Shown one piece after another: positions 1 to 64,000 of a DNA stretch of 64,000 bases. Made by a program: the position numbers and the translations under genes. The stretch lies in NCBI RefSeq assembly GCF_011039085.1, contig NZ_JAAKEI010000015.1:1-64000 (forward strand), read 5' to 3'. Under the pieces are notes generated by a model, which made no database searches, was not told where the DNA came from, and was given only the letters and a program-made list of their open reading frames with translations. The DNA is from Desulfovibrio sp. ZJ369. Lineage in GTDB: Bacteria; Desulfobacterota; Desulfovibrionia; Desulfovibrionales; Desulfovibrionaceae. Every line of letters starts with the position of its first letter. Position 1 is the stretch's first letter.

Positions 1-1
1 G

Positions 2-112
2 AAGGCCCGTACCCATGAAGAGCTTTATGCGGTAGTAGCGAAAGCCCTGAGCATGATCACACAGAATGATGCCCAGGGCTGGTTTGAATCGTGCGGGTAT
101 GAAAAAATTTAA
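2..112 (+). pseudogene. C-terminal end of an IS630-family-like transposase (cut by window edge)
   Basis: The second reading frame is open from the window edge to a TAA stop and encodes 36 residues containing THEELYAVVAKAL and ending NDAQGWFESCGYEKI. This resembles the C-terminus of IS630/IS-DDE-type transposases, which end with a short 'aWF...cGY' segment. Only the last part is visible, so whether the gene is intact to the left cannot be decided. No terminal inverted repeat was identified on its right side. Confidence 0.6.
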
Positions 113-391
113 AGTTAATCTGCTCTAAAAGCAATGGAGAAGACAGGCAAATGGCTTGCGCAAAACGTTGCCTCATGCAAAAATGTTTCTCTGGCCAGGA
201 CAAAACTGCCGACTGATCAGGCAGGTTTCTGTTCCTGCATCTGCGGTATGCCGCGAGAACCGTTCCGTTTTGGCATTGCTTGCAACCGTTTTTGCGGCGT
301 CTGTATCCACAAGCGTCTCTGGACTAAACGCTTTTTCGCGGCAACCTGCCGAAAGGCGAACATTCTTCTGCACCGTCAGCAAGGAGCACTC
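113..391. other. Intergenic region upstream of the stress protein gene
   Basis: This 279-base stretch separates the transposase end from the stress protein. An open frame runs through it in phase with the stress protein gene, but its translation is Cys/Arg-rich and unlike any family I know, and the proper ribosome binding site lies at the downstream ATG. I see no convincing promoter or RNA gene here. Confidence 0.4.
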
Positions 392-817
392 ATGAGTTAC
401 AGCAAAATTCTTTTGCCGGTGAGCGGCAAAACCCGCGGCGAACGCGCGAACAAAGCCTTGCAACATGCCATGCAGCTTTGCGCGGGCGAGATTATCCTTC
501 TGCACGTCACGCAGCCGCTGTCGCAGATGGTGGGCGGCGAGGCCCATGCCCAGTTGAAGCGGGAAGAAAACGCCCAGGGCCAGACCTGCCTCGGCCCGGT
601 GATCCAGGAGCTGGAAAAAGCCAAAATCCCCTTTCATGCGCGCGTGGAAGAAGGCACCCCCGCAGAAACCATTGTTCGCGTGGCTCACGAGGAAAACGCG
701 GATCTGATTATCATGTTCACTGACGGACGGGACGGGCTTGAAGATCTGCTCATCGGCTCCATAACCGAACGGGTTCTGCGCAATACTGACACCGCGCTGC
801 TGGTCGTGCGCCGTTAG
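392..817 (+). CDS. Universal stress protein (UspA family)
   Basis: A 141-residue single-domain UspA fold protein. It starts MSYSKILLPVSG, where the first beta strand is expected, and ends with the nucleotide-binding signature region GRDGLEDLLIGSITERVLR followed by a final beta strand (TALLVVRR). The G-x2-G-x9-G(S) spacing suggests an ATP-binding rather than a non-binding Usp. The ATG at 392 is preferred over the longer frame because AAGGAG lies 5 bases upstream and the length then matches the family. Usp proteins are cytoplasmic and linked to stress endurance; no specific role can be read from the neighbours. Confidence 0.9.
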   Translation: MSYSKILLPVSGKTRGERANKALQHAMQLCAGEIILLHVTQPLSQMVGGEAHAQLKREENAQGQTCLGPVIQELEKAKIPFHARVEEGTPAETIVRVAHEENADLIIMFTDGRDGLEDLLIGSITERVLRNTDTALLVVRR

Positions 818-840
818 CGGCCAGGCCGGGAGCGACGATC

Positions 841-2259
841 TTGCTGATCCTGCTGCTGGAAGTCCTGGGCCTGGTGGCCGTCCATGCCCTTTCCTGGGTG
901 GCGGTGAGCCATGCGCTGTTGACCAAGCGCGATCCGCGCTCGGCGCTGGGCTGGACAGTCACGGCGCTGCTCCTGCCCATCCTTGGGCCCCTGCTCTATG
1001 TCCTGTTCGGCATCAGCCGGGCCGAGAGCCGCGCCAGCCGGATCATGCGCCAGCAGGCCGCCATTGAGCCGGAATACGCGCATCCTGTCTGCCCGGCGGA
1101 ACCGCCGGAGTTTGTGCCTGACAATATTGCGCTTATGGAGCATCTGGGCCGCCGCCTGACGGATCAGCATCTGTGCGGCGGCAATGCCCTTACGCCCCTG
1201 CACAACGGCAACGAAGCCTACCCGGCCATGCTTCAGGCCATCCAGGAAGCCAGGCGGCAGGTTTTTCTCGCCACATACATTTTCAATGCCGGAACCACGG
1301 GCGCGGCCTTTGCCGAAGCCCTGGCCGCGGCGGCCGCGCGCGGCGTGGACGTGCGGGTGCTCGTGGACGGCATCGGCACGCTCTATTCCTGGCGCAAACC
1401 CTGGAAAAAACTCCCGGAATACGGAGTGCGGGTGGCTCTTTTTCTGCCACCCAAGCTTTTCCCCCCCAATCTGAGCATCAACCTGCGCAACCATCGTAAA
1501 GTCCTGGTGTGCGACGACATCGGCTTTACCGGCGGGATGAATATTTCCGACGACAATATCCTGAGCAATCGGAAAAACTGTGTGCAGGATGTGCATTTCC
1601 GCTGCCTGGGACCTGTTGTCAACCAGTTGCGCCGCGCTTTTCTGCTCAACTGGGGCTTTTGCACCGGCGAATATGGCTCGCTGCCCCCGTCTTGCCCCAG
1701 CCCCGTGGGGGACAGCCGCTGCCGCATCCTCATGGATGGCCCCGGCTCCCAGGCGGATATCCTGAATGATCTCTTTTGCGGGGTTATCAACGGCGCGCGG
1801 CGCTCCGTGCGGATTATGACGCCCTACTTTCTGCCCTCCCACGAGCTGATGTCCAGTCTGCGCTCCGCGGCCCAGCGCGGGGTAGACGTGCGCGTGGTGC
1901 TGCCCGGCAAGAACAATCTGCCCTATGTGCACTGGGCCACCTTCAGGATTTTGCCGGATCTGCTGTCCGCCGGAGTGCGCATCTGGTACCAGCCGCCGCC
2001 CTTTGCGCACACCAAGCTGCTCGCTGTTGACGGCTACTACAGCCAGATCGGCTCGGCCAATCTGGACGCCCGCAGCCTGCGCCTCAACTTCGAGCTGAAT
2101 ATGGAAGTCTTTGATCCCTCCTTCCACACTCTGGTGGCCGGGCATGTGAACAGCACCATTGCCCGCAGCCGCGAAATCTATCTGCGGGATCTGCAACGTC
2201 AACCCTTGTGGGTCAAGTTGCGCAACGCTGCCTGCTGGATTTTTTCACCCTATCTCTAG
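841..2259 (+). CDS. cls: Cardiolipin synthase (phospholipase D superfamily)
   Basis: The 472-residue protein begins with two hydrophobic segments (LILLLEVLGLVAVHAL and VTALLLPILGPLLYVLFG). Two PLD phosphodiesterase motifs follow: HRKVLVCDDIGFTGG near residue 219 and HTKLLAVDGYYSQIGSANLD near residue 395. This is the layout of ClsA-type enzymes, which join two phosphatidylglycerol molecules into cardiolipin at the inner membrane. The frame starts with TTG just after a GGGAGCG ribosome binding site, 23 bases after the stress protein stop, so the two may be cotranscribed. Length and motif order are normal. Confidence 0.93.
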   Translation: MLILLLEVLGLVAVHALSWVAVSHALLTKRDPRSALGWTVTALLLPILGPLLYVLFGISRAESRASRIMRQQAAIEPEYAHPVCPAEPPEFVPDNIALMEHLGRRLTDQHLCGGNALTPLHNGNEAYPAMLQAIQEARRQVFLATYIFNAGTTGAAFAEALAAAAARGVDVRVLVDGIGTLYSWRKPWKKLPEYGVRVALFLPPKLFPPNLSINLRNHRKVLVCDDIGFTGGMNISDDNILSNRKNCVQDVHFRCLGPVVNQLRRAFLLNWGFCTGEYGSLPPSCPSPVGDSRCRILMDGPGSQADILNDLFCGVINGARRSVRIMTPYFLPSHELMSSLRSAAQRGVDVRVVLPGKNNLPYVHWATFRILPDLLSAGVRIWYQPPPFAHTKLLAVDGYYSQIGSANLDARSLRLNFELNMEVFDPSFHTLVAGHVNSTIARSREIYLRDLQRQPLWVKLRNAACWIFSPYL

Positions 2260-2324
2260 ATGTAGAGCATATTTCTTTGCAACGCTCGCTCCGGCGCTTA
2301 ACTGCGCAAGTAAATTGCTCCTGT

Positions 2325-2366
2325 GCCTGTCTCTGCTGTCGTCAGCCGTAAGGCGGCACAGCCGCC
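2325..2366. repeat. Type C intergenic repeat block, copy 1
   Basis: A 42-base block matches 42765-42806 at 39 of 42 positions. It ends in a GGCGGCACAGCCGCC hairpin. This copy lies just after the glmS stop codon (on the minus strand), so the hairpin could also help end glmS transcription, but no T-tract follows. A degenerate AGAGCA motif lies upstream at 2264. Confidence 0.7.
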
Positions 2367-2369
2367 TTC

Positions 2370-4196
2370 TTATTCCACTGTCACGCTCTTGGCCAGGTTG
2401 CGCGGCTGATCCACGTCCTTGCCCAGATAATCCGCGGTTTCGTAGCTGAAGAGCTGGAGCGCGGGCAGTGCGACAAAAGCGGCCAGGGGCGCAGGCAGCG
2501 CGGGGATAATCCAGGGATCATCCACCGCCAGATCCAGCCCCTGGTTGGTCAGGGCAATGACTTTGCCCTGTCTGGCCTGCACTTCCACAATATTGGATTT
2601 CACCTTGGGAAAAAGCGCGTCGTCCAGGGCCAGAGCAAAGGTGGGAAAGGACGGGTCAATCATGGCAATGGGCCCGTGCTTCATCTCGCCTGCCGCGGAA
2701 CCTTCGGCATGAATGTACGAAAGCTCCTTGAGCTTGAGCGCCCCCTCCAGGGCCAGGGGGTAGCAATGCCCGCGGCCCAGATAGAAGAAGTTGCGGGCCT
2801 GCGCGTACTTGCGCGAAAGCTCGCGCGCGCGTTCGTGCATGCCGGGCAGGGCGTCGCGCAACAGGGCGGGCAAAGATTCCAGCCGTCCGATCAACTCACG
2901 GCGCCGATCTTCGGACAGGGTAGTGTTGCGGCCGCTCCAATACAGGGCCATGAGCGAGAGCGTCAGCATCTGGCTGCTCATGGCTTTTGTGGAGGCCACG
3001 CTGATTTCCGGCCCGGCCTGGGTATAGAGCACGGCCGAAGCCTCGCGCGCTATGGACGATCCCACCACATTGCACAGCCCGAGCACGGTCACGCCCCGCT
3101 CCCGCGCAATGCGCAGGGCCGCCAGGGTGTCGGCAGTCTCGCCGCTCTGGCTGATCACGAGCACCATATCTTCCCTGTCCAGCAAGAGGGTCTCGCGATA
3201 GCGGAATTCCGAAGCGATTTCCACCTGCGTGGGCACGCCGGCCCAATGCTCCAGCAAATGTCGTCCCCAGAGCCCGGAATGAAAAGACGTGCCGCAGGCC
3301 ACAATATGCAGGCGGCGCGGCACGGGGAGCCGATCCAGCTCAGGCAGGAGCACGCGGCCGTCGGGGGCGTTGATCCGCCCTGTGAGCCCGTCGGCAATCA
3401 CGCGCGGCTGCTCGAAAATCTCCTTGAGCATAAAATGCCGGTAGCCGCCCTTTTGCGCGGCCTGCATATCCCATTGGATAGTCTGCGCCGCATGCTCCAC
3501 CGGGCTCAAATCCGCAAGGCGCAGTATGTCATAGCCCGTGGCCGTGGCCCGCACCAGCTCGCCGTCCTCCAGAAAGACCACCTGACGGGTATAGGGCAGA
3601 AAAGCCGGGATATCCGAAGCCACAAAATTTTCGCCCGTGCCCAGGCCGAAAATCAGCGGCGCGGACATGCGCGCGGCATAGAGGCTTTCCGGCTCGTCGC
3701 GGCTCATCAGACAAACGGCATAGGCGCCGCGCGCTTCGCGCAGGGCCGCGGCAAAAGCGTGCAGCAGATCCGGCTCGCTCTTGCGCCGTTCGGCGATCAG
3801 GTTGATCAGCACCTCGGTGTCTGTCTCGGAATGGAAGACATAGCCTTTGGCCCTGAGTTCCGCCTTGATTTCCTGGTAGTTTTCAATGATCCCGTTGTGC
3901 ACCAGGGCCAGGGAGCCGTCATTGCAGAGATGCGGATGGGCGTTGCGCTCGGCCGGAACCCCGTGCGTGGCCCAGCGGGTATGGCCCATAGCGCAGGTGG
4001 CTGTAATTGTGGCTTCCTGCGCGAGCTTTTCTTCCAGAGCCGTCAGTTTGCCCTCGGCCCGCACCACGCGCAGTCCGCCCTGCCGGAGAAAAGCCGCGCC
4101 CGCCGAGTCATAGCCGCGGTATTCCAGACGGCGCAGGCCCTCCACCACGACAGGCACTGCCGGGCGGTGCCCCGCGTAGCCGATAATTCCGCACAT
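2370..4196 (-). CDS. glmS: Glutamine--fructose-6-phosphate aminotransferase (isomerizing)
   Basis: 608 residues, the normal GlmS length. It starts MCGIIGYAG, so Cys2 becomes the N-terminal nucleophile of the glutaminase domain after Met removal (GHTRWATHG and HNGIIENY are also visible). Two SIS sugar-isomerase domains follow (CGTSFHSG and SQSGETADT, then EGALKLKELSYIHAEG). It ends with the typical DQPRNLAKSVTVE tail. It makes glucosamine-6-phosphate for peptidoglycan and LPS. No ribozyme-like leader is evident upstream. It is followed by a type C repeat and convergent with cls. Confidence 0.98.
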   Translation of the reverse strand: MCGIIGYAGHRPAVPVVVEGLRRLEYRGYDSAGAAFLRQGGLRVVRAEGKLTALEEKLAQEATITATCAMGHTRWATHGVPAERNAHPHLCNDGSLALVHNGIIENYQEIKAELRAKGYVFHSETDTEVLINLIAERRKSEPDLLHAFAAALREARGAYAVCLMSRDEPESLYAARMSAPLIFGLGTGENFVASDIPAFLPYTRQVVFLEDGELVRATATGYDILRLADLSPVEHAAQTIQWDMQAAQKGGYRHFMLKEIFEQPRVIADGLTGRINAPDGRVLLPELDRLPVPRRLHIVACGTSFHSGLWGRHLLEHWAGVPTQVEIASEFRYRETLLLDREDMVLVISQSGETADTLAALRIARERGVTVLGLCNVVGSSIAREASAVLYTQAGPEISVASTKAMSSQMLTLSLMALYWSGRNTTLSEDRRRELIGRLESLPALLRDALPGMHERARELSRKYAQARNFFYLGRGHCYPLALEGALKLKELSYIHAEGSAAGEMKHGPIAMIDPSFPTFALALDDALFPKVKSNIVEVQARQGKVIALTNQGLDLAVDDPWIIPALPAPLAAFVALPALQLFSYETADYLGKDVDQPRNLAKSVTVE

Positions 4197-4294
4197 ATTT
4201 CCTCCTGGAACAGAGCGCGTTGAACGTGCGGCAAAATCCCGATGCTGATGCCGCTCTCAGCCTTTGACGCGAAAAAAATCAAGGTCGCGGCACT

Positions 4295-4329
4295 GGAGCA
4301 TTTAGCTCATTTCATGAGCAAAACGCTCT
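4295..4329. repeat. Simple AGAGC-type palindrome, slightly degenerate
   Basis: A roughly 35-base near-palindrome of the form (A/G)GAGCATTTAGCTCAT...ATGAGCAAAACGCTCT lies between glmS and ppiD. The TAG stop of ppiD (minus strand, 4328-4330) is inside its right edge. It belongs to the same family as 52123-52157. Confidence 0.85.
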
Positions 4330-6250
4330 ACATATCCTTGCGATCCACCACATCCTGATTGACCACTTCCACTTTGGCTTTGGAAACAAGATTCTGCAGA
4401 AAAGCCTGATAGAGGCCGTCCACCCGCTCACGGGTGACGCCGTTGAGCATCAGATCCTGCACGGTGTTCCATTCCGCGGCGTCCGGCGGCTGCACCGCGT
4501 CCACCCGAACGAGCAGCGCGCCCGGGCCCTCGGCCGTGCCGTTCACGGCAAAAGCCGCAGTCAGCCAGGTTCCCGGCCGGGCGGCAAACACGGCTTCAGC
4601 CAGGGCCGCATCCGGGGCGAAATCCGCCAGCGCGCCGCCCCGCTCCATTGCCGGAGCGGTCTTGCAATGCAAGCTCTTTTTGAGCGCTTCAGGCAATTCG
4701 CCGTCAGCAAGCTCCTTGCGGCGGGCCGCGGCATTTTCCATGGCCGCCTTGAGGGCTTTTTCCGAAGTCAGGGCGGCTGTGATCGTCTCCTTCACCGCGC
4801 CGAGCGGCCGGGTAGAAGCCGGCTCAGAGGTGATGACCCTGGCCACCAGGTATTGATCGCCGGCTTCAAGAGCGGTATCCACGGGCGCGCCCGCGGGCGT
4901 GGCAATCAGCATGGCCGCGGCTTCGGGGGCAAGGTTCAGTTTTTTCTCCAGCCCGGCCTGATCCGCAAGGCCCGTCCGCTGCGCCGCGAGGCCGAAGCGG
5001 GCCGCGCCGGCGCTCAGATCCTTGCCCAGAATATTGTCTTCAATCAGGCTGTCCAGCACATCGTGCAGTTTATCCACGCCCTGTTCCTGGGCCAGAGCCT
5101 GGCGCACCTCGGTTTCCACCTCCGTGAAGGGCCTGAGACCGGCGGGCTTCTTTGCTTCCACCTTGATCAGATGCAGCCCGAACGGACTGCGCACCGGCTC
5201 TGAAACCTGGCCGGGCGCAAGGGCAAAGGCCGCGTCTTCATAGGGCTTGACCGTTTTGCCGCGCGCGATCCAGCCCAGCTCGCCGCCGGGACCGGCGGCA
5301 TTGGCTTTGTTATGGGCATCGGCAACAGTCGCGAAATCCTTGCCGCTTTTGAGCTCGGCCTGAATGGCGGCCATCTCTTTCTCGGCCTTTTTCACCTCAT
5401 CGGCCGGAGCATCCTGGCGTAACGGCACCAGAATGTGCGCGGTCTTGACCTGCTCAACCTCTTCAAAGCGATTTTTATTGTCCGCGTACCATTTTTCGGC
5501 CGCCGCGCGGCTGATGCTCTCAGGCTTGACCAGGGCCTCAGGCTTCACTGCCACATACTCCACGTCCACCTTGCGCGGGATGGCAAATTCCTGCTTATGG
5601 CTTTCATAATAGGCCGCGACTTCCTGCTCCGTGGGCCTGGAGCCGGCCGCGAAATCCCTGGCCGGAATAAACAGATAGTCCACTACGCGCTTTTCCCGCA
5701 AAAAGTTATAACGGTTGCGGGCTTCGGACGGGTCCACCCAGGCCGGGGCCGTGACCAGGGCGAAGATTTTTTCCCGCAGCAGGCTGTTGCTGATGTCCTG
5801 CTCGTACTGGGCAGGGCTGATGCGCTGCGCGGCCAGAACGCGCTTGTATGCCTCGGGATCAAAACGGCCCTGCGCGTCCTGAAAAGCCTTGTTTTGGCCC
5901 ACGGCATACCGCAGTTCCAGCGGGGTCACGGAAATGCCCGCGCGTTGGGCCTCCTGCGTGGTGAGCGCCTGCAGAACAAGATCCTGCAAAACACGGCGGC
6001 CCAAATGCTGTTCCTTGAGCTGCTCGCGGGTCACGCCGGGATTGTTGCGCAGGATGGATTCTTCCGCATTGCGATACGCCTGCTCAAACTGCTGAAAAAG
6101 AATGGGCTCCCCATTGACCACGGCCACCACATTGACTGCGCCCCTGTCGGTAAGGCTGCCCACGCCCCAGAACACAAACACCAGAATAATGATGCCGAAC
6201 GCCAGTTTGACGCCAAAAGACTGGGCATTGGAACGGATATAATCAAGCAT
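4328..6250 (-). CDS. ppiD: Membrane-anchored peptidyl-prolyl isomerase, PpiD/SurA type
   Basis: A 640-residue envelope folding factor. One N-terminal transmembrane helix (LAFGIIILVFVFWGVGSL, about residues 16-33) is followed by a SurA-like N-domain (VNGEPILFQQFEQAYRN), a parvulin domain (VKTAHILVPLR ... GGELGWIARGKTVKPYEDAAF ... SPFGLHLIKVE, about residues 260-365) and a C-terminal extension, as in PpiD. The ATG at 6250 was chosen over an in-frame start 54 bases upstream because a GGAG motif precedes it and MLDYIRSNAQ is a typical PpiD start. Its stop codon lies inside a palindromic repeat. Confidence 0.93.
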   Translation of the reverse strand: MLDYIRSNAQSFGVKLAFGIIILVFVFWGVGSLTDRGAVNVVAVVNGEPILFQQFEQAYRNAEESILRNNPGVTREQLKEQHLGRRVLQDLVLQALTTQEAQRAGISVTPLELRYAVGQNKAFQDAQGRFDPEAYKRVLAAQRISPAQYEQDISNSLLREKIFALVTAPAWVDPSEARNRYNFLREKRVVDYLFIPARDFAAGSRPTEQEVAAYYESHKQEFAIPRKVDVEYVAVKPEALVKPESISRAAAEKWYADNKNRFEEVEQVKTAHILVPLRQDAPADEVKKAEKEMAAIQAELKSGKDFATVADAHNKANAAGPGGELGWIARGKTVKPYEDAAFALAPGQVSEPVRSPFGLHLIKVEAKKPAGLRPFTEVETEVRQALAQEQGVDKLHDVLDSLIEDNILGKDLSAGAARFGLAAQRTGLADQAGLEKKLNLAPEAAAMLIATPAGAPVDTALEAGDQYLVARVITSEPASTRPLGAVKETITAALTSEKALKAAMENAAARRKELADGELPEALKKSLHCKTAPAMERGGALADFAPDAALAEAVFAARPGTWLTAAFAVNGTAEGPGALLVRVDAVQPPDAAEWNTVQDLMLNGVTRERVDGLYQAFLQNLVSKAKVEVVNQDVVDRKDM

Positions 6251-6480
6251 GCGCACTCCGGAATGCGAGATTTTCCCAGGAACTTTGTACAGATCCGGCC
6301 GCATTTTCGTCGGACCGGGGCAAGCCGGGCACAGGAACAGGTCATGCCCAGGACATGCCGCTTCCGGGAGAAGCTCTTCTTATAGGTGGAATTGCGCACA
6401 AACTCAAGAACGGGATAGGCATGTACAGGGCTGCCGCATAAGCTGCGTCAGCCCGGTCTCAGCCCCCGGAACGTTGCGTG

Positions 6481-6514
6481 GAGCGTTTTGCTCATGAAAT
6501 GAGCTAAACGCTCT
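6481..6514. repeat. Simple AGAGC-type palindrome
   Basis: The arms GAGCGTTTTGCTCAT and ATGAGCTAAACGCTC pair with one mismatch. Flanking GGCATG is shared with the copy at 7178-7212. Confidence 0.85.
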
Positions 6515-6591
6515 GGCATGTGCGGATCTTCATATGGGCATGGCTTGCCGTGAGGGGGCTGCCCGCAACATTGATGACCAGAATATAGACT

Positions 6592-6620
6592 TTGACTTTT
6601 AATAACGCTAAGACTATACT
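6592..6620 (+). promoter_or_regulatory. Sigma-70-type promoter for the GlsB-like gene
   Basis: TTGACT (6592-6597) and TATACT (6615-6620) are separated by exactly 17 bases, so both boxes match the consensus at five of six positions. Transcription would start near 6627 and reach the next gene at 6915 after about 290 bases of untranslated leader. Confidence 0.7.
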
Positions 6621-6914
6621 ACATCCCAGCATGAGACTGCGCGGGCGGTTTTCAGAGAAAAATATTCTGAAGATTGTCGAGAGCAGCGGAATTATGAATT
6701 TAATCTTTGTGCAGGGAGACAGGCCATACACTGCGTTGCAGGTTTGTCCGCTGTTATTTGCAGTGCCGACGGCAAATTTTTGCGAGTGCCGCTTGTGGTT
6801 TTCGCAGGCGGTGTTGCCCCGGCGGCATTCTTGCCGGAGCCAACGCCGGCAACCAACGGAAAAATCCGCCAGGCTCCCGCGCACTGAAGACAAGCAAAAA
6901 AGAAGGAAAGTAAA

Positions 6915-7166
6915 ATGGGCATTATATCATGGATCATTTTCGGCCTGGTGGCCGGGGCCATAGCAAAATTCATCATGCCGGGCCGCCTGGACAGCGGCAT
7001 CATCCTGACCTCGCTGCTTGGGATCGTCGGCGCGGTCATCGGCGGCTTCATCGGCACCATGCTCGGTTTCGGCCGGGTGGACGGCTTTAACCTGCCGAGC
7101 TTCGTGATAGCGGTCATCGGCGCGCTTATCTTTTTGTTCGTTTATGGAAAACTGAAATCGCGCTAG
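6915..7166 (+). CDS. Small membrane protein, GlsB/YeaQ/YmgE (transglycosylase-associated) family
   Basis: An 83-residue protein with three hydrophobic, Gly-rich helices: IISWIIFGLVAGAIAKFI, IILTSLLGIVGAVIGGFIG and FVIAVIGALIFLFVYG. The MPGRLDSG motif between helices 1 and 2 is typical of this family of inner-membrane stress-associated proteins, whose biochemical role is unclear. GAAGGAAAG sits at a good distance from the ATG. It has its own promoter and a long leader. The TAG stop is the first part of a palindromic repeat. Confidence 0.92.
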   Translation: MGIISWIIFGLVAGAIAKFIMPGRLDSGIILTSLLGIVGAVIGGFIGTMLGFGRVDGFNLPSFVIAVIGALIFLFVYGKLKSR

Positions 7167-7212
7167 AGCGTTTTGCCAGAGCGTTTTGCTAATGAAATTA
7201 GCTAAGCGCTCT
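7165..7212. repeat. Half palindrome followed by a full simple palindrome
   Basis: AGAGCGTTTTGCC (7165-7177) is followed by a complete hairpin starting AGAGCGTTTTGCTAATG (7178) and ending GCGCTCT (7212). The arrangement looks like one element placed inside or next to another. The first AG belongs to the stop codon of the preceding gene. Confidence 0.8.
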
Positions 7213-7314
7213 GGCATGTTTTTTCTCAACGCCCCCGTAAGCGCCAGATGTGACCGTATCCACCAGGGCATGCCGGCCGGGCCGGAGCTTGCAGCCCGCG
7301 TATCGGCCCGCGCG

Positions 7315-8808
7315 TCAATCCACAGGATGCCCAAGAGAACGGTATTCGTTGAGCTTGTTGCGCAAGGTGCGCACCGAGATGCCCAGCAGTTCCGCAGCCT
7401 GGGTGCGATTGCCGGAAGTGGCTTCCAGGCCTTTGATGATCATGATCCGCTCCATTTCATGCAGCGGTATCACGGGCCCGGCAAAATGGCTTTGCCCGGC
7501 GGCAGTTGCCGCCATGCCCGAAGCGCCGCCCTGCGCCGGAGGCCGCGCCGGGGAAGAAGCTGTTGCCCCGGACTGCGCGGCCTGCTGCTCCGCGCCGTCC
7601 TCGCGGGCATTGTCTTCCTCAAACAAGGGCCAGTCTTCATTTTCAAGCAGAAAATGGCGGGGTTCGATGGGCTTGCCGTTCGCCAGGAGCACGGCGCGTT
7701 CCATGAGATTTTGCAGCTCGCGCACATTGCCGGGAAAATCATACCTTTTCAGCCAGGCTATGGCGGATTCCGAAAGCGGCGCGGGCGGCAGCGCATATTC
7801 GCGCACATACATGTCCACAAAAAAGCGGGCCAGATCCAGCACGTCGTCGCCGCGCTCGCGCAGAGAGGGCAGGCGCAGGGGGATGACATTCAGGCGGAAA
7901 TACAGATCCTGGCGGAACTTGCCCTGCCTGACCCAGTCTTCCAGGTCGCGGTTGGTGGTGGCCAGCACCCGCACATCCACGCGCACGGTTTCCGCGCCGC
8001 CCACCCGGTCGATCTCGCCTTCCTGAAGCACGCGCAAAAGTTTGGCCTGCAGGGCCAAATCCATTTCGGAAATTTCATCCAGCAGAAGCGTGCCGTTGTC
8101 GGCCAGCTCGAACTTGCCCAGCTTGCGGGCAATGGCTCCGGTAAAGGCCCCCTTTTCATGGCCGAACAATTCGCTTTCCAACAAATGTTCGGGCAGGGCC
8201 GCACAGTTTACGGCCACAAAGGCCTTTCCGGCCCGCTTGCTCATGGCGTGCAGATAGCGGGCGAACATTTCCTTGCCTGTGCCCGATTCGCCGGTAATCA
8301 GCACTGTGGCCTTGGAGCCGGCCACCTGCCGGGCCAGTTGCAATACTCTCGCAATGGCCGGATGCCGCCCCACAATGCGCGGACCCGTCTGACCCTCCAC
8401 AGGCTGCGGCCTGCGGCCGCCCAGCGTTGAGGAAGCCGGAACAGGCGCCGCTTTGCGCGGCTCGCGCGCCACAGCCATGATCCGTTCCACGTTCAGAGGC
8501 TCAAGCCAGTAGTCGCGCGCGCCAAGGCTCATCAGGCGCTCGGCCTCTTCCGGGCTGCCCTTGTCGGTGGTGACGATCACCGGCGGAAAGTCAGGGTCTC
8601 CCGCGCTCACGGCCAGCAGATCTTCCACCCGGAAACCGGGCAGCGTCGGGCGCGCGAAAATCACGCCGGGACCGGACTTGCGAATAAAGAGCGAAGCCCC
8701 TTTCAGGTTTTCGGCAATGCCCAGCTCGTATCCGGCATCGCGCAAAGGCGCAAAAACCGCGGTTACGGCCTGGGCCGGAGCAAGAAAAAGCAAACGGCGC
8801 GTTGACAT
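7315..8808 (-). CDS. Sigma-54-dependent activator with a degenerate receiver domain
   Basis: 497 residues. An N-terminal receiver-like domain (1-110) lacks the acidic pocket and the phospho-acceptor: the expected Asp position is Arg53 in FARPTLPG, and the usual Lys-Pro is Glu-Pro. A full AAA+ domain follows (Walker A GESGTGKE, GAFTGA loop for sigma-54 contact, Walker B LLLDEISEMD, sensor FPGNVRELQNLMERA). A low-complexity linker leads to a Fis-type HTH (TQAAELLGISVRTLRNKLNEY). It resembles FleQ/FlgR-style master regulators whose receivers are not phosphorylated; the target is unknown. The ATG at 8808 fits the domain start better than the TTG 36 bases upstream. Confidence 0.9.
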   Translation of the reverse strand: MSTRRLLFLAPAQAVTAVFAPLRDAGYELGIAENLKGASLFIRKSGPGVIFARPTLPGFRVEDLLAVSAGDPDFPPVIVTTDKGSPEEAERLMSLGARDYWLEPLNVERIMAVAREPRKAAPVPASSTLGGRRPQPVEGQTGPRIVGRHPAIARVLQLARQVAGSKATVLITGESGTGKEMFARYLHAMSKRAGKAFVAVNCAALPEHLLESELFGHEKGAFTGAIARKLGKFELADNGTLLLDEISEMDLALQAKLLRVLQEGEIDRVGGAETVRVDVRVLATTNRDLEDWVRQGKFRQDLYFRLNVIPLRLPSLRERGDDVLDLARFFVDMYVREYALPPAPLSESAIAWLKRYDFPGNVRELQNLMERAVLLANGKPIEPRHFLLENEDWPLFEEDNAREDGAEQQAAQSGATASSPARPPAQGGASGMAATAAGQSHFAGPVIPLHEMERIMIIKGLEATSGNRTQAAELLGISVRTLRNKLNEYRSLGHPVD

Positions 8809-9055
8809 GGTGCTTTTTGTACCGTGTCGCGCCTCACAATGCAACCGCGTCTTCCGTGGGCGTCAGGGCAAACGCACACAATGCGCCTGGCCCGAAGGAG
8901 ATACAAAGTATTGCCCAGGCCTCAGGCTTCACGAGAAGGAAGTGCGGCATTTACCGGCCTTTCTGCCAACATGCCGCTCTTTTTGCCTGGATTTTTCCGT
9001 TGCCTCAGCCCTGCCGGGCGCATGAAAAAAGCTGACAACAGCATTGCTTTGCCCT

Positions 9056-9841
9056 ATGCATAAACTCATGCAGAAAAGCAGTATTCGCCATATTCTGGAT
9101 CTGGTTGCGCAAGGTCGTCTCGACGCGGACGAAGCTTTGGAGCGCATGAGTTTTGAAACCGCGCGGGACGCCCTGCACGGCCTGGATCTGGACCCGCAGC
9201 GCGAATTGCGCTCTGGTCTCGGCGAAGTGGTTTTTGCCCAGGGCAAAAGCGACGAGGTTCTGCTGGCCGCCGTGGAAGGGCTGCGCCCTCACGGGCCGGT
9301 GCTGGTCAGCCGTGTAGCCGCGGCACAGGACCGGCTGCTGCGCGCGCATTTTCCCCAGGGCCTGAGCTGGCCCCAGGCGCGGCTTTTCGTGGTGGGCGAC
9401 GCGCCCCGATTGAAAGCAAACATGACGCCGCCCTGGCCCCGGCAGGGCGAGATAATGGTGGTTTCCGCCGGAGCCGCGGATATCCCCGTGGCCTTGGAGG
9501 CCTTTGGCGCGCTGTCCTTCTGGGATCATGACTGCGGCTGCGTCACGGACGTGGGCGTGGCCGGGCTGCACCGGCTGGCCCCGCATCTGGATGCCCTGCG
9601 CAAGGCCAGGGCGATCATTGCCGTGGCAGGCATGGAAGGCGCGCTGCCGGGCGTGCTGGCCGGTCTCGTGCCCTGCCCGGTGGTGGCCGTGCCCACCTCG
9701 GTGGGGTACGGCGTGGGCGCGCACGGTTTCGCAGCCCTTTCCACCATGCTTTGCACCTGCGTGCCCGGCGTGGCCGTGGTCAATATCGACAACGGCTTTG
9801 GCGCGGCGGCCTTTGCAGTCAAAATGCCGGGAAAACAATAA
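9056..9841 (+). CDS. larB: Nickel-pincer cofactor biosynthesis protein LarB
   Basis: About 261 residues. The N-terminus has the helix LDLVAQGRLDADEALERM. The C-terminal half is related to AIR carboxylase (PurE), with VVSAGAADIPVALEA, DVGVAGLHRL and VPTSVGYGVGAHGFAALSTML. LarB carboxylates and hydrolyses nicotinic acid adenine dinucleotide, the first step towards the nickel-pincer cofactor of lactate racemase and relatives. No larC or larE lies beside it here. The start is uncertain (TTG 9044, ATG 9056 or ATG 9068); none has a clear ribosome binding site. Confidence 0.88.
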   Translation: MHKLMQKSSIRHILDLVAQGRLDADEALERMSFETARDALHGLDLDPQRELRSGLGEVVFAQGKSDEVLLAAVEGLRPHGPVLVSRVAAAQDRLLRAHFPQGLSWPQARLFVVGDAPRLKANMTPPWPRQGEIMVVSAGAADIPVALEAFGALSFWDHDCGCVTDVGVAGLHRLAPHLDALRKARAIIAVAGMEGALPGVLAGLVPCPVVAVPTSVGYGVGAHGFAALSTMLCTCVPGVAVVNIDNGFGAAAFAVKMPGKQ

Positions 9842-9921
9842 GGGACCCTGCATAGGAAAAAGCTTTTCTATTTCGCGCTCCTGGCGCGCTTTGCCGCTAA
9901 AGGCGCCTCCACGATAAACAT

Positions 9922-10146
9922 TTACCCGTATGCGCTGATAATCGTGCCCATGCCCAGCATGTTTTCCGCCACGGCCCGCCATTCATCCTGCATAAAGGAT
10001 CGCGTGCTGGCCGAATCCGTCAGTTGGGCCACTGCGGCCGTACTGTCGCTGAGCACTGAAGGCGGGTAGGAAATCACCGTGACCTGATCCGGGGGCGTCT
10101 TCTGAATGATCGCGGTTGTCTGTGAAATGGGATCATACAAGACCAT
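9922..10146 (-). CDS. Small protein of unknown function (74 aa)
   Basis: I do not recognise this protein. The GGAGG ribosome binding site lies 8 bases before the ATG, which argues that it is real. It is soluble-looking, rich in Ser/Thr/Ala (PPSVLSDSTAAVAQLTDSAS) and has a Trp-containing C-terminal segment. It begins MVLYDPISQTTAIIQ. It lies 65 bases downstream of the M23 peptidase gene on the same strand, so it may be the last gene of that transcript. Confidence 0.55.
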   Translation of the reverse strand: MVLYDPISQTTAIIQKTPPDQVTVISYPPSVLSDSTAAVAQLTDSASTRSFMQDEWRAVAENMLGMGTIISAYG

Positions 10147-10211
10147 ATGGGCCTCCGCGGAGCGGGACGCAGCCCGCTCCGACCTGCCACGCGTTGGATG
10201 CTACGACGTAC

Positions 10212-11753
10212 TCAACTCCGGCGGCGTTTTTTGCGCCGTTCCGGTTTCTGCTCTTTGCCGGTATCGGGCGCGTTTTCCGTGAGTGCGATTTTTTCCGGCA
10301 CCACGCTGTCCACAGTATATCCGGCCAAAGCTTTCTGCCCTTTGAGATAGGCCAGCTCCTGGGCCATGACTTTTTCAAATTCAGCCCGGCGTTTTTTGGA
10401 AACCGGCGCGCTGCGCGGGTTGATGGCCTTGGTGGGATTGATGAACCTGCCGTTCTGGCGCAGGCGGAAGTCGAGATGAGGGCCGGTGGAAAGCCCTGTG
10501 CTGCCCACAAAACCAATGACCTGGCCCTGACGCACTTTCTGGCCCTGACGCAGCCCGCGGGCATAGCCCGAAAGATGCGAATACATGGATTCCAGTCCGG
10601 CAACGTGTTTGACAATGATCTGATTGCCGTACCCGCCGGCCCAGCCGCGCCTGGTCACCACGCCATCGCCGACGGCCTTGACCGGCGTGCCGGTGGGCGC
10701 GCCGTAATCCACGCCCATGTGCGGCCGGGTATGGCCCAGAATGGGATGCCTGCGGCGCATGGTAAAGCGCGACGTCAGGCGGGTAAAGGCCAGGGGGGCC
10801 TGCAACAGCGTTTTATGCAGGTTTTCTCCCTTGCGATTGTAGTACTGGGCCCTGGCATTGCCGTCGCGAAAGAGATAGGCCTCAAACGTTTTGCCCTTAT
10901 TGGTGAAATGCGCGGCCAGAATGCGGCCGTAGCCTTTATATTCGCCGTCGCGGTAGCGTTTTTCAACCAGTACGGAAAAGCTGTCGCCTTCCTGCAGATC
11001 GCGGATGAAGTTAATCTCGGATCCAAAAAGCTCGGCCAGGTGCAGGGCCATCTGCGGGCTTTCGCCCGCATCGGCCACGGCCTGAAACAAATTGTCGCTG
11101 ATCGTTCCTTCCACCGCGCCGAGCAGGGTAACGTAGTCAATGAGCTCCACCCTGGCCACGGGTTCTTCAATGCCTTCCACAACCAGCCTGCGGCTGTTGT
11201 CTATTTCGTATTCAAAGCGCTTGACCCGCCCTGAAGCAGAATCCGTGATGATCACATAGGGCTGACCTTCCCGGAAGGAACGCATGGAAAAAACCTGCCG
11301 CGCCGCGCTGACATACTGATAGACGCCCTCGCTGCCCGTGTTTTCCAGAATTTTGCTGACCGTGTCGCCCTTTTCCACCGTGCCTTTGACGACTTCCTCG
11401 CCCACGGCGGCAGCCGGATCGCTCAGGGCAGCAGCGGATTCGGCGGGCAGCGGCCGGGCAGTGGGCAGATCCTGATTTTTCTCCTCCGCGGCCGATGCTT
11501 CAGCTTGTGGCTGGGGCAGCCGCGCATGCGCGCCATCCCCGGCTGCGGCGGGCATCCGGCCGGGCACATTGCCCGGCACAGCCGCATGAGGTTCATGCGC
11601 ATTGTCGGCCTTGGCCTCCAGGGACAAGGCCGGGACTTCTTGAGGATTGACTTCCTGGTTTTGCGAGGAAATATCCGTTTTTCCGGTATGCCTCACCAAT
11701 ACGACGCCCACCAGCAAAACCAGTAAAACCCCCACCAGACAGAGTCGTTTCAT
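10212..11753 (-). CDS. M23-family murein endopeptidase (MepM/ShyA-like), membrane-anchored
   Basis: 513 residues: an N-terminal hydrophobic anchor (LCLVGVLLVLLVGVVLV), a Pro/Ala/Glu-rich linker, an OapA/LysM-like module (VVKGTVEKGDTVSKILENTG, about 125-190) and a C-terminal lysostaphin-type peptidase domain. The zinc ligands appear as HMGVDYGAP and HLDFRL, and the substrate-groove MYSHLSGY is present. Such enzymes cut peptide cross-links in peptidoglycan during growth. The ATG at 11753 has GGAG upstream. The C-terminus is Lys/Arg-rich. The gene faces away from the dnaA region. Confidence 0.9.
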   Translation of the reverse strand: MKRLCLVGVLLVLLVGVVLVRHTGKTDISSQNQEVNPQEVPALSLEAKADNAHEPHAAVPGNVPGRMPAAAGDGAHARLPQPQAEASAAEEKNQDLPTARPLPAESAAALSDPAAAVGEEVVKGTVEKGDTVSKILENTGSEGVYQYVSAARQVFSMRSFREGQPYVIITDSASGRVKRFEYEIDNSRRLVVEGIEEPVARVELIDYVTLLGAVEGTISDNLFQAVADAGESPQMALHLAELFGSEINFIRDLQEGDSFSVLVEKRYRDGEYKGYGRILAAHFTNKGKTFEAYLFRDGNARAQYYNRKGENLHKTLLQAPLAFTRLTSRFTMRRRHPILGHTRPHMGVDYGAPTGTPVKAVGDGVVTRRGWAGGYGNQIIVKHVAGLESMYSHLSGYARGLRQGQKVRQGQVIGFVGSTGLSTGPHLDFRLRQNGRFINPTKAINPRSAPVSKKRRAEFEKVMAQELAYLKGQKALAGYTVDSVVPEKIALTENAPDTGKEQKPERRKKRRRS

Positions 11754-12162
11754 CGGCAACTCCATTTGATCACTATATCCGGCACTCCTGGCATTGTCCA
11801 GCGTGGCTCTTTTTACGACCAGGGCTACGCAGAAGATGCGTCAGCTCTGGCGGCAATGCGACAGCATCGCCCGAAGCCGCAGGCGAAATTTTCTTGCGCC
11901 ATGAAGCGCCGGTACCTCATTCCCCCACTGGTTTGCATTCCGCTCTATCCACAGGCGTCCACAGGTCCGCGTCGTGCGCAATGTGGATGGGATCGCAGGG
12001 TCCGGTCCTGCGGCACTTGTTGAAAGCAATATTTTATGGTACATACATACCTTGTTCCCGCACTGCGGGAGGGAGGGAGCATCCGTTGCCCGCGTCTTCC
12101 GGACGCCCGGCCCCACTGTTTATCCACAGGACCACGCGAGGGCGCACGCCGCTGCCGAGGCC
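11754..12162. other. Probable part of the replication origin (upstream of dnaA)
   Basis: This 409-base gap between the divergent peptidase gene and dnaA contains a perfect DnaA box TTATCCACA (12120-12128), a one-mismatch box CTATCCACA (11945-11953), a GTCCACAGG motif (11957-11965) and an inverted TGTGGATGG (11982-11990). An AT-rich stretch (12025-12050, AATATTTTATGG followed by ACATACATA) lies between them and could serve as unwinding region or dnaA promoter (TTGAAA at 12020). Location next to dnaA-dnaN-gyrB-gyrA supports oriC. A GC-skew plot would be needed to prove it. Confidence 0.55.
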
Positions 12163-13506
12163 ATGCTGAAAAACGTATTGCGGGACATACTCACGCCGGA
12201 CAAAAACCGGGAACCGGAAGACTGGTTTGAATGTCTGATCCTGCGCGAAGAAGAAAACAGGCTGCGGGTCGTTTTCCCTCACGTTTTTTTTGCCGCCTGG
12301 TTCGCGCGCCACAAACGCGCCTTGTTTGAAGAAGCCGTGCGGCGGCATTTCGCAGGCAGGCCGCTGCCGGAAATCGTCTATGAGCAGGCTTTTTGCAAAA
12401 CAGGTTGCGGCAATCCGGCTGAAGCGGCTCCCCCGGCTCTGCCCCGCTTCGGCGGCCAGGCACAAGGGCAGACAGTTTGTGACGGATTCCGGCCATCCGG
12501 GCCGCAGACAACGGAAAAACAGGATTTCAGCACCTTCATCTGTAACGGAAAAAACGCCTTTCCTCTGGCCGTAGCCAGAGAAATAGCCGAAAAAAAGGCG
12601 GGCGAGGCCTATAATCCCTTTTTGCTCTGCGGACGCAGCGGCACGGGGAAAACCCATCTTTTGCAGACCCTGGCGGCCGCTTTTGAGCAAAAAACCAAAC
12701 CGGGCCGCGTGATTTGCCGCAGCGCGGCGCGCTTTTGCGCTGAAAACCCGCAGTGGCTGCGCTGCCCGGAAGCCTTCTGGCGACAATGCGACGTGCTTTT
12801 GCTGGACGACATGCAGGATCTGATCGGCCAGACACTGTGGCAACAAAAGATGATAGCCTGCATGGACGCCTGCCCCGGCGCAACAGCGGAACCGGGGCGC
12901 CAGATGGCTTTTGCCTTTGCCGGTTCCGCGCAGGCCCTGAAAGCCCTGGACGAACGCCTGCGCTCCCGGCTGGAAAGCGGCCTTGTGGTGGAACTCATGG
13001 AGCCTGATCTGGAAGTGCGCCTGCGGTATTTGCAGACCCTTTGCAGGCAACGGCATCTGAGCTTCAACAGGGAGCAGCTTCTTTTTCTGGCCCAGCGTTG
13101 CGCCCAGTTCCGGCTTTTACAGGGCCTGCTGCTGAAAGTGGAAGCCTTTGCCGCCATGCACGGCAGGCCCCTGACTCCGGCGGATCTGGAGAACATCCTG
13201 CGCACCGGCGGCGCCGAACGGCCGCCGGGTTGCCGGGAAATACTGACAGAAGTGGCGCGCGGGCTCAATCTCCGGCCTGAAGACATTCTGGGCGCCAAAC
13301 GCCGGCCGGATCTGGTTCTTGCCCGGCAGGTGGCCATGTATGTATGCCGCCAGAAGCTTGGCCTTTCCTATCCGGAGCTGGGCAGGGCATTCGGGGGCAG
13401 GGATCACAGCACTGTCATTCATGCCATTAAAAAAATTAAGAAATTGCTCATTAGTGACAAAGCTGTGCAACGTTTGGTGACAGAGCTGGAAATCAAGACC
13501 GTCTGA
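12163..13506 (+). CDS. dnaA: Chromosomal replication initiator DnaA (divergent)
   Basis: 447 residues from the ATG at 12163. A short N-terminal domain is followed by the AAA+ core: Walker A GRSGTGKTHLLQT (near 157), Walker B VLLLDDMQDL, and the arginine-finger segment RLRSRLESGLVVEL. The C-terminal DNA-binding domain has GRDHSTVIHAIKKI, the DnaA-box recognition signature. The core differs from textbook DnaA (QDL instead of QFL after Walker B, and an unusual STFICNGKN segment). The longer frame upstream would cover the DnaA boxes and is rejected. It is followed by dnaN, as in many bacteria. Confidence 0.93.
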   Translation: MLKNVLRDILTPDKNREPEDWFECLILREEENRLRVVFPHVFFAAWFARHKRALFEEAVRRHFAGRPLPEIVYEQAFCKTGCGNPAEAAPPALPRFGGQAQGQTVCDGFRPSGPQTTEKQDFSTFICNGKNAFPLAVAREIAEKKAGEAYNPFLLCGRSGTGKTHLLQTLAAAFEQKTKPGRVICRSAARFCAENPQWLRCPEAFWRQCDVLLLDDMQDLIGQTLWQQKMIACMDACPGATAEPGRQMAFAFAGSAQALKALDERLRSRLESGLVVELMEPDLEVRLRYLQTLCRQRHLSFNREQLLFLAQRCAQFRLLQGLLLKVEAFAAMHGRPLTPADLENILRTGGAERPPGCREILTEVARGLNLRPEDILGAKRRPDLVLARQVAMYVCRQKLGLSYPELGRAFGGRDHSTVIHAIKKIKKLLISDKAVQRLVTELEIKTV

Positions 13507-13660
13507 GCCGGAAAAAAAGTTCGACTGCGGCCGGAAATGTGCGCCCCGTTCCTTTCCCGCGCGTCGGATCCGATCTAAAAAACGCTGTTTTTTCAAAAGG
13601 CTGGGGCAGTTGCTCACAAAGGAACAGACCTCAATAATATTAATATTCAAGGAAAAATGT
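13507..13660. other. dnaA-dnaN intergenic region, AT-rich 3' half
   Basis: The second half (AATAATATTAATATTC, 13633-13648) is strikingly AT-rich against the local composition. A small palindrome AAAAAACGCTGTTTTTT lies near 13577. A weak promoter for dnaN is possible (TTGC near 13610, TAATAT at 13635). I found no consensus DnaA box in it, so its role in origin unwinding is only a suggestion. Confidence 0.35.
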
Positions 13661-14815
13661 ATGAAACTTATTGTCAATAAAGAGCAAATCATTGAAGGCC
13701 TGCAAAAAGCCGCGGCGATTATTCCGGCCAAGGCAGGCGCGGCCTATTTGCGTTCCATCTGGCTCAAGGCCGAGCAAGGCAGTCTTTCTGTGATGTCCAC
13801 GGACGCAAATATTGAATTCACGGGTCGTTATCCGGCTGAAGTGAGTCAGCCAGGGCTGATCGGCGTGCAGGGCAGGGCATTTGTGGATCTGGTGCGGCAA
13901 CTGCCCGCGGGCGTGCTCAACCTCACTCTGGATGAAGCATCGGGCAATCTGCTGCTGGAGCAGGGACGCCGGGCCTACAAACTGCCGGTGAGCGGTTCCG
14001 AATGGTTTCAGAATTTTTCGGAATTCCCGGCGGAAAACATTGTCACCTGGTCCGGCGATTTTTTGCAGGACGTGCTGGACAAAGTGACCTTTTGCATCAG
14101 CGACGACGACGCCATGGACGCCATTGCCTGCCTGTGCATGAAGCCGCGCGAGAACGGCCGCATTGATGTCTGCGGCCTCAACGGCCATCAGTTTGCTCTG
14201 GTTTCCTTCACGCATGACGAATTGGCCGCGCGCCTGCCCGCCCAGGGCATTCTGATCCAGAAAAAATATTTGCAGGATATCAAAAAATGGCTGGGCCTGG
14301 ACGAGATCGAACTTAATATTACAGAGAAGCGCCTCTACCTGCGCAGCCTGGACGGCGCTGAAACCCTGAGTCTGCCCCGCGCGGCGCATGAGTATCCCGA
14401 TTACAATGTTTTTATGGATAAACTGAGCGGCGAGGGCGTGAGCGCCATGACGCTGGATCGCAAGGAAGGCATGGAAGCCCTGGGGCGCATCCTGATTTTC
14501 AATACGGAAAGTGATCGCTGCACCTACATGGATCTGCACGAAAACGAAGCCCGGCTTTCGGCGCAAGGCCAGGATGTGGGCTCGGCCTCGGAAAGTCTGG
14601 AAGTCAGCTACAAGGGCGAGATTTCGCGCATTGCTTTTCCGACCCGCAATCTTCTGGACGTGTTCGGGCATTTCGTTTCCGCCAGGGCGGATATGCTGCT
14701 GACCGGCGCGGAAGGGCCATGCGGCATCCGGGGCGCCGAAGATCCGGACTACACGGTGATCATCATGCCCATGAAGGTTTCCGAAACGACGTATTACAGC
14801 GAGGAAGACGTTTAG
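13661..14815 (+). CDS. dnaN: DNA polymerase III beta subunit (sliding clamp)
   Basis: 384 residues, the usual clamp length. It starts MKLIVNKEQIIEGLQKAAAIIP and shows the repeated clamp folds, for example WLKAEQGSLSVMSTDANIEF in the first third. It ends with a typical MPMKVSETTYY stretch. The ring encircles DNA and tethers polymerase III and repair factors. The start chosen has AAGGAAA upstream; the longer frame adds residues unlike the family. It lies in the dnaA-dnaN-gyrB-gyrA block; there is no recF between dnaN and gyrB. Confidence 0.96.
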   Translation: MKLIVNKEQIIEGLQKAAAIIPAKAGAAYLRSIWLKAEQGSLSVMSTDANIEFTGRYPAEVSQPGLIGVQGRAFVDLVRQLPAGVLNLTLDEASGNLLLEQGRRAYKLPVSGSEWFQNFSEFPAENIVTWSGDFLQDVLDKVTFCISDDDAMDAIACLCMKPRENGRIDVCGLNGHQFALVSFTHDELAARLPAQGILIQKKYLQDIKKWLGLDEIELNITEKRLYLRSLDGAETLSLPRAAHEYPDYNVFMDKLSGEGVSAMTLDRKEGMEALGRILIFNTESDRCTYMDLHENEARLSAQGQDVGSASESLEVSYKGEISRIAFPTRNLLDVFGHFVSARADMLLTGAEGPCGIRGAEDPDYTVIIMPMKVSETTYYSEEDV

Positions 14816-14892
14816 GGACTGATGAGACTGATTCCGGTTTGAAAACAGCCCCCAAGGCGTCCCGGCAACACTGATTGCAAAAGGAAAGATGA

Positions 14893-17299
<2,407 letters not shown>

Positions 17300-17301
<2 letters not shown>

Positions 17302-17341
17302 AGCAATTTCACTTTGAAATTGCTTTAGAGCGTTTTGCTCA
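17300..17341. repeat. Palindromic repeat plus partial second copy in the gyrB-gyrA gap
   Basis: AGAGCAATTTCACTTTGAAATTGCTTT (17300-17326) is a hairpin of the AGAGC family. It is followed directly by a left half, AGAGCGTTTTGCTCAT (17327-17342). Its first two bases belong to the gyrB stop codon. Confidence 0.75.
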
Positions 17342-17411
17342 TAACAATCCGTGGCCGCGGAAGAAATTTCTCAAAGAATTTCTCTAATTTTTCCTCAGCA
17401 GCGAGGCAAAC

Positions 17412-19979
17412 GTGTCAGAAGAACAGCCGCAAATCAACATCGAAAAAGAACTGCGCCAGTCCTATCTGGAATACTCCCTTTCGGTGATCATCGGGCGTGC
17501 CCTACCCGATGCGCGCGACGGGCTGAAACCCGTGCACCGGCGGATCATGTTCGCCCAGTATGAGCTGGGCAACAGTTATAACCGCCCGCATAAAAAATCC
17601 GCGCGCATTGTGGGCGACGTCATCGGCAAATATCATCCGCATGGCGATTCCGCGGTGTATGACGCGCTGGTGCGTCTGGCCCAGGATTTTTCCATGCGCG
17701 ATCCCCTGGTGGATGGCCAGGGCAACTTTGGCTCCATTGACGGCGACTCGGCCGCGGCCATGCGCTATACGGAAGTGCGCATGTCGCGCCTGGCCGGGGA
17801 GTTTCTGGGCGATCTTGACAAGAATACCGTTGATTTCCGGCCCAATTACGACAATACCCTGCAAGAGCCCGCGGTGCTGCCCACCAAGGTGCCCAACCTG
17901 CTGCTCAACGGCTCTTCGGGCATTGCCGTGGGCATGGCCACCAATATTCCGCCGCACAATCTGGGCGAACTTTGCGACGCCCTGCAGCTTTTGCTGGACA
18001 ATCCCCAGTGCAGCATCGACGACCTCATGGAGCATGTGCAGGGCCCGGATTTTCCCACCCGCGGCTTTGTCTACGCGGGCAAGGGTCTTTACGACGCCTA
18101 TCACACCGGCCGGGGCACCGTGAAAGTGCGCGGCCGCCTGGAGGTGGAGGAGCGTAAAAAAGGCCTGCAAGCCATTGTGATCAAAGAAATTCCCTATGGA
18201 TTGAACAAATCCTCCCTGGTGGAAAAAATCGCGGCTCTGGTCAATGAGCATCGGATCGACGGCATTGCGGATTTGCGCGACGAGTCGGACCGCAACGGCA
18301 TCCGGATCGTCATTGATCTCAAGCGCGGGATGATTCCGGACATTGTGATCAATGCCCTGTACAAGTTCACACCCCTGGAAACCAGCTTCGGCATCAATAT
18401 GCTGGCCGTGGTGGACAACCGGCCGCAATTGCTCAACTTGAAGACCGCCCTGACCTGCTTCACGGATCACCGGCGTGAAGTGGTCATCCGCCGCACGCGC
18501 TATGATCTGGAAAAGGCCGAAGCCAGGGCGCATATTCTGGAAGGCCTGCGCATTGCCATTGACAACATTGACGCCGTGGTGGCCCTGATCCGGGCTTCAG
18601 CCAATCCGGACGAGGCCCGCGCCGGTCTGATGGCAAAATTCTCGCTCTCCGAAGTGCAGGCCAGGGCCATTCTGGAAATGCGCCTGCAACGGCTGACCGG
18701 CTTGCAGCGTGAGGAATTGCTGGCCGAATACAAGGATCTTCTGCAGAAAATCGAATTTTTCAAATCCGTGCTGGACAATCCGGAAGTGCTGCGCAACGAA
18801 ATGAAGCGCGAACTGCGCGAACTGCGCGAAACCTTTGCCACGCCCCGGCGCACGGAAGTGCTTGCCGAGGCTCTGACCGGCATCGACATTGAAGATCTGA
18901 TCCCGGACGAGGAAGTGGTGATCACGCTTTCCCGGCGCGGCTACATGAAGCGCACCAATCTGGAGAATTACCAGCAGCAGAAGCGCGGGGGCAAGGGCAT
19001 TGCGGCCCTGCATACCTCGGAAGACGATTATGTGCAGGAATTTCTGACCACCACCAATCATCAGTATCTGTGCCTGTTCACCAATAAGGGCCGCATGCAT
19101 CAGCTCAAGGTCCATCAGGTGCCCGAGGGCAGCCGCACGGCCAAGGGCGTGCATATCAACAACCTTCTGCCCCTTGAGGAAGGCGAATGGGTGACCACGG
19201 TGCTGGCCTTGCGCGAGTTTGCCGAAGACAAATACTTTATGTTCGTGACCAGGCGGGGCATGGTCAAGCGTTCCTCGGCTTCGCTGTACGCTCGTTGCCG
19301 CAAAACCGGGCTGATGGCCGTTGGCTTGCGCGAGGATGACGAGCTTGTGCTGGTGCGCCCCATGCGGGAAGACAGCCATATCGCGCTGGTCACGGCCGAC
19401 GGTTTTGCCATCCGCTTTCCGTGCGCCGACGTGCGGCCCATGGGCCGTGTGGCCACCGGGGTCAAGGGCATTGCCCTGCGCCGCCAGGACAGCGTGGTGG
19501 CCGGCGTGATTCTCAAAGACGTGGATCAGACCACAGAAATCATGTCCATTTCCGCCAAGGGCTACGGCAAGCGCACCAGAGTGGATCTCTACCGTTTGCA
19601 GTCGCGCGGGGGCAAGGGCATCATCAACTTCAAGGTCACATCCAAAACCGGGCCGGTGGTGGGCGCCATGCCCGTGCGCGACAATGACGGGCTGGTGCTT
19701 CTGACATCGACCAACAAGATTGTGCGCATCAGCGTGGACGAGGTGCGCAGCAAGGGCCGGGCCACCATGGGCGTCATGCTGGTGCGTCTGGATGAAGGCG
19801 CGCGCGTGGTGGGCTTTGACCGTGTGGATGAAGGCGGCCAGACGGGGCGCAGCCTGGAACTGGAAGTGGACAATGCCCTGAGTGAGAGCGCGGCGGCAGC
19901 ATCCGCCGCCAGCATGCCCGTCCCGGACAGGGCGACTCCGGCGGAGAATGACGACCGGGATCGGGAAGATGAGGCGTAA
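17412..19979 (+). CDS. gyrA: DNA gyrase subunit A
   Basis: 855 residues from a GTG start with GCGAGG upstream. The breakage-reunion domain contains [15 protein letters not shown], the quinolone-determining region [17 protein letters not shown] (serine and aspartate in the usual sensitive-type positions) and the catalytic tyrosine in AMRYTEVRM. The C-terminal beta-pinwheel carries the GyrA-box variant QQKRGGKG and repeated blades, ending in an acidic tail (DDRDREDEA). With GyrB it introduces negative supercoils using ATP. Confidence 0.98.
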
Positions 19980-19996
19980 CGCAGGGGGTCTTTGAA

Positions 19997-20914
19997 ATGT
20001 TCGGCATTTCAAAGATCCTGTTGTGCCGCAAGCCGCATATTCTGCCAGAATCCGCGCAGCCTTTGGGACTGGGTCCTTTGCGGGCGACACAACAACATTC
20101 CCGGAACAGGCGGCCCGCGGCCGCATGGCGGCTTGTCGCGCTTTGTTGCTCTCTGGTCCTGGCAGCTTTTGTCGGGGCGTGCAGTCAGGACTCCCTGATC
20201 AGCGACGATCTTGAAGCCGCACGCGCGGCCGTGGGCAAGCGGGACTGGCCCCTGGCCGAACGCCTGCTGGAGCGTTATCTGCGCGAAGAGCAGAAGCCGG
20301 ACAAACGCTGGGAGGCCTGGCAACAACTGCTGACCGTCATCAACTTCTCAGGCGTGGAGCCCCGCGCAAGCCTGGAATATCTGGAAGCCATGCTGGAGGA
20401 GTTTGCGGACAACGACGCCCGGAACAAGGTCATTCTCAAGCGCATCGGCGAGCTTCATGAAAATCTGCGGCATTACGAACATGCCGCCGACGCCTGGAGC
20501 GCCTATATCGGGCTGGCCGGCCTGACTGCGCCGGAAACCGTGGAGGCGTACAGGCATCTGGCGGGCACGCAGTTCAGCCTGCGGCGCTTTGAAGCCGGGG
20601 AGGAAGCGTTGCAGCAATGCCTGGCGTTGCCGTTGCCGGATCATGACAAGATCATGTGCATGTATGATCTGGCGGATCAGAACATGGCCCGTGAGCGCTG
20701 GCAGGAAGTGGCGGATCTCTCCCAGCAGATCCTGGACAGCGAGCCGGATGTGAACGTGCGCGGGCTGGCCGGGTATCTGCTGGCCGATGCGCTGGAACAA
20801 CTGGGGCAGAAAAAGGAGGCGCTCAAACAGTTTGAACTGGCGCGTGACGATTATCCCAATCCCGCGGTTATTGATAATCGCATTGCGCATTTGCGCAAAA
20901 AATTGAAACAATAG
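19997..20914 (+). CDS. TPR-containing outer-membrane-type lipoprotein
   Basis: 305 residues. A long N-terminal segment precedes a signal peptide with the lipobox VGAC (Cys near residue 62). The mature part has repeated helix-turn-helix TPR units, for example LAGYLLADALEQLGQKKEALKQFELA and RHYEHAADAWSAYIGL. Such proteins commonly act as scaffolds in envelope assembly; the specific partner is unknown. The first half of the N-terminus is unusually long and basic for a signal peptide, so a start nearer to the hydrophobic stretch is possible. It lies just downstream of gyrA and 31 bases before purF. Confidence 0.7.
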   Translation: MFGISKILLCRKPHILPESAQPLGLGPLRATQQHSRNRRPAAAWRLVALCCSLVLAAFVGACSQDSLISDDLEAARAAVGKRDWPLAERLLERYLREEQKPDKRWEAWQQLLTVINFSGVEPRASLEYLEAMLEEFADNDARNKVILKRIGELHENLRHYEHAADAWSAYIGLAGLTAPETVEAYRHLAGTQFSLRRFEAGEEALQQCLALPLPDHDKIMCMYDLADQNMARERWQEVADLSQQILDSEPDVNVRGLAGYLLADALEQLGQKKEALKQFELARDDYPNPAVIDNRIAHLRKKLKQ

Positions 20915-20945
20915 ACCGCCGCGCGGCGGTTGAGGTTGAGCTGAC

Positions 20946-22352
20946 ATGATTCGGCATGAATGCGGTCTTTTCGGTATTTACGATCATGAGGATGCTGCCC
21001 GCCTGGCTTATTTCGGTCTCTACGCCCAGCAGCACAGGGGTCAGGAAAGCGCCGGCATCGTCACCCTGAATACGGACGGCGTGCACGAGCACAAGGGCAT
21101 GGGTCTGGTGCCCGATGTTTTTTCGGAAAACATTTTGCGCGCGCTTCCCGGCCGGATCGCCGTGGGGCATGTGCGTTATTCCACCACCGGGCGATCCTCA
21201 AGCTGTAACGCTCAGCCTTTTCTGGCCCGCTACAAGGGCCGGGACATCGTGCTGGCCCACAACGGAAATCTGGTCAACGCCGCCGAGTTGCGCGCGGAGC
21301 TGGAAAACGAAGGGGCCATCTTTTCCACAGGCAACGATACGGAAATCTTCATACATCTTCTGGTGCGCTCCCTGCGCCGGAACAGCCTGCCCGAAGCCCT
21401 GCGCGAAGCCTGCTCCCGCGTGCGCGGGGCCTATTGCCTCCTTGTGCTGGCCGACTCGACCCTGATTGCCGTGCGCGATCCCTTTGGCTTTCATCCGCTG
21501 GCTCTGGGCCGTCTGGACGGCAGGCCGGTCTTCGCGTCCGAGACCTGCGCCTTTGATCTGCTGGAAGCCGAATACGAACGCTCGGTGGAACCCGGCGAAA
21601 TGATCATTGTGGATGAAAAAGGCGAGCGCAGCGAGCAACTCCGCGGGCCGCTGCCGCAAAAACCGCGCCAGTGCATTTTTGAACTGGTCTATTTCGCCCG
21701 GCCCGATTCCTATGTCTTCAACGAGCAGGTCTATCTCTGCCGCAAGCAGATGGGCTGGCAACTGGCGCATGAATCCACGCCGGATGTGGATTTTGTGCTG
21801 CCTTTTCCGGATTCGGGCGTTTACTCGGCCGTGGGCTTTGCCCAATGCGCGGAGCTGCCTTACGAACATGCCATGATACGCAATCATTATGTGGGCCGCA
21901 CCTTTATCCAACCGACGCAGAGCATGCGCAATTTCGGCGTGCGCGTGAAGATCAACCCGGTGCGGGCCATGATCCAGGGCAAGAAAATCTGTATTGTGGA
22001 TGATTCCATTGTGCGCGGCACGACCATGATCACCCGGGTCAAAAAGCTGCGCGAACTGGGCGCCAAAGAAGTGCATATCCGCATTTCCTGCCCGCCGGTG
22101 AAATATCCCTGCCATTACGGCATTGATTTTTCCTCGCGCGGCGAGCTTATCGCGGCCCAGTGCAGCCTGCCGGAGATCGTCAGCCGCCTGGATGTGGATT
22201 CCCTGCATTATCTGAGCATTGACGGCTTGCTGCGTTCGGTCATGCATTCGGACAGTTATTGTCTGGCCTGCTTCACGGGTGAATACCCCGTGCCCTGCGG
22301 CGAGTGCGGCAAGTACCGCCTGGAGGGACAGCAGCCAAGCAATGTGGCGTGA
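20946..22352 (+). CDS. purF: Amidophosphoribosyltransferase
   Basis: 468 residues. The first committed step of purine synthesis: PRPP + glutamine to phosphoribosylamine. The sequence starts MIRHECGLFGIYDHE, so the nucleophilic Cys6 must be exposed by removal of a five-residue leader, as in the Bacillus-type enzyme. The four cysteines expected to hold a [4Fe-4S] cluster are present (CIFELVYFARPDS, CHYGID, CLAC). The PRPP loop is IVDDSIVRGTT. An Fe-S PurF suits an anaerobe, and loss of the cluster under oxygen would inactivate it. It is separate from purD and purE at 50.7-52.8 kb. Confidence 0.97.
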   Translation: MIRHECGLFGIYDHEDAARLAYFGLYAQQHRGQESAGIVTLNTDGVHEHKGMGLVPDVFSENILRALPGRIAVGHVRYSTTGRSSSCNAQPFLARYKGRDIVLAHNGNLVNAAELRAELENEGAIFSTGNDTEIFIHLLVRSLRRNSLPEALREACSRVRGAYCLLVLADSTLIAVRDPFGFHPLALGRLDGRPVFASETCAFDLLEAEYERSVEPGEMIIVDEKGERSEQLRGPLPQKPRQCIFELVYFARPDSYVFNEQVYLCRKQMGWQLAHESTPDVDFVLPFPDSGVYSAVGFAQCAELPYEHAMIRNHYVGRTFIQPTQSMRNFGVRVKINPVRAMIQGKKICIVDDSIVRGTTMITRVKKLRELGAKEVHIRISCPPVKYPCHYGIDFSSRGELIAAQCSLPEIVSRLDVDSLHYLSIDGLLRSVMHSDSYCLACFTGEYPVPCGECGKYRLEGQQPSNVA

Positions 22353-22424
22353 TGCCGCGCGGGGCAGGGAAGGTCTTTTCCGAGCGGGCTCCGGCTTCCC
22401 GCGCATTGCTTTCTTCCGGGCAAC

Positions 22425-22453
22425 TTGACGCCCGCGCGCTTCCACGATAGAGG
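22425..22453 (+). promoter_or_regulatory. Possible sigma-70-type promoter for hisS-aspS
   Basis: TTGACG (22425-22430) and TAGAGG (22448-22453) are separated by 17 bases in the 142-base gap between purF and hisS. The -10 box is weak, so this is a tentative call. Confidence 0.35.
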
Positions 22454-22494
22454 CCGACCCGGCTCCGGAACCGGTCGCGGCAGCAGAGGACAGT

Positions 22495-23760
22495 ATGAGC
22501 AGCACAGGTTATACGCGCAGTAAAGGTTTTGCGGACATGTTTCCGCCGGAGAGCGACAATTTCACGCGCATGGAAAATTGCGCGCGGGAAATTTTCGGCC
22601 GTTACGGTTTTGTGGAATTGCGCACGCCGCTTGTGGAGTATACCGAGCTTTTCCAGCGCTCCATCGGCGCGGAAACCGATGTGGTGCAAAAGGAAATGTA
22701 TACCTTTCCCGACCGCAAGGGGCGCTCCCTGACCCTGCGTCCCGAGGCCACGGCCGGGGTCATGCGGGCCTATATCGAAAGCGGCCTGCACGCCCGCGAG
22801 CCGGTAAGCCGCCTGTTCACCACCGGGCCCATGTTCCGCTATGAGCGGCCGCAGAAGGGCCGCATGCGCCAGTTTCATCAGATCAACTGCGAATGTCTGG
22901 GCACACAGAGCCCCCTGGCGGATGCCGAATTGATCGGCATGCTGATGTCTTTTCTGGGCGCTCTGGGGCTGAGGGAGCTGACCCTTAAACTGAATTCCCT
23001 GGGCTGTGCCGCGTGTCGCCCGCGCTTCACGCAGGCTTTGCTGGACTATCTGCGCAGCGTGGATCCGGCCGGGCTTTGCCCGGACTGCGCCCGCCGCGCG
23101 GAAAGCAATCCCTTGCGCGTGTTGGACTGCAAGCAGCCGGGCTGCCGTGCGCTCACCGACAATGCGCCCAAACTTCTGGAGTACATTTGCCCGGAGTGCA
23201 AAGCCCATTTTGAGACCGTGCTCGGCCTGCTGCGTGCCGAAGATCTGCCCCTGGAGCTGGATCACCGTCTGGTGCGCGGCCTTGATTACTATTGCCGAAC
23301 CACCTTTGAGGTGGTAAGCGGGAACATCGGCGCGCAGTCGGCCGTGGCCGGCGGCGGCCGTTATGATGGCCTTGTCAAAAGTCTGGGCGGGCCGGATGTG
23401 CCCGGCGTGGGCTTTGCCTGCGGCATGGAGCGGCTGGCGTTGCTTCTGGGCGGGGCCCCGGCCCGTGGTTTGGATTTTTATGTGCTGGCCCTGGATGAAA
23501 GCGGGCAGGCGCAGGCTTTTGCCCTGGCGCGGAAGTTGCGGGCGCAGGGCCTGGCCGGGGAAATGAATTTCAGTACGGCGGGCTTTAAAAGCCGGATGCG
23601 TCAGGCCGGCAAGTCCGGCGCGCGTTTTTGCCTGATCATCGGGCCGGATGAAGCGGCGCAAGGCGCGGTGACAGTGAAAAATCTGAACAACGGCGAGCAG
23701 ACGGGCATGCCGCAGGCCGACGCCATCCATTATCTTGTCAACGGGAAGAGCAATGACTGA
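22495..23760 (+). CDS. hisS: Histidyl-tRNA synthetase
   Basis: 421 residues, class II synthetase. Visible are motif 2 ([20 protein letters not shown]), the histidine-specific [14 protein letters not shown] and [11 protein letters not shown], and a C-terminal anticodon-binding domain. The insertion between 165 and 245 is cysteine-rich (CAACRP, CPDCARR, CPECKA), as in several bacterial HisRS proteins. It overlaps aspS by 8 bases (ATGACTGA), indicating translational coupling. Confidence 0.97.
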
Positions 23761-25630
23761 ACAAACGCAGGATGTACAGCAGGAACACCGGAAATTCATT
23801 GAAGATCTGGGCGGCTGGCAGCGCAGCCACAATTGCGGGGAGCTGACCCTGGCCGAAAACGGCGCGGAGGTCTGCCTGATGGGCTGGGTGCAGTACCGGC
23901 GCGACCACGGGGGCTTGATTTTTGTGGATTTGCGCGACCGCGAGGGCCTGACCCAGGTGGTCTTCAGCCCGGATATTGCGCCCGCGGCGCATGAAAACGC
24001 GCACATCCTGCGTTCCGAGTATGTGCTGGCGGTCAGGGGCAAGGTGCGCCCCAGGCCTGAGGGCATGGTCAATGCAAATATGGTCACCGGGGCCATTGAA
24101 GTGGTGGCCCATGAGTGGAAGCTCCTGAATACCTCCAAAACGCCGCCCTTTGCCATTGAAGACCGCTGCGAAGCCGGTGAAAATCTGCGTCTGGCCTGGC
24201 GTTATCTGGATTTGCGCCGCCCCCGCATGCAGGCTAATCTGCGTCTGCGTCACAAGGTCACCCAGAGCGTGCGCCGTTATCTGGATGAGGGCGGTTTTGT
24301 GGAAGTGGAAACCCCGGTGCTCACCAAATCCACGCCCGAGGGCGCGCGCGACTTTCTGGTGCCCAGCCGTCTGAATCCCGGCGAGTTTTACGCCCTGCCC
24401 CAGTCTCCCCAGCTTTTCAAGCAACTGCTGATGGTGGCCGGCCTGGATCGCTATTTTCAGGTGGTGCGCTGCTTCCGCGACGAAGACCTGCGCGCGGATC
24501 GCCAGCCTGAATTCACGCAGATTGATTTGGAAATGAGCTTTGCCGACGAAAACCAGGTCATGAGCATAGCCGAAGGCCTGATGGCCCGCGTGTTCAGGGA
24601 GGTCATGGATCGGGATCTTCCGCTGCCCTTCCCGCGCATGTCCTGGGACGAAGCCATGCGGCGTTATGGTGTGGACAAGCCGGATACCCGCTTTGGCCTT
24701 GAACTTGTGGATATTACGGACATTGTGCGCAACTCCGGCTTCAAGCTTTTTGCCACGGCCCGGCTTGTCAAGGCCATGAAGGTGCCGGGCGGCGAATCCC
24801 TGACCCGCAAGGAAATCGACGCCTTCACCGAATTTGTGAAAATTTACGGCGCGCAGGGGCTGGCCTGGATCAAGATTAAACCCGCGGAATGGCAATCGCC
24901 CATTGCCAAGTTTTTGTCCGAGGCCGAGCGCAACGGCATTGCGCAAGCCCTGGATCTGACAGCAGGCGATATTGTCTTTTTCCAGGCCGGGGAGCCGGAA
25001 ATGGTCAATGCGGCCCTGGGCAATCTGCGCGTGCATCTGGCCGAACACCTTGACCTGATTCCCAAAAACAGCTTCAATTTTCTCTGGGTCACGGACTTTC
25101 CGCTCTATGAGTATGATCAGGAAGAAAAGCGCTATGTGGCCTGCCATCACCCCTTTACCGCACCCGCGCCGGGTCATCTGGAATTGATGCGCAGCGATCC
25201 TTCCCGGGCCAAAGCCCGGGCCTACGATATGGTGCTCAACGGCAGCGAGGTGGGCGGCGGTTCCATTCGCATCCATTCCGGCGAAACGCAACGGCGCATG
25301 TTTGAAGCCCTGGGCTTTACGCCGGAACAGGCCGAAAGTCAGTTCGGCTTTTTGCTTCAGGCCCTGGAACAGGGCGCGCCGCCGCACGGCGGCCTTGCCT
25401 TTGGTTTGGATCGTTTGGTCATGCTCTTGGCGGGAGCCTCCAGCATCCGCGATGTGATAGCTTTTCCCAAAACGCAGAAAGCCACCTGCCTGCTGACCGA
25501 AGCGCCCGCGCCCGTGGCGGCCAGGCAATTGCGCGAACTGGGGCTGCGTCTGCGCGAGCAGCCCGCCAGGGAGCCAGAAGCCGGCAGCGGGGCCAAAGCC
25601 CGGCCCGGCAGCGATCCAGTGCAGGCGTAG
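23753..25630 (+). CDS. aspS: Aspartyl-tRNA synthetase (bacterial type)
   Basis: 625 residues. N-terminal OB-fold anticodon domain ([30 protein letters not shown]), class II core with [14 protein letters not shown] and [23 protein letters not shown], bacterial GAD insertion, and motif 3 [15 protein letters not shown]. The C-terminus carries an extra low-complexity tail of about 35 residues ([19 protein letters not shown]) beyond the usual end. The start inside hisS gives 8 bases of overlap. Whether it also charges tRNA-Asn cannot be told from the sequence alone. Confidence 0.96.
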
Positions 25631-25645
25631 CGCAAGGAAGGGCGC

Positions 25646-26164
25646 ATGATTCTTGATATTGTCACCTATCCTGATCCCCGTCTGCAACAGAAGTGCGAAC
25701 CTGTTGCGGAGATAAGCGACGAGATCCGCCGCCTGGCCGCCGATATGCTGGAAACCATGTACGCCGCGCCAGGGGTTGGTCTGGCCGCGCCCCAGGTCGG
25801 GCGCAACATGCGTCTGCTGGTTATGGATCCTGCGGCCCAGGATGCCGAAAAACGCCCCCGCGTCCTGATCAATCCCGAACTGACCCTCAGCGGCGAGGAT
25901 CTGCTCAGTGAGCAGGAGGGCTGCCTTTCCGTGCCGCTGAATTACCGTGCCGACGTGCTGCGCAAAAGTCGTGTTCTTCTTCGGGCAAGGGATCTGGACG
26001 GCAAGCTCATTGAGGAGGAGCTGACGGGTTTTCCGGCCATTGTGATCCAGCATGAGGCGGATCATCTGGACGGGATATTGTTCATTGACCGCATCAGCCG
26101 CTTGCGGCGCACCATGTATGACAGCAAGGTAAAGAAATGGCTCAGGCGCAAAAAAGTCGCATAG
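25646..26164 (+). CDS. def: Peptide deformylase
   Basis: 172 residues with all three metal-site motifs: GVGLAAPQVG, EGCLSVP and QHEADHLDG. It removes the formyl group from nascent N-terminal methionines. The reading frame overlaps the start of fmt by 28 bases, so deformylase and formyltransferase are made as a coupled pair, as in many bacteria. AAGGAAGG lies upstream of the ATG. Confidence 0.98.
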   Translation: MILDIVTYPDPRLQQKCEPVAEISDEIRRLAADMLETMYAAPGVGLAAPQVGRNMRLLVMDPAAQDAEKRPRVLINPELTLSGEDLLSEQEGCLSVPLNYRADVLRKSRVLLRARDLDGKLIEEELTGFPAIVIQHEADHLDGILFIDRISRLRRTMYDSKVKKWLRRKKVA

Positions 26165-27129
26165 TCTTCATGGGCACGCCGGATTTTGCGGCGGCCATTC
26201 TGGACAGGCTTGCGCACTGGCCGCGCGGGGAGATCCTTGCCGTCTACACGCAGCCGGATCGGCCGGCCGGGCGGGGTCACAAACTCAGGCCCGCGCCGGT
26301 CAAACTGCTGGCGCAAAAGCTCGGCTTTCCCGTTTTGCAGCCGCAAAGCCTCACGCGCCCGGAGGCTCAGGCAGAGCTGGCGGCCTTTGCGCCCGACCTG
26401 CTGGTGGTGGCGGCCTATGGCCTGATCCTGCCGGATCCGGTGCTTGCCGTGCCGCGGCTTGCCCCGATCAATGTGCACGCCTCGCTCTTGCCGCGCTATC
26501 GCGGGGCTGCTCCCATACCGCGCGCCATACTGGAAAATTGGCAGGATAACGCGCGGACCGGGGTTTCGATCATGCGCATCGTCAGCCGTCTGGACGCCGG
26601 GCCGGTCTATGCCGAGGCCGCCATACCCATTGGCGAGCACACGGCCGGCAGCCTGCACGACGCTCTGGCCGACCTGGGGGCGCAGGCCCTGCTCGGCGTT
26701 CTGGACAGGATCGTGTCCGGCACGGCACGAGCCAAAGAGCAGGATGAATCATTGGCCAGCTATGCGCCCAAGATCGGCAAACAGGACGGCGCCATTGTCT
26801 GGGATCGGCCGGCAGCGGCGGTTCATGCGCAGATCCGCGCGGTTACGCCCTGGCCGGGCGCGCGGGCGCGTTTCGCCTTTCCGGGCCGGGAAGAGCCTGT
26901 TGTGCTGCTTTTGTCGCCCGGAACCGTGGGTAAGCCTCTGAGCGGAGAAGCGCCGGGCCTGATGCGCCGCGGCCCTGACGGCCTGAGCGTGGCCTGCGCG
27001 GATCGCTGGTATCGCCTGTCTTCGGTCCGACCGCAAGGGCGCAAGGATATGCCGGCACTGGATTTTGTGAACGGTTTTTTGCGCGGGCTCCCCGAAGGAA
27101 TTTGCGCTTCGGCTCTGCCGGTTGATTAG
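26137..27129 (+). CDS. fmt: Methionyl-tRNA formyltransferase
   Basis: 330 residues. N-terminal Rossmann-type formyltransferase domain with FMGTPDFAAAIL, the folate-site signature NVHASLLPRYRGAAPIPRAI, and a C-terminal tRNA-binding domain (QDGAIVWDRPAAAVHAQIRAVTPWPGA). It formylates initiator Met-tRNA with 10-formyltetrahydrofolate. The ATG is within the 3' end of def. The stop TAG forms the left edge of a palindromic repeat. Confidence 0.97.
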   Translation: MAQAQKSRIVFMGTPDFAAAILDRLAHWPRGEILAVYTQPDRPAGRGHKLRPAPVKLLAQKLGFPVLQPQSLTRPEAQAELAAFAPDLLVVAAYGLILPDPVLAVPRLAPINVHASLLPRYRGAAPIPRAILENWQDNARTGVSIMRIVSRLDAGPVYAEAAIPIGEHTAGSLHDALADLGAQALLGVLDRIVSGTARAKEQDESLASYAPKIGKQDGAIVWDRPAAAVHAQIRAVTPWPGARARFAFPGREEPVVLLLSPGTVGKPLSGEAPGLMRRGPDGLSVACADRWYRLSSVRPQGRKDMPALDFVNGFLRGLPEGICASALPVD

Positions 27130-27161
27130 AGCGGTTGCCGTTTTCAACAGCAAACCGCTCT
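27128..27161. repeat. Simple AGAGC-type palindrome after fmt
   Basis: AGAGCGGTTGCCGTTTTC... pairs with ...CAGCAAACCGCTCT. The same sequence forms the right end of the type B composite at 30602-30748. It begins within the fmt stop codon. Confidence 0.85.
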
Positions 27162-27259
27162 AAGGGCGTTTGTCTGACGGATTGCAGCGGGCGTTGTGCG
27201 CCCTTTTTTTCTATTTAGCGCCATGCTCTCATCTCACCCGGAATTTGCTGCGAGGCCGT

Positions 27260-28090
27260 ATGTTGTTGCGCAAATCTCCCCATTCCCTGCCGCCCGACCA
27301 GTACGGCGGCGCGCGCAAGCGGCTTTTCATCGGTCTGATGCTGGCCTCCTGCGTTTTGCTCTGCCTGGCGCTCTGCTTTTTTCTGATCCTTCCCTGGTCC
27401 TCGTTTGGCGCAGGCATGAGCTGGTTGCCGCTGATCAGCATGGGCGTGGGCATTGGCGGCATTGTTGTTCTGACCTGGATGTGCCTGACCCTGGTTTTTC
27501 ATATCTATACCGGGCTGCGGCTGCCGGGCGTGCGCGGCGTGCGGCATGTGACCATTCGTTTGTTTTTCCCCCTTATGGAATTGCTGGCCAGGGCCCTGGG
27601 TCTGGATCGCAGAACGGTGCGCCGCTCCTTTGTGAAGGTCAATAATGAGCTTGTTCTGGCGGATCGCAAGCCTGTCGCGCCCCGGGATCTGCTTTTGCTC
27701 CTGCCGCATTGCGTGCAGCGCAGCGCCTGCCCCCGGCGTTTGACGCACAATGTGGAGTTGTGCGAGCGCTGCGGCCGTTGCCCGGTAGGCGCCTTGCTCG
27801 ATCTGCGCGATACCTTGGGCATCCGGCTGGCCATTGCCAGCGGCGGAACCATAGCCCGGCGCATTGTGGTTGAAATCAAGCCCCGCTGCATTGTGGCCGT
27901 TGCCTGTGAGCGCGATCTGGCCTCCGGCATTCAGGACAGTTATCCTCTGCCGGTTTTCGGCGTGCTTAACGAACGGCCCTGCGGCCCCTGTCTGGACACG
28001 CTTGTGCCCCTGGAGCATCTGAAGGCCATGCTCCGGCTCTTTTTGCAGCGGCCGGAGGAAAAACCTTTGCCGCCAGCAGGGCCCCGCTGA
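27260..28090 (+). CDS. DUF116-family membrane protein with Cys cluster
   Basis: 276 residues from ATG 27260 (GCGAGG upstream); a longer frame from 27170 is less likely. Two transmembrane helices (FIGLMLASCVLLCLALCFFLILPW and LISMGVGIGGIVVLTWMCLTLVFHIY) are followed by a soluble domain with CVQRSACPRR, CERCGRCP and CGPCLD, as in DUF116 proteins. The cysteines could bind a metal or Fe-S centre. It overlaps the next gene by one base (TGATG), and these two sit behind def-fmt, a common arrangement. Function unknown. Confidence 0.85.
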   Translation: MLLRKSPHSLPPDQYGGARKRLFIGLMLASCVLLCLALCFFLILPWSSFGAGMSWLPLISMGVGIGGIVVLTWMCLTLVFHIYTGLRLPGVRGVRHVTIRLFFPLMELLARALGLDRRTVRRSFVKVNNELVLADRKPVAPRDLLLLLPHCVQRSACPRRLTHNVELCERCGRCPVGALLDLRDTLGIRLAIASGGTIARRIVVEIKPRCIVAVACERDLASGIQDSYPLPVFGVLNERPCGPCLDTLVPLEHLKAMLRLFLQRPEEKPLPPAGPR

Positions 28091-29499
28091 TGCCCGCCGC
28101 AGCGTCCCGCCAACCGCATCCGACGGCATCCGGTCAGACCCGCGCCGTGCTGCGCGCCTTGGAAAAACTGCCTGCGTCGGGCCGCGTCTCCGCCCTGGCG
28201 GCGATCATGCTGGTCGAGGCCGGGCGCACCGCGCAAGAGGCCCTTGCCGAGGTTCTGCGTGCCGGGCCGGACAGCAGGGAACTTGCCGCGCAGGATCGGC
28301 ATCTTTGCGCTGAACTGGTTTACGGTTGTTTGCGCGCGGAACTTCGCCTGACGCATATTCTGGCCAGGGTTTTGCCAAACCCGCAGCGGCTTCCCCGGCC
28401 TTTGCTGCTTCTTCTCCATCAGGCAGTGTATGCCCTGCTTTTTCAGGAGCGCGTGCCGGATCACGCGGCAGTGCACAGCGCCGTGGAGCTTGCGCATCGC
28501 CTTTTCGGGCGGAAGCTGTCCGGAGTCGCCAACGGCGCATTGCGCTCAGTGCAGCGTTTGGGCAGGGACGTGCTCCTGCCGGAATTTTACGCAAGCAAAG
28601 GCAAAGGCAGCGCGCGGACCCACTGGGAAGCGCTCTGTCGCTATTACAGCCTGCCTGTATGGCTTGCAGACATCTGGCTGTCCGCCTATGGCCGCGAGGC
28701 TGCTCTGGCCTTGATGCGCCGCTCCTTTGAACGCCCGCGGAGCGCGGTTCGCGTCAATGCCCGGCATATTTCGGCCCTGGCCCTGCGCGCTGCTTTGCTG
28801 GCCTGTGAGGGCAGCGCCGCGGCAGGGGAGTGGGGCGTGGCTTTTGCGCCCGGGGCAGTGCCTCAAGCCGCGCTGGGCCAAAGCATGGCGCTTTGGCAGG
28901 AGCAGGGCGCTCTGTCCTTTCAGTCGGCCGGTTCTCAGGTAGTGCTGCATGAACTGGGCCTGACCCGCTGGCAAGGCCCGGTGTGGGATGCCTGCGCGGG
29001 CTATGGGGGAAAAAGCGCGGCCTTGCTTGAGCGCGGCGTTACGGTGGCCCTAAGTTCCGATTGTGCTTTTGCGCGCTTGCGGCATTTGCCTGAGCTCTGC
29101 CGTCGCTTGCGCCTGCCCGTGCCGGGCGTGTGCCTGGCTGATGCGGAAAAACCGCCACTGGCCCGCTGGCCCGGCCCGATTCTTGTGGATGCGCCGTGCA
29201 GCGGCCTGGGCGTGCTGGCCCGCCGCCCTGACATCAGACGCGGGGATCGGCGGGGACCGCAACAGCTTGCGCAACTTGCGGATTTGCAGCTTCGTCTGCT
29301 TCACGCGCTTGCTTCCCGTCTTGTGCCGGGTCAGGAACTGGCCTATCTCACCTGCACCCTTAACCCGCAGGAAAATGAGCAGGTTGTTGAGCGCCTGCTT
29401 GGCATGCGGCCTGAACTCCGGGCAGTGCGGCAGTGGCAGACCCCTCATGAGCATCCTTGGCTTGAGGGCATGTATGGGGCGCTTCTGGTCCGAATTTGA
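28090..29499 (+). CDS. rsmB: 16S rRNA (cytosine-C5)-methyltransferase, RsmB type
   Basis: 469 residues. An N-terminal NusB-like RNA-binding domain (VSALAAIMLVEAGRTAQEALAEVL ... HSAVELAHRLFG) precedes a Rossmann methyltransferase domain with the two catalytic cysteines in VDAPCSGLGVLARRPDIR and LTCTLNPQENEQVVERLL. RsmB methylates C967 of 16S rRNA using SAM. The SAM-binding motif is WDACAGYGGKSAAL. The start overlaps the DUF116 stop. It is convergent with parB. Confidence 0.93.
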   Translation: MPAAASRQPHPTASGQTRAVLRALEKLPASGRVSALAAIMLVEAGRTAQEALAEVLRAGPDSRELAAQDRHLCAELVYGCLRAELRLTHILARVLPNPQRLPRPLLLLLHQAVYALLFQERVPDHAAVHSAVELAHRLFGRKLSGVANGALRSVQRLGRDVLLPEFYASKGKGSARTHWEALCRYYSLPVWLADIWLSAYGREAALALMRRSFERPRSAVRVNARHISALALRAALLACEGSAAAGEWGVAFAPGAVPQAALGQSMALWQEQGALSFQSAGSQVVLHELGLTRWQGPVWDACAGYGGKSAALLERGVTVALSSDCAFARLRHLPELCRRLRLPVPGVCLADAEKPPLARWPGPILVDAPCSGLGVLARRPDIRRGDRRGPQQLAQLADLQLRLLHALASRLVPGQELAYLTCTLNPQENEQVVERLLGMRPELRAVRQWQTPHEHPWLEGMYGALLVRI

Positions 29500-29669
29500 G
29501 ATGGATCTGCCCCCGGCACATGCCCGTCGCCCAACTTCAGGCGGCGGCTGAAGCCACGCCGGGCCAGGCGCAGTTGCCCCCGCAGCGCGCTTTCTCTGTT
29601 GCCGTCCCTGTAAGTCTGGCAGCCGTGGCTGTCATTGCTTCCGCATGTGTGCGGGCCTTCCCGCGGCGG

Positions 29670-30590
29670 CTAGGCCTCGGGCAAACCTACGCCAAGCCGC
29701 TCAAGCAATGTTTGCAGCTCATCATGACTGGCGTACGACAGATTGATCCGCCCTGTATGCTCATCCCCGCTTATGGTGGCCTTGCAGGCAAGCTTTTGAC
29801 TGAGATTTTTTTGCAGGTTGAGCAGTTGCGGCGTTTTTTTGCGGCCGCTTCCGGCTTTGGGGCGCGCCGCCGTCTTTTCACTTTCCGCCTGCTCTTGCCA
29901 GGGCAGAGTATGGGCGCTGCGCCAGTGAGCCACGGCTTCTTCCGCCTGGCGCACGGTCAGGCTGTGGCTGAGAATGCGTTGACGCAAGGCATCAGCCGCT
30001 TCGGCCATATCAATGCCCAGAAGGCAGCGGGCATGCCCCGCGCTGATCCGTCCCGCCTGAAGATCCTCTCTGGCGGCCGGGCTCAGTTGCAGCAATCGCA
30101 AGCTGTTGGCCACGGCCGGACGGCTTTTGCCAAGACGGGCGGCCACTTCTTCCTGCGTCAGTCCCAGGGTCTCTCGCAAACTTTGCAAGGCCAAGGCTTC
30201 TTCAATGGGATTTAAATCCTCGCGCTGCAGATTTTCAATCAGCGCAGCGGCCATGACTTCTTTATCGCTCAGAGCGCGCACGAACACCGGCACCTGTGCA
30301 AGCCCGGCAAGCCGGGCGGCTCGCCAACGGCGTTCGCCGGCCACGATTTGATAGCTGCCGCCGTCGCCCTGAGGACGCACCAGCAGGGGTTGGATGATCC
30401 CCTGCGCCTTAATGGAGTCGGCCAGCTCCTGTAAGGCTTCGGCGTCAAAATGCTGCCGGGGCTGGCTCGGATTGGGATGCAGGGCCGCAACCGGCAGCAG
30501 GCTTATCTCGCCGCCTTGCTGGCGCTGTGAGCCGGAACCGCTGAACAGGGCATCCAGACCTCGACCCAATCCTTTCTGTATATTGCTCAT
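29670..30590 (-). CDS. parB: Chromosome partitioning protein ParB
   Basis: 306 residues. The N-terminus KGLGRGLDALF is the ParA-contact box. The CTP-binding/ParB domain includes IVAGERRWRAARLAGL and IENLQREDLNPIEEA, followed by the HTH (LTQEEVAARLGKSRPAVANSLRLLQL) and a C-terminal dimerisation segment. ParB binds parS and spreads with CTP. The gene lies 1.03 kb downstream of parA on the same strand, separated by an opposing gene and two type B repeats, so the usual parAB operon is broken. Confidence 0.96.
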   Translation of the reverse strand: MSNIQKGLGRGLDALFSGSGSQRQQGGEISLLPVAALHPNPSQPRQHFDAEALQELADSIKAQGIIQPLLVRPQGDGGSYQIVAGERRWRAARLAGLAQVPVFVRALSDKEVMAAALIENLQREDLNPIEEALALQSLRETLGLTQEEVAARLGKSRPAVANSLRLLQLSPAAREDLQAGRISAGHARCLLGIDMAEAADALRQRILSHSLTVRQAEEAVAHWRSAHTLPWQEQAESEKTAARPKAGSGRKKTPQLLNLQKNLSQKLACKATISGDEHTGRINLSYASHDELQTLLERLGVGLPEA

Positions 30591-30601
30591 GCTTCCTCCT
30601 T

Positions 30602-30748
30602 AGAGCATTTTGCTTTTGAAATTATTCAATTTCAAAAGCGGCGCTGCCGTCATTTCGCCTGAAAAGCGTGGTTTTCAGGCTCATTCGGCGCGGGCGTTCG
30701 CTCCCGCGGTCGCCAGAGCGGTTGCTGTTTTCAACAGCAAACCGCTCT
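30602..30748 (+). repeat. Type B composite palindromic element, copy 1
   Basis: 147 bases from AGAGCATTTTGC to AACCGCTCT. It contains four hairpins: TTTTGAAATT/AATTTCAAAA, CCTGAAAA/TTTTCAGG, a GCGGGCG...CTCCCGC stem, and a final AGAGCGGTTGCTGTTTTC hairpin. It lies 11 bases upstream of the parB start codon. The same element in reverse orientation is found at 61056-61203. Confidence 0.85.
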
Positions 30749-31042
30749 AATGACCGGTCTTGACAAGCGGCCTGCATGCGCGGCACCCTGTGCCGTGCAG
30801 TCTTGCGGCACGGGCGTGCGTTACTTTCGCATCCGGGCGCTTCGCATCCTGTTGCGGCCGAACTGCTTTTGCTGTGTCAGCGTTTTTGTTCCACGGCTCG
30901 GAGTTTTTCTGGTCCACTCTCTGTTTCACCAGACCGTCCACGCACGACGCAGCTTGAGCCGACGCCTGCTTTTTACGCAGTTCTGGAACCTGAGATGATC
31001 ACCAGCCGGATCTCATTTCATGCATCACCTTAAGGATGGACC
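30749..31042. other. Intergenic region before the zinc-ribbon gene
   Basis: About 294 bases with several overlapping open frames that look like chance frames rich in Cys and Arg. I see no reliable promoter, RNA gene or repeat other than the type B element on its left. Confidence 0.35.
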
Positions 31043-31447
31043 ATGTCAGACGCAATGCAAATTTTCTATCTTCGGGATGCCGACGGGCATCTGCAGGCCG
31101 TGCAACTTTCCGCAACGCTCTGGAAAAAAGTGGAGCATGCCGTACAGCCTTTTCTGCAAGATGCAGACATTTCACAACCAGAGGCCGCGCCGCCGGAGCC
31201 GCTGGAAAGTTTTGCCGAGTTTTTGCAATTCTGGGATTTTGCCTATCCCTACAGTCCGGCTGTTTCCTGCCCGCATTGCGGCCAGTCTGTCAAAGATTGG
31301 CGCACTGCGCCGGATCATCCCTTTGTGCTGGTCAACGCCAACCTGGGGGGACTCCTGGTTTTTCATTGTAAAAACTGTCAGACAACCATTCGACAAAAAC
31401 ATTTTCGCGATCATGTGGCTTTGGAGCACAATACGCCTCATTACTAA
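31043..31447 (+). CDS. Zinc-ribbon protein of unknown function lying between parA and parB
   Basis: 134 residues. I do not recognise the family. The C-terminal half has two CxxC pairs (CPHCGQ near 79 and CKNC near 110) and a trailing His-rich stretch (RDHVALEHNTPHY), suggesting a zinc ribbon. The N-terminal half is acidic and aromatic (FAEFLQFWDFAYPY). AAGGATGG precedes the ATG. It is flanked by two type B composite repeats in the same orientation and is opposite to parA and parB. The TAA stop is part of the right-hand repeat. Confidence 0.75.
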   Translation: MSDAMQIFYLRDADGHLQAVQLSATLWKKVEHAVQPFLQDADISQPEAAPPEPLESFAEFLQFWDFAYPYSPAVSCPHCGQSVKDWRTAPDHPFVLVNANLGGLLVFHCKNCQTTIRQKHFRDHVALEHNTPHY

Positions 31448-31593
31448 AGCATTTTTTGATTGAAAATATTCATTTTCAATCACTTCACTGCCATCATTTC
31501 GCGTCCAGAACGCGGTCTGGACGCTCATTCGGCGCGGGCGCCAGCTAACGCTGTCGCCAGAGCAGTTAGCTAATTTCATTAGCAAACAGCTCT
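31446..31593 (+). repeat. Type B composite palindromic element, copy 2
   Basis: 148 bases starting A-AAGC and ending CAGCTCT. The layout is the same as in copy 1: GATTGAAAAT/ATTTTCAATC hairpin, GCGTCCAGA...TCTGGACGC hairpin, the shared CTCATTCGGCGCGGGCG core, then a terminal hairpin AGCAGTTAGCT.... The stop codon of the preceding gene lies at its left edge. Confidence 0.85.
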
Positions 31594-31620
31594 AAACCGG
31601 AACGCGCAGGTTCGATTGCT

Positions 31621-32412
<792 letters not shown>

Positions 32413-32497
32413 TTACCTCCCTGTCCTCGCTCCGGCATGCTTTTGGTTCTGTCTTGCCATTTGCTTTTGAGTGAACTTGGGCCGCGCTTTTTTTGAA

Positions 32498-32513
32498 AGT
32501 TTCACATGAAACA
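32498..32513. promoter_or_regulatory. Near-consensus parS site
   Basis: AGTTTCACATGAAACA matches the bacterial parS consensus TGTTTCACGTGAAACA at 14 of 16 positions. It lies 88 bases upstream of parA. ParB sites are usually concentrated near oriC, and this one is about 20 kb from dnaA. Other copies may exist in the chromosome beyond the window. Confidence 0.75.
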
Positions 32514-32750
32514 GTCTTTACCAAGAAGCGGCAGCGTAGCGTTCATGCTGTTTGTAAAAGAGGGATCCAGGGGCGTCAAGGCGAAATTCTGCCATTGAAC
32601 GGAACTTTTTATGGAGCTGCGGCTCATGCCCCATGAACCTGCGTGAAAGGCTGCTTGCCTGAAAGCAGCGAACTGGGTATGCATAGCAAGGCATGGAATG
32701 CGCACGCTTTTCTTGCCATGAAAAATGATGTGTTTGTCGCAGGAGGGCCT

Positions 32751-33149
32751 ATGTGCCTGACACGAATTCTTTTGGTGGATGATGAAGAAGATGTTACGCG
32801 CATTTTATCCAAGCGCCTCAGCCGCCGGGGATATACATGCACCACGACTTCCAACGGATATGAGGCTCTTGAGGCTATGGCGCATGAGCCTTTTCCCATC
32901 GTGGTCATGGACGTGAAAATGCCCGGGCTTGACGGCATGGGCGCATTGCTGCAAATAGCCGAACGCTGGCCCGGCACGCAAGTTATCCTGCTTTCCGGTC
33001 ATGCCGATATGCAGCTTGCTGTGCAGGCCATGAGCCAGGGCGCATTCGGGTATTTAATGAAACCAGTGGATTTTGAAGAGCTTCTCTTTAAGATTGAGGA
33101 CGCTGCGGCGCAAAGCCGCTTAGAGCGTTTCAAAAGCAATATGCTCTAG
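32751..33149 (+). CDS. Single-domain response regulator (CheY-like receiver)
   Basis: 132 residues: acidic pair in LLVDDEEDV, phospho-acceptor Asp in VVMDVKMPGLDG, the conserved Thr/Ser region in ILLSGHAD and Lys in LMKPVDFEE. There is no output domain. The ATG at 32751 is strongly supported by AGGAGG. The last nine residues (LERFKSNML) are encoded by sequence of the palindromic repeat family, and the stop codon overlaps the next element. No cognate kinase lies beside it. It may act as a phospho-relay or protein-binding regulator. Confidence 0.88.
   Translation: MCLTRILLVDDEEDVTRILSKRLSRRGYTCTTTSNGYEALEAMAHEPFPIVVMDVKMPGLDGMGALLQIAERWPGTQVILLSGHADMQLAVQAMSQGAFGYLMKPVDFEELLFKIEDAAAQSRLERFKSNML
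33122..33147. repeat. Repeat-family palindrome inside the 3' end of the receiver gene
   Basis: AGAGCGTTTCAAAAGC...ATGCTCT, 26 bases, is a simple AGAGC/GCTCT element that is translated as the C-terminus of the preceding protein. It is directly adjacent to the type A composite. Confidence 0.65.
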
Positions 33150-33286
33150 AGCATTTTCTCTTTGAAAATGCTCTGCTGACGCGAAAGCGGCAGCCGCCGC
33201 AACGCGGCGTACATTCAGGCGAAAACCGCGTTTTTCGCCTGAATGCCACCTTTGACTTTCATAAAAAGTCAAAGGTAATCTGCTCT
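33148..33286 (+). repeat. Type A composite palindromic element, copy 1
   Basis: 139 bases bounded by AGAGCA and TGCTCT. Four hairpins follow in order: 33148-33174 (AGAGCATTTTC), 33195-33209 (CGCCGC/GCGGCG), 33212-33245 (14-bp arms CATTCAGGCGAAAA) and 33248-33276 (12-bp arms ACCTTTGACTTT). Copies 2 to 4 are at 34206, 46563 and 52902, nearly identical. Confidence 0.92.
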
Positions 33287-33343
33287 AGAGTCCAAGGGCA
33301 GCACGACGCGCCCGTGGTTGTAAACAAAATGAGGTACAGCGGA

Positions 33344-34159
33344 ATGAAAGGCAAAAAGATTTCTTTTCCCCTGATGGTAACCCTGATGCTGAGCTTGGGA
33401 GCCGGGAGTTTTTTGTTCGGGTGGCAAGCTACGGCCAACGCTCAGGTAACGGAAGACAACTTTCCGCAAGTACTGGAAAAAGTATTGCGGGAGCATCCTG
33501 ATATTGTCATGGATGTCTTGCGGCGGAACAGTGAAGCCGTACTGGACATCGCGCAGCAAGGCTCCAATCTGCGGCGGCAGCACAATCTTGAGGCGCAATG
33601 GCGTGAAGATATGAAAACGCCCAAGAGCGTGCATCTGAAGGGCAGGCCAGTGCTGGGCTCGCCCGACGCCAGGGTGCGGATTGTGGCCTTTTCCGATTTT
33701 ACCTGCCATTTCTGCCGGCAGGCCTCGCATACAGTGGACGCCCTGCTCAAGGAATACGGCAAAAACGTCAGTCTGGTCTTTAAAAATCTGCCTCTGGATG
33801 AAAAGGGGCCGGGCGGCCAGGCCGGGGCATATTTTGTGGCTATTGCGCAGCAAGACGAAGAGAAAGCCTGGAAATTTTATAAAGCCATGTTCGCTGACCG
33901 GGACCGTCTCGTCAGTGAGGGCGAGGATTTTTTGAAAAAGACCGCCCAGGGTCTGGGCGTGGACATGAAGCGTCTTTCGCGGGACGTTCGCGGCAAAAAA
34001 GTCAGCGAAATTCTGGCTGAGGATCAGCAGGACGCGCAAAAACTGGGCGTGGAAGGGACGCCGTACTTTTTGGTCAACAATCTGGTTGTGCGCGGGGCGC
34101 TGCCGCTGGATCTGTTCAAAGGCGCCGTGGACATGGCCGCCAAACAGGCCAAAAAGTAA
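33344..34159 (+). CDS. DsbA-family periplasmic thiol-disulfide oxidoreductase
   Basis: 271 residues from ATG 33344 (GAGG upstream). An N-terminal signal peptide (FPLMVTLMLSLGAGSFLFGWQATANA) is followed by a helical segment with DIVMDVLRRNSEAVLDIAQQ and a DsbA-like thioredoxin fold with the active site FTCHFCRQA (C-H-F-C) and the cis-Pro loop EGTPYFLVN. This layout is like the DsbA/BdbD-type or ScsC-like proteins that make or isomerise disulfides outside the membrane. It is bracketed by inverted type A repeats. No DsbB partner is in the window. Confidence 0.88.
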   Translation: MKGKKISFPLMVTLMLSLGAGSFLFGWQATANAQVTEDNFPQVLEKVLREHPDIVMDVLRRNSEAVLDIAQQGSNLRRQHNLEAQWREDMKTPKSVHLKGRPVLGSPDARVRIVAFSDFTCHFCRQASHTVDALLKEYGKNVSLVFKNLPLDEKGPGGQAGAYFVAIAQQDEEKAWKFYKAMFADRDRLVSEGEDFLKKTAQGLGVDMKRLSRDVRGKKVSEILAEDQQDAQKLGVEGTPYFLVNNLVVRGALPLDLFKGAVDMAAKQAKK

Positions 34160-34205
34160 GATGCGGATCCGCATTGCGCGGCGGGCCGACCCTCCGGGCA
34201 GTCCT

Positions 34206-34343
34206 AGAGCAGATTACCTTTGACTTTTTATGAAAGTCAAAGGTGCATTCAGGCGAAAAACGCGGTTTTCGCCTGAATGTACGCCGCGTTGCGGCGGCTG
34301 CCGCTTTCTCGTCAGCAGAGCATTTTCAAAGAGAAAATGCTCT
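34206..34343 (-). repeat. Type A composite palindromic element, copy 2 (inverted)
   Basis: 138 bases, the reverse complement of copy 1 with few differences. With copy 1 it brackets the DsbA-like gene. It ends 6 bases before the MerR-like gene's stop. Confidence 0.92.
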
Positions 34344-34348
34344 GGTCG

Positions 34349-34936
34349 TCAGATTGCTTCCGCATCGCTGACACGGTGTTGAATGACACGCGTCATCCAG
34401 CGGCGTAATTGTTCCAAATCCGCCTGCTGGTTTTTTTCAGATGCAAGCAAAAGAGTGCGCAAGGTTTCGACTTCTTTGTGCAAGCGCAGATTGTCTTCGG
34501 CCATTGCGGGCTCGGCGTCGGCCAGCGGCAGCCGCTCGACAACCAGACGCATGAGATCGGAAAGGCCTTCCAGGGCCAGGGTTTGACGTTCCAGCAACTG
34601 CAAAGCGGCGGTGGGGAAAAAATCCGGCACGGGATTAGGCAAGTGTTGCGCCGGCATTTCCGGGTTGGAGACAGCAAGCGCATTGCGGGGGAATCGGGCC
34701 TGCAGGGCTTCTTCCACAGCGGCGGCAGTGCGCGATTTTTGCATTTGCTCCAGAATGGCGGCGATCACGTCCAGCGTTTCCCGGCGATAACGTCGTCTGC
34801 GCCCTTCGCCGACGCTGGGAATGAACGCGGCAAAACGCTTGCAATAATAGCGGGTTGTTGATTCCGGCAGGGAAAAATGTCGGGAAATGTCCGCAATGCT
34901 CAACAAAGCTTCATTCATGGATGCCTTGCGCGTCAT
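34349..34936 (-). CDS. MerR-like transcriptional regulator
   Basis: 195 residues. The N-terminal winged HTH is visible as SIADISRHFSLPESTTRYYCKRFAAFIPSVGEGRRRRYRRETLDVIAAI, in the MerR/helix-turn-helix-17 manner. The middle is a Pro-rich linker and the C-terminus is a long heptad-like helix (EDNLRLHKEVETLRTLLLASEKNQQADLEQLRRWM), probably a dimer coiled coil. No metal-binding cysteines are evident. AGGAGG precedes the ATG. Its targets are unknown. Confidence 0.82.
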   Translation of the reverse strand: MTRKASMNEALLSIADISRHFSLPESTTRYYCKRFAAFIPSVGEGRRRRYRRETLDVIAAILEQMQKSRTAAAVEEALQARFPRNALAVSNPEMPAQHLPNPVPDFFPTAALQLLERQTLALEGLSDLMRLVVERLPLADAEPAMAEDNLRLHKEVETLRTLLLASEKNQQADLEQLRRWMTRVIQHRVSDAEAI

Positions 34937-35285
34937 GTGTCCTCCTGCCTGCGTTAGACAGCATTGCCGTCCGAATCACTGTCGGACAAATATGCCAGGT
35001 TGCGCCGGACCGCAAATAGTATGCGATCCGGCGCTTGGCACAAACCATGGGAAGGCAAAACGCATACGCAACGGCTGATGCAAAACGGCAAAGTATAGTC
35101 TCACGCAGCCTGCTTTTTCGGGTATCGCCAGGAAAGGCTCTCCGTTGGCGCAGGTCGCGTTGCTATTGATTTTAGAGATACTCCCAAAAAACTGTAATAG
35201 CAAGCTGCGGTGTTGCGAAAAAAGGCTTGCGCCAATTTTCGCGCAAGCCTTCAAGATCATATAAGAATACCAGAGAATCGCCAAT
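34937..35285. other. Intergenic region with hairpins and a terminator
   Basis: Apart from the terminator at 35216-35251, a near-perfect inverted repeat GCGCCGGACCGCA/TGCGATCCGGCGC lies at 35002-35034 and a smaller GTCCGA/TCGGAC pair at 34969-34987, just upstream of the MerR-like gene. They could be operator-like or RNA structures. The minus-strand open frame here is probably not a gene. Confidence 0.4.
35216..35251 (-). terminator. Rho-independent terminator of the NlpC/P60 gene
   Basis: On the minus strand, AAGGCTTGCGC pairs with GCGCAAGCCTT and is followed by a run of six Ts. It lies 34 bases after the stop codon. Confidence 0.88.
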
Positions 35286-35783
35286 TCAGTAAACGACCCG
35301 GCGCACAGCGATCAGTTTTTTGCGCCAATAGGGTATGTTCATGCTTTCCATACGCACGCGCTCCCCGCGGCGAGGGCTGTGAATAAAAGCATTGCCACCG
35401 GCGTAAATGCCGGTGTGCAAGCCGCGCGGGCTTTGCCCTGTACGGAAAACCACAATATCGCCGGGCCTGGCCCGATTTTTGGGAACCGCATGACCGGCTT
35501 TCGCTTGTTCGGTCGTGATTCTGGGCACCTTGAGGCCGTTCTGGCGATAAACCCACCAGATCAGCCCCGAGCAATCGAAGCCCTTTTGCGGGGACGCTCC
35601 CCCAAGGCGGTATTTCTTGCCCATCTGGGCATATGCGGTATGAACGACTTTTTGCGCCTTGACCGGGGTAGGGCCGTTGCCGGCCGGTTTGAGCAGTCCG
35701 CAGCCTGAAAGCAAGAGGAGAAAGAACAACCCCAGAACGCATATGCGCGCGAAAATGTAATGTCTGACATATGTACCAGGCAT
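35286..35783 (-). CDS. NlpC/P60-family lipoprotein (cell-wall cysteine peptidase)
   Basis: 165 residues from the ATG at 35783; a signal peptide with lipobox LSGC (Cys near 27) gives a lipid anchor. The NlpC/P60 domain carries the catalytic Cys in GFDCSGLIWWVYRQ, the His in LHTGIYAG and a third residue in FIHSPRRG. These enzymes cleave gamma-D-Glu-diaminopimelate bonds in peptidoglycan. Upstream in-frame ATGs would add a long segment that overlaps the nrfA terminator, so they are rejected. Confidence 0.9.
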   Translation of the reverse strand: MPGTYVRHYIFARICVLGLFFLLLLSGCGLLKPAGNGPTPVKAQKVVHTAYAQMGKKYRLGGASPQKGFDCSGLIWWVYRQNGLKVPRITTEQAKAGHAVPKNRARPGDIVVFRTGQSPRGLHTGIYAGGNAFIHSPRRGERVRMESMNIPYWRKKLIAVRRVVY

Positions 35784-35955
35784 ATACTTTCTCAATAAAG
35801 TATAGAAAATTTTTTGCATTATATTAAACTTTGGGTAACGCCGCTTCTTTCGGTATATACGGCTTTCTGCCTGAAAACTTAAGGCAAAAAATGTACTGAT
35901 GATGGTTATACCAGTCAATATATGCGTACCTCCGCAGTCCAAAAAGAATTTGTTG

Positions 35956-35983
35956 AAAAAAAGCCCCCGCATAGCGGGGGCTT
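35956..35983 (-). terminator. Rho-independent terminator of nrfHA
   Basis: The GCCCCCGC/GCGGGGGC stem with loop ATA is followed on the minus strand by a run of seven Ts. It lies 34 bases after the nrfA stop. Confidence 0.92.
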
Positions 35984-36016
35984 CACTCACGGAAAAGCCT
36001 TGCAGCTTGCCTGAGT

Positions 36017-37588
36017 TTATTTTGTCGAGGTCAGCCGTTCCTGTCCGTCCCACGCCGCGTCGGCCTTGGGCAAAACAGGCAGCAACTGAAGCCAGGGATT
36101 GGTCTTCAGGTGTTCGGGGTCCTGTTGCAGCTTGCGGCTCATCTCCAGAATGGGCGGCACGATCTTTTTGATGTCGCCGGCAAGGGCCGGAGCAATGCCG
36201 TACTGCGTGGCCTGCGAGGCCAGATCAACGGCCTTCTGGCTGCATTCGGCAGAGGTCATCAGGGTATCCAGGGTCTTGGCCGGATTGTGGAAGCCCACGC
36301 TGTTCTCGGCCGAGACGTAATCCCAGAAGAGCTGGCCCTTGCGCACCATCTCGCGGGCTTCAGCCATCAGGGCGTCGTAGTCGGGCGCTCGTTCGCCCGT
36401 GTAATTGCTGGCCAGGCGCACAGCCTCATGCGCCTTGACAGAGAGGTCCTGGGCCTTGAGCAGCTGGTCAAAGGACTTCTTCTGGGTGTAAAGCACGCGC
36501 TCGCGCAGATAGTCGGCCGTCTTGTCCGCATGGCACTGGCGGCAGGCGCGCATTTCCTTGTCCTTCATGGGCGAGGTCATCCAATGGCTGGAAACCTTTT
36601 TGCCGTCCTCGCGCTGATACTGCATGTGACAGTCCGCGCAGGAAACCCCGGCCGCGCCGTGCGGGCCGTCCTGGAACATTTCGTAGTCGGGATGCTGCAT
36701 CTTGATGATGCCCACCTTGGAAGCGCCATGCACAAAATCCACAAAGGGACCCGGCTTGCCGGCGGCGTCCTTCTTGCCGTGACCCTTGTAGTACTGGTAC
36801 ATGTCCTCGGGGTTCATGCCATTGTCCCAGGGAAAGACAGGACGCGCGGCCGGGCCGTTGTCCTTGTGGGTGAAGTAGTATTCCACATGGCACTGGGCGC
36901 AGACCAGACTGCGCTTTTCATTGCGGGACAGTTTGGCCCAGTCCTGGCCGGAGCGCTTCAGCCAGTCCTTGAGCGGCTCGGAATAGAGGCGCAGCTCCAT
37001 CGTGGCGGGATTATGGCAGTTGGCGCAGCCGATGGTTTCGTCCATGGCGTCGATCTTGTCCTTGCCGCGGAAGGTGTTGACATCCATGGACCAGAACTTG
37101 TCGCCGTATTCCTTGATCCAGGTCATCATTTTGGGCGTCTTGCAGTTCCAGCAGGTGGCCGGCATCTTGCCCTTGCCGTCCGCGCCCCAGCGGTTGAGGC
37201 GGTCGATATGCACAAAGTCCTCCACCGCGTAGGTATGGCCGCGGGCTTCGTTGTATTCGTACATGAACGGGTAGCCCAGCCAGAGATTTTTCAGATAGGG
37301 CTGGGCATGTTTGAAGCCCTTGGGCAGAGGATTCACGTTGTCATTCTTGCGGTAGGGCACGGAGCCCTTGTACTCGGTCATCACCTCGGATTCGTTGTTT
37401 TTCTGATACGAGGCGTGCTGCGAGGGAAACTCGGCCTTGAACGCCGAGATGCGCGTTTCGTCTTCCTTGATGCCGGTTTTATAGGTCGGGGCCTTCAATG
37501 TCGTCGAAACATCGTCGCAGCCGCTGAGCAGCGCCGCTCCCAACAGCGCCGAGGCGGCGACCGCCAGGCTCAAGATCCGCTTATTCAT
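36017..37588 (-). CDS. nrfA: Cytochrome c nitrite reductase, catalytic subunit NrfA
   Basis: 523 residues. A signal peptide ends in the lipobox-like LLSGC. The five haem sites are the catalytic CWNCK (lysine-ligated, near residue 146) and four CxxCH sites: CANCH, CAQCH, CADCH and CRQCH. The active-site segments KVSSHWMTSP and EVEYYFTH-like FTHKDNG are present. It reduces nitrite to ammonium with six electrons in the periplasm. The start overlaps the nrfH stop by 8 bases, which keeps the two subunits coupled. Confidence 0.97.
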   Translation of the reverse strand: MNKRILSLAVAASALLGAALLSGCDDVSTTLKAPTYKTGIKEDETRISAFKAEFPSQHASYQKNNESEVMTEYKGSVPYRKNDNVNPLPKGFKHAQPYLKNLWLGYPFMYEYNEARGHTYAVEDFVHIDRLNRWGADGKGKMPATCWNCKTPKMMTWIKEYGDKFWSMDVNTFRGKDKIDAMDETIGCANCHNPATMELRLYSEPLKDWLKRSGQDWAKLSRNEKRSLVCAQCHVEYYFTHKDNGPAARPVFPWDNGMNPEDMYQYYKGHGKKDAAGKPGPFVDFVHGASKVGIIKMQHPDYEMFQDGPHGAAGVSCADCHMQYQREDGKKVSSHWMTSPMKDKEMRACRQCHADKTADYLRERVLYTQKKSFDQLLKAQDLSVKAHEAVRLASNYTGERAPDYDALMAEAREMVRKGQLFWDYVSAENSVGFHNPAKTLDTLMTSAECSQKAVDLASQATQYGIAPALAGDIKKIVPPILEMSRKLQQDPEHLKTNPWLQLLPVLPKADAAWDGQERLTSTK

Positions 37589-38048
37589 ACGCTACCGTCC
37601 TTGTGCTGATGGGCTTTTGGCGCATGTGGGCCACATTGCGGTGACAATCCACGCAATACGGTTTGGCGTCCATGCTGGCCACAGTGACATTTGTCCTGGC
37701 ATGACAGGCCTTGCAGTTCTCGTTGACCACGTCGCGGGTGCTCGCGCTGGCCGGATAAGGCACGTCATTGCCCGCCAGGTTGCCCATGAAGTCGCGCAGG
37801 CCCTCCTGCGCCTTGAAGGGCAGTTTGGCCAGCAGATTGTGCGGGGCGTGACATTCATTGCAGGATCGGTCGCCGTGCGTGCCCATTTTGTGGGTCACCG
37901 CCGCCTCCTGCATGATATGACAACTGGCGCAGAACGGGCGCTGATCCGTTGCCGTCATGGCATAGGCCAGCACGCCGAAAAGCGCCGCGCCCGCCGCAAC
38001 GCCGCCCAACAACCATTTGAGCCAGGGTCCATTGCGGGGTGTTCCCAT
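37581..38048 (-). CDS. nrfH: Cytochrome c nitrite reductase, quinol-oxidising subunit NrfH
   Basis: 155 residues of the NapC/NrfH family. One N-terminal transmembrane helix (WLKWLLGGVAAGAALFGVLAYAM) is followed by four CxxCH haem sites: CASCH with nearby IMQEA (the Met-ligated haem of the family), CNECH, CKACH and CVDCH. It carries electrons from menaquinol to NrfA and anchors the complex. AAGGAGG precedes the ATG. Upstream lies a sigma-54-type promoter. Confidence 0.97.
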   Translation of the reverse strand: MGTPRNGPWLKWLLGGVAAGAALFGVLAYAMTATDQRPFCASCHIMQEAAVTHKMGTHGDRSCNECHAPHNLLAKLPFKAQEGLRDFMGNLAGNDVPYPASASTRDVVNENCKACHARTNVTVASMDAKPYCVDCHRNVAHMRQKPISTRTVAYE

Positions 38049-38112
38049 AAAAAGCCTCCTTCACTCACTCCAGAACGTGCCGCCCCCATGACGGCAGTAT
38101 CGACTTTGTGAA

Positions 38113-38127
38113 TCAAGAAACATGCCA
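38113..38127 (-). promoter_or_regulatory. Sigma-54-type (-24/-12) promoter of nrfHA
   Basis: On the minus strand TGGCATGTTTCTTGA resembles the consensus TGGCACG-N4-TTGC: the GG and the TTG are in register (GG, ten bases, then G) and only the final C of TTGC is A. It lies about 65 bases before nrfH. The divergently placed sigma-54 activator nrfR fits this promoter. Confidence 0.65.
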
Positions 38128-38143
38128 GGGAGCGTAAAAAAAA

Positions 38144-38197
38144 GATATTCATAAGAGTCAGCTGGTTTGAAAGATTTTTATAATGATTATCAATATC
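38144..38197. promoter_or_regulatory. Inverted pair GATATTCATAA / TTATCAATATC: possible activator or Fur sites
   Basis: GATATTCATAA (38144-38154) and TTATCAATATC (38187-38197) are inverted repeats with one mismatch, 43 bases apart centre to centre, 17-85 bases upstream of the -24/-12 promoter of nrfHA. They could be NrfR binding sites. The second half also overlaps ATAATGATTATCAATATC (38180-38197), which matches the 19-base Fur box at 16 positions. Either reading is possible. Confidence 0.45.
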
Positions 38198-38279
38198 GCA
38201 CTTGCAGGATTCAGAAAAAACAGACAAAAAATCAGAAAAAACAGACAGCAGCGGGCCCATGCCGCCTTCCGGAGATGTC

Positions 38280-40604
38280 ATGCAACAGCTTTTTGGAAGC
38301 CGCTCTCTCCATGTGCTCTGGCTGCCCGTGCTTGCCTGCCTGCTCTGGCTGGGCCTGACTGTGGGCCTCTACAGGCATGCCGCGCAGGTGGAAGAAGCCC
38401 ATCGCCTGGAGCTTGAGCACACCCGCCTGGCCACTGTGGCCCAACAGCATCTGGACGCGCGCAACTGGAACGCGGTTCACGGCGGCGTTTATGTGCCGGA
38501 AAGCGCGTACGACAAGCCCAACCCCTGGCTGCCCGTCAGGAAGCGCACCCTGCAAACCGTTGACGGGCGCACCCTGGTGCTCGTGAATCCGGCCTATATG
38601 AGTCGGCAACTGGCTGAGAGCAACAGTCAGCCGGGCATCCGCATCGCGGTGATCAGCAACAGGCCTCTGCGCCCGGAAAATCAGTCCGACGCATGGGAAA
38701 AGGAGGCCATCACCCAATGCGCCGAAGGGCGCGTGGAAATTTTCAGTCCCCCGGACGCCAACGGGCAGCGGCGTTTGCGGTTCTTGTCCGTGCTCATCGC
38801 CCAGAAAAGCTGCCTGCGCTGCCATGCCGACAGCCAGGAAGGGGAAGTGCTCGGCGGCATCAGCGTGAGCCAGGAGGCGGAACCGTATTTCCGCAACGCC
38901 GCAAGGCAGGAACGCAATATGCGCCTGGTCTATGTCCTGCTGGGCCTGACCGGCGTTCTGGGCATCGGCGGCCTGACGCTCAATCTGGCCCAGCGGCGCT
39001 GGCAGGCTGAGGAGACAAGCCGGATGAAGAGCGCGTTCATGGCGCGTTTAAGCCATGACATGCGCACGCCGCTCACAGCGATCCTGGGCATGAGCGAGCT
39101 GTTGCTCAAAGGCGGAGCTTCGCCCCGGGAAAACAAGCGCGCCCTGCGGTATCTGACGCAGGCAGGCGGCGCTTTGCTGGAAATGGTCAGCGACATAAGC
39201 GATCATGCCGCTCTGGAGCAGGGCGGCCTCACCTTGCGGGAAAAGGCTTTCGGCCTGCGCGAAACGCTTGCGCAATGCCTGGATATTTACCGCCCGGCCG
39301 CCGAGGCCAGGAACATTGAGCTCAGGCTGAGCGTGCCCGATGATCTGCCCGATGATCTGCTTGGCGATGCCTTTCGGCTGCGCCAGGCTCTCGGCAACCT
39401 GATCAGCAATGCGGTCAAGTTTACGGAGCAGGGCGAAGTGCGGGTCACTGTACGGGCCGGGAATACGCGCCATAGCCGTCTCACCTTGCAAATCAGCGTG
39501 CAGGACAGCGGCCCCGGCCTGCAACTTGAGGAAAGGGAGCGGATTTTTGAGAGCTTTCAGCGCGGTTCGCGCGCAGGCGGCGAACCGGGCACGGGCCTGG
39601 GCCTGAATATCGCGCGCACCATTGCCCGGCGCATGGGCGGGGATGTGCGGGTCGATACCAGGCCCGGGCCGGGCGCCTGCTTTGTGCTGGAAGTGGTGCT
39701 GCGGCAAAACACGGCGCAGCGCAAGGAAAATGCGGCCACTGGGCATACGGCAGGCAAAGGGGACGCGCGATCCGCGGGCCTGTTGCGCGGGCGGCGGATC
39801 CTGGCGGCCGAGGACAACGCGACCAGCCGTTCTTTTTTGGAGCACGTCTTGCAGGGCGAGGGCGCGCACACGCGTATGACCGCTGATGGCGCGGCCACCC
39901 TGGCCGCTCTGGCTGAAGGCCCGTGGGATCTGGTGCTGCTGGATGCGCGCATGCCCGGGCCGGACGGGCTGGAAGTTCTGAGGCGCATCCGGCAGGGTTT
40001 GGCCGGGGTGGCCCCGAACCAGCGGGTGATCATATATACCGCGGCTCTGGACGCCGCTGATCAGGAGCGCTGCCGCCGCCTCAAGCCGGACGGCATTCTG
40101 CTCAAGCCGGTGAGTTTCGCCAGACTTCGCAGCGAGCTGGAAAGTCTGCTGGATCCCAAGCCGGCAAAAGAATCCGGGGCACACGAAGACGGCGGCAAAC
40201 AGCCGCGCAAGCAGGATCAGCCTGAGGATGCCGAGTCTGCCGCGAACGCGCTCCCCGTCTGGGATCGGGAGGCGGCTTTGGCGGCCGTGGATAATGACCG
40301 GGAGTTGCTGGAGCACTTGCTTGCGGTTTTGCGCGTGGATTTGCGTGAAACGGCCGCGCAACTGCGCGCAGCCGTTGCGGCCGGGGAAGTCATGACCATC
40401 AGGCGGCTGGCGCATTCCTGCAAAAATTCGGCCGCAACCCTGCGGCTTGTGCGCCTGCAACAGGCTGCGGCCAGGACGGGAAAAGCCGCATCCGCAAGCC
40501 TTGCGGCAGCGGCAGATGAGTTGCAGGCAGCAGTAAGCGAGGCACTGGCCCTGCTGCATGAGCTTGAGCAGGGGCAAGGAGGAGGCAACGGTGAACAGTT
40601 CTGA
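38280..40604 (+). CDS. nrfS: Hybrid sensor histidine kinase with c-type haem-motif sensor domain (NrfS-like)
   Basis: 774 residues from ATG 38280 (GGAG upstream). One TM helix (near 10-30), a periplasmic Tll0287/DUF3365-like sensor with a CLRCH haem site (Cys178), a second TM helix, HisKA (SHDMRTPL, His259), HATPase (NLISNAVKFTEQG, GTGLGLNIA), a receiver (Asp555 in LLDARMPG) and an HPt domain (His712 in AHSCKNSAA). It is a complete phosphorelay on one chain. The next gene is the sigma-54 regulator, and nrfHA lies divergently. By position and parts it resembles the NrfS/NrfR pair known from Desulfovibrio vulgaris. Confidence 0.85.
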   Translation: MQQLFGSRSLHVLWLPVLACLLWLGLTVGLYRHAAQVEEAHRLELEHTRLATVAQQHLDARNWNAVHGGVYVPESAYDKPNPWLPVRKRTLQTVDGRTLVLVNPAYMSRQLAESNSQPGIRIAVISNRPLRPENQSDAWEKEAITQCAEGRVEIFSPPDANGQRRLRFLSVLIAQKSCLRCHADSQEGEVLGGISVSQEAEPYFRNAARQERNMRLVYVLLGLTGVLGIGGLTLNLAQRRWQAEETSRMKSAFMARLSHDMRTPLTAILGMSELLLKGGASPRENKRALRYLTQAGGALLEMVSDISDHAALEQGGLTLREKAFGLRETLAQCLDIYRPAAEARNIELRLSVPDDLPDDLLGDAFRLRQALGNLISNAVKFTEQGEVRVTVRAGNTRHSRLTLQISVQDSGPGLQLEERERIFESFQRGSRAGGEPGTGLGLNIARTIARRMGGDVRVDTRPGPGACFVLEVVLRQNTAQRKENAATGHTAGKGDARSAGLLRGRRILAAEDNATSRSFLEHVLQGEGAHTRMTADGAATLAALAEGPWDLVLLDARMPGPDGLEVLRRIRQGLAGVAPNQRVIIYTAALDAADQERCRRLKPDGILLKPVSFARLRSELESLLDPKPAKESGAHEDGGKQPRKQDQPEDAESAANALPVWDREAALAAVDNDRELLEHLLAVLRVDLRETAAQLRAAVAAGEVMTIRRLAHSCKNSAATLRLVRLQQAAARTGKAASASLAAAADELQAAVSEALALLHELEQGQGGGNGEQF

Positions 40605-40667
40605 AAGCCCGCGGCAAAGAGCGCAAGGGCATGGCCGGGCAACGGCGCGCCAGGGCGGGAGAACATA

Positions 40668-42083
40668 GTGGCGCGCATACTGGTGGTGGACGATGAGGCG
40701 CTGATGCGCACCATGGTTGCAGTGGTCTGCAAGCGCATGGGGCATGATGTGCTTGCGGCGTCCACGCTCAGGGAAGGGCTCAGCCTGGGTCGCCAGGGGG
40801 CTGACGTGGTTCTGCTGGACGTCTGGCTGCCGGACGGCAACGGGCTGGAGTTTCAACGGGAGTTCGCGCAATTGCCGGGCGTGCCGGACGTGGTGATCGT
40901 CACCGGACGCGGCGACGGCGACGCCGCCGAGGCCGCGTTGCGCTCCGGAGCCTGGGAGTTTCTGACCAAACCCCTGCAAATCCGCGATATTGAGCAATCA
41001 TTGCGGCATATTCTGGCCTTTCGCCAGGGGCGAACGCCCGGCCCGGAAGCGCTGCAAGTGGACAGCGGCCACATCCTGGGCTCAAGTCCGGGCATGAGCC
41101 AGGCCCTGAAGCATTTGGCGCAGGCTGCCCAGAGTGAGGTCAACGTGCTCATTCTGGGCGAAACCGGGGTGGGCAAGGAACTGTTCGCCAGGGCGCTTTT
41201 CCGCAACAGCAGCCGCGCGGCGCAACCTTTTGTGACCGTGGATTGTGCCTCCCTGCCGGAAACACTGGTGGAAAGCCATCTCTTCGGGCACAGCCGGGGC
41301 GCGTTCACCGGCGCGGAGCGAGCCCGCGAAGGGCTTTTGCTGGCTGCCCACAAGGGCACGCTTTTTCTGGACGAAGTGGGCGATCTGCCGCTGGCCATGC
41401 AGGGCGCTTTTTTACGGGCTCTGGAATTGCGGCGCTTCCGGCCGGTGGGCGAGGTGCAGGAAGTGGACAGCAATTTTCGCCTGGTGGCAGCCACCAACAG
41501 GGATCTGGAAACCATGGCGCGCACGGGCCAGTTCCGGGGCGATCTGCTCTACCGCCTCCAGGGCATTACCATTGTGGTGCCGCCGCTGCGCGAGCGGCGG
41601 GACGAAATCCCGGCTCTGGCCCGGCAGGCCGTGACCGGCTTTTGCCTGCGCAATGACCTGCCCGAAAAGGCCCTGGCCGAGCCTGTGCTGGACATGCTCC
41701 TGGAGTATCCCTGGCCCGGCAATGTGCGCGAGTTGATCCACGCCCTGGAACGGGCCTGCCTTGCAGCGGGGCAAGGGGATCTGATTTTGCCGCAGCATTT
41801 GCCCACGCAGATGCGGGTGGCTGTGGCCAGACGCCGCGTGGACAACGGCCGGGCGCAGGAAGCGCCGGTGCGCGACGAAATGCCGGGGTACAACAGCGGG
41901 CTTGGCGCCGGGCTCACGGAAAAAGCGGAACTGCCCAGCCTGCGGGCCTGGAAAGCGCAGGCCGAAGAGGAATATGTGCGGCGGGTTATGGCCGTAAGCG
42001 CGGGCGATGTGCGCCGGGCCGCGAGCATGGCCGGAATCTCGCGCGGCCATTGGTATGAGTTGATCAAAAAGTATCGGCTTTAG
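40668..42083 (+). CDS. nrfR: Sigma-54-dependent response regulator (NrfR-like)
   Basis: 471 residues from GTG 40668. The receiver is canonical (VVDDE, Asp51 in LLDVWLPDG, Thr in VTGRGDG, Lys in LTKPL). The AAA+ domain has Walker A GETGVGKE, the sigma-54 contact loop GAFTGA (residue 211), Walker B LFLDEVGDLP and FPG-type motif YPWPGNVREL. The C-terminal HTH is DVRRAASMAGISRGHWYELIKKY. It follows nrfS and is divergent from nrfHA, whose upstream region holds a -24/-12 promoter, so it is the likely activator of nitrite reduction. Its TAG stop is part of a repeat. Confidence 0.88.
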   Translation: MARILVVDDEALMRTMVAVVCKRMGHDVLAASTLREGLSLGRQGADVVLLDVWLPDGNGLEFQREFAQLPGVPDVVIVTGRGDGDAAEAALRSGAWEFLTKPLQIRDIEQSLRHILAFRQGRTPGPEALQVDSGHILGSSPGMSQALKHLAQAAQSEVNVLILGETGVGKELFARALFRNSSRAAQPFVTVDCASLPETLVESHLFGHSRGAFTGAERAREGLLLAAHKGTLFLDEVGDLPLAMQGAFLRALELRRFRPVGEVQEVDSNFRLVAATNRDLETMARTGQFRGDLLYRLQGITIVVPPLRERRDEIPALARQAVTGFCLRNDLPEKALAEPVLDMLLEYPWPGNVRELIHALERACLAAGQGDLILPQHLPTQMRVAVARRRVDNGRAQEAPVRDEMPGYNSGLGAGLTEKAELPSLRAWKAQAEEEYVRRVMAVSAGDVRRAASMAGISRGHWYELIKKYRL

Positions 42084-42129
42084 AGCATTTTTTGATTGAA
42101 GATATTCATTTTCAATCAAAAAATGCTCT
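42082..42129. repeat. AGAGC-type palindrome after nrfR
   Basis: AGAGCATTTTTTGATTGAA pairs with TTCAATCAAAAAATGCTCT, a 48-base hairpin. Part of it is the left end of the type B copy at 31446. Its first two bases are in the nrfR stop codon. Confidence 0.85.
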
Positions 42130-42361
42130 AAAGCGGAAAGCGAATTCCGGAAGCCGCCCGGCGGGCAGTCATGGGGAAAAGCTCGTATGGCCCGTGATTG
42201 CAGCAATATCGTCCCTTGCCGCTTGCCTCACTGGCGAAAAGAGGCTATAGGCAAAAAAAACCGTGCGGAGCGTTGATGCTGTGACAATGCTCCGGTGTTG
42301 CAGAGCCGCGCTCCAGGCCTTGCCCAGGGGGCGTTGCAAACCAATCTGCTCTACAGAGGCG

Positions 42362-42631
42362 ATGTCAGAGCGTATGAACAAGAGCCCTATTGTTGTCAAA
42401 GGCTATGTGACGGCAGTGCCGCGCGAGCTGGACGGCCGCCAGGCCCGCGTGGCGGTGGTGCAGGACGATGTGGAATATCGCGTGATGCCCAGGGGCGCCG
42501 GGGTGGACCTGGACGACGAGGTCAGCGTGCCCGTGGAGGCCACCGGCCTGCTGGAAGAGGCGGACGGCGTGTTCTACCTTACGGTGCGCGGCTATAAAGT
42601 GCTGGAAGACGATTCCTGGCTGGAAGAATAA
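42362..42631 (+). CDS. Small protein of unknown function (89 aa)
   Basis: I do not recognise this acidic protein. Visible features are a beta-rich pattern of alternating residues (PIVVKGYVTAVPRELDGRQARVAVVQDDVEYRVMPRG with DLDDEVSVPVEATG), suggesting a small barrel such as an OB-like fold. The ATG at 42362 (AGAGG upstream) and 42374 are both possible starts. It lies alone between nrfR and the FAD/Fe-S dehydrogenase. Confidence 0.6.
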   Translation: MSERMNKSPIVVKGYVTAVPRELDGRQARVAVVQDDVEYRVMPRGAGVDLDDEVSVPVEATGLLEEADGVFYLTVRGYKVLEDDSWLEE

Positions 42632-42764
42632 CAACGCTCAGCCTGGGGTCAGCCCTCATCAAGCCATGCAAAGCCGCTTTTTTACGTCCGGCGGCGTTGC
42701 AGGGCCAACATTGACCTTGCGGTATGTTCAATACAGCTTCGTCCAATGTTTGCCTTGCGCCTGC

Positions 42765-42806
42765 GCCTGTCTCTGCTGCCGTCATCCGTACGGCGGCACA
42801 GCCGCC
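42765..42806. repeat. Type C intergenic repeat block, copy 2
   Basis: 39 of 42 bases match 2325-2366, including the GGCGGCACAGCCGCC hairpin. A simple AGAGC palindrome follows 40 bases later. Confidence 0.75.
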
Positions 42807-42845
42807 AACGACTGACGCGCGCGGCGGGCATGGTTCCGCCCTGCC

Positions 42846-42880
42846 AGAGCGTTTTGCTGCTTTCATGAGCAAAACGCTCT
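42846..42880. repeat. Simple AGAGC-type palindrome
   Basis: AGAGCGTTTTGCTGC...GAGCAAAACGCTCT, 35 bases, almost the same as 52123-52157. It lies in the 369-base gap upstream of the FAD/Fe-S dehydrogenase, which otherwise shows only the type C block and no obvious gene. Confidence 0.85.
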
Positions 42881-43000
42881 AAAAGTGAAATCTCCCTCAC
42901 CATCCTCTGCTTGCCATTGACGCCCGGAAAACGTAAATCAAAAGCTTCCCCCACGATTCCCCGTATACTCACGACAGCCATCCGCAGCATATTGAGGTAG

Positions 43001-46000
43001 ATGATCATGCCCCATAAGGGTCCGCATATTTCCATTTCGCCCGATTATGTGGTTAACCGCATCCTGAAGATCAATATCGACGATTTCGCGGAATGGCCCG
43101 AATCCGTGCGCAATCTGGCCATTGCCATTGCCGAGGAGCTCTTTTTGGTGGCCTATAATCCCTTTATCGACGCCGATACCGTGCGCGGCAGCGTGCGCGA
43201 GAGCTTCGAGCGGGAATCCGTGGCCTTGGCGCATTATTATGCCACGGCCATCGGCGAGGGCATCACCATGTTCTGGTCCGCCTATGAGGCGGAGGCCGAA
43301 TTCCGGGGCAGGCTCATTGACGCCCTGCGCCGCCACCTGCCGGAGGAATGTATCCTCACGGAGCCATCCGCCCTGGTGGAGACGGCCACGGACGCCACGG
43401 ATCTGCGCATGGAGCTGCCGCTGCTGGTGGTGGAGCCGGATACCACCGAGCAGGTTGCCGGGCTGGTCAGGCTGGCCAATGACATGAAGTTCGCGCTGAT
43501 CCCGCGCGGCGGCGGTTCGGGCATGACCGGCGGGGCCGTGCCCGCGCGCAAGCGCACCCTGATTGTCAGCCTGACCCGCCTGACCGGCATCGGCCCCATT
43601 GATTTGGAACAGATGACGGTCACCTGCCAGGCCGGAGCCATCACCCAGGACGTGATCAACGCCGTGGATGCGGCGGGCGCGCTCTTTACTGTTGATCCGG
43701 CCTCCAAGCAGGCCTCGTCCATCGGCGGCAATGTCTCGGAAAACGCGGGCGGTCCCAGCGCCTTTGAATACGGCACCACCCTGGACAACCTGCTCTGGTG
43801 GCGGATGGTCACGCCAACCGGCGAAATCATCACTGTGGAGCGCGAAAATCATCCCCGCCACAAGATCCTGCCCGATGAAACGGCCGTCTTTGCGGTCAAG
43901 GACGTCAGCGGCGGCGTGCGCAACGTGGTGCACCTGCGCGGCGACGAGATCCGCCTGCCCGGCCTGGGCAAGGACGTGACCAACAAAGCCCTGGGCGGCC
44001 TGCCCGGTATGCAGAAGGAAGGCGTGGACGGCATCATCACCGAGGCCTGTTTCATCATCCACAAAAAACCGCGACACAGCCGGGTCATGGTTCTGGAATT
44101 TTTCGGCCGCTCCATGCACCCGGCGGCCGTGGTGGTGCGCGAGCTGGTGGAATTGCGCAACCGCATCCGGCAGGAGGGGGACTACGCCCATCTTTCGGCC
44201 CTGGAGGAATTCAACGCCAAATATGTGCAGGCCATTGAATACAGGCGCAAGTCCGAAAAGTACGAGGGCCTGCCCATTTCCGTGATCATTCTCCAGGCCG
44301 ACGGCGACGACCCCTATCTGCTGGATAAATGCGTGGGCGACATCGTCTGCGTGGTGGAGAAGCAGGACAACGTGGACATCATCGTGGCCCGGGACGACAA
44401 GGAGGCCGAGCGCTTCTGGGAGGATCGCCACCGTCTCTCGGCCATTGCCAGGCGTACTTCGGGCTTCAAACTCAATGAGGACGTGGTCATCCCCATGGAG
44501 CGCATCCCGGATTTCGCGCTCTTTCTGGAACAGCTCAACCTGGAGTGCACTGCCGCGGCCTATCGCTACGCCTTGCAGGAAGTGGGCCGCCTGCCGGGCT
44601 TTCCCCTGGAGGACAAGGATTTCAACCGCGAGTTTTCCCAGGCTTCCAGGGCGGCGTCCGGCGACGTGACGGCCACGGATCTTTCGGACAGCGAAATGAC
44701 CGCGCGGGCCGAGGCCTTTCTGGCGCAACTGGCCGAAAAATATCCCCATCTGGCCGGAAAAATCGGCAAGATCCGCGAGTACATGGAGGCCAGCCGCATT
44801 GTGGTGGCCAGCCACATGCACGCGGGCGACGGCAACTGTCATGTGAATATTCCGGTCAATTCCAACGACGCGCACATGCTGGAGGAGGCCGAGGAAACAG
44901 CGGCGCGGGTCATGGCCGAATGTCAGGAAATGGGGGGCGAGGTTTCAGGCGAGCACGGCATCGGCATCACCAAGATCGCTTTTTTCGGCAAGGACAAAAT
45001 GGATGCCCTGCGCGCCTTTAAAGAGCGCGTGGATCCCCGCGACGTGATGAACCCGGCCAAACTGGTGCACCGCGAGCTGCCGGTGCGCCCCTTTACCTTT
45101 TCCTTCAACCGTCTGATCCGCGACATCCGCGAGAGCGGCCTGCCGGACAAGGAAACCCTGATCAGCCTGCTCACGGCCATTCAGATCTGCACGCGTTGCG
45201 GCAAGTGCAAGCAGGTCTGCGCCATGTGCTATCCCGAACGCTCCATGCAGTACCATCCCCGCAACAAAAACATGGTGCTGGGCATGCTGCTGGAGGCGGT
45301 TTATTATTCTCAGGTCAACAAGGGCCGCATTGACGAGCGCCTGCTCAAATGGCTGCGTGATCTGGTGGAGCACTGCACGGCCTGCGGGCGTTGCATGGCC
45401 AACTGCCCGGTGAAGATCCCTTCCGGCGAAGTGGCCCTGAGCCTGCGCGCCATGCTGGCGCACGAAGGAGCGGGCGGCCACCCGCTCAAGGAGCGGGCCC
45501 TGGAATGGCTGGCGGGCGACGTTGCGCGCCGCGCGCCCAAGGCCGCCAAAATGGCTTCCCTGGGCCAGAAGATGCAGAACAAGGCTCTGGGCTTTGTGCC
45601 GGAGATCTGGAAAAAGCGGATGCAAAATCCACTCTTTTCCGGGCGCGGGCCCAAGATGGGCTACACCAATCTGTACGAGGCGCTCAAGCTGCACAGAGGC
45701 TCGCTCTTCACGCCCGGCGAGCCTCAGGCCAACATGCCCTGCGCGCTCTATTTTCCGGGCTGCGGGGGCGCGCTCTTTTACGATCGCATCGGCATGTCCT
45801 CGATCATGCTTATGCTCAAGGCCGGTTTCGCCGTGGCTGTGCCGCCCCGGCATCTCTGCTGCGGCTATCCGTTGCTGGCCGCGGGCATGGATACGGCTTT
45901 TGAAGACAATCTGGCCCGGAATCGCCAGTATCTGGCGGCCATGCTGCGCAATCTGGCCAAGCAGGGCTTTGCGTGCGGATATCTGGTTTCGGCCTGCGGC

Positions 46001-46564
46001 TCCTGCCGCGACGGCCTGGAACGTCTGCATCTTGAAGAGCAGTTCCCGGAACTGCGGCGGCGGGATGTGAGCCAGCTTGTGCTGCCCCTGCTGGATAAAA
46101 ACGCAATCCTGCCCGGCGCGGCCGGAACCGAAGGGGGCGGCAGCCTGATCTATCATGGGGCCTGCCACTGCGAATGGGCGGACGTGCATAAAATCAAGGG
46201 TCAGAAACAACTGGTCAAGGCTCTGGCGGAGTTCAGCGGCCGTGCAATCAGCCTTAACCCCGGCTGCTGCGGCGAATCGGGCATGGGGGCCATGACCTCG
46301 CCGCAGATCTACAACCTGCTGCGTTCGCGCAAACAGGCCCGCCTGGCTAAAGCATTTGAAGAAGGCTGCCAGGGGCCGGTGGTGGTGGGCTGCCCCTCCT
46401 GCAAGATCGGCATTGCCCGCTGCCTGATCAAGATGCACGACAAGCGCCCGGTGCTGCATACGGTCGAATGGCTGGCCTCTTTGCTGGACGGCGAGGACCG
46501 GCGGCAGAGTTTTCGCAAAAAGGTCAATGAGACCCGCGGGGAAGTGCGCGTGATCGACATCTAG
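43001..46564 (+). CDS. Fused FAD-linked oxidase / Fe-S oxidoreductase (D-lactate or glycolate dehydrogenase type)
   Basis: 1187 residues. An N-terminal helical domain of about 110 residues precedes an FAD-binding PCMH domain (PRGGGSGMTGG, NAGGPSAFEYGT) and a GlcD-type C-domain (HMHAGDGNCHVNIP, GEHGIG). Two ferredoxin-like 4Fe-4S motifs follow (CTRCGKCKQVC...CYP, CTACGRCMANCP), then two CCG domains (CGGALFYDR ... CCGYP; CHCEW ... CCGESGMG). It probably oxidises a 2-hydroxy acid such as D-lactate and passes electrons to the membrane pool, useful in a lactate-oxidising sulfate reducer. The substrate is not certain. GAGGT precedes the first ATG. The TAG stop is part of a type A repeat. Confidence 0.9.
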   Translation: MIMPHKGPHISISPDYVVNRILKINIDDFAEWPESVRNLAIAIAEELFLVAYNPFIDADTVRGSVRESFERESVALAHYYATAIGEGITMFWSAYEAEAEFRGRLIDALRRHLPEECILTEPSALVETATDATDLRMELPLLVVEPDTTEQVAGLVRLANDMKFALIPRGGGSGMTGGAVPARKRTLIVSLTRLTGIGPIDLEQMTVTCQAGAITQDVINAVDAAGALFTVDPASKQASSIGGNVSENAGGPSAFEYGTTLDNLLWWRMVTPTGEIITVERENHPRHKILPDETAVFAVKDVSGGVRNVVHLRGDEIRLPGLGKDVTNKALGGLPGMQKEGVDGIITEACFIIHKKPRHSRVMVLEFFGRSMHPAAVVVRELVELRNRIRQEGDYAHLSALEEFNAKYVQAIEYRRKSEKYEGLPISVIILQADGDDPYLLDKCVGDIVCVVEKQDNVDIIVARDDKEAERFWEDRHRLSAIARRTSGFKLNEDVVIPMERIPDFALFLEQLNLECTAAAYRYALQEVGRLPGFPLEDKDFNREFSQASRAASGDVTATDLSDSEMTARAEAFLAQLAEKYPHLAGKIGKIREYMEASRIVVASHMHAGDGNCHVNIPVNSNDAHMLEEAEETAARVMAECQEMGGEVSGEHGIGITKIAFFGKDKMDALRAFKERVDPRDVMNPAKLVHRELPVRPFTFSFNRLIRDIRESGLPDKETLISLLTAIQICTRCGKCKQVCAMCYPERSMQYHPRNKNMVLGMLLEAVYYSQVNKGRIDERLLKWLRDLVEHCTACGRCMANCPVKIPSGEVALSLRAMLAHEGAGGHPLKERALEWLAGDVARRAPKAAKMASLGQKMQNKALGFVPEIWKKRMQNPLFSGRGPKMGYTNLYEALKLHRGSLFTPGEPQANMPCALYFPGCGGALFYDRIGMSSIMLMLKAGFAVAVPPRHLCCGYPLLAAGMDTAFEDNLARNRQYLAAMLRNLAKQGFACGYLVSACGSCRDGLERLHLEEQFPELRRRDVSQLVLPLLDKNAILPGAAGTEGGGSLIYHGACHCEWADVHKIKGQKQLVKALAEFSGRAISLNPGCCGESGMGAMTSPQIYNLLRSRKQARLAKAFEEGCQGPVVVGCPSCKIGIARCLIKMHDKRPVLHTVEWLASLLDGEDRRQSFRKKVNETRGEVRVIDI

Positions 46565-46699
46565 AGCATTTTCTCTTTGAAAATGCTCTGCTGACGCGAA
46601 AGCGGCAGCCGCCGCAACGCGGCGTACATTCAGGCGAAAACCGCGTTTTTCGCCTGAATGCTACCTTTGACTTTCATAAAAAGTCAAAGGTACTCTGCT
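46563..46699 (+). repeat. Type A composite palindromic element, copy 3
   Basis: 137 bases differing from copy 1 in about four positions; the right terminus is worn (CTGCTTTT instead of CTGCTCT). The dehydrogenase stop codon lies at its left edge. Confidence 0.92.
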
Positions 46700-46706
46700 T
46701 TTGCGC

Positions 46707-47348
46707 TTATGCAGGATCGACGTTTTTTTCAAGCATCTTTTGCCAGGGCAGGGCCTGGAGCACAAAGGTGACGGCGTGGAAAAAGGCGCTCGCCGTGGCT
46801 TTTGTCACCGGCCTGGGGTAGCTGGGCCATTCTTTGTACCAGGGCAGGGTGCGCAGCAGCGAGGCCGTCAGCATGGCAGGGTCGGGCCGCAGCAGATCGC
46901 CGGGCCGGAGGCGCGCCGGGTCCTCGCCGGGCGCGCAGGGCCGATCCAGAACCAGGTAACGGCGGCAGGCCAGAGGGCGCAGCGGATAAATCCGGCAGAC
47001 ATTTTCGGCCAGAAAGGGGCAGGGGCGCAGTTGCGGCGGCTGGTGTGCCGAGGCTTCAAACTGCCGGGCCAGGGCCATGCGCCGGGGCACGGGCACATGA
47101 AGCTGAAGCCAGGCCTCAATGACCAGGCTTTCCAGAGGCGTAACCGGGATAGGCTGGCAGCAGCAGACAGGGCAGCCCGTTTTGCAGGCAGGGCTGCGCC
47201 CGGCTTTGCGCGCTTTGTCCACGGCCTCGGCCACGCTCAAATCCACCAGGGCGCAGGCGTCCAGCACAAGCCTGGCATCGGGCAGAAGGCTTTCCAGGGC
47301 GCGATCCCGATGGCGGAAGCGCGCGGCTTCGCAATGCCGGCCGGGCAT
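46707..47348 (-). CDS. YkgJ-family Cys-cluster protein
   Basis: 213 residues. The cysteine cluster characteristic of YkgJ/Fli-B-like proteins is visible: ACKTGCPVCCCQPIPV, then CPFLAENVCRIYPLRPLACRRY. It probably binds a metal (zinc or Fe-S). The function is not established. GAGGAGG precedes the ATG at 47348. Confidence 0.85.
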   Translation of the reverse strand: MPGRHCEAARFRHRDRALESLLPDARLVLDACALVDLSVAEAVDKARKAGRSPACKTGCPVCCCQPIPVTPLESLVIEAWLQLHVPVPRRMALARQFEASAHQPPQLRPCPFLAENVCRIYPLRPLACRRYLVLDRPCAPGEDPARLRPGDLLRPDPAMLTASLLRTLPWYKEWPSYPRPVTKATASAFFHAVTFVLQALPWQKMLEKNVDPA

Positions 47349-47376
47349 GATTTCTTTCCTCCTCTGACGATTATTG

Positions 47377-47411
47377 AGAGCGTTTTGCTGATTTCATTAG
47401 CAAAACGCTTT
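47377..47411. repeat. Simple AGAGC-type palindrome overlapping a gene end
   Basis: AGAGCGTTTTGCTGATTTC...TTAGCAAAACGCTTT. The stop codon and the last residues (KAFC) of the downstream minus-strand gene are encoded within it. Confidence 0.8.
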
Positions 47412-48722
47412 AAAGGCGGCCACGGCCCGGCCCTGCTTGAGCGCGATCCGCCCCAGGGGCAGATTGCGCCACCACAGCCCGGCCTCGCGGCCGCTCAGCC
47501 CGGTTTGTCGGCTTTGGCCGGAGAGCAGGGCGGCAATCTCCCGCACGTCTTCCAGCACCAGGCTGGAGGCGGGATCAGGCAGCGCGGGCATCAGTGCCCG
47601 CAGGCGCGGGCTTGTGCTCAGGCGGCCTGCGGCCAGGCGGCCCAGCAGCGCGCCCTGCCAGACAAGACGCGCCGGCAGGAGCGCCGCGGCCTGGGCCGGA
47701 ATGAAGCGCACATGCTCGCCGTAGAGCGCCACCCGGCCCGGCGGCAGAAGCGTCGGATCGCAGCAGGGCCCGGCCAGAATTTCGGGCGCGAGTGTTTGCC
47801 CGCGCTCCCGCTCCGTTTCCGGCGCGCGCATGTCCGGGGCAGCCGCGTGGGCCGACGCAGGCCCAGCAAGCCCGGAACGCCCTTGCGGCCCCGGCGCGGC
47901 CGCATGCGTTTTGCGCAAAAGCGCCAGGTAAAAGCCCTGGGCGCCTGAGCGCGCCCCGTCCACCCGCAGCGTGCCCTGGCCGCCGGGGCGCTCCTCCCAG
48001 GCAAAGCCGGGAAAAGGCGGCAGAAATTCGCGCACAAGGCCCAGTTCCTGCTCCGCGAAACGGACCTGAGCCTCGTTTTCCGCCTCATTGGTGGTGCAGG
48101 TGGAGTAGACCAGCCGCCCGCCGGGTTTGAGCAGCGCGGCCGCGCTTTTGAGCAGGCATTGCTGCAATCCGGTCAGGCTTTTGAGTTTGTCGCCCTGCCA
48201 GAGCTTGAGCACGCGCGGATGCTTTTCAGCTGTGCCCCAGCCCGAGCAGGGCGGATCCAGCAGAATCGCGCCCCAGGATTCGGGATGCAGAGGCAGGGCC
48301 TGGCCGCCGCAGGAGCAGGTGGCGGCCTGGAGAAAGTTGCAGGCCTGCAGATTGGCCCGTAGCGTGGCGAGGCGCGCGGGCGCGGGTTCATTGGCGAGCA
48401 CAAAACCCGCGGGCCCGGTCAGTTGCGCGAGAAAACCGGTTTTGCTGCCCGGACTGGCGCAGATGTCCAGCACGGCTTCGCCCGCTTGCGGGGCCAGGGC
48501 CAGGGGCGGCAGCATGGAGGAGCGATCCTGGATATAGATGTAGCCGAAAAAGGCGGCCGCTGACGAGCCCAGGGGCCGGGGCTCATGGCAGAGCCGACGG
48601 CAGAAGGGCGAAAAGGGCTCGGGCTCGAAGTCATACCCCTCGGCCCGCAGCAGGGCCTCCACCGCGGGGATGCGCTGCGGCTCGCAGACCAGGCGGAAAG
48701 AGCGGGCAAAGGATGTGGGCAT
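47397..48722 (-). CDS. RNA (cytosine-C5)-methyltransferase, NOL1/NOP2/Sun family (RsmF-like)
   Basis: 441 residues. The SAM site is LDICASPGSKTGFLAQL; the catalytic cysteines lie in LLDPPCSGWGTAEKHP and VYSTCTTNEAENEAQ. There is no NusB domain, so it differs from RsmB at 28.1 kb, and the extra C-terminal part (PUA/FAU-like, LLPPGRVALYGEHVRFIP) resembles RsmF. It modifies rRNA; the exact target cannot be told. Its C-terminal KAFC and stop lie in a palindromic repeat. Confidence 0.85.
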   Translation of the reverse strand: MPTSFARSFRLVCEPQRIPAVEALLRAEGYDFEPEPFSPFCRRLCHEPRPLGSSAAAFFGYIYIQDRSSMLPPLALAPQAGEAVLDICASPGSKTGFLAQLTGPAGFVLANEPAPARLATLRANLQACNFLQAATCSCGGQALPLHPESWGAILLDPPCSGWGTAEKHPRVLKLWQGDKLKSLTGLQQCLLKSAAALLKPGGRLVYSTCTTNEAENEAQVRFAEQELGLVREFLPPFPGFAWEERPGGQGTLRVDGARSGAQGFYLALLRKTHAAAPGPQGRSGLAGPASAHAAAPDMRAPETERERGQTLAPEILAGPCCDPTLLPPGRVALYGEHVRFIPAQAAALLPARLVWQGALLGRLAAGRLSTSPRLRALMPALPDPASSLVLEDVREIAALLSGQSRQTGLSGREAGLWWRNLPLGRIALKQGRAVAAFKAFC

Positions 48723-48835
48723 GGCGCACTATAGAATCCGGTGCGGCGCGGCGGCAAGCTCTTTTTCGCCGCGCGCTTTTTTACATGGCCCGGCTTTGCC
48801 GGAAACAGGCCGCAACGCCTTTTCCCCGCCCGCAG

Positions 48836-48892
48836 AGAGCGTTTTGCTGATGAAATTAGAGCGTTTTGCTCATGAAATGAGCTAAACGCTCT
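48836..48892. repeat. Half palindrome plus complete simple palindrome
   Basis: AGAGCGTTTTGCTGATGAAATT (half) is followed by a complete element 48858-48892 (AGAGCGTTTTGCTCATG...GAGCTAAACGCTCT). It looks like one copy inserted in another, as at 7165. Confidence 0.8.
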
Positions 48893-48928
48893 GGCAGGCG
48901 AAGCCATGCCCGCCGCGGATGCAACGTA

Positions 48929-48957
48929 TTGCGCGGCGGCGCAAGTATGCGTATAGT
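48929..48957 (+). promoter_or_regulatory. Sigma-70-type promoter of the propeller protein gene
   Basis: TTGCGC (48929-48934) and TATAGT (48952-48957) with 17-base spacing, about 60 bases upstream of the ATG at 49018. It sits just right of the repeat. Confidence 0.5.
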
Positions 48958-49017
48958 GTCTGGGATTGCGGGCTGAAGCTCCGCCATGCTTTTGAAAAAT
49001 GCCCCAAGGAGTGCGGG

Positions 49018-50697
49018 ATGAAATTTTTCATGCGACTGTCTCTCGCGGCGTGCCTGCTGATCTTCGCCGTGAGCCTGGCTCCGGCGGCGCAAGCCGCGTC
49101 CAAAACATTTGTGATTCTGCCGTTCACGGTCAATGCGCCGCAGAGCTATGCCTACCTTTCCAAAGCCGTGCCTGCCACCATGCAGGCCAAGCTCTACCGG
49201 CCCGGCGTGCTGGAGGGGCGCGTTGCGCAAGGCAAGGCCGCTTCCCAGGCTGAAGCCCGCAAGGCCCTGAGCTCTGCGGGCGCGGACTATGCTGTCTGGG
49301 GTTCGGTGAACGTCATGGGCAATGAGTGCACCATTGAGGTCAACTGCGTGGACAAGGCCGGCAAGATCTGGAGCAAGTCCGGGCAAGGCCCGTTGAGCGG
49401 CCTGACCGGCGTTGTGCAGAATGTGAGCGCCGCGCTGGGCAGCGAAGCCTTCGGCGTGGGCGGGGCGCGCACTCTGGGCGTCACCTCGCCTGTGGGCGGC
49501 CGCGCCGGCGGCATGAGTTCCGACATCGTGGTCAATGAGACGGGCCAGCAGCAGATGTACCTGAACCCGCAATTCCGCTACCAGGGCGCCGGGGCCAGCG
49601 ACGGCTCGCGCCTGCGCAGCCAGCGGCTGCCCGGCAACATGGTGGACATGGCCGTGGGCGATTTCAACGGCGACGGCAAAAATGAAATCGCGCTGCTCGG
49701 CGATCACAAGCTGACCATCTATACATGGCCGCCCCAGGACAAGCTCAAGAAACTGGGCGAGATCTCCATTTCCAGGTCCAATACCAATTTTTCCATGCGG
49801 GCCATTGATCTGAACCGCGACGGCGCCAAAGAACTGGTCGTCGCCACGTTTGAGGAAGAGAGCAACCGCCCCTATTCCTATTTTTACAGCTTCAGGGGCA
49901 ATACCTTCCGCGAATATGCGGATCGCTGCCCCTATTTCGTGAGCGTGCTCGCTGTGCCGCCGCACTTCACGCCCACGCTTGTGGGCCAGGGCTGGGATTC
50001 GCTCAAGCTTTTCGCGCCCGGCGTGCACGTTATGGTGAAAAACGGCAGCAAGTTCAGCCTTGGCTCGCGCCTGGATCTTCCGCCCGGGGCCTCAGTCTTC
50101 AATGTGGCCTGGCTGCCCGGCGGCAAGGACGGCAAGGGCGATCAACTGGTCATGCTCACGGACGACGAGCGGCTGAAGGTCTTCCAGGGGAACGGCAAGA
50201 CTTTGATCCACACCACCATGGAGCGCTTCTCTGGCTCGGCCACAGGTATGGATCATTACAAGGGCATGCCCGGCCTGGGCGTGGATCGCAATTATCAACT
50301 GCCCAGCAAGTATTACGCGCCCATGCGCCTGATCGCCGCGGATCTGGGCCGCACCGGCGAGTATGTGCTGCTGGTCAACAAGCCCATTTCCACGGCTTCG
50401 CAGCTTTTTGACCGCTACCGTTTCTTCCCGCAGGGCGAAATCCACGCCCTGTACTGGGACGGCGTGGGCCTGGCCCTCAAATGGAAGACCCGGCGCATCA
50501 AGGGGTCCGTGGCGGAAGTGGATCTGGCCGATGTGAACAACAACGGCGTCCTGGATCTGGTGGTGGGGCTGAACACCTCGCCGGATCTCGGCATCGGCAG
50601 CCGCCAGAGCATGATTGTGGCCTATCCTCTGGATGTCTCGGCGACGGATCCCAATGTGCCCGCGGACATGAGCGACTTTGAAGTAAATCCCAACTAG
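49018..50697 (+). CDS. Periplasmic protein: FlgO/TolB-like N-domain plus FG-GAP/VCBS beta-propeller
   Basis: 559 residues with a signal peptide (LSLAACLLIFAVSLAPAAQA, cut after AQA). Residues 25-150 resemble FlgO/CsgG-like alpha/beta domains (FVILPFTVNAPQSYAYLSKAVPATM ... GADYAVWGSVNVMGNECTIEV). From about 195 there are integrin-like repeats with calcium-type loops: VGDFNGDGKNEIALLG, IDLNRDGAKELVVAT and LADVNNNGVLDLVVGLN. I do not know a function. AAGGAG precedes the ATG. It has its own promoter and a strong terminator. Confidence 0.75.
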   Translation: MKFFMRLSLAACLLIFAVSLAPAAQAASKTFVILPFTVNAPQSYAYLSKAVPATMQAKLYRPGVLEGRVAQGKAASQAEARKALSSAGADYAVWGSVNVMGNECTIEVNCVDKAGKIWSKSGQGPLSGLTGVVQNVSAALGSEAFGVGGARTLGVTSPVGGRAGGMSSDIVVNETGQQQMYLNPQFRYQGAGASDGSRLRSQRLPGNMVDMAVGDFNGDGKNEIALLGDHKLTIYTWPPQDKLKKLGEISISRSNTNFSMRAIDLNRDGAKELVVATFEEESNRPYSYFYSFRGNTFREYADRCPYFVSVLAVPPHFTPTLVGQGWDSLKLFAPGVHVMVKNGSKFSLGSRLDLPPGASVFNVAWLPGGKDGKGDQLVMLTDDERLKVFQGNGKTLIHTTMERFSGSATGMDHYKGMPGLGVDRNYQLPSKYYAPMRLIAADLGRTGEYVLLVNKPISTASQLFDRYRFFPQGEIHALYWDGVGLALKWKTRRIKGSVAEVDLADVNNNGVLDLVVGLNTSPDLGIGSRQSMIVAYPLDVSATDPNVPADMSDFEVNPN

Positions 50698-50708
50698 TGT
50701 ATGCTAAT

Positions 50709-50742
50709 CGGCCCTCCATGTTTTTGTGGAGGGCCGTTTTTT
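50709..50742 (+). terminator. Rho-independent terminator between the propeller gene and purD
   Basis: The stem CGGCCCTCCA/TGGAGGGCCG is followed by TTTTTT, ending the propeller gene transcript 12 bases after its stop. Confidence 0.93.
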
Positions 50743-50760
50743 GCAGTCAAAGGAGGCAAT

Positions 50761-52047
50761 GTGCGCATCCTGGTGATCGGCTCCGGCGGGCGTGAGCACG
50801 CCCTGGTCTGGAAACTCGGGCAAAGCCCGCGGGTCAGTAAAATTTTCGCTGCTCCGGGCAATGGCGGCACGCATGGCGAAGGCGCCATCAACGTGCCCGT
50901 GGCCGCGGATGATCTGGACGGCCTGGTGGCTCTGGCGCAAAAGGAAAAGATCGATCTGGTGGTCCCCGGCCCGGAATTGCCTCTGACCCTGGGCATTGTG
51001 GATCGCATGCGCGAGGCGGGCATCCCCTGTTTCGGCCCGGACGCGCACTGCGCGCGTCTGGAGGGCAGCAAGGCCTTTGCCAAGGAAATGATGCTTCGGG
51101 CCAAGGTGCCCACGGCCCGCAGCGCGGTGTTCGCCGATGCGGAAATGGCCAAAAACCATGTGGTCAAGGTGGGCGCGCCCCTGGTCGTCAAGGCTGACGG
51201 TCTGGCCGCGGGCAAGGGCGTGGTGGTGGCCCGCGACTCGCAGGAGGCCCTGCAGGCCGTGGACGACATCATGAATGCGCGGGCTTTTGGCGCGGCGGGC
51301 GATCGCGTGGTGCTTGAGGAGTTTCTGGTGGGCGAGGAAGCCTCATTCCTCTGCCTCTGCGACGGCACGCGGGCCGTGCCCCTGCCCTCCGCGCAGGATC
51401 ACAAGGCCGCCTGGGACAACGATCAAGGCCCCAATACCGGCGGTATGGGGGCCTACAGCCCCGCGCCGGTGCTGCCCGACGATCGTCTGGAAGAAATGGC
51501 GGATCTGACCATCCGCCCCATCCTCGCGGAACTGGCCAAAGACGGCCATCCCTTTGTGGGCGTGTTGTATGCCGGGCTGATGCTAACCGCCGACGGGCCC
51601 AGGGTTCTGGAGTACAACGCCCGTTTCGGCGACCCGGAATGCCAGCCGCTGCTCATGCGGTTGCAGGGCGATTTGGCGCAGATCATGCTGGATTGCGTGA
51701 ACGGCAAGCTTGACCCCGCCAGCATCGGCAACAGCGGGCAGACGGCTTTGGGCGTGGTGCTGACGGCCAAAGGATACCCGCGCGCCTACCCCAAGGGCCT
51801 GGTGATCAAGGGCATTGCCGAAGCCGAGGCCCGTCCGGGGGTCAAGGTTTTTCACAGCGGCACGGCAGTCAAGGATCATGTGCTGATTTCCAGCGGGGGG
51901 CGGGTGCTCTGCGTGACCGCCCTGGGCGATGACCTTCCCGCAGCCCAGAAAGCCGCGTACGCGGCGCTGGAAGAAATCCGGATGCCCGACGGCTATTTTC
52001 GCAAGGATATTGGCAACAAGGGCATGCGCCGCCTGGAGCGGAAGTAG
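50761..52047 (+). CDS. purD: Phosphoribosylamine--glycine ligase
   Basis: 428 residues. Starts VRILVIGSGGREHALVW at GTG 50761, with AGGAGG 9 bases upstream. The ATP-grasp domain has LVVKADGLAAGKGVV, GEEASFLCLCDG and EYNARFGDPECQPLL. It joins glycine to phosphoribosylamine, the second purine step. The longer frame contains the terminator sequence and is rejected. purE follows after a palindromic repeat. Confidence 0.97.
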   Translation: MRILVIGSGGREHALVWKLGQSPRVSKIFAAPGNGGTHGEGAINVPVAADDLDGLVALAQKEKIDLVVPGPELPLTLGIVDRMREAGIPCFGPDAHCARLEGSKAFAKEMMLRAKVPTARSAVFADAEMAKNHVVKVGAPLVVKADGLAAGKGVVVARDSQEALQAVDDIMNARAFGAAGDRVVLEEFLVGEEASFLCLCDGTRAVPLPSAQDHKAAWDNDQGPNTGGMGAYSPAPVLPDDRLEEMADLTIRPILAELAKDGHPFVGVLYAGLMLTADGPRVLEYNARFGDPECQPLLMRLQGDLAQIMLDCVNGKLDPASIGNSGQTALGVVLTAKGYPRAYPKGLVIKGIAEAEARPGVKVFHSGTAVKDHVLISSGGRVLCVTALGDDLPAAQKAAYAALEEIRMPDGYFRKDIGNKGMRRLERK

Positions 52048-52122
52048 ACTCCCTTTTGCCCGTGCCCCGCGCCGCAGGCCACGGGCTTTTTGCGCGCCTG
52101 CCGGGCCGCATCCGCAGAGTGT

Positions 52123-52157
52123 AGAGCGTTTTGCTCATTTCATGAGCAAAACGCTCT
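52123..52157. repeat. Simple AGAGC-type palindrome, archetype
   Basis: A perfect 35-base palindrome apart from the centre: AGAGCGTTTTGCTCATTTC and CATGAGCAAAACGCTCT. It is the clearest example of the simple element and lies between purD and purE. Confidence 0.92.
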
Positions 52158-52267
52158 AAAGGCACAATGCGCTGTCACATGCGCCAGCGGAATGTCGGCC
52201 AAATGCTGCCCGCGCGGAATGTTCGTTCATGAAAAATGCAGCAATGGAAAATGCAAGGACTGAGAGT

Positions 52268-52768
52268 ATGCCGCAAGTCGTCATTCTGATGGGTTCCAAA
52301 TCCGATGAGGAAAAAGTCAGCCCCTGCGCTGAAATTTTGCAACGCCTGGGCATTACATATACGTTTACCGTAAGCTCGGCGCACCGCACGCCCGATCGCA
52401 CCGAGGAACTGGTGCGCAGTTATGAGGCGCAGGGCGCGCGGGTCTTTATCTGCGCCGCGGGCATGGCCGCGCATCTGGCCGGAGCCGTGGCCGCGCGCAC
52501 CACCCGGCCGGTGATCGGCATTCCCGTTTCCGGCGGCGGCCTGGCGGGCATGGATGCGCTTTTTTCTACCGTGCAGATGCCCCCCGGCTTTCCTGTGGCC
52601 ACCGTGGCGCTGGACAAGGCCGGAGCGCGCAATGCGGCCTGGCTGGCCGCCCAGATCCTTGCCGTGGCCGATCCGGAGCTGGACCGCAAAATCGCGGCGG
52701 CCCGCGCCAAAATGCGCGAGGATGTGGCAAAAGCGGGCGAGGAAATCAGCCGCAAATACGGGGCATAG
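52268..52768 (+). CDS. purE: 5-(carboxyamino)imidazole ribonucleotide mutase
   Basis: 166 residues from ATG 52268 (AAGGACTGAG upstream); an upstream ATG at 52229 is possible. Family motifs are [40 protein letters not shown] and [25 protein letters not shown]. It converts N5-CAIR to CAIR; no purK was seen in the window, so it could also be the CO2-using class. It is close to purD but separated by a repeat. Confidence 0.93.
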
Positions 52769-52850
52769 CTGTACAGCCCCCAGGCGCGAAGTTTCCCGCC
52801 ATTCTCTTTGGCCGTGGCCGGATATCCGCGTGAGACTGCATACGCCAGCA

Positions 52851-52879
52851 AAAAGGCCGCCGGAAATCCGGCGGCTTTT
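52851..52879 (+). terminator. Rho-independent terminator of purE
   Basis: The stem AAAAGGCCGCCGG/CCGGCGGCTTTT with loop AAAT forms a bidirectional hairpin 83 bases after purE. Confidence 0.8.
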
Positions 52880-52901
52880 GAGTTCAGCGTATTTCAGCCT
52901 T

Positions 52902-53040
52902 AGAGCAGATTACCTTTGACTTTTTATGAAAGTCAAAGGTGGCATTCAGGCGAAAAACGCGGTTTTCGCCTGAATGTACGCCGCGTTGCGGCGGCTGCCG
53001 CTTTCGCGTCAGCAGAGCATTTTCAAAGTGAAAATGCTCT
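52902..53040 (-). repeat. Type A composite palindromic element, copy 4 (inverted)
   Basis: 139 bases, same orientation as copy 2. It is followed directly by AGAGCGTTTTAAGG, a left half of a simple element. It is the second end of a 6.3-kb span bracketed by inverted copies (3 and 4). Confidence 0.92.
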
Positions 53041-53215
53041 AGAGCGTTTTAAGGAAGAGACTTTTATAAACTTTTATAGACTTGTCGCCCCCTTGTCAAG
53101 TTTCTGCCGCAGGCTTCACGGGAGCGCAGCGCGGCTCCGCCGCCGCGTCTCTGCGTGCAAAAGCCGACGGATGTCTCCGCCGGCTTTTGTCATGACGAAC
53201 ATGGTGGGGGCACGC
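53041..53215. other. Intergenic region with AT-rich direct repeats
   Basis: Short direct repeats CTTTTATAAACTTTTATAGA lie at 53061-53080 and CTTGTC is repeated at 53082 and 53092. The rest holds the terminator at 53159-53190. No gene is apparent. Confidence 0.4.
53159..53190 (-). terminator. Rho-independent terminator of the small zinc-ribbon gene
   Basis: The AAAAGCCG...CGGCTTTT stem with CGGA/TCCG extension lies 26 bases after the stop codon of the minus-strand gene. Confidence 0.8.
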
Positions 53216-53518
53216 TCAGGCGTTGCCGAAATAGGGGGGGCGGCGCGACTCGGCCCCGGCGCTGACCCGGAAAATCTGGACCGTATAATGGCCCTTGCCG
53301 CCGCACATGGGGCAGCCGTCCGTGACCAGCAGGCAGGAGGCGTCCAGTTCCAGCGGATCGATACCGGCCTGTTCCAGAAGATGGGTGGCGCGGCCCTGTT
53401 CCCACATGACAGGGGAGCCGCAGCGGCCGCATTCCACATAGAGCAGTTCGGGATCATAGCCTTTGCTCGAAATAATGTCGCGCTTGGGCGGTGCGATGGA
53501 GGCAGTGGTATTTTGCAT
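53216..53518 (-). CDS. Small zinc-ribbon protein of unknown function (100 aa)
   Basis: It begins MQNTTASIAPPKRDIISSKGYDPE and has two cysteine pairs (CGRCG near 33 and CPMCGG near 71), consistent with a zinc ribbon. GGGAG precedes the ATG at 53518; the longer frame is basic and unlikely. I do not recognise a named family. It is divergent from mutL, which starts 169 bases away. Confidence 0.72.
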   Translation of the reverse strand: MQNTTASIAPPKRDIISSKGYDPELLYVECGRCGSPVMWEQGRATHLLEQAGIDPLELDASCLLVTDGCPMCGGKGHYTVQIFRVSAGAESRRPPYFGNA

Positions 53519-53686
53519 GATTTTCTCCCGGCAGATTGCGCGCTTCACGGCGCGAAAGCGTAGCCGCGCGCGCAGTCTGCCTTTTTGAAAATAAGCACGC
53601 CGCGCGCCGAGGCAAGCTCTGCGGGGCCGCTTTTGCCGCTCCAGGGCCCGCTTGCCTTGCGCGCAGGGGGCGACTACACTGGCGTC

Positions 53687-55765
53687 ATGTCCGAGAAAAT
53701 TCGTCATATTCGTTTGTTACCGCCTGAGTTGTGCAATCAGATTGCCGCGGGCGAGGTGGTGGAACGCCCCGCCAGCGTGCTCAAGGAACTTGTGGAAAAC
53801 AGCCTGGACGCTGACGCCGCGCATATTGACGTGCTTCTGGAAAACGGCGGCCAGGCCCTGATACGCGTGCAGGACGACGGCTGCGGCATCCCGGCCGAGG
53901 AGCTGGAACTCTCCGTCACCCGCCACGCAACCAGCAAAATCGTCGCTTTTGACGATCTTGAGCGTATCCGATCCTATGGCTTCCGGGGCGAAGCCCTGCC
54001 GAGCATCGCCTCGGTCTCCCGCTTGAAAATCGTCTCCGCCGTGTGCGGGCCGGACGGGCAGAGCGCGGCCCATTGCCTTGAAGTGGAGCACGGCCGCCTC
54101 GTGACGTCAAGCCCGGCGTCTCTGCACAAGGGCACAGTCGTGGAGGTGCGGGATCTGTTTTCCAACATACCTGCGCGGCTGAAATTTTTAAAGACGCCGT
54201 CCACGGAATTCAAACGCGCCCAGGAGTGGCTGGCCCGCCTGGCCCTGGCCCGCGCCCGGACGGGTTTCACGCTGCGATCGGGCGAGCGGGAAGTTTTGCG
54301 TTTTCTGCCGCAGCAGAGCTTGCGCCAACGTCTCGGCCAGCTCTGGCCGCGACTGATTGTGGAGGCCCTGCGCCCCTTTGACGGGGAACGTCACGGCATC
54401 CGCGCGCACGGCCTGGCTGCCCTGCCCACAGTGAGCCAGCCGCGTGGGGATCGCCTTCTGCTCTATGTCAACGGCCGCTCCGTCACGGACAAACGCCTGC
54501 TGGCCGCCGTGCGCGAGGCCTACAAGGGCCGGCTGACCAGCAGGGACTACCCGCAGGTAGTGCTTTTTGTGGAAATGCACCCGCGCGAGGTGGATGTCAA
54601 TGTGCATCCGGCCAAGTCCGAAGTGCGCTTTCGCGACGAGTCCGCTGTGTTTTCCGCGGTGCTGCACGCTGTGCAAAGCGCGCTTGTGACCCCCTTCAGC
54701 ACAGGGCTGGAAAGCGGGGAGCAGACGGATGCCGCTGCGGCAGGCGTCGGGAGTTCCGGGGGCGAGGGTTTCGCCGGGGCACAGCCTGGGTCACGGTCCG
54801 ATACGCAATCCGGCCCGGCCGCACAGAGCCACGCGCCACGGCCCCAGGGCTTCTGGGGCAGTCTGGACAATCCGCCCCTGCTCAAGAGTTCGCAAGCCGC
54901 CGCCCCCCGCTCCGAGGCCCCGGCGGAAGAGGATTGGCAGGTCGGCGTGCCTTGCGGCGGTCTGCGCCTTCATGCGGCTGCGGAAGAGCCCGCTGCCGGG
55001 TACGGCGCGGCTCAGACGGCGCAGGGCGCGGATGCGCGGGCTGGCGCGCCGGAACCCGGCGCGTCCGGGCCGCAGGGGCTTACGGACGCGCAATCCTCCC
55101 CGGCTGAAAAGCCGCCCGTTTCCGAGCCCGGCGGCGCGGCGCTTTTTGACGACGCGCGCGCTTTCCCCACGACTTCCGACAACGGGGAAGGGCCGCGGGC
55201 CCGGGATCCGCTGCGGATAGGGCCGCTGCGCTATCTTGGGCAGGTGGCCCGGACTTATCTTGTGTTGTGCGACGAGCACGACGCCCTGTTGCTTGTGGAT
55301 CAGCACGCGGCGCATGAGCGCGTGCTCTATGCACGCCTGCGTCGGGGCGGTTTTGCCGGTACGGGCCAATGTCTGGCCCTGCCCGTGGAACTGAACCTGC
55401 ATCCCGCGGAAAAAGAGCGCTTTTACCAATTGCGCGAGCGTCTGGAATCCCTGGGTTTCGAGCTGGAATGCGCCGGGGATGCGTTGCTCATGCGGGCCAT
55501 GCCGCCCGTGCTTTCGCGCGCCGAGGCCCGTGATTTTCTGCGCGAGGCCCTGGCCGGGCGCAAGGATGATCTGGCTGGCCTGTTCATCTCCATGTCCTGC
55601 AAGGGAGCCGTCAAGGCCGGGCAGCGGCTGACCGACGACGAGGCTGCCGGGCTGCTGCGGCAATGGCTGGCCGTGCCGGAACGCGAGTACTGCCCGCACG
55701 GCCGCCCCTGCGTGCTGCGTTGGGAGGCCGGGGATCTGGAGAAATTGTTCAAGCGCAGGCAATGA
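53687..55765 (+). CDS. mutL: DNA mismatch repair protein MutL
   Basis: 692 residues. The GHKL ATPase head is complete: NQIAAGEVVERPASVLKELVENSLDA, DDGCGI, RHATSKI, YGFRGEALPSI and the VNVHPAKSEVRF end of the second domain. A long, Pro/Ala/Gly-rich linker (residues 340-520) joins the C-terminal dimerisation domain (LVDQHAAHERVLYARLR, CPHGRP). The metal-endonuclease motif of incision-competent MutL (DQHAxxER) is present as DQHAAHER. No clear ribosome binding site precedes the ATG. Confidence 0.96.
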   Translation: MSEKIRHIRLLPPELCNQIAAGEVVERPASVLKELVENSLDADAAHIDVLLENGGQALIRVQDDGCGIPAEELELSVTRHATSKIVAFDDLERIRSYGFRGEALPSIASVSRLKIVSAVCGPDGQSAAHCLEVEHGRLVTSSPASLHKGTVVEVRDLFSNIPARLKFLKTPSTEFKRAQEWLARLALARARTGFTLRSGEREVLRFLPQQSLRQRLGQLWPRLIVEALRPFDGERHGIRAHGLAALPTVSQPRGDRLLLYVNGRSVTDKRLLAAVREAYKGRLTSRDYPQVVLFVEMHPREVDVNVHPAKSEVRFRDESAVFSAVLHAVQSALVTPFSTGLESGEQTDAAAAGVGSSGGEGFAGAQPGSRSDTQSGPAAQSHAPRPQGFWGSLDNPPLLKSSQAAAPRSEAPAEEDWQVGVPCGGLRLHAAAEEPAAGYGAAQTAQGADARAGAPEPGASGPQGLTDAQSSPAEKPPVSEPGGAALFDDARAFPTTSDNGEGPRARDPLRIGPLRYLGQVARTYLVLCDEHDALLLVDQHAAHERVLYARLRRGGFAGTGQCLALPVELNLHPAEKERFYQLRERLESLGFELECAGDALLMRAMPPVLSRAEARDFLREALAGRKDDLAGLFISMSCKGAVKAGQRLTDDEAAGLLRQWLAVPEREYCPHGRPCVLRWEAGDLEKLFKRRQ

Positions 55766-55846
55766 GAGGCCGGAGGGGCCGCGGCTCAGGGCAGGCAGGC
55801 CGTAGTAGCCGCGGGCGCAGCCGCCGGAGCAATCCAAAGCGGAATT

Positions 55847-56191
55847 TTAATGCCCGGAATAGTCCAGCACATTGTTCAGGGGCGCGGCGCTGACGCGGAT
55901 GTTCCCCTCCGCGAAAACGTGGCGAATCAGCCGCCAGTTTTCCAGATCCAGCACATCCAGTTTGCCCTTGTGTTCCGGCCGCAGATGCCGGGTCACCACA
56001 GCCAGGGTTTCCTCCACAGGAAAATACACGCCTTCAAAGGAAAAACGCGCCAGATCCCCCTCACGCGCCAGCACGGGCTCGGCCGCGTCGTCAGGCAGGG
56101 CGCTTGCGCAGGCCTGCGCCAGATCAGCGAAAAAATCATCACATACAGGGTAAACGTGACCATACACCTTGAGCAGGGGCGAGCGGCTCAT
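55847..56191 (-). CDS. Small protein of unknown function (114 aa), last of an envelope operon
   Basis: I do not recognise this protein. It starts MSRSPLLKVYGHVYPVCDDFF and has no membrane segment or signal peptide. The start overlaps the stop of the TPR gene by four bases (ATGA), so it is translationally coupled to it. The domain-like end is FEGVYFPVEETLAVVTRHLRP ... GKLDVLDLENWRLIRHVF. Confidence 0.7.
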   Translation of the reverse strand: MSRSPLLKVYGHVYPVCDDFFADLAQACASALPDDAAEPVLAREGDLARFSFEGVYFPVEETLAVVTRHLRPEHKGKLDVLDLENWRLIRHVFAEGNIRVSAAPLNNVLDYSGH

Positions 56192-57465
56192 ACGCCGGGC
56201 TCCTGCGCCGGAGGGCCCGGCAGGTCGCGCGGGCTGAGCAGGAACGCGGGGGGCAACGCGGCCGGGGGCCGCGAGCGTGAACCCATGTCTTCCGCTGTGT
56301 CGGCGGCGCGGCAATAGTTTTGCGCGCGCGCCACGGCAAGGCCCTCGCAGTCGCCCAGGGCGCACGCGGCTGCAAAGTCCTCGCACATGCCGTCATAGTT
56401 GCGGCGCAAGAGGCGCACGGCCCCGCGGGCCCGCAGCAGCCGCGCGCGTTCAATGCCCCGGGACGGCGGTTTGGAGCGGGCGGCCAGCGCGCTGCTCAAA
56501 TCGTCTTCGGCAAGAGCCAGTTGCTGCAACCGCCAATGCGCCAAACCGCGGATATGGCGGGCCCGCCCCAGGGCCGGGTCCAGGCGCAGAGCCTCATTGC
56601 AGGATTCCACGCATTGTTGCGGCAGGCCGCTCTGGAGTTGGGCCTCGGCCAGCAAAAGCCGGACACTGGGGCTGTCGGGCGCCAGGCGGGCCGCCTTTTC
56701 AAGCGCCGGCAGAGAGTCCGGGGCCGCCAGCCAGCCGCCGGGAGTCGGCTTCAACGCGGCCTGAGCCAGCCAGAGGCCGTCCAGCCGTTCGCCCATGCGG
56801 GTCCAGTCCGCGCTGGTCCATTGTGCGCCTGTGCAGGCAGAAAGCCGGGCCTTGGGGCTCTCCGCTTCGGGAGGGGCAGCAGGCGAGCCTCCGGGCCAGC
56901 GGCAATTCATGCTGTGCAGCGTTGCCCTGGTCTCCGCCAGGAGCCTGCGCCGGAGTTCAAGCAGTTCCGCATGGCGCAGCGCCATGCGTATTTGCTGCTC
57001 AGGCCGGGGGCGCGGCTCCAGGGTGACCATTGCTTGCAGGGGAGCAGCCTTTTTTGCGTCCGGGGACGAAGCCACTGCGTTATAGAGTTGCGCGGCCAGG
57101 GCCAGGCGTTCTTCCGGGGATACGGCTCCCATCCGTATTTCACGCCGTTGGGGCAGACTGTCTGCGGCCTTGCGCACAGCCGTGAGCCAGGCCGTTGCGC
57201 GGGCATGCGCATAGGCCGCAGCCCAGGGCAGGGATGCGGGAATCTGGCGCATTGCCGCTTCTGTAATCGGCGTGAGCCGCAATGCGGACCGGGGGGGAGC
57301 CTTTTCAGCCGCGGCCTGATCCGTGTCGCGGGCAGACTCGCCAGAGACCGCTGCAGTGGCCTCCCGGCCGCCCGGGAGGAGCTGGCCTGACCAGAGCAGG
57401 GCCACACACAAGGTCAGCGCCGCAAGCCGGGCCAGGGCCGGAAAGGGAAAGCGTGAGGCCTTCAT
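56188..57465 (-). CDS. Exported TPR-repeat protein
   Basis: 425 residues. The N-terminus has a signal peptide-like stretch (LAALTLCVALLWSGQLLPG). The middle is helical and the C-terminal half has TPR-like units (DSPSVRLLLAEAQLQSGLPQQCVESCNEALRLDPALGRARHIRGLAHWRLQQLALAEDDLSSAL). The last 40 residues are Pro-rich. It probably acts as a periplasmic scaffold. It sits six bases after the lipoprotein gene and overlaps the following small gene. Confidence 0.75.
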   Translation of the reverse strand: MKASRFPFPALARLAALTLCVALLWSGQLLPGGREATAAVSGESARDTDQAAAEKAPPRSALRLTPITEAAMRQIPASLPWAAAYAHARATAWLTAVRKAADSLPQRREIRMGAVSPEERLALAAQLYNAVASSPDAKKAAPLQAMVTLEPRPRPEQQIRMALRHAELLELRRRLLAETRATLHSMNCRWPGGSPAAPPEAESPKARLSACTGAQWTSADWTRMGERLDGLWLAQAALKPTPGGWLAAPDSLPALEKAARLAPDSPSVRLLLAEAQLQSGLPQQCVESCNEALRLDPALGRARHIRGLAHWRLQQLALAEDDLSSALAARSKPPSRGIERARLLRARGAVRLLRRNYDGMCEDFAAACALGDCEGLAVARAQNYCRAADTAEDMGSRSRPPAALPPAFLLSPRDLPGPPAQEPGV

Positions 57466-57471
57466 GGCCCT

Positions 57472-58062
57472 TTATTTTTTGGCTTCAATGGCCTGGACGA
57501 TTTTGCGGGTCATGGGCTTGACCAGATCCCGCAGGGTCTCCAGCAAAAGGTTTTCCGCCGCGCTTCCCGATGGCAGGCCGGTGCGGCTCTGTCCCGAATT
57601 GAGCGTTTCGTGCAGGATGCGGCCCTGACGGTTGGCCAGCACATAGTTGACCCGCAGACCCGTGGAAAGTTCCGTGGTCGAGGGTTCGCGCAGCCAGGCT
57701 TCGTCCAGCTGGCCGGTGACCAGGTAGTCAGGGTTGCCGCTGCGGGCCTGCGCCACTGTGGCGGCATAGCTGACCTGCAAGCCGTTTCGGGCCAGCTCGT
57801 CGGCCAGGGCGCGGCTCACCCACTGGGCCACATCGTCGCCGGTCACAAAAGCGCTTTTGTCGCGGCGCACGCCCAGGGTCGTCTGATCCCCGCGCTTGTC
57901 GGCAAAGGTCACCACGCTCACGCGCGGGGCATTGGGGGCGGGCAGCACGGCAGCGTCCAGCGGCGGCGGGGAAAGCAGGCGCACGTTATTACTGGGCCCG
58001 CATGCCGTGAGCAGCAGCGTGGCCAACAGGGAAAATCCGAGAAGCAGACGAAAGTGTTTCAT
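57472..58062 (-). CDS. YajG-like lipoprotein
   Basis: 196 residues. The signal peptide ends with the lipobox LLTAC (Cys near 21). The rest resembles the YajG/LPP20-type lipoprotein fold ([22 protein letters not shown] ... [19 protein letters not shown] ... [12 protein letters not shown]). Such proteins are outer membrane lipoproteins of uncertain role. It is the first gene of the three-gene operon that ends at 55847. Confidence 0.78.
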
Positions 58063-58246
58063 GGCGGCCTCATGGATTGCAAAAGTGGTATTGAGAGTTT
58101 TTCTAAAATATGCTTACGCATACCCGGAAAACAGCCGCCTTGCAAGACGCCGGGGCCGCATGTTAGATTGTGCCTCTGCGCGCCGCGCCTGCCGGATGTG
58201 TGAAGGCAGGCTCAAGAATTGCCGATCTTTTTCAGGAGCCCTGAGC

Positions 58247-59521
58247 ATGATTGATCTCAAGTTGGTGCAAAAACAGCCGGAAGTGCTGGCCAAGGCCCTG
58301 GCCGACCGTCATTCGGATCTGAATGTGGCGGATTTTCAGACCCTGGACGGCCGCCGCCGCGCCTTGCTCGCGGAAGTGGAGGCCCTGAAAAGCAAGCGCA
58401 ACGCGGCTTCGGCCCAGGTGGCGGCCCTCAAGCGCGAGAAGAAGGACGCCACCGCCCTGCTGGCCGAATTGAGCGGCCTTTCCGAGCGGATCAAGGAGCT
58501 GGATGGCGCAACGGCTCAGGCCAAGTCAGACGTGGAGGCCTGGCTGCTGCGTGTGCCCAATATCCCTGACGCTTCGGCGCCTGTGGGCAGGGATGAGACG
58601 GAGAATGTGGAGGTCAGCCGTTGGGGTCGCCCGCGCGTCTTTGACTTCCCGATCCGCGAACACGGCGAACTGGGCGTAAGCCTTGGGGGCCTGGATTTTG
58701 AGCGCGCCGCGCGTCTTACAGGCAGCCGCTTCGTGGTTTCCCTGGGCTGGGCCGCCCGTCTGGAACGGGCGCTGGTCAACTTTTTTCTGGACCGGCACAC
58801 CAGGCACGAGGATTATGTGGAGGTGAGCCCCCCGTATATGGTCAATCGCGGGACCATGACGGGCACAGGCCAGTTGCCCAAATTCGAGGAGGACCTCTTC
58901 AAGCTGCGCGATTGGGAATATTATCTGATCCCCACCGCCGAAGTGCCGCTGACCAATCTGCATGCCGGCGACGTCCTGGACGAGGCGGATCTGCCGCGCG
59001 CCTATTGCGCGGCCACGCCCTGCTTCCGCTCCGAAGCCGGAAGCGCGGGCAAGGATACGCGCGGCCTGATCCGCATGCATCAGTTCACCAAGGTGGAAAT
59101 GGTGCGCTTTGCCCATCCGGATGACAGCTTCAACCAACTGGAATTGATGTGCGGCCATGCCCGGCAGTTGCTGGAGCTGCTGGAACTGCCCTATCGGGTG
59201 ATTACGCTCTGCACGGGCGACATGGGCTTTGGCTCAGCCAAGACCTATGATCTTGAAGTCTGGCTGCCCGCGCAAAAGACCTATCGCGAGATTTCATCCT
59301 GCTCCAATTGCGTGGACTTTCAGGCCCGGCGCGCGGATATCCGCTTCAAGCCCAGGGGCGGCAAGGCCGCCTTTGTTCATACCCTCAACGGATCGGGCCT
59401 GCCCACTGGCCGCAGCATGGCCGCCATCCTCGAAAACGGCCAGCAAAAGGACGGCTCCGTGGTTCTGCCCAAGGCTCTTGTGCCCTATATGGATGGGGTG
59501 GAAAGCATCGAACCGCGCTGA
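58247..59521 (+). CDS. serS: Seryl-tRNA synthetase
   Basis: 424 residues from ATG 58247, with CAGGAG upstream. A long N-terminal coiled coil (residues 30-105) binds the tRNA variable arm. The class II core has [57 protein letters not shown] and [17 protein letters not shown]. The longer frame starting at 57896 overlaps the lipoprotein gene in antisense and is rejected. It is convergent with sdaA. Confidence 0.98.
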
Positions 59522-59552
59522 TCCAGACGGCCGCGCCGCAAAAAGGCGCTTC

Positions 59553-60926
59553 TCAGCCCCTGATTGCCTCGCCCACGGCTTCAGCCAGGCCGCCCAGCGA
59601 GGTTTCCTTGTAGCGGGACTGCAAGTCAATGCCCGTGCGGTACATCACCTCAATAATCTTGTCCAGGGAGACCACCCTCTGGCGGCCGTCTTCCAGGCGG
59701 GAAAGCTGCGCGCAGTTCACGGCGCGCTCGGCGGCCACGCCGTTGCGCTCGATGCAGGGAATCTGCACCAGCCCGCCCACCGGGTCGCAGGTCAGGCCCA
59801 AATTATGTTCCATGCCGATTTCCGCAGCCACTTCCACCTGTTTTACGCTGCCGCCGGTAACCGCGCAATACGCACCCGCGGCCATGGAGCAGGCCACCCC
59901 GACCTCGCCCTGGCAACCCACTTCGGCTCCGGCAATGGAGGCATTGCACTTGTAAAACAGGCCGATGGCCCCGGCTGTGAGCAGAAAATCCCGCTCTCCC
60001 TGTTCCGTGGCGTGCGGATAAAAATTCGTATATTGCAGCAAAACCGCGGGGACGATGCCCGCCGCGCCGTTGGTGGGCGCAGTGACGACCCGGCCGCCGG
60101 AGGCGTTCTCCTCAGCCACGGCAAAGGCGTAGAGCATGGGCCAGAGGCTCAGATCCCGCCTGCCCGCGGCCTGAAGCGCGCTGATCTTGCGCAGCAGATT
60201 GGGGGCTCTGCGGCGCACGTTGTAGCCGCCGGGCAGCACCCCGTCTGTGCAGCAGCCGCGCTCAACGGATTCGCGCATCGTGGTGATGATCCTTTGCAGC
60301 CTTTCGTCCACTTCGGCTTTTGAGCGCCAGAAAAGCTCATTGGTCAGCACGATTTCGGCAATGCTTTTGCCTTCGCGCTCACAGGCGGCAAAAAGCTCCG
60401 CGGCCGTGGCGTAAGGGTATGGCGGCGTTGGATACGCCTCTTGCGGGGCGTCAAAATCCTCTTCCGTGCGGATGAAGCCGCCGCCAACGGAATAGTAGGT
60501 CTTTGCCAGCAGCGCCGTACCGTCAGCGGCAAAGGCGGTAAGGGTCAGGGCATTGGAGTGCCGGGGCAGAAAAAGGCCCTTGTGCGGCAGCATGTCCCGC
60601 GTGTAAAGGAAGGGCACGGCTTTTTCGCCTGCCAGGCGGAGATCGGCATTATTTTTGAGCTCCTGCGTGCGCGCGGCCAGGCGCGCCGGATCCACGCTTT
60701 GCGGCTCCTCCCCTTCCAGGCCGCTGAGCACTGCCCCTGTGGTGCCGTGCCCGTCCCCGGTGAGCGCAAGGGAGCCGTAGAGATCAAGCCGGATGCGCGC
60801 CACGCCGTCCAGCAGGGTCTTTTGGCGCAGCTCGTCGGCAAAGGCCTTGCCCGCCAGCATGGGCCCCACTGTATGCGAGCTGGACGGCCCGATGCCGATT
60901 TTAAAGAGATCAAACACGCTCAGCAT
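59553..60926 (-). CDS. sdaA: L-serine ammonia-lyase, iron-sulfur type, single chain
   Basis: 457 residues. The beta-like N-domain ([22 protein letters not shown]) is fused to the alpha-like domain that carries the [4Fe-4S] cysteines ([37 protein letters not shown]). It deaminates serine to pyruvate and ammonia. The oxygen-sensitive cluster suits an anaerobe. It lies 31 bases from serS, so two serine genes are back-to-back convergent; this may be chance. Confidence 0.96.
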
Positions 60927-61043
60927 GGTTTTTCCTTATGGGTCGTTGTCTCGCGCGGTTTCGCCACTGTGCGGCGCCGGATCCGGCAACTTCGGCGCAG
61001 CTTCTCTTCTGACACAGGAACAGCCCTTGTGCAACGGTATTGT

Positions 61044-61225
61044 AGAGCGTTTTGCCAGAGCGGTTTGCTGCTGAAAACAGCAACCGCTCTGGCGGACGCG
61101 GGAGCGGACGCCCGCGCCGAATGAGCGTCCAGACCGCGTTCTGGACGCGAAATGATGGCAGCGCCGCTTTTGAAATTGAATAATTTCAAAAGCAAAATGC
61201 TCTCATGAAATGAGCAAAACGCTCT
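61044..61225 (-). repeat. Type B composite element nested in a simple palindrome
   Basis: The outer halves AGAGCGTTTTGC (61044-61055) and TCATGAAATGAGC plus AAAACGCTCT (ending 61225) make a complete simple element when joined. Between them lies a complete type B element in reverse orientation (about 61056-61203), starting AGAGCGGTTTGCTGC and ending AAAATGCTC. This is the best evidence in the window that the element moves. Confidence 0.85.
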
Positions 61226-61279
61226 CAAGAGCCCGACCACGCAGGCCACGAGGCGAGAAGGAGAGGGAAGGGGGAAAAG

Positions 61280-61320
61280 CGGCAGCCGGAAGGCGGGTAT
61301 ATTCCGCGTCCCGGCTGCCG
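61280..61320 (-). terminator. Probable terminator of the aconitase-superfamily gene
   Basis: CGGCAGCCGG pairs perfectly with CCGGCTGCCG, 68 bases after the stop (minus strand), followed by CTTTTCCCCC. Confidence 0.55.
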
Positions 61321-61388
61321 AGGCAGCGCCCGGAGTCAGTCCGCATGGGCGGATCTGCCGCAAGGCCGCAGTGTCACGCGGGCTGACT

Positions 61389-63734
61389 TCAGCGCTTCTG
61401 CTCGCGGTTGTAGAAGTTGATCAGGCAGCCGTCCAGAATGATCTGGCGCTCATCGTCGGTGAGCTCCCTGAGGGTCAGGGCGATCTGCTCGCCCCGGCTC
61501 TGGCCGCCTTCCTCGCTCTCATGCACCAGCCAGGCCAGAATGTTGGGACGGGCCTGGCTCACGGCCTGCCGGATGCGCGGGATCACCAGGTAATCTCCCA
61601 CCCGCAGCTGGCCCGCCAGCTCCGCGTCCACCACAAAGGGCAGCATACCCCAGTTGATCAGATTGGAACGGTAGCGCTTTGTGGCATACTCCACGGCCAG
61701 ATTGGCCCAGCCGCCCAGCACCTTCTGGCAGGACGCCGCCTGCTCGCGCGCGGAGCCGTCGCCCGGCCTGAGCGCGAAAATGGTTGAGCCCAGGCCGAAA
61801 TCCGCCAGAGCCGCGTGCCCGTCAATATATTCGTCCATGCCGCAGGGCGCGCAGATCGCCCGCACGCGCGCCAGCAGCCCGGGATCGGCCGGATTGGCCC
61901 GGCGGGTTTGTTCCAGGGCCTGCATGGCTTTGGCCCGCGCCACATAGCCGGGATCCTTGCGGGAGAGCGTGAATTCCGCCAGTTTGACCGGGTTGGAGCG
62001 CAAAGAGGACGTCTCGCCGGAAGGGATCAGCTCGTCCGTGGTGGTCACGGGATCCGTGATCACGCTGGCGATCTGGAGGATCAAATGTTCGGGCAGGGGG
62101 CTCATCGCCGGCCAGTCCGCGATATTCGGACCGAATATCAGCGGGGTTTCCGGCCTGGCCGCGCCAAAGCCGTTGTAGACGCGGCGTTCATAGATGATCG
62201 GCGTAAAGTGGTAGCGCAGATCCACGTCCCTCAGGCCGGCTTCCGTCCAGTCAAGCTCCGTGGCCGCGGTCAGGCGGCCGCCGTTCGCCGCTGTGGCCGC
62301 GATGGAGCGGGCATCCATGAGCGCCACAGCGGCAAGCTGGCCGTTGGCCGGTTTGGAGCCCTCGCGATTGGGAAAGTTGCGGGTCGCGTGGCGGAGGGAC
62401 AGCGCCCCGTGCGCCGGGGTGTCGCCCGCGCCGAAGCAGGGCCCGCAAAAGGCGTTTTTGAGAATGGCCCCGGCGGCCATCAATCTGGCTGCGGAGCTGT
62501 TGTGCAACAGGGCCAGGGCCTGCGGCTCGCTGGCCGGATAGACCGAAAGGCTGAAGGCCATGTTGCCGACGCTCTTGCCGTCCAGAATGGCCGCGGCCAG
62601 GGAGATGTTTTCAAAGGAGCCGCCCGCGCAGCCCGCAATGATGCCCTGATCCGCATGCAGGCGGCCGTCGCGGATTTTGTCCGTGAGTTTGAACCGCGCC
62701 GCGGCGTCGCCGAATTGTTTGCGGGCTTCTTCTTCCACGCTCTTCAGGATTTCTTCGGCATGGCGGTTCAGCTCGGCAATGGGCCAGACGTTGCTGGGAT
62801 GAAACGGCAGGGCGATCATGGCTTGCACAGCGCTCAAATCAACCCTGATCAGCCCGTCATAACAGGCCGGGCCCTGCGGCGCCAGGCGTTTGTAATCCTT
62901 TTCCCGCTGGTGCAGCGCAAGGTAGTCGCGCACCTTTTCGTCGGTCTGCCAGATGGAGGACAGGCAGGCGGTTTCCGTGGTCATCACGTCAATGCCGCAG
63001 CGGTACTCCACCGAGAGATTGGCCACGCCCGGGCCCATGAATTCCATGACCTTGTTTTTCACAAAGCCGTTTTTGAAAACAGCGCCGATGATCGCCAGAG
63101 CCACGTCCTGCGGCCCCACGCCGGGCGCGGGCGTGCCCTCCAGCCAGACGCCCACCACCTCGGGCGCGGGAACGTCGTAGGTTTTGCCCAGCAGTTGTTT
63201 GACCAGCTCTGGCCCGCCCTCGCCAATGCCCATGACGCCCAGCGCGCCGTAGCGGGTGTGGCTGTCCGATCCGAGGATCATGCCCCCGCACGCGGCCATC
63301 ATTTCGCGCACATACTGGTGGATCACGGCCAGATGCGGAGGCACGAAGATGCCCCCGTATTTTTGGGCGGCAGCCAGGCCAAAGAGATGATCGTCCTCGT
63401 TGATGGTGCCGCCCACGGCGCAGAGGCTGTTGTGGCAGTTGGTCAGCGCGTAGGGCACGGGGAATTCCGTCAGGCCGCTGGCCCGCGCGGTCTGGATGAT
63501 GCCCACATAGGTGATGTCGTGGGAGGCCAGGGCGTCAAAGCGCAGGCGCAGGCCCGGCGCGTCAGCGCTGCCGGGGGCCTGCGTGTCGCTGCCTTTATTA
63601 TGGGCGGCCAGGATGGCATGGGCCAGAGTGTTGCGCCGGGCGGCCGCGGGATCTATGCCCCGGGCCGTGGCCTGGTCGGCAGTGAGGATGTGCGCGCCGT
63701 CAATAACCGTGGCGTGTTCAAAAAGCTGGATCAT
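61389..63734 (-). CDS. Aconitase-superfamily hydratase (YbhJ-like)
   Basis: 781 residues. The aconitase fold is recognisable by the cluster cysteines GCAGGSFENI and FCGPCFGAG, and by SDSHTRYGALGVMGIGEGG. The swivel domain is at the C-terminus (NLAVEYATKRYRSNLINWGMLPFVV). The overall sequence follows E. coli YbhJ-type proteins rather than AcnA or AcnB; the substrate of these is not settled. The neighbouring isocitrate-dehydrogenase-like gene suggests a role as aconitase for citrate/isocitrate. Confidence 0.78.
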   Translation of the reverse strand: MIQLFEHATVIDGAHILTADQATARGIDPAAARRNTLAHAILAAHNKGSDTQAPGSADAPGLRLRFDALASHDITYVGIIQTARASGLTEFPVPYALTNCHNSLCAVGGTINEDDHLFGLAAAQKYGGIFVPPHLAVIHQYVREMMAACGGMILGSDSHTRYGALGVMGIGEGGPELVKQLLGKTYDVPAPEVVGVWLEGTPAPGVGPQDVALAIIGAVFKNGFVKNKVMEFMGPGVANLSVEYRCGIDVMTTETACLSSIWQTDEKVRDYLALHQREKDYKRLAPQGPACYDGLIRVDLSAVQAMIALPFHPSNVWPIAELNRHAEEILKSVEEEARKQFGDAAARFKLTDKIRDGRLHADQGIIAGCAGGSFENISLAAAILDGKSVGNMAFSLSVYPASEPQALALLHNSSAARLMAAGAILKNAFCGPCFGAGDTPAHGALSLRHATRNFPNREGSKPANGQLAAVALMDARSIAATAANGGRLTAATELDWTEAGLRDVDLRYHFTPIIYERRVYNGFGAARPETPLIFGPNIADWPAMSPLPEHLILQIASVITDPVTTTDELIPSGETSSLRSNPVKLAEFTLSRKDPGYVARAKAMQALEQTRRANPADPGLLARVRAICAPCGMDEYIDGHAALADFGLGSTIFALRPGDGSAREQAASCQKVLGGWANLAVEYATKRYRSNLINWGMLPFVVDAELAGQLRVGDYLVIPRIRQAVSQARPNILAWLVHESEEGGQSRGEQIALTLRELTDDERQIILDGCLINFYNREQKR

Positions 63735-63816
63735 GGGAGACCTTCTTCCAGATGTTTACGGTGAAGCGCCAAGCGGCACGCCAAAGAAGAAAAATTTTTG
63801 CCGGGAGGGGATACGG

Positions 63817-63843
63817 GGGACGCTTTTTGAAAAAAGCGTCCCT
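63817..63843. terminator. Hairpin in the isocitrate dehydrogenase-hydratase gap
   Basis: The perfect GGGACGCTTTTT/AAAAAGCGTCCC inverted repeat lies 15 bases after the stop of the upstream minus-strand gene. No T-run follows directly, so it may attenuate rather than stop transcription. Confidence 0.5.
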
Positions 63844-63858
63844 CTCCGAAAAAATCCC

Positions 63859-64000
63859 CTACAAATTCTCGCCGATAATCTCGCCGAATTCCCGGCAGCC
63901 GACGACCCGCGCGCCACTGACCTGGGCGGCCAGATCCTCGGTCACGGCCCTGCCCGCAATGGCCTTGCCCACAGCGGCGCGGATGCGTTGCGCCGCCGCG
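63859..64000 (-). CDS. icd: 3' end of an isocitrate dehydrogenase-like gene (runs off window)
   Basis: Only the last 46 codons are visible (…RIRAAVGKAIAGRAVTEDLAAQ, then VVGCREFGEIIGENL and TAG). The ending with VSGARVVGCREFGEII resembles the C-terminus of NADP-type isocitrate dehydrogenases. A related 3-isopropylmalate dehydrogenase cannot be excluded. The adjacent aconitase-superfamily gene supports the assignment. Confidence 0.6.
   Translation of the reverse strand, partial: AAAQRIRAAVGKAIAGRAVTEDLAAQVSGARVVGCREFGEIIGENL

Follow-up and report, generated by a model that had tools for sequence, protein, structure and literature searches.

Nested palindromic repeats between two genes of Desulfovibrio sp. 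ZJ369 and their probable partner, a resident IS630-type insertion sequence

Palindromes that occur in mosaic composites are known from the REP/BIME elements with their RAYT genes. RUP of S. pneumoniae is a 107-bp MITE, present in 108 copies, with terminal inverted repeats like those of a resident IS630 and with TA targets (PMC2229807); in the RUP/IS630-Spn1 pair of pneumococcus the repeats also insert into one another (PMC3049150). ISY100 of Synechocystis, a member of the IS630/Tc1/mariner family, inserts almost exclusively at TA, which it duplicates. Among 39 of its products formed in vitro, 34 had the normal TA duplication, two had AA/TT duplicated and in three the TA of one side was matched by a single A on the opposite side (PMC2170065); as these five exceptions in 39 indicate, odd junctions do occur. 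The Correia/NEMIS elements of Neisseria are short elements with terminal inverted repeats, TA at their ends and a target duplication (PMC2229807).

For Desulfovibrio, titles and abstract openings (with subscription journals mostly outside the search) yielded no paper on IS630 MITEs, and Desulfovibrio combined with MITE and IS630 gave a single match, which from the part available is a Tc1/mariner phylogeny (PMC7325037). The terms IS630, Tc1, nested and Desulfovibrio have zero occurrences in a review of prokaryotic MITEs (PMC10969869).

A palindrome split by a type B element

The window, by which we mean the whole stretch of 64,000 nucleotides analysed, is part of contig C13 of a draft genome of 2.88 Mb in 108 contigs. 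At 61044-61225 its sequence reads as a 35-bp palindrome split after 12 bases by a 145-bp repeat, called type B, that runs from GAGC to GCTC. The nest is 182 bp long, has genes on both flanks, and lies in the 462-bp gap between an L-serine dehydratase gene (59553-60926, minus strand; PF03313, PF03315), its downstream neighbour, and an aconitase-family hydratase gene (61389-63734, minus strand; PF00330), its upstream neighbour, whose product has its nearest named matches at 79 and 76% identity in Desulfovibrionaceae and Desulfovibrio.

On the plus strand the left part of the outer palindrome (AGAGCGTTTTGC, 61044-61055) is followed by a junction dinucleotide CA (61056-61057), the inner B element (61058-61202; GAGCGGTTTGC...GCAAAATGCTC, made of successive hairpins and matching an IS630 right end at its right terminus), a second junction dinucleotide TC (61203-61204) and the right part of the palindrome (ATGAAATGAGCAAAACGCTCT, 61205-61225); IS630-type insertion predicts TA at both junctions. 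The neighbouring T at 61043 and C at 61226 make the outer element's own left dinucleotide TA and its right one TC. With one outer base per end included, the full B element measures 147 bp (61057-61203, AGAGCGGTTTGC...GCAAAATGCTCT), and 61203-61225 reads TCATGAAATGAGCAAAACGCTCT.

A sequence-only reading of this DNA had proposed that a complete, reverse-oriented type B element parts the halves of a simple element, and that removing it restores the simple form. Both proposals held: deletion of 61056-61202 (147 bp) gives AGAGCGTTTTGCTCATGAAATGAGCAAAACGCTCT, the outer palindrome restored exactly, whereas deletion of 61056-61203 instead leaves a 34-mer, and B is oriented opposite to a complete B element with TA/TA flanks at 30602-30748 (minus strand). 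The restored 35-mer is identical to its own reverse complement at 32 of 35 positions, with 16-bp arms and a 3-base loop; apart from the junction bases the outer palindrome at 61044 is otherwise perfect. The outer halves also form a unit elsewhere, as that reading needed, with the 35-mer intact at four other sites in the same genome (C13:52123, C50:7857, C85:55305 and C97:96312).

Taken as RNA, the minus strand of 61043-61226 has a predicted fold of -99.4 kcal/mol (z -10.3). Two promoter-like matches fall in the element against 0.1 expected from shuffles of the region; they are consensus hits only, on the strand opposite the serine dehydratase gene. At the gathering threshold Rfam had zero matches in the window, the whole nest had zero matches among plasmids and phages, and patterns for the left flank and right junction had zero matches in viral_contigs.

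Three relatives carry the two genes side by side (L037, on the same contig as G024; L060; L108), the ends of the tblastn matches being about 140, 34 and 32 bp apart, and no such element stands in these gaps. The nested form is thus not shared by all relatives; had it been, this would have counted against the sequence-only reading. In G028 the two genes lie ~11 kb apart, and its serine dehydratase is as similar as that of G024 (87% against 85%). For the four gaps of the window that were compared, its intergenic DNA gave no base-by-base alignment, and what can be read there is limited to presence or absence.

The repeat families and their IS630 partner

Both repeats are abundant. With at most one mismatch, AGAGCGTTTTGC has 22 occurrences in the window where 0.49 would be expected, a count reached by none of 100 shuffles. 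Genome-wide, the 35-mer pattern has 47 forward and 45 reverse matches (self-palindromic copies appear on both strands) and none for the reversed control, and TAGAGCRNTTT occurs 582 times against 8 for its reversed control. B-like places number at least 40, the nest included, these being the best 40 of 374 first-look candidates scored. A flank table of 86 rows of own-genome DNA, in which some palindromic copies are entered in both orientations, shows many "simple" palindromes to be the left end of longer composites with a few types of tail. At 27128-27161 the type B left hairpin stands alone, tailless, with T and A at its flanks.

The features of B are those of a MITE. At 145 bp it is too short for a transposase gene, and its copies are many; it has terminal inverted repeats, GAGCGG, GAGCGT or GAGCAA on the left and GAGCATTTTGC on the right, and the simple palindromes carry GAGCGTTTTGC-type sequence at both termini. 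From 39 B copies with a right flank we set aside five with no left end in reach; the remaining 34 complete copies are flanked by TA/TA in 29 cases and by CA/TA, GA/TA, TA/TG, TA/TT and CA/TC in one case each. The CA/TC copy is that at 61044, the sole one of the 34 without TA on either side, so that a target-site duplication is present in the family (29/34, and at C74:41329, described below) and not at 61044.

The presumed autonomous partner is seen in several copies. DDE_3 (PF13358) has nine matches in the genome. In the IS copy on C73 (~3522-4516) a helix-turn-helix ORF, matching PF13384 and PF01527, and a DDE_3 ORF lie in different frames, and an in-frame stop is found close to the end of this copy, whose right terminus is a variant one; in the C10 copy the DDE_3 ORF is open (PF13358, E 2.3e-37). 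The HTH and DDE_3 transposase domains that mark IS630/Tc1-mariner elements are thus both present, drawn from two copies. A DNA search of the genome with the IS gave 42 matches, many of them a single element end at a contig end, and this multi-copy IS seems a main cause of the broken assembly. IS ends were located by patterns allowing at most five substitutions on the left and three on the right, and both ends of one copy were read together on C73; among the loci read, TA adjoins every distinct end, left (21 of 21) and right (12 of 12), as in the IS630/Tc1-mariner family. At L230 (G000:C40, G000 being this genome) an IS630 right end abuts the IS's own first-ORF sequence at TA, which would fit the insertion of one IS copy into a second.

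The ends link repeat and IS. Seven of the 12 IS right ends read GCAAAATGCTC, which reversed is GAGCATTTTGCTTTT, identical to the B right end over 15 bases and exactly how the right end starts in some of the IS copies; a 138-bp B variant begins GAGCAATTTCACTTT, close to the IS left ends. The ends of B thus match those of an autonomous element type of the same genome, represented among the copies read by ones that have a stop (C73) or run off contigs. We assign, with high confidence, the repeat family to the IS630-type MITEs, the palindromes and type B very probably being MITEs of a resident IS630/Tc1-mariner IS.

Across 61 genomes of the genus, this one included, the IS protein has a match in 21 and B in 16 (with at most 14 candidates per genome scored), and an IS protein of at least 84% identity together with a B match above 100 bits occurs only here and in G024. 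In G024 B has at least 14 places, 76-85% identical; four of the 14 (L346, L347, L348 and L350) show two recognisable ends, each with TA, and in the others the pattern finds one end or none, or one side is not TA (CA in L349, L351 and L357, for example). G028 has zero IS matches and one B match of 41.9 bits.

A second system is also visible. The contig opens, at window 1-126, partway through the end of a diverged second IS630, with terminus GAGCAGATTAACTTT and 66% protein identity to the first over the last 35 residues. A second MITE family of ~140 bp (33148-33286, 34206-34343, 46560-46699 and 52902-53040) has the ends GAGCATTTTC and GAGCAGATTACCTTTGAC, of which GAGCAGATTACCTTTGAC resembles the terminus at 1-126.

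Other nests and the origin of the nest at 61044

For each of 136 candidate spans of 25-200 bp, the two flanks were joined and the product looked up in own-genome DNA, a screen run without a shuffled control. Fifteen joined flanks match another place, and on inspection two restore a palindrome around B: 61044 and C74:41329. The latter reads ...AATGAAAT-TA-GAGC-B-GCTC-TA-GCGAAACGCTCT, and since TA stands at each junction and the restored palindrome accounts for one of the two, its target duplication is intact. By eye, C97:94249 has another MITE in the palindrome, with TA/TA junctions and an outer right half that is shortened; C30:14883, also by eye, is a nest with CA/TG junctions and a doubled GC.

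Junctions of a half palindrome with an inserted element fall at two positions. By whole-genome patterns, nine at the first position comprise five TA and four CA and no other dinucleotide, and all ten at the second are TA (one mismatch allowed); the IS itself is the inserted element in three of the five first-position TA junctions and in one second-position junction. The CA class consists of 7165, 61044, C15:51660 and C30:14883. Two sites had been proposed as similar to the nest: 7165-7212, a half plus a full palindrome with CA at the junction, and 48836-48892, a longer half joined to a full palindrome at TA, the second TA position (both plus strand). The half-plus-full arrangement stands at both sites, but the outer right half was found at neither, by pattern within 1.3 kb or by eye in 230-240 bases, a search that a strongly decayed half could escape. 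In 11 of the 13 half-plus-element cases inspected by eye there is a left half only, the exceptions being C97:94249 and C30:14883.

IS ends are also over-represented in these repeats: by hand, 10 of 33 lie inside MITE sequence (left ends at L248, L251, L258 and L263; right ends at L181, L225, L254, L257, L290 and L293), compared with 61 of 1115 window TAs (5.5%) in hand-marked MITE intervals. The binomial probability is ~7e-6, with the ends of one IS copy possibly counted twice, so that as few as five copies may stand behind the 10.

Transposases of other IS630 elements mobilise MITEs in trans, and by analogy the IS630 transposase here would move the MITEs. We think it probable that neither the 35-bp outer palindrome nor the 145-bp inner B element is autonomous, and that both are MITEs which the multi-copy resident IS630 mobilises in this way. 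The direct basis is the matching ends, the TA flanks, the multi-copy IS, the clean TA/TA B nest and the IS inside the same palindromes. The transposase would recognise GAGC[A/G]NTTT... ends and excise the element, which would enter at a TA and duplicate it. Many simple palindromes carry TA on each arm (GC-TA-ATGAAAT-TA-GC) and would be targets themselves; because the arms offer TA, MITEs and IS would land in palindromes. At 61044, B would have entered at the first TA position, and the CA and TC now there would be a TA duplication later changed.

The nesting had been read as implying actual transposition or copying, which the IS630-like ends, the 29 of 34 TA/TA copies and C74:41329 bear out for the family; at 61044, with CA on one side and TC on the other, a target duplication is not seen. 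We hold this particular event with less confidence than the family assignment. The outer element's own right flank, TC and not TA, speaks against this account, as does the small share of B places in G024 with TA at both ends; two changes within four duplicated bases would be a coincidence in an outer palindrome otherwise free of defects, and random TA decay would not readily give CA in four of nine first-position junctions. Three histories cost two changes each: TA changed on both sides, a TC target changed twice on the left, or a CA target changed twice on the right.

It is unlikely, if well short of negligible, that the elements are IS630-type MITEs but that recombination between copies, by gene conversion, microhomology joining or template switching at hairpins, finished or rewrote the nest at 61044, in place of one clean insertion. 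Such a history would suit the CA/TC junctions, the TAGAGCGTTTTGC-CA-GAGCG junction that 61044 has in common with 7165 and C15:51660, the CA/TG junctions and doubled GC of C30:14883, and a B copy (L002) in which GCCA precedes the GAGC; the TAGAGCRNTTT sites would be many potential donors. It sits less well with an insert spanning GAGC to GCTC exactly, the limits of the TA/TA copies, at a site where TA-flanked MITE and IS insertions occur elsewhere, and it is unneeded for the C74 nest. We conclude that at 61044 either the duplicated target has decayed or the nest was completed by recombination.

Starting from IS630-type transposition, we suggest tentatively, as a possibility we rather doubt, that nesting drives modular growth of the repeat family. 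A MITE would land in another's TA, the transposase would pair the outer left with the inner right end, and the hybrid would move as a unit, which would produce half-plus-full units whose outermost flanks are TA; by eye, seven of the 11 one-sided cases (L288, L289, L295, L299, L300, L301 and L302) have TA at both. If this is true, the palindromes serve their own IS as landing pads besides being parasites.

High-copy 35-bp palindromes in mosaic composites, and four Y1_Tnp (PF01797) matches in the genome, might instead suggest REP/BIME palindromes moved by a REP-associated tyrosine transposase, which we consider very improbable: the palindrome is absent from the stretches examined around the four Y1_Tnp genes, so that at none of them is a RAYT gene flanked by palindromes, the single GAGC ends near those on C77 and C73 either belong to IS630 or stand isolated, the repeats are flanked by TA, and it is a DDE transposon that their ends match. 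Transposases of the PF01609 family, with nine matches of which one falls under the family cut-off, were rejected as movers, none being bracketed by a GAGC end pair; near one such locus, L232, lies a MITE of the second family. A misjoin between repeats, for which 108 contigs and the many IS630 matches at contig ends might speak, is scarcely credible for a 182-bp nest with gene flanks on both sides and further nests at independent places.

Comparison with described systems

The nest is real, and it is a new example of a known phenomenon that leaves current knowledge of MITEs standing. It ties intergenic palindromes to a resident IS630, which accounts for their nesting and mosaics, and the natural series of nested insertions offers a system for testing which ends a bacterial Tc1/mariner transposase uses and which TA it chooses.

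REP/BIME elements differ in the type of transposase, the repeats here having TA flanks and the Y1_Tnp genes standing without adjacent palindromes. Correia/NEMIS elements have other terminal inverted repeats, and the part of the source available names no IS630 partner for them (PMC2229807). ISY100 resembles the partner IS as a bacterial IS of the IS630/Tc1/mariner family with a TA target; it is an autonomous element, and the available part of its description mentions no palindromic MITE family (PMC2170065). RUP/IS630-Spn1, as far as its accessible descriptions go, is like the present family in being a short MITE with terminal inverted repeats resembling a resident IS630 and with TA targets. Sequence and host differ from those of RUP, and the MITE here is modular: its left end is a full palindrome, common to stand-alone copies, joined to several kinds of tail.
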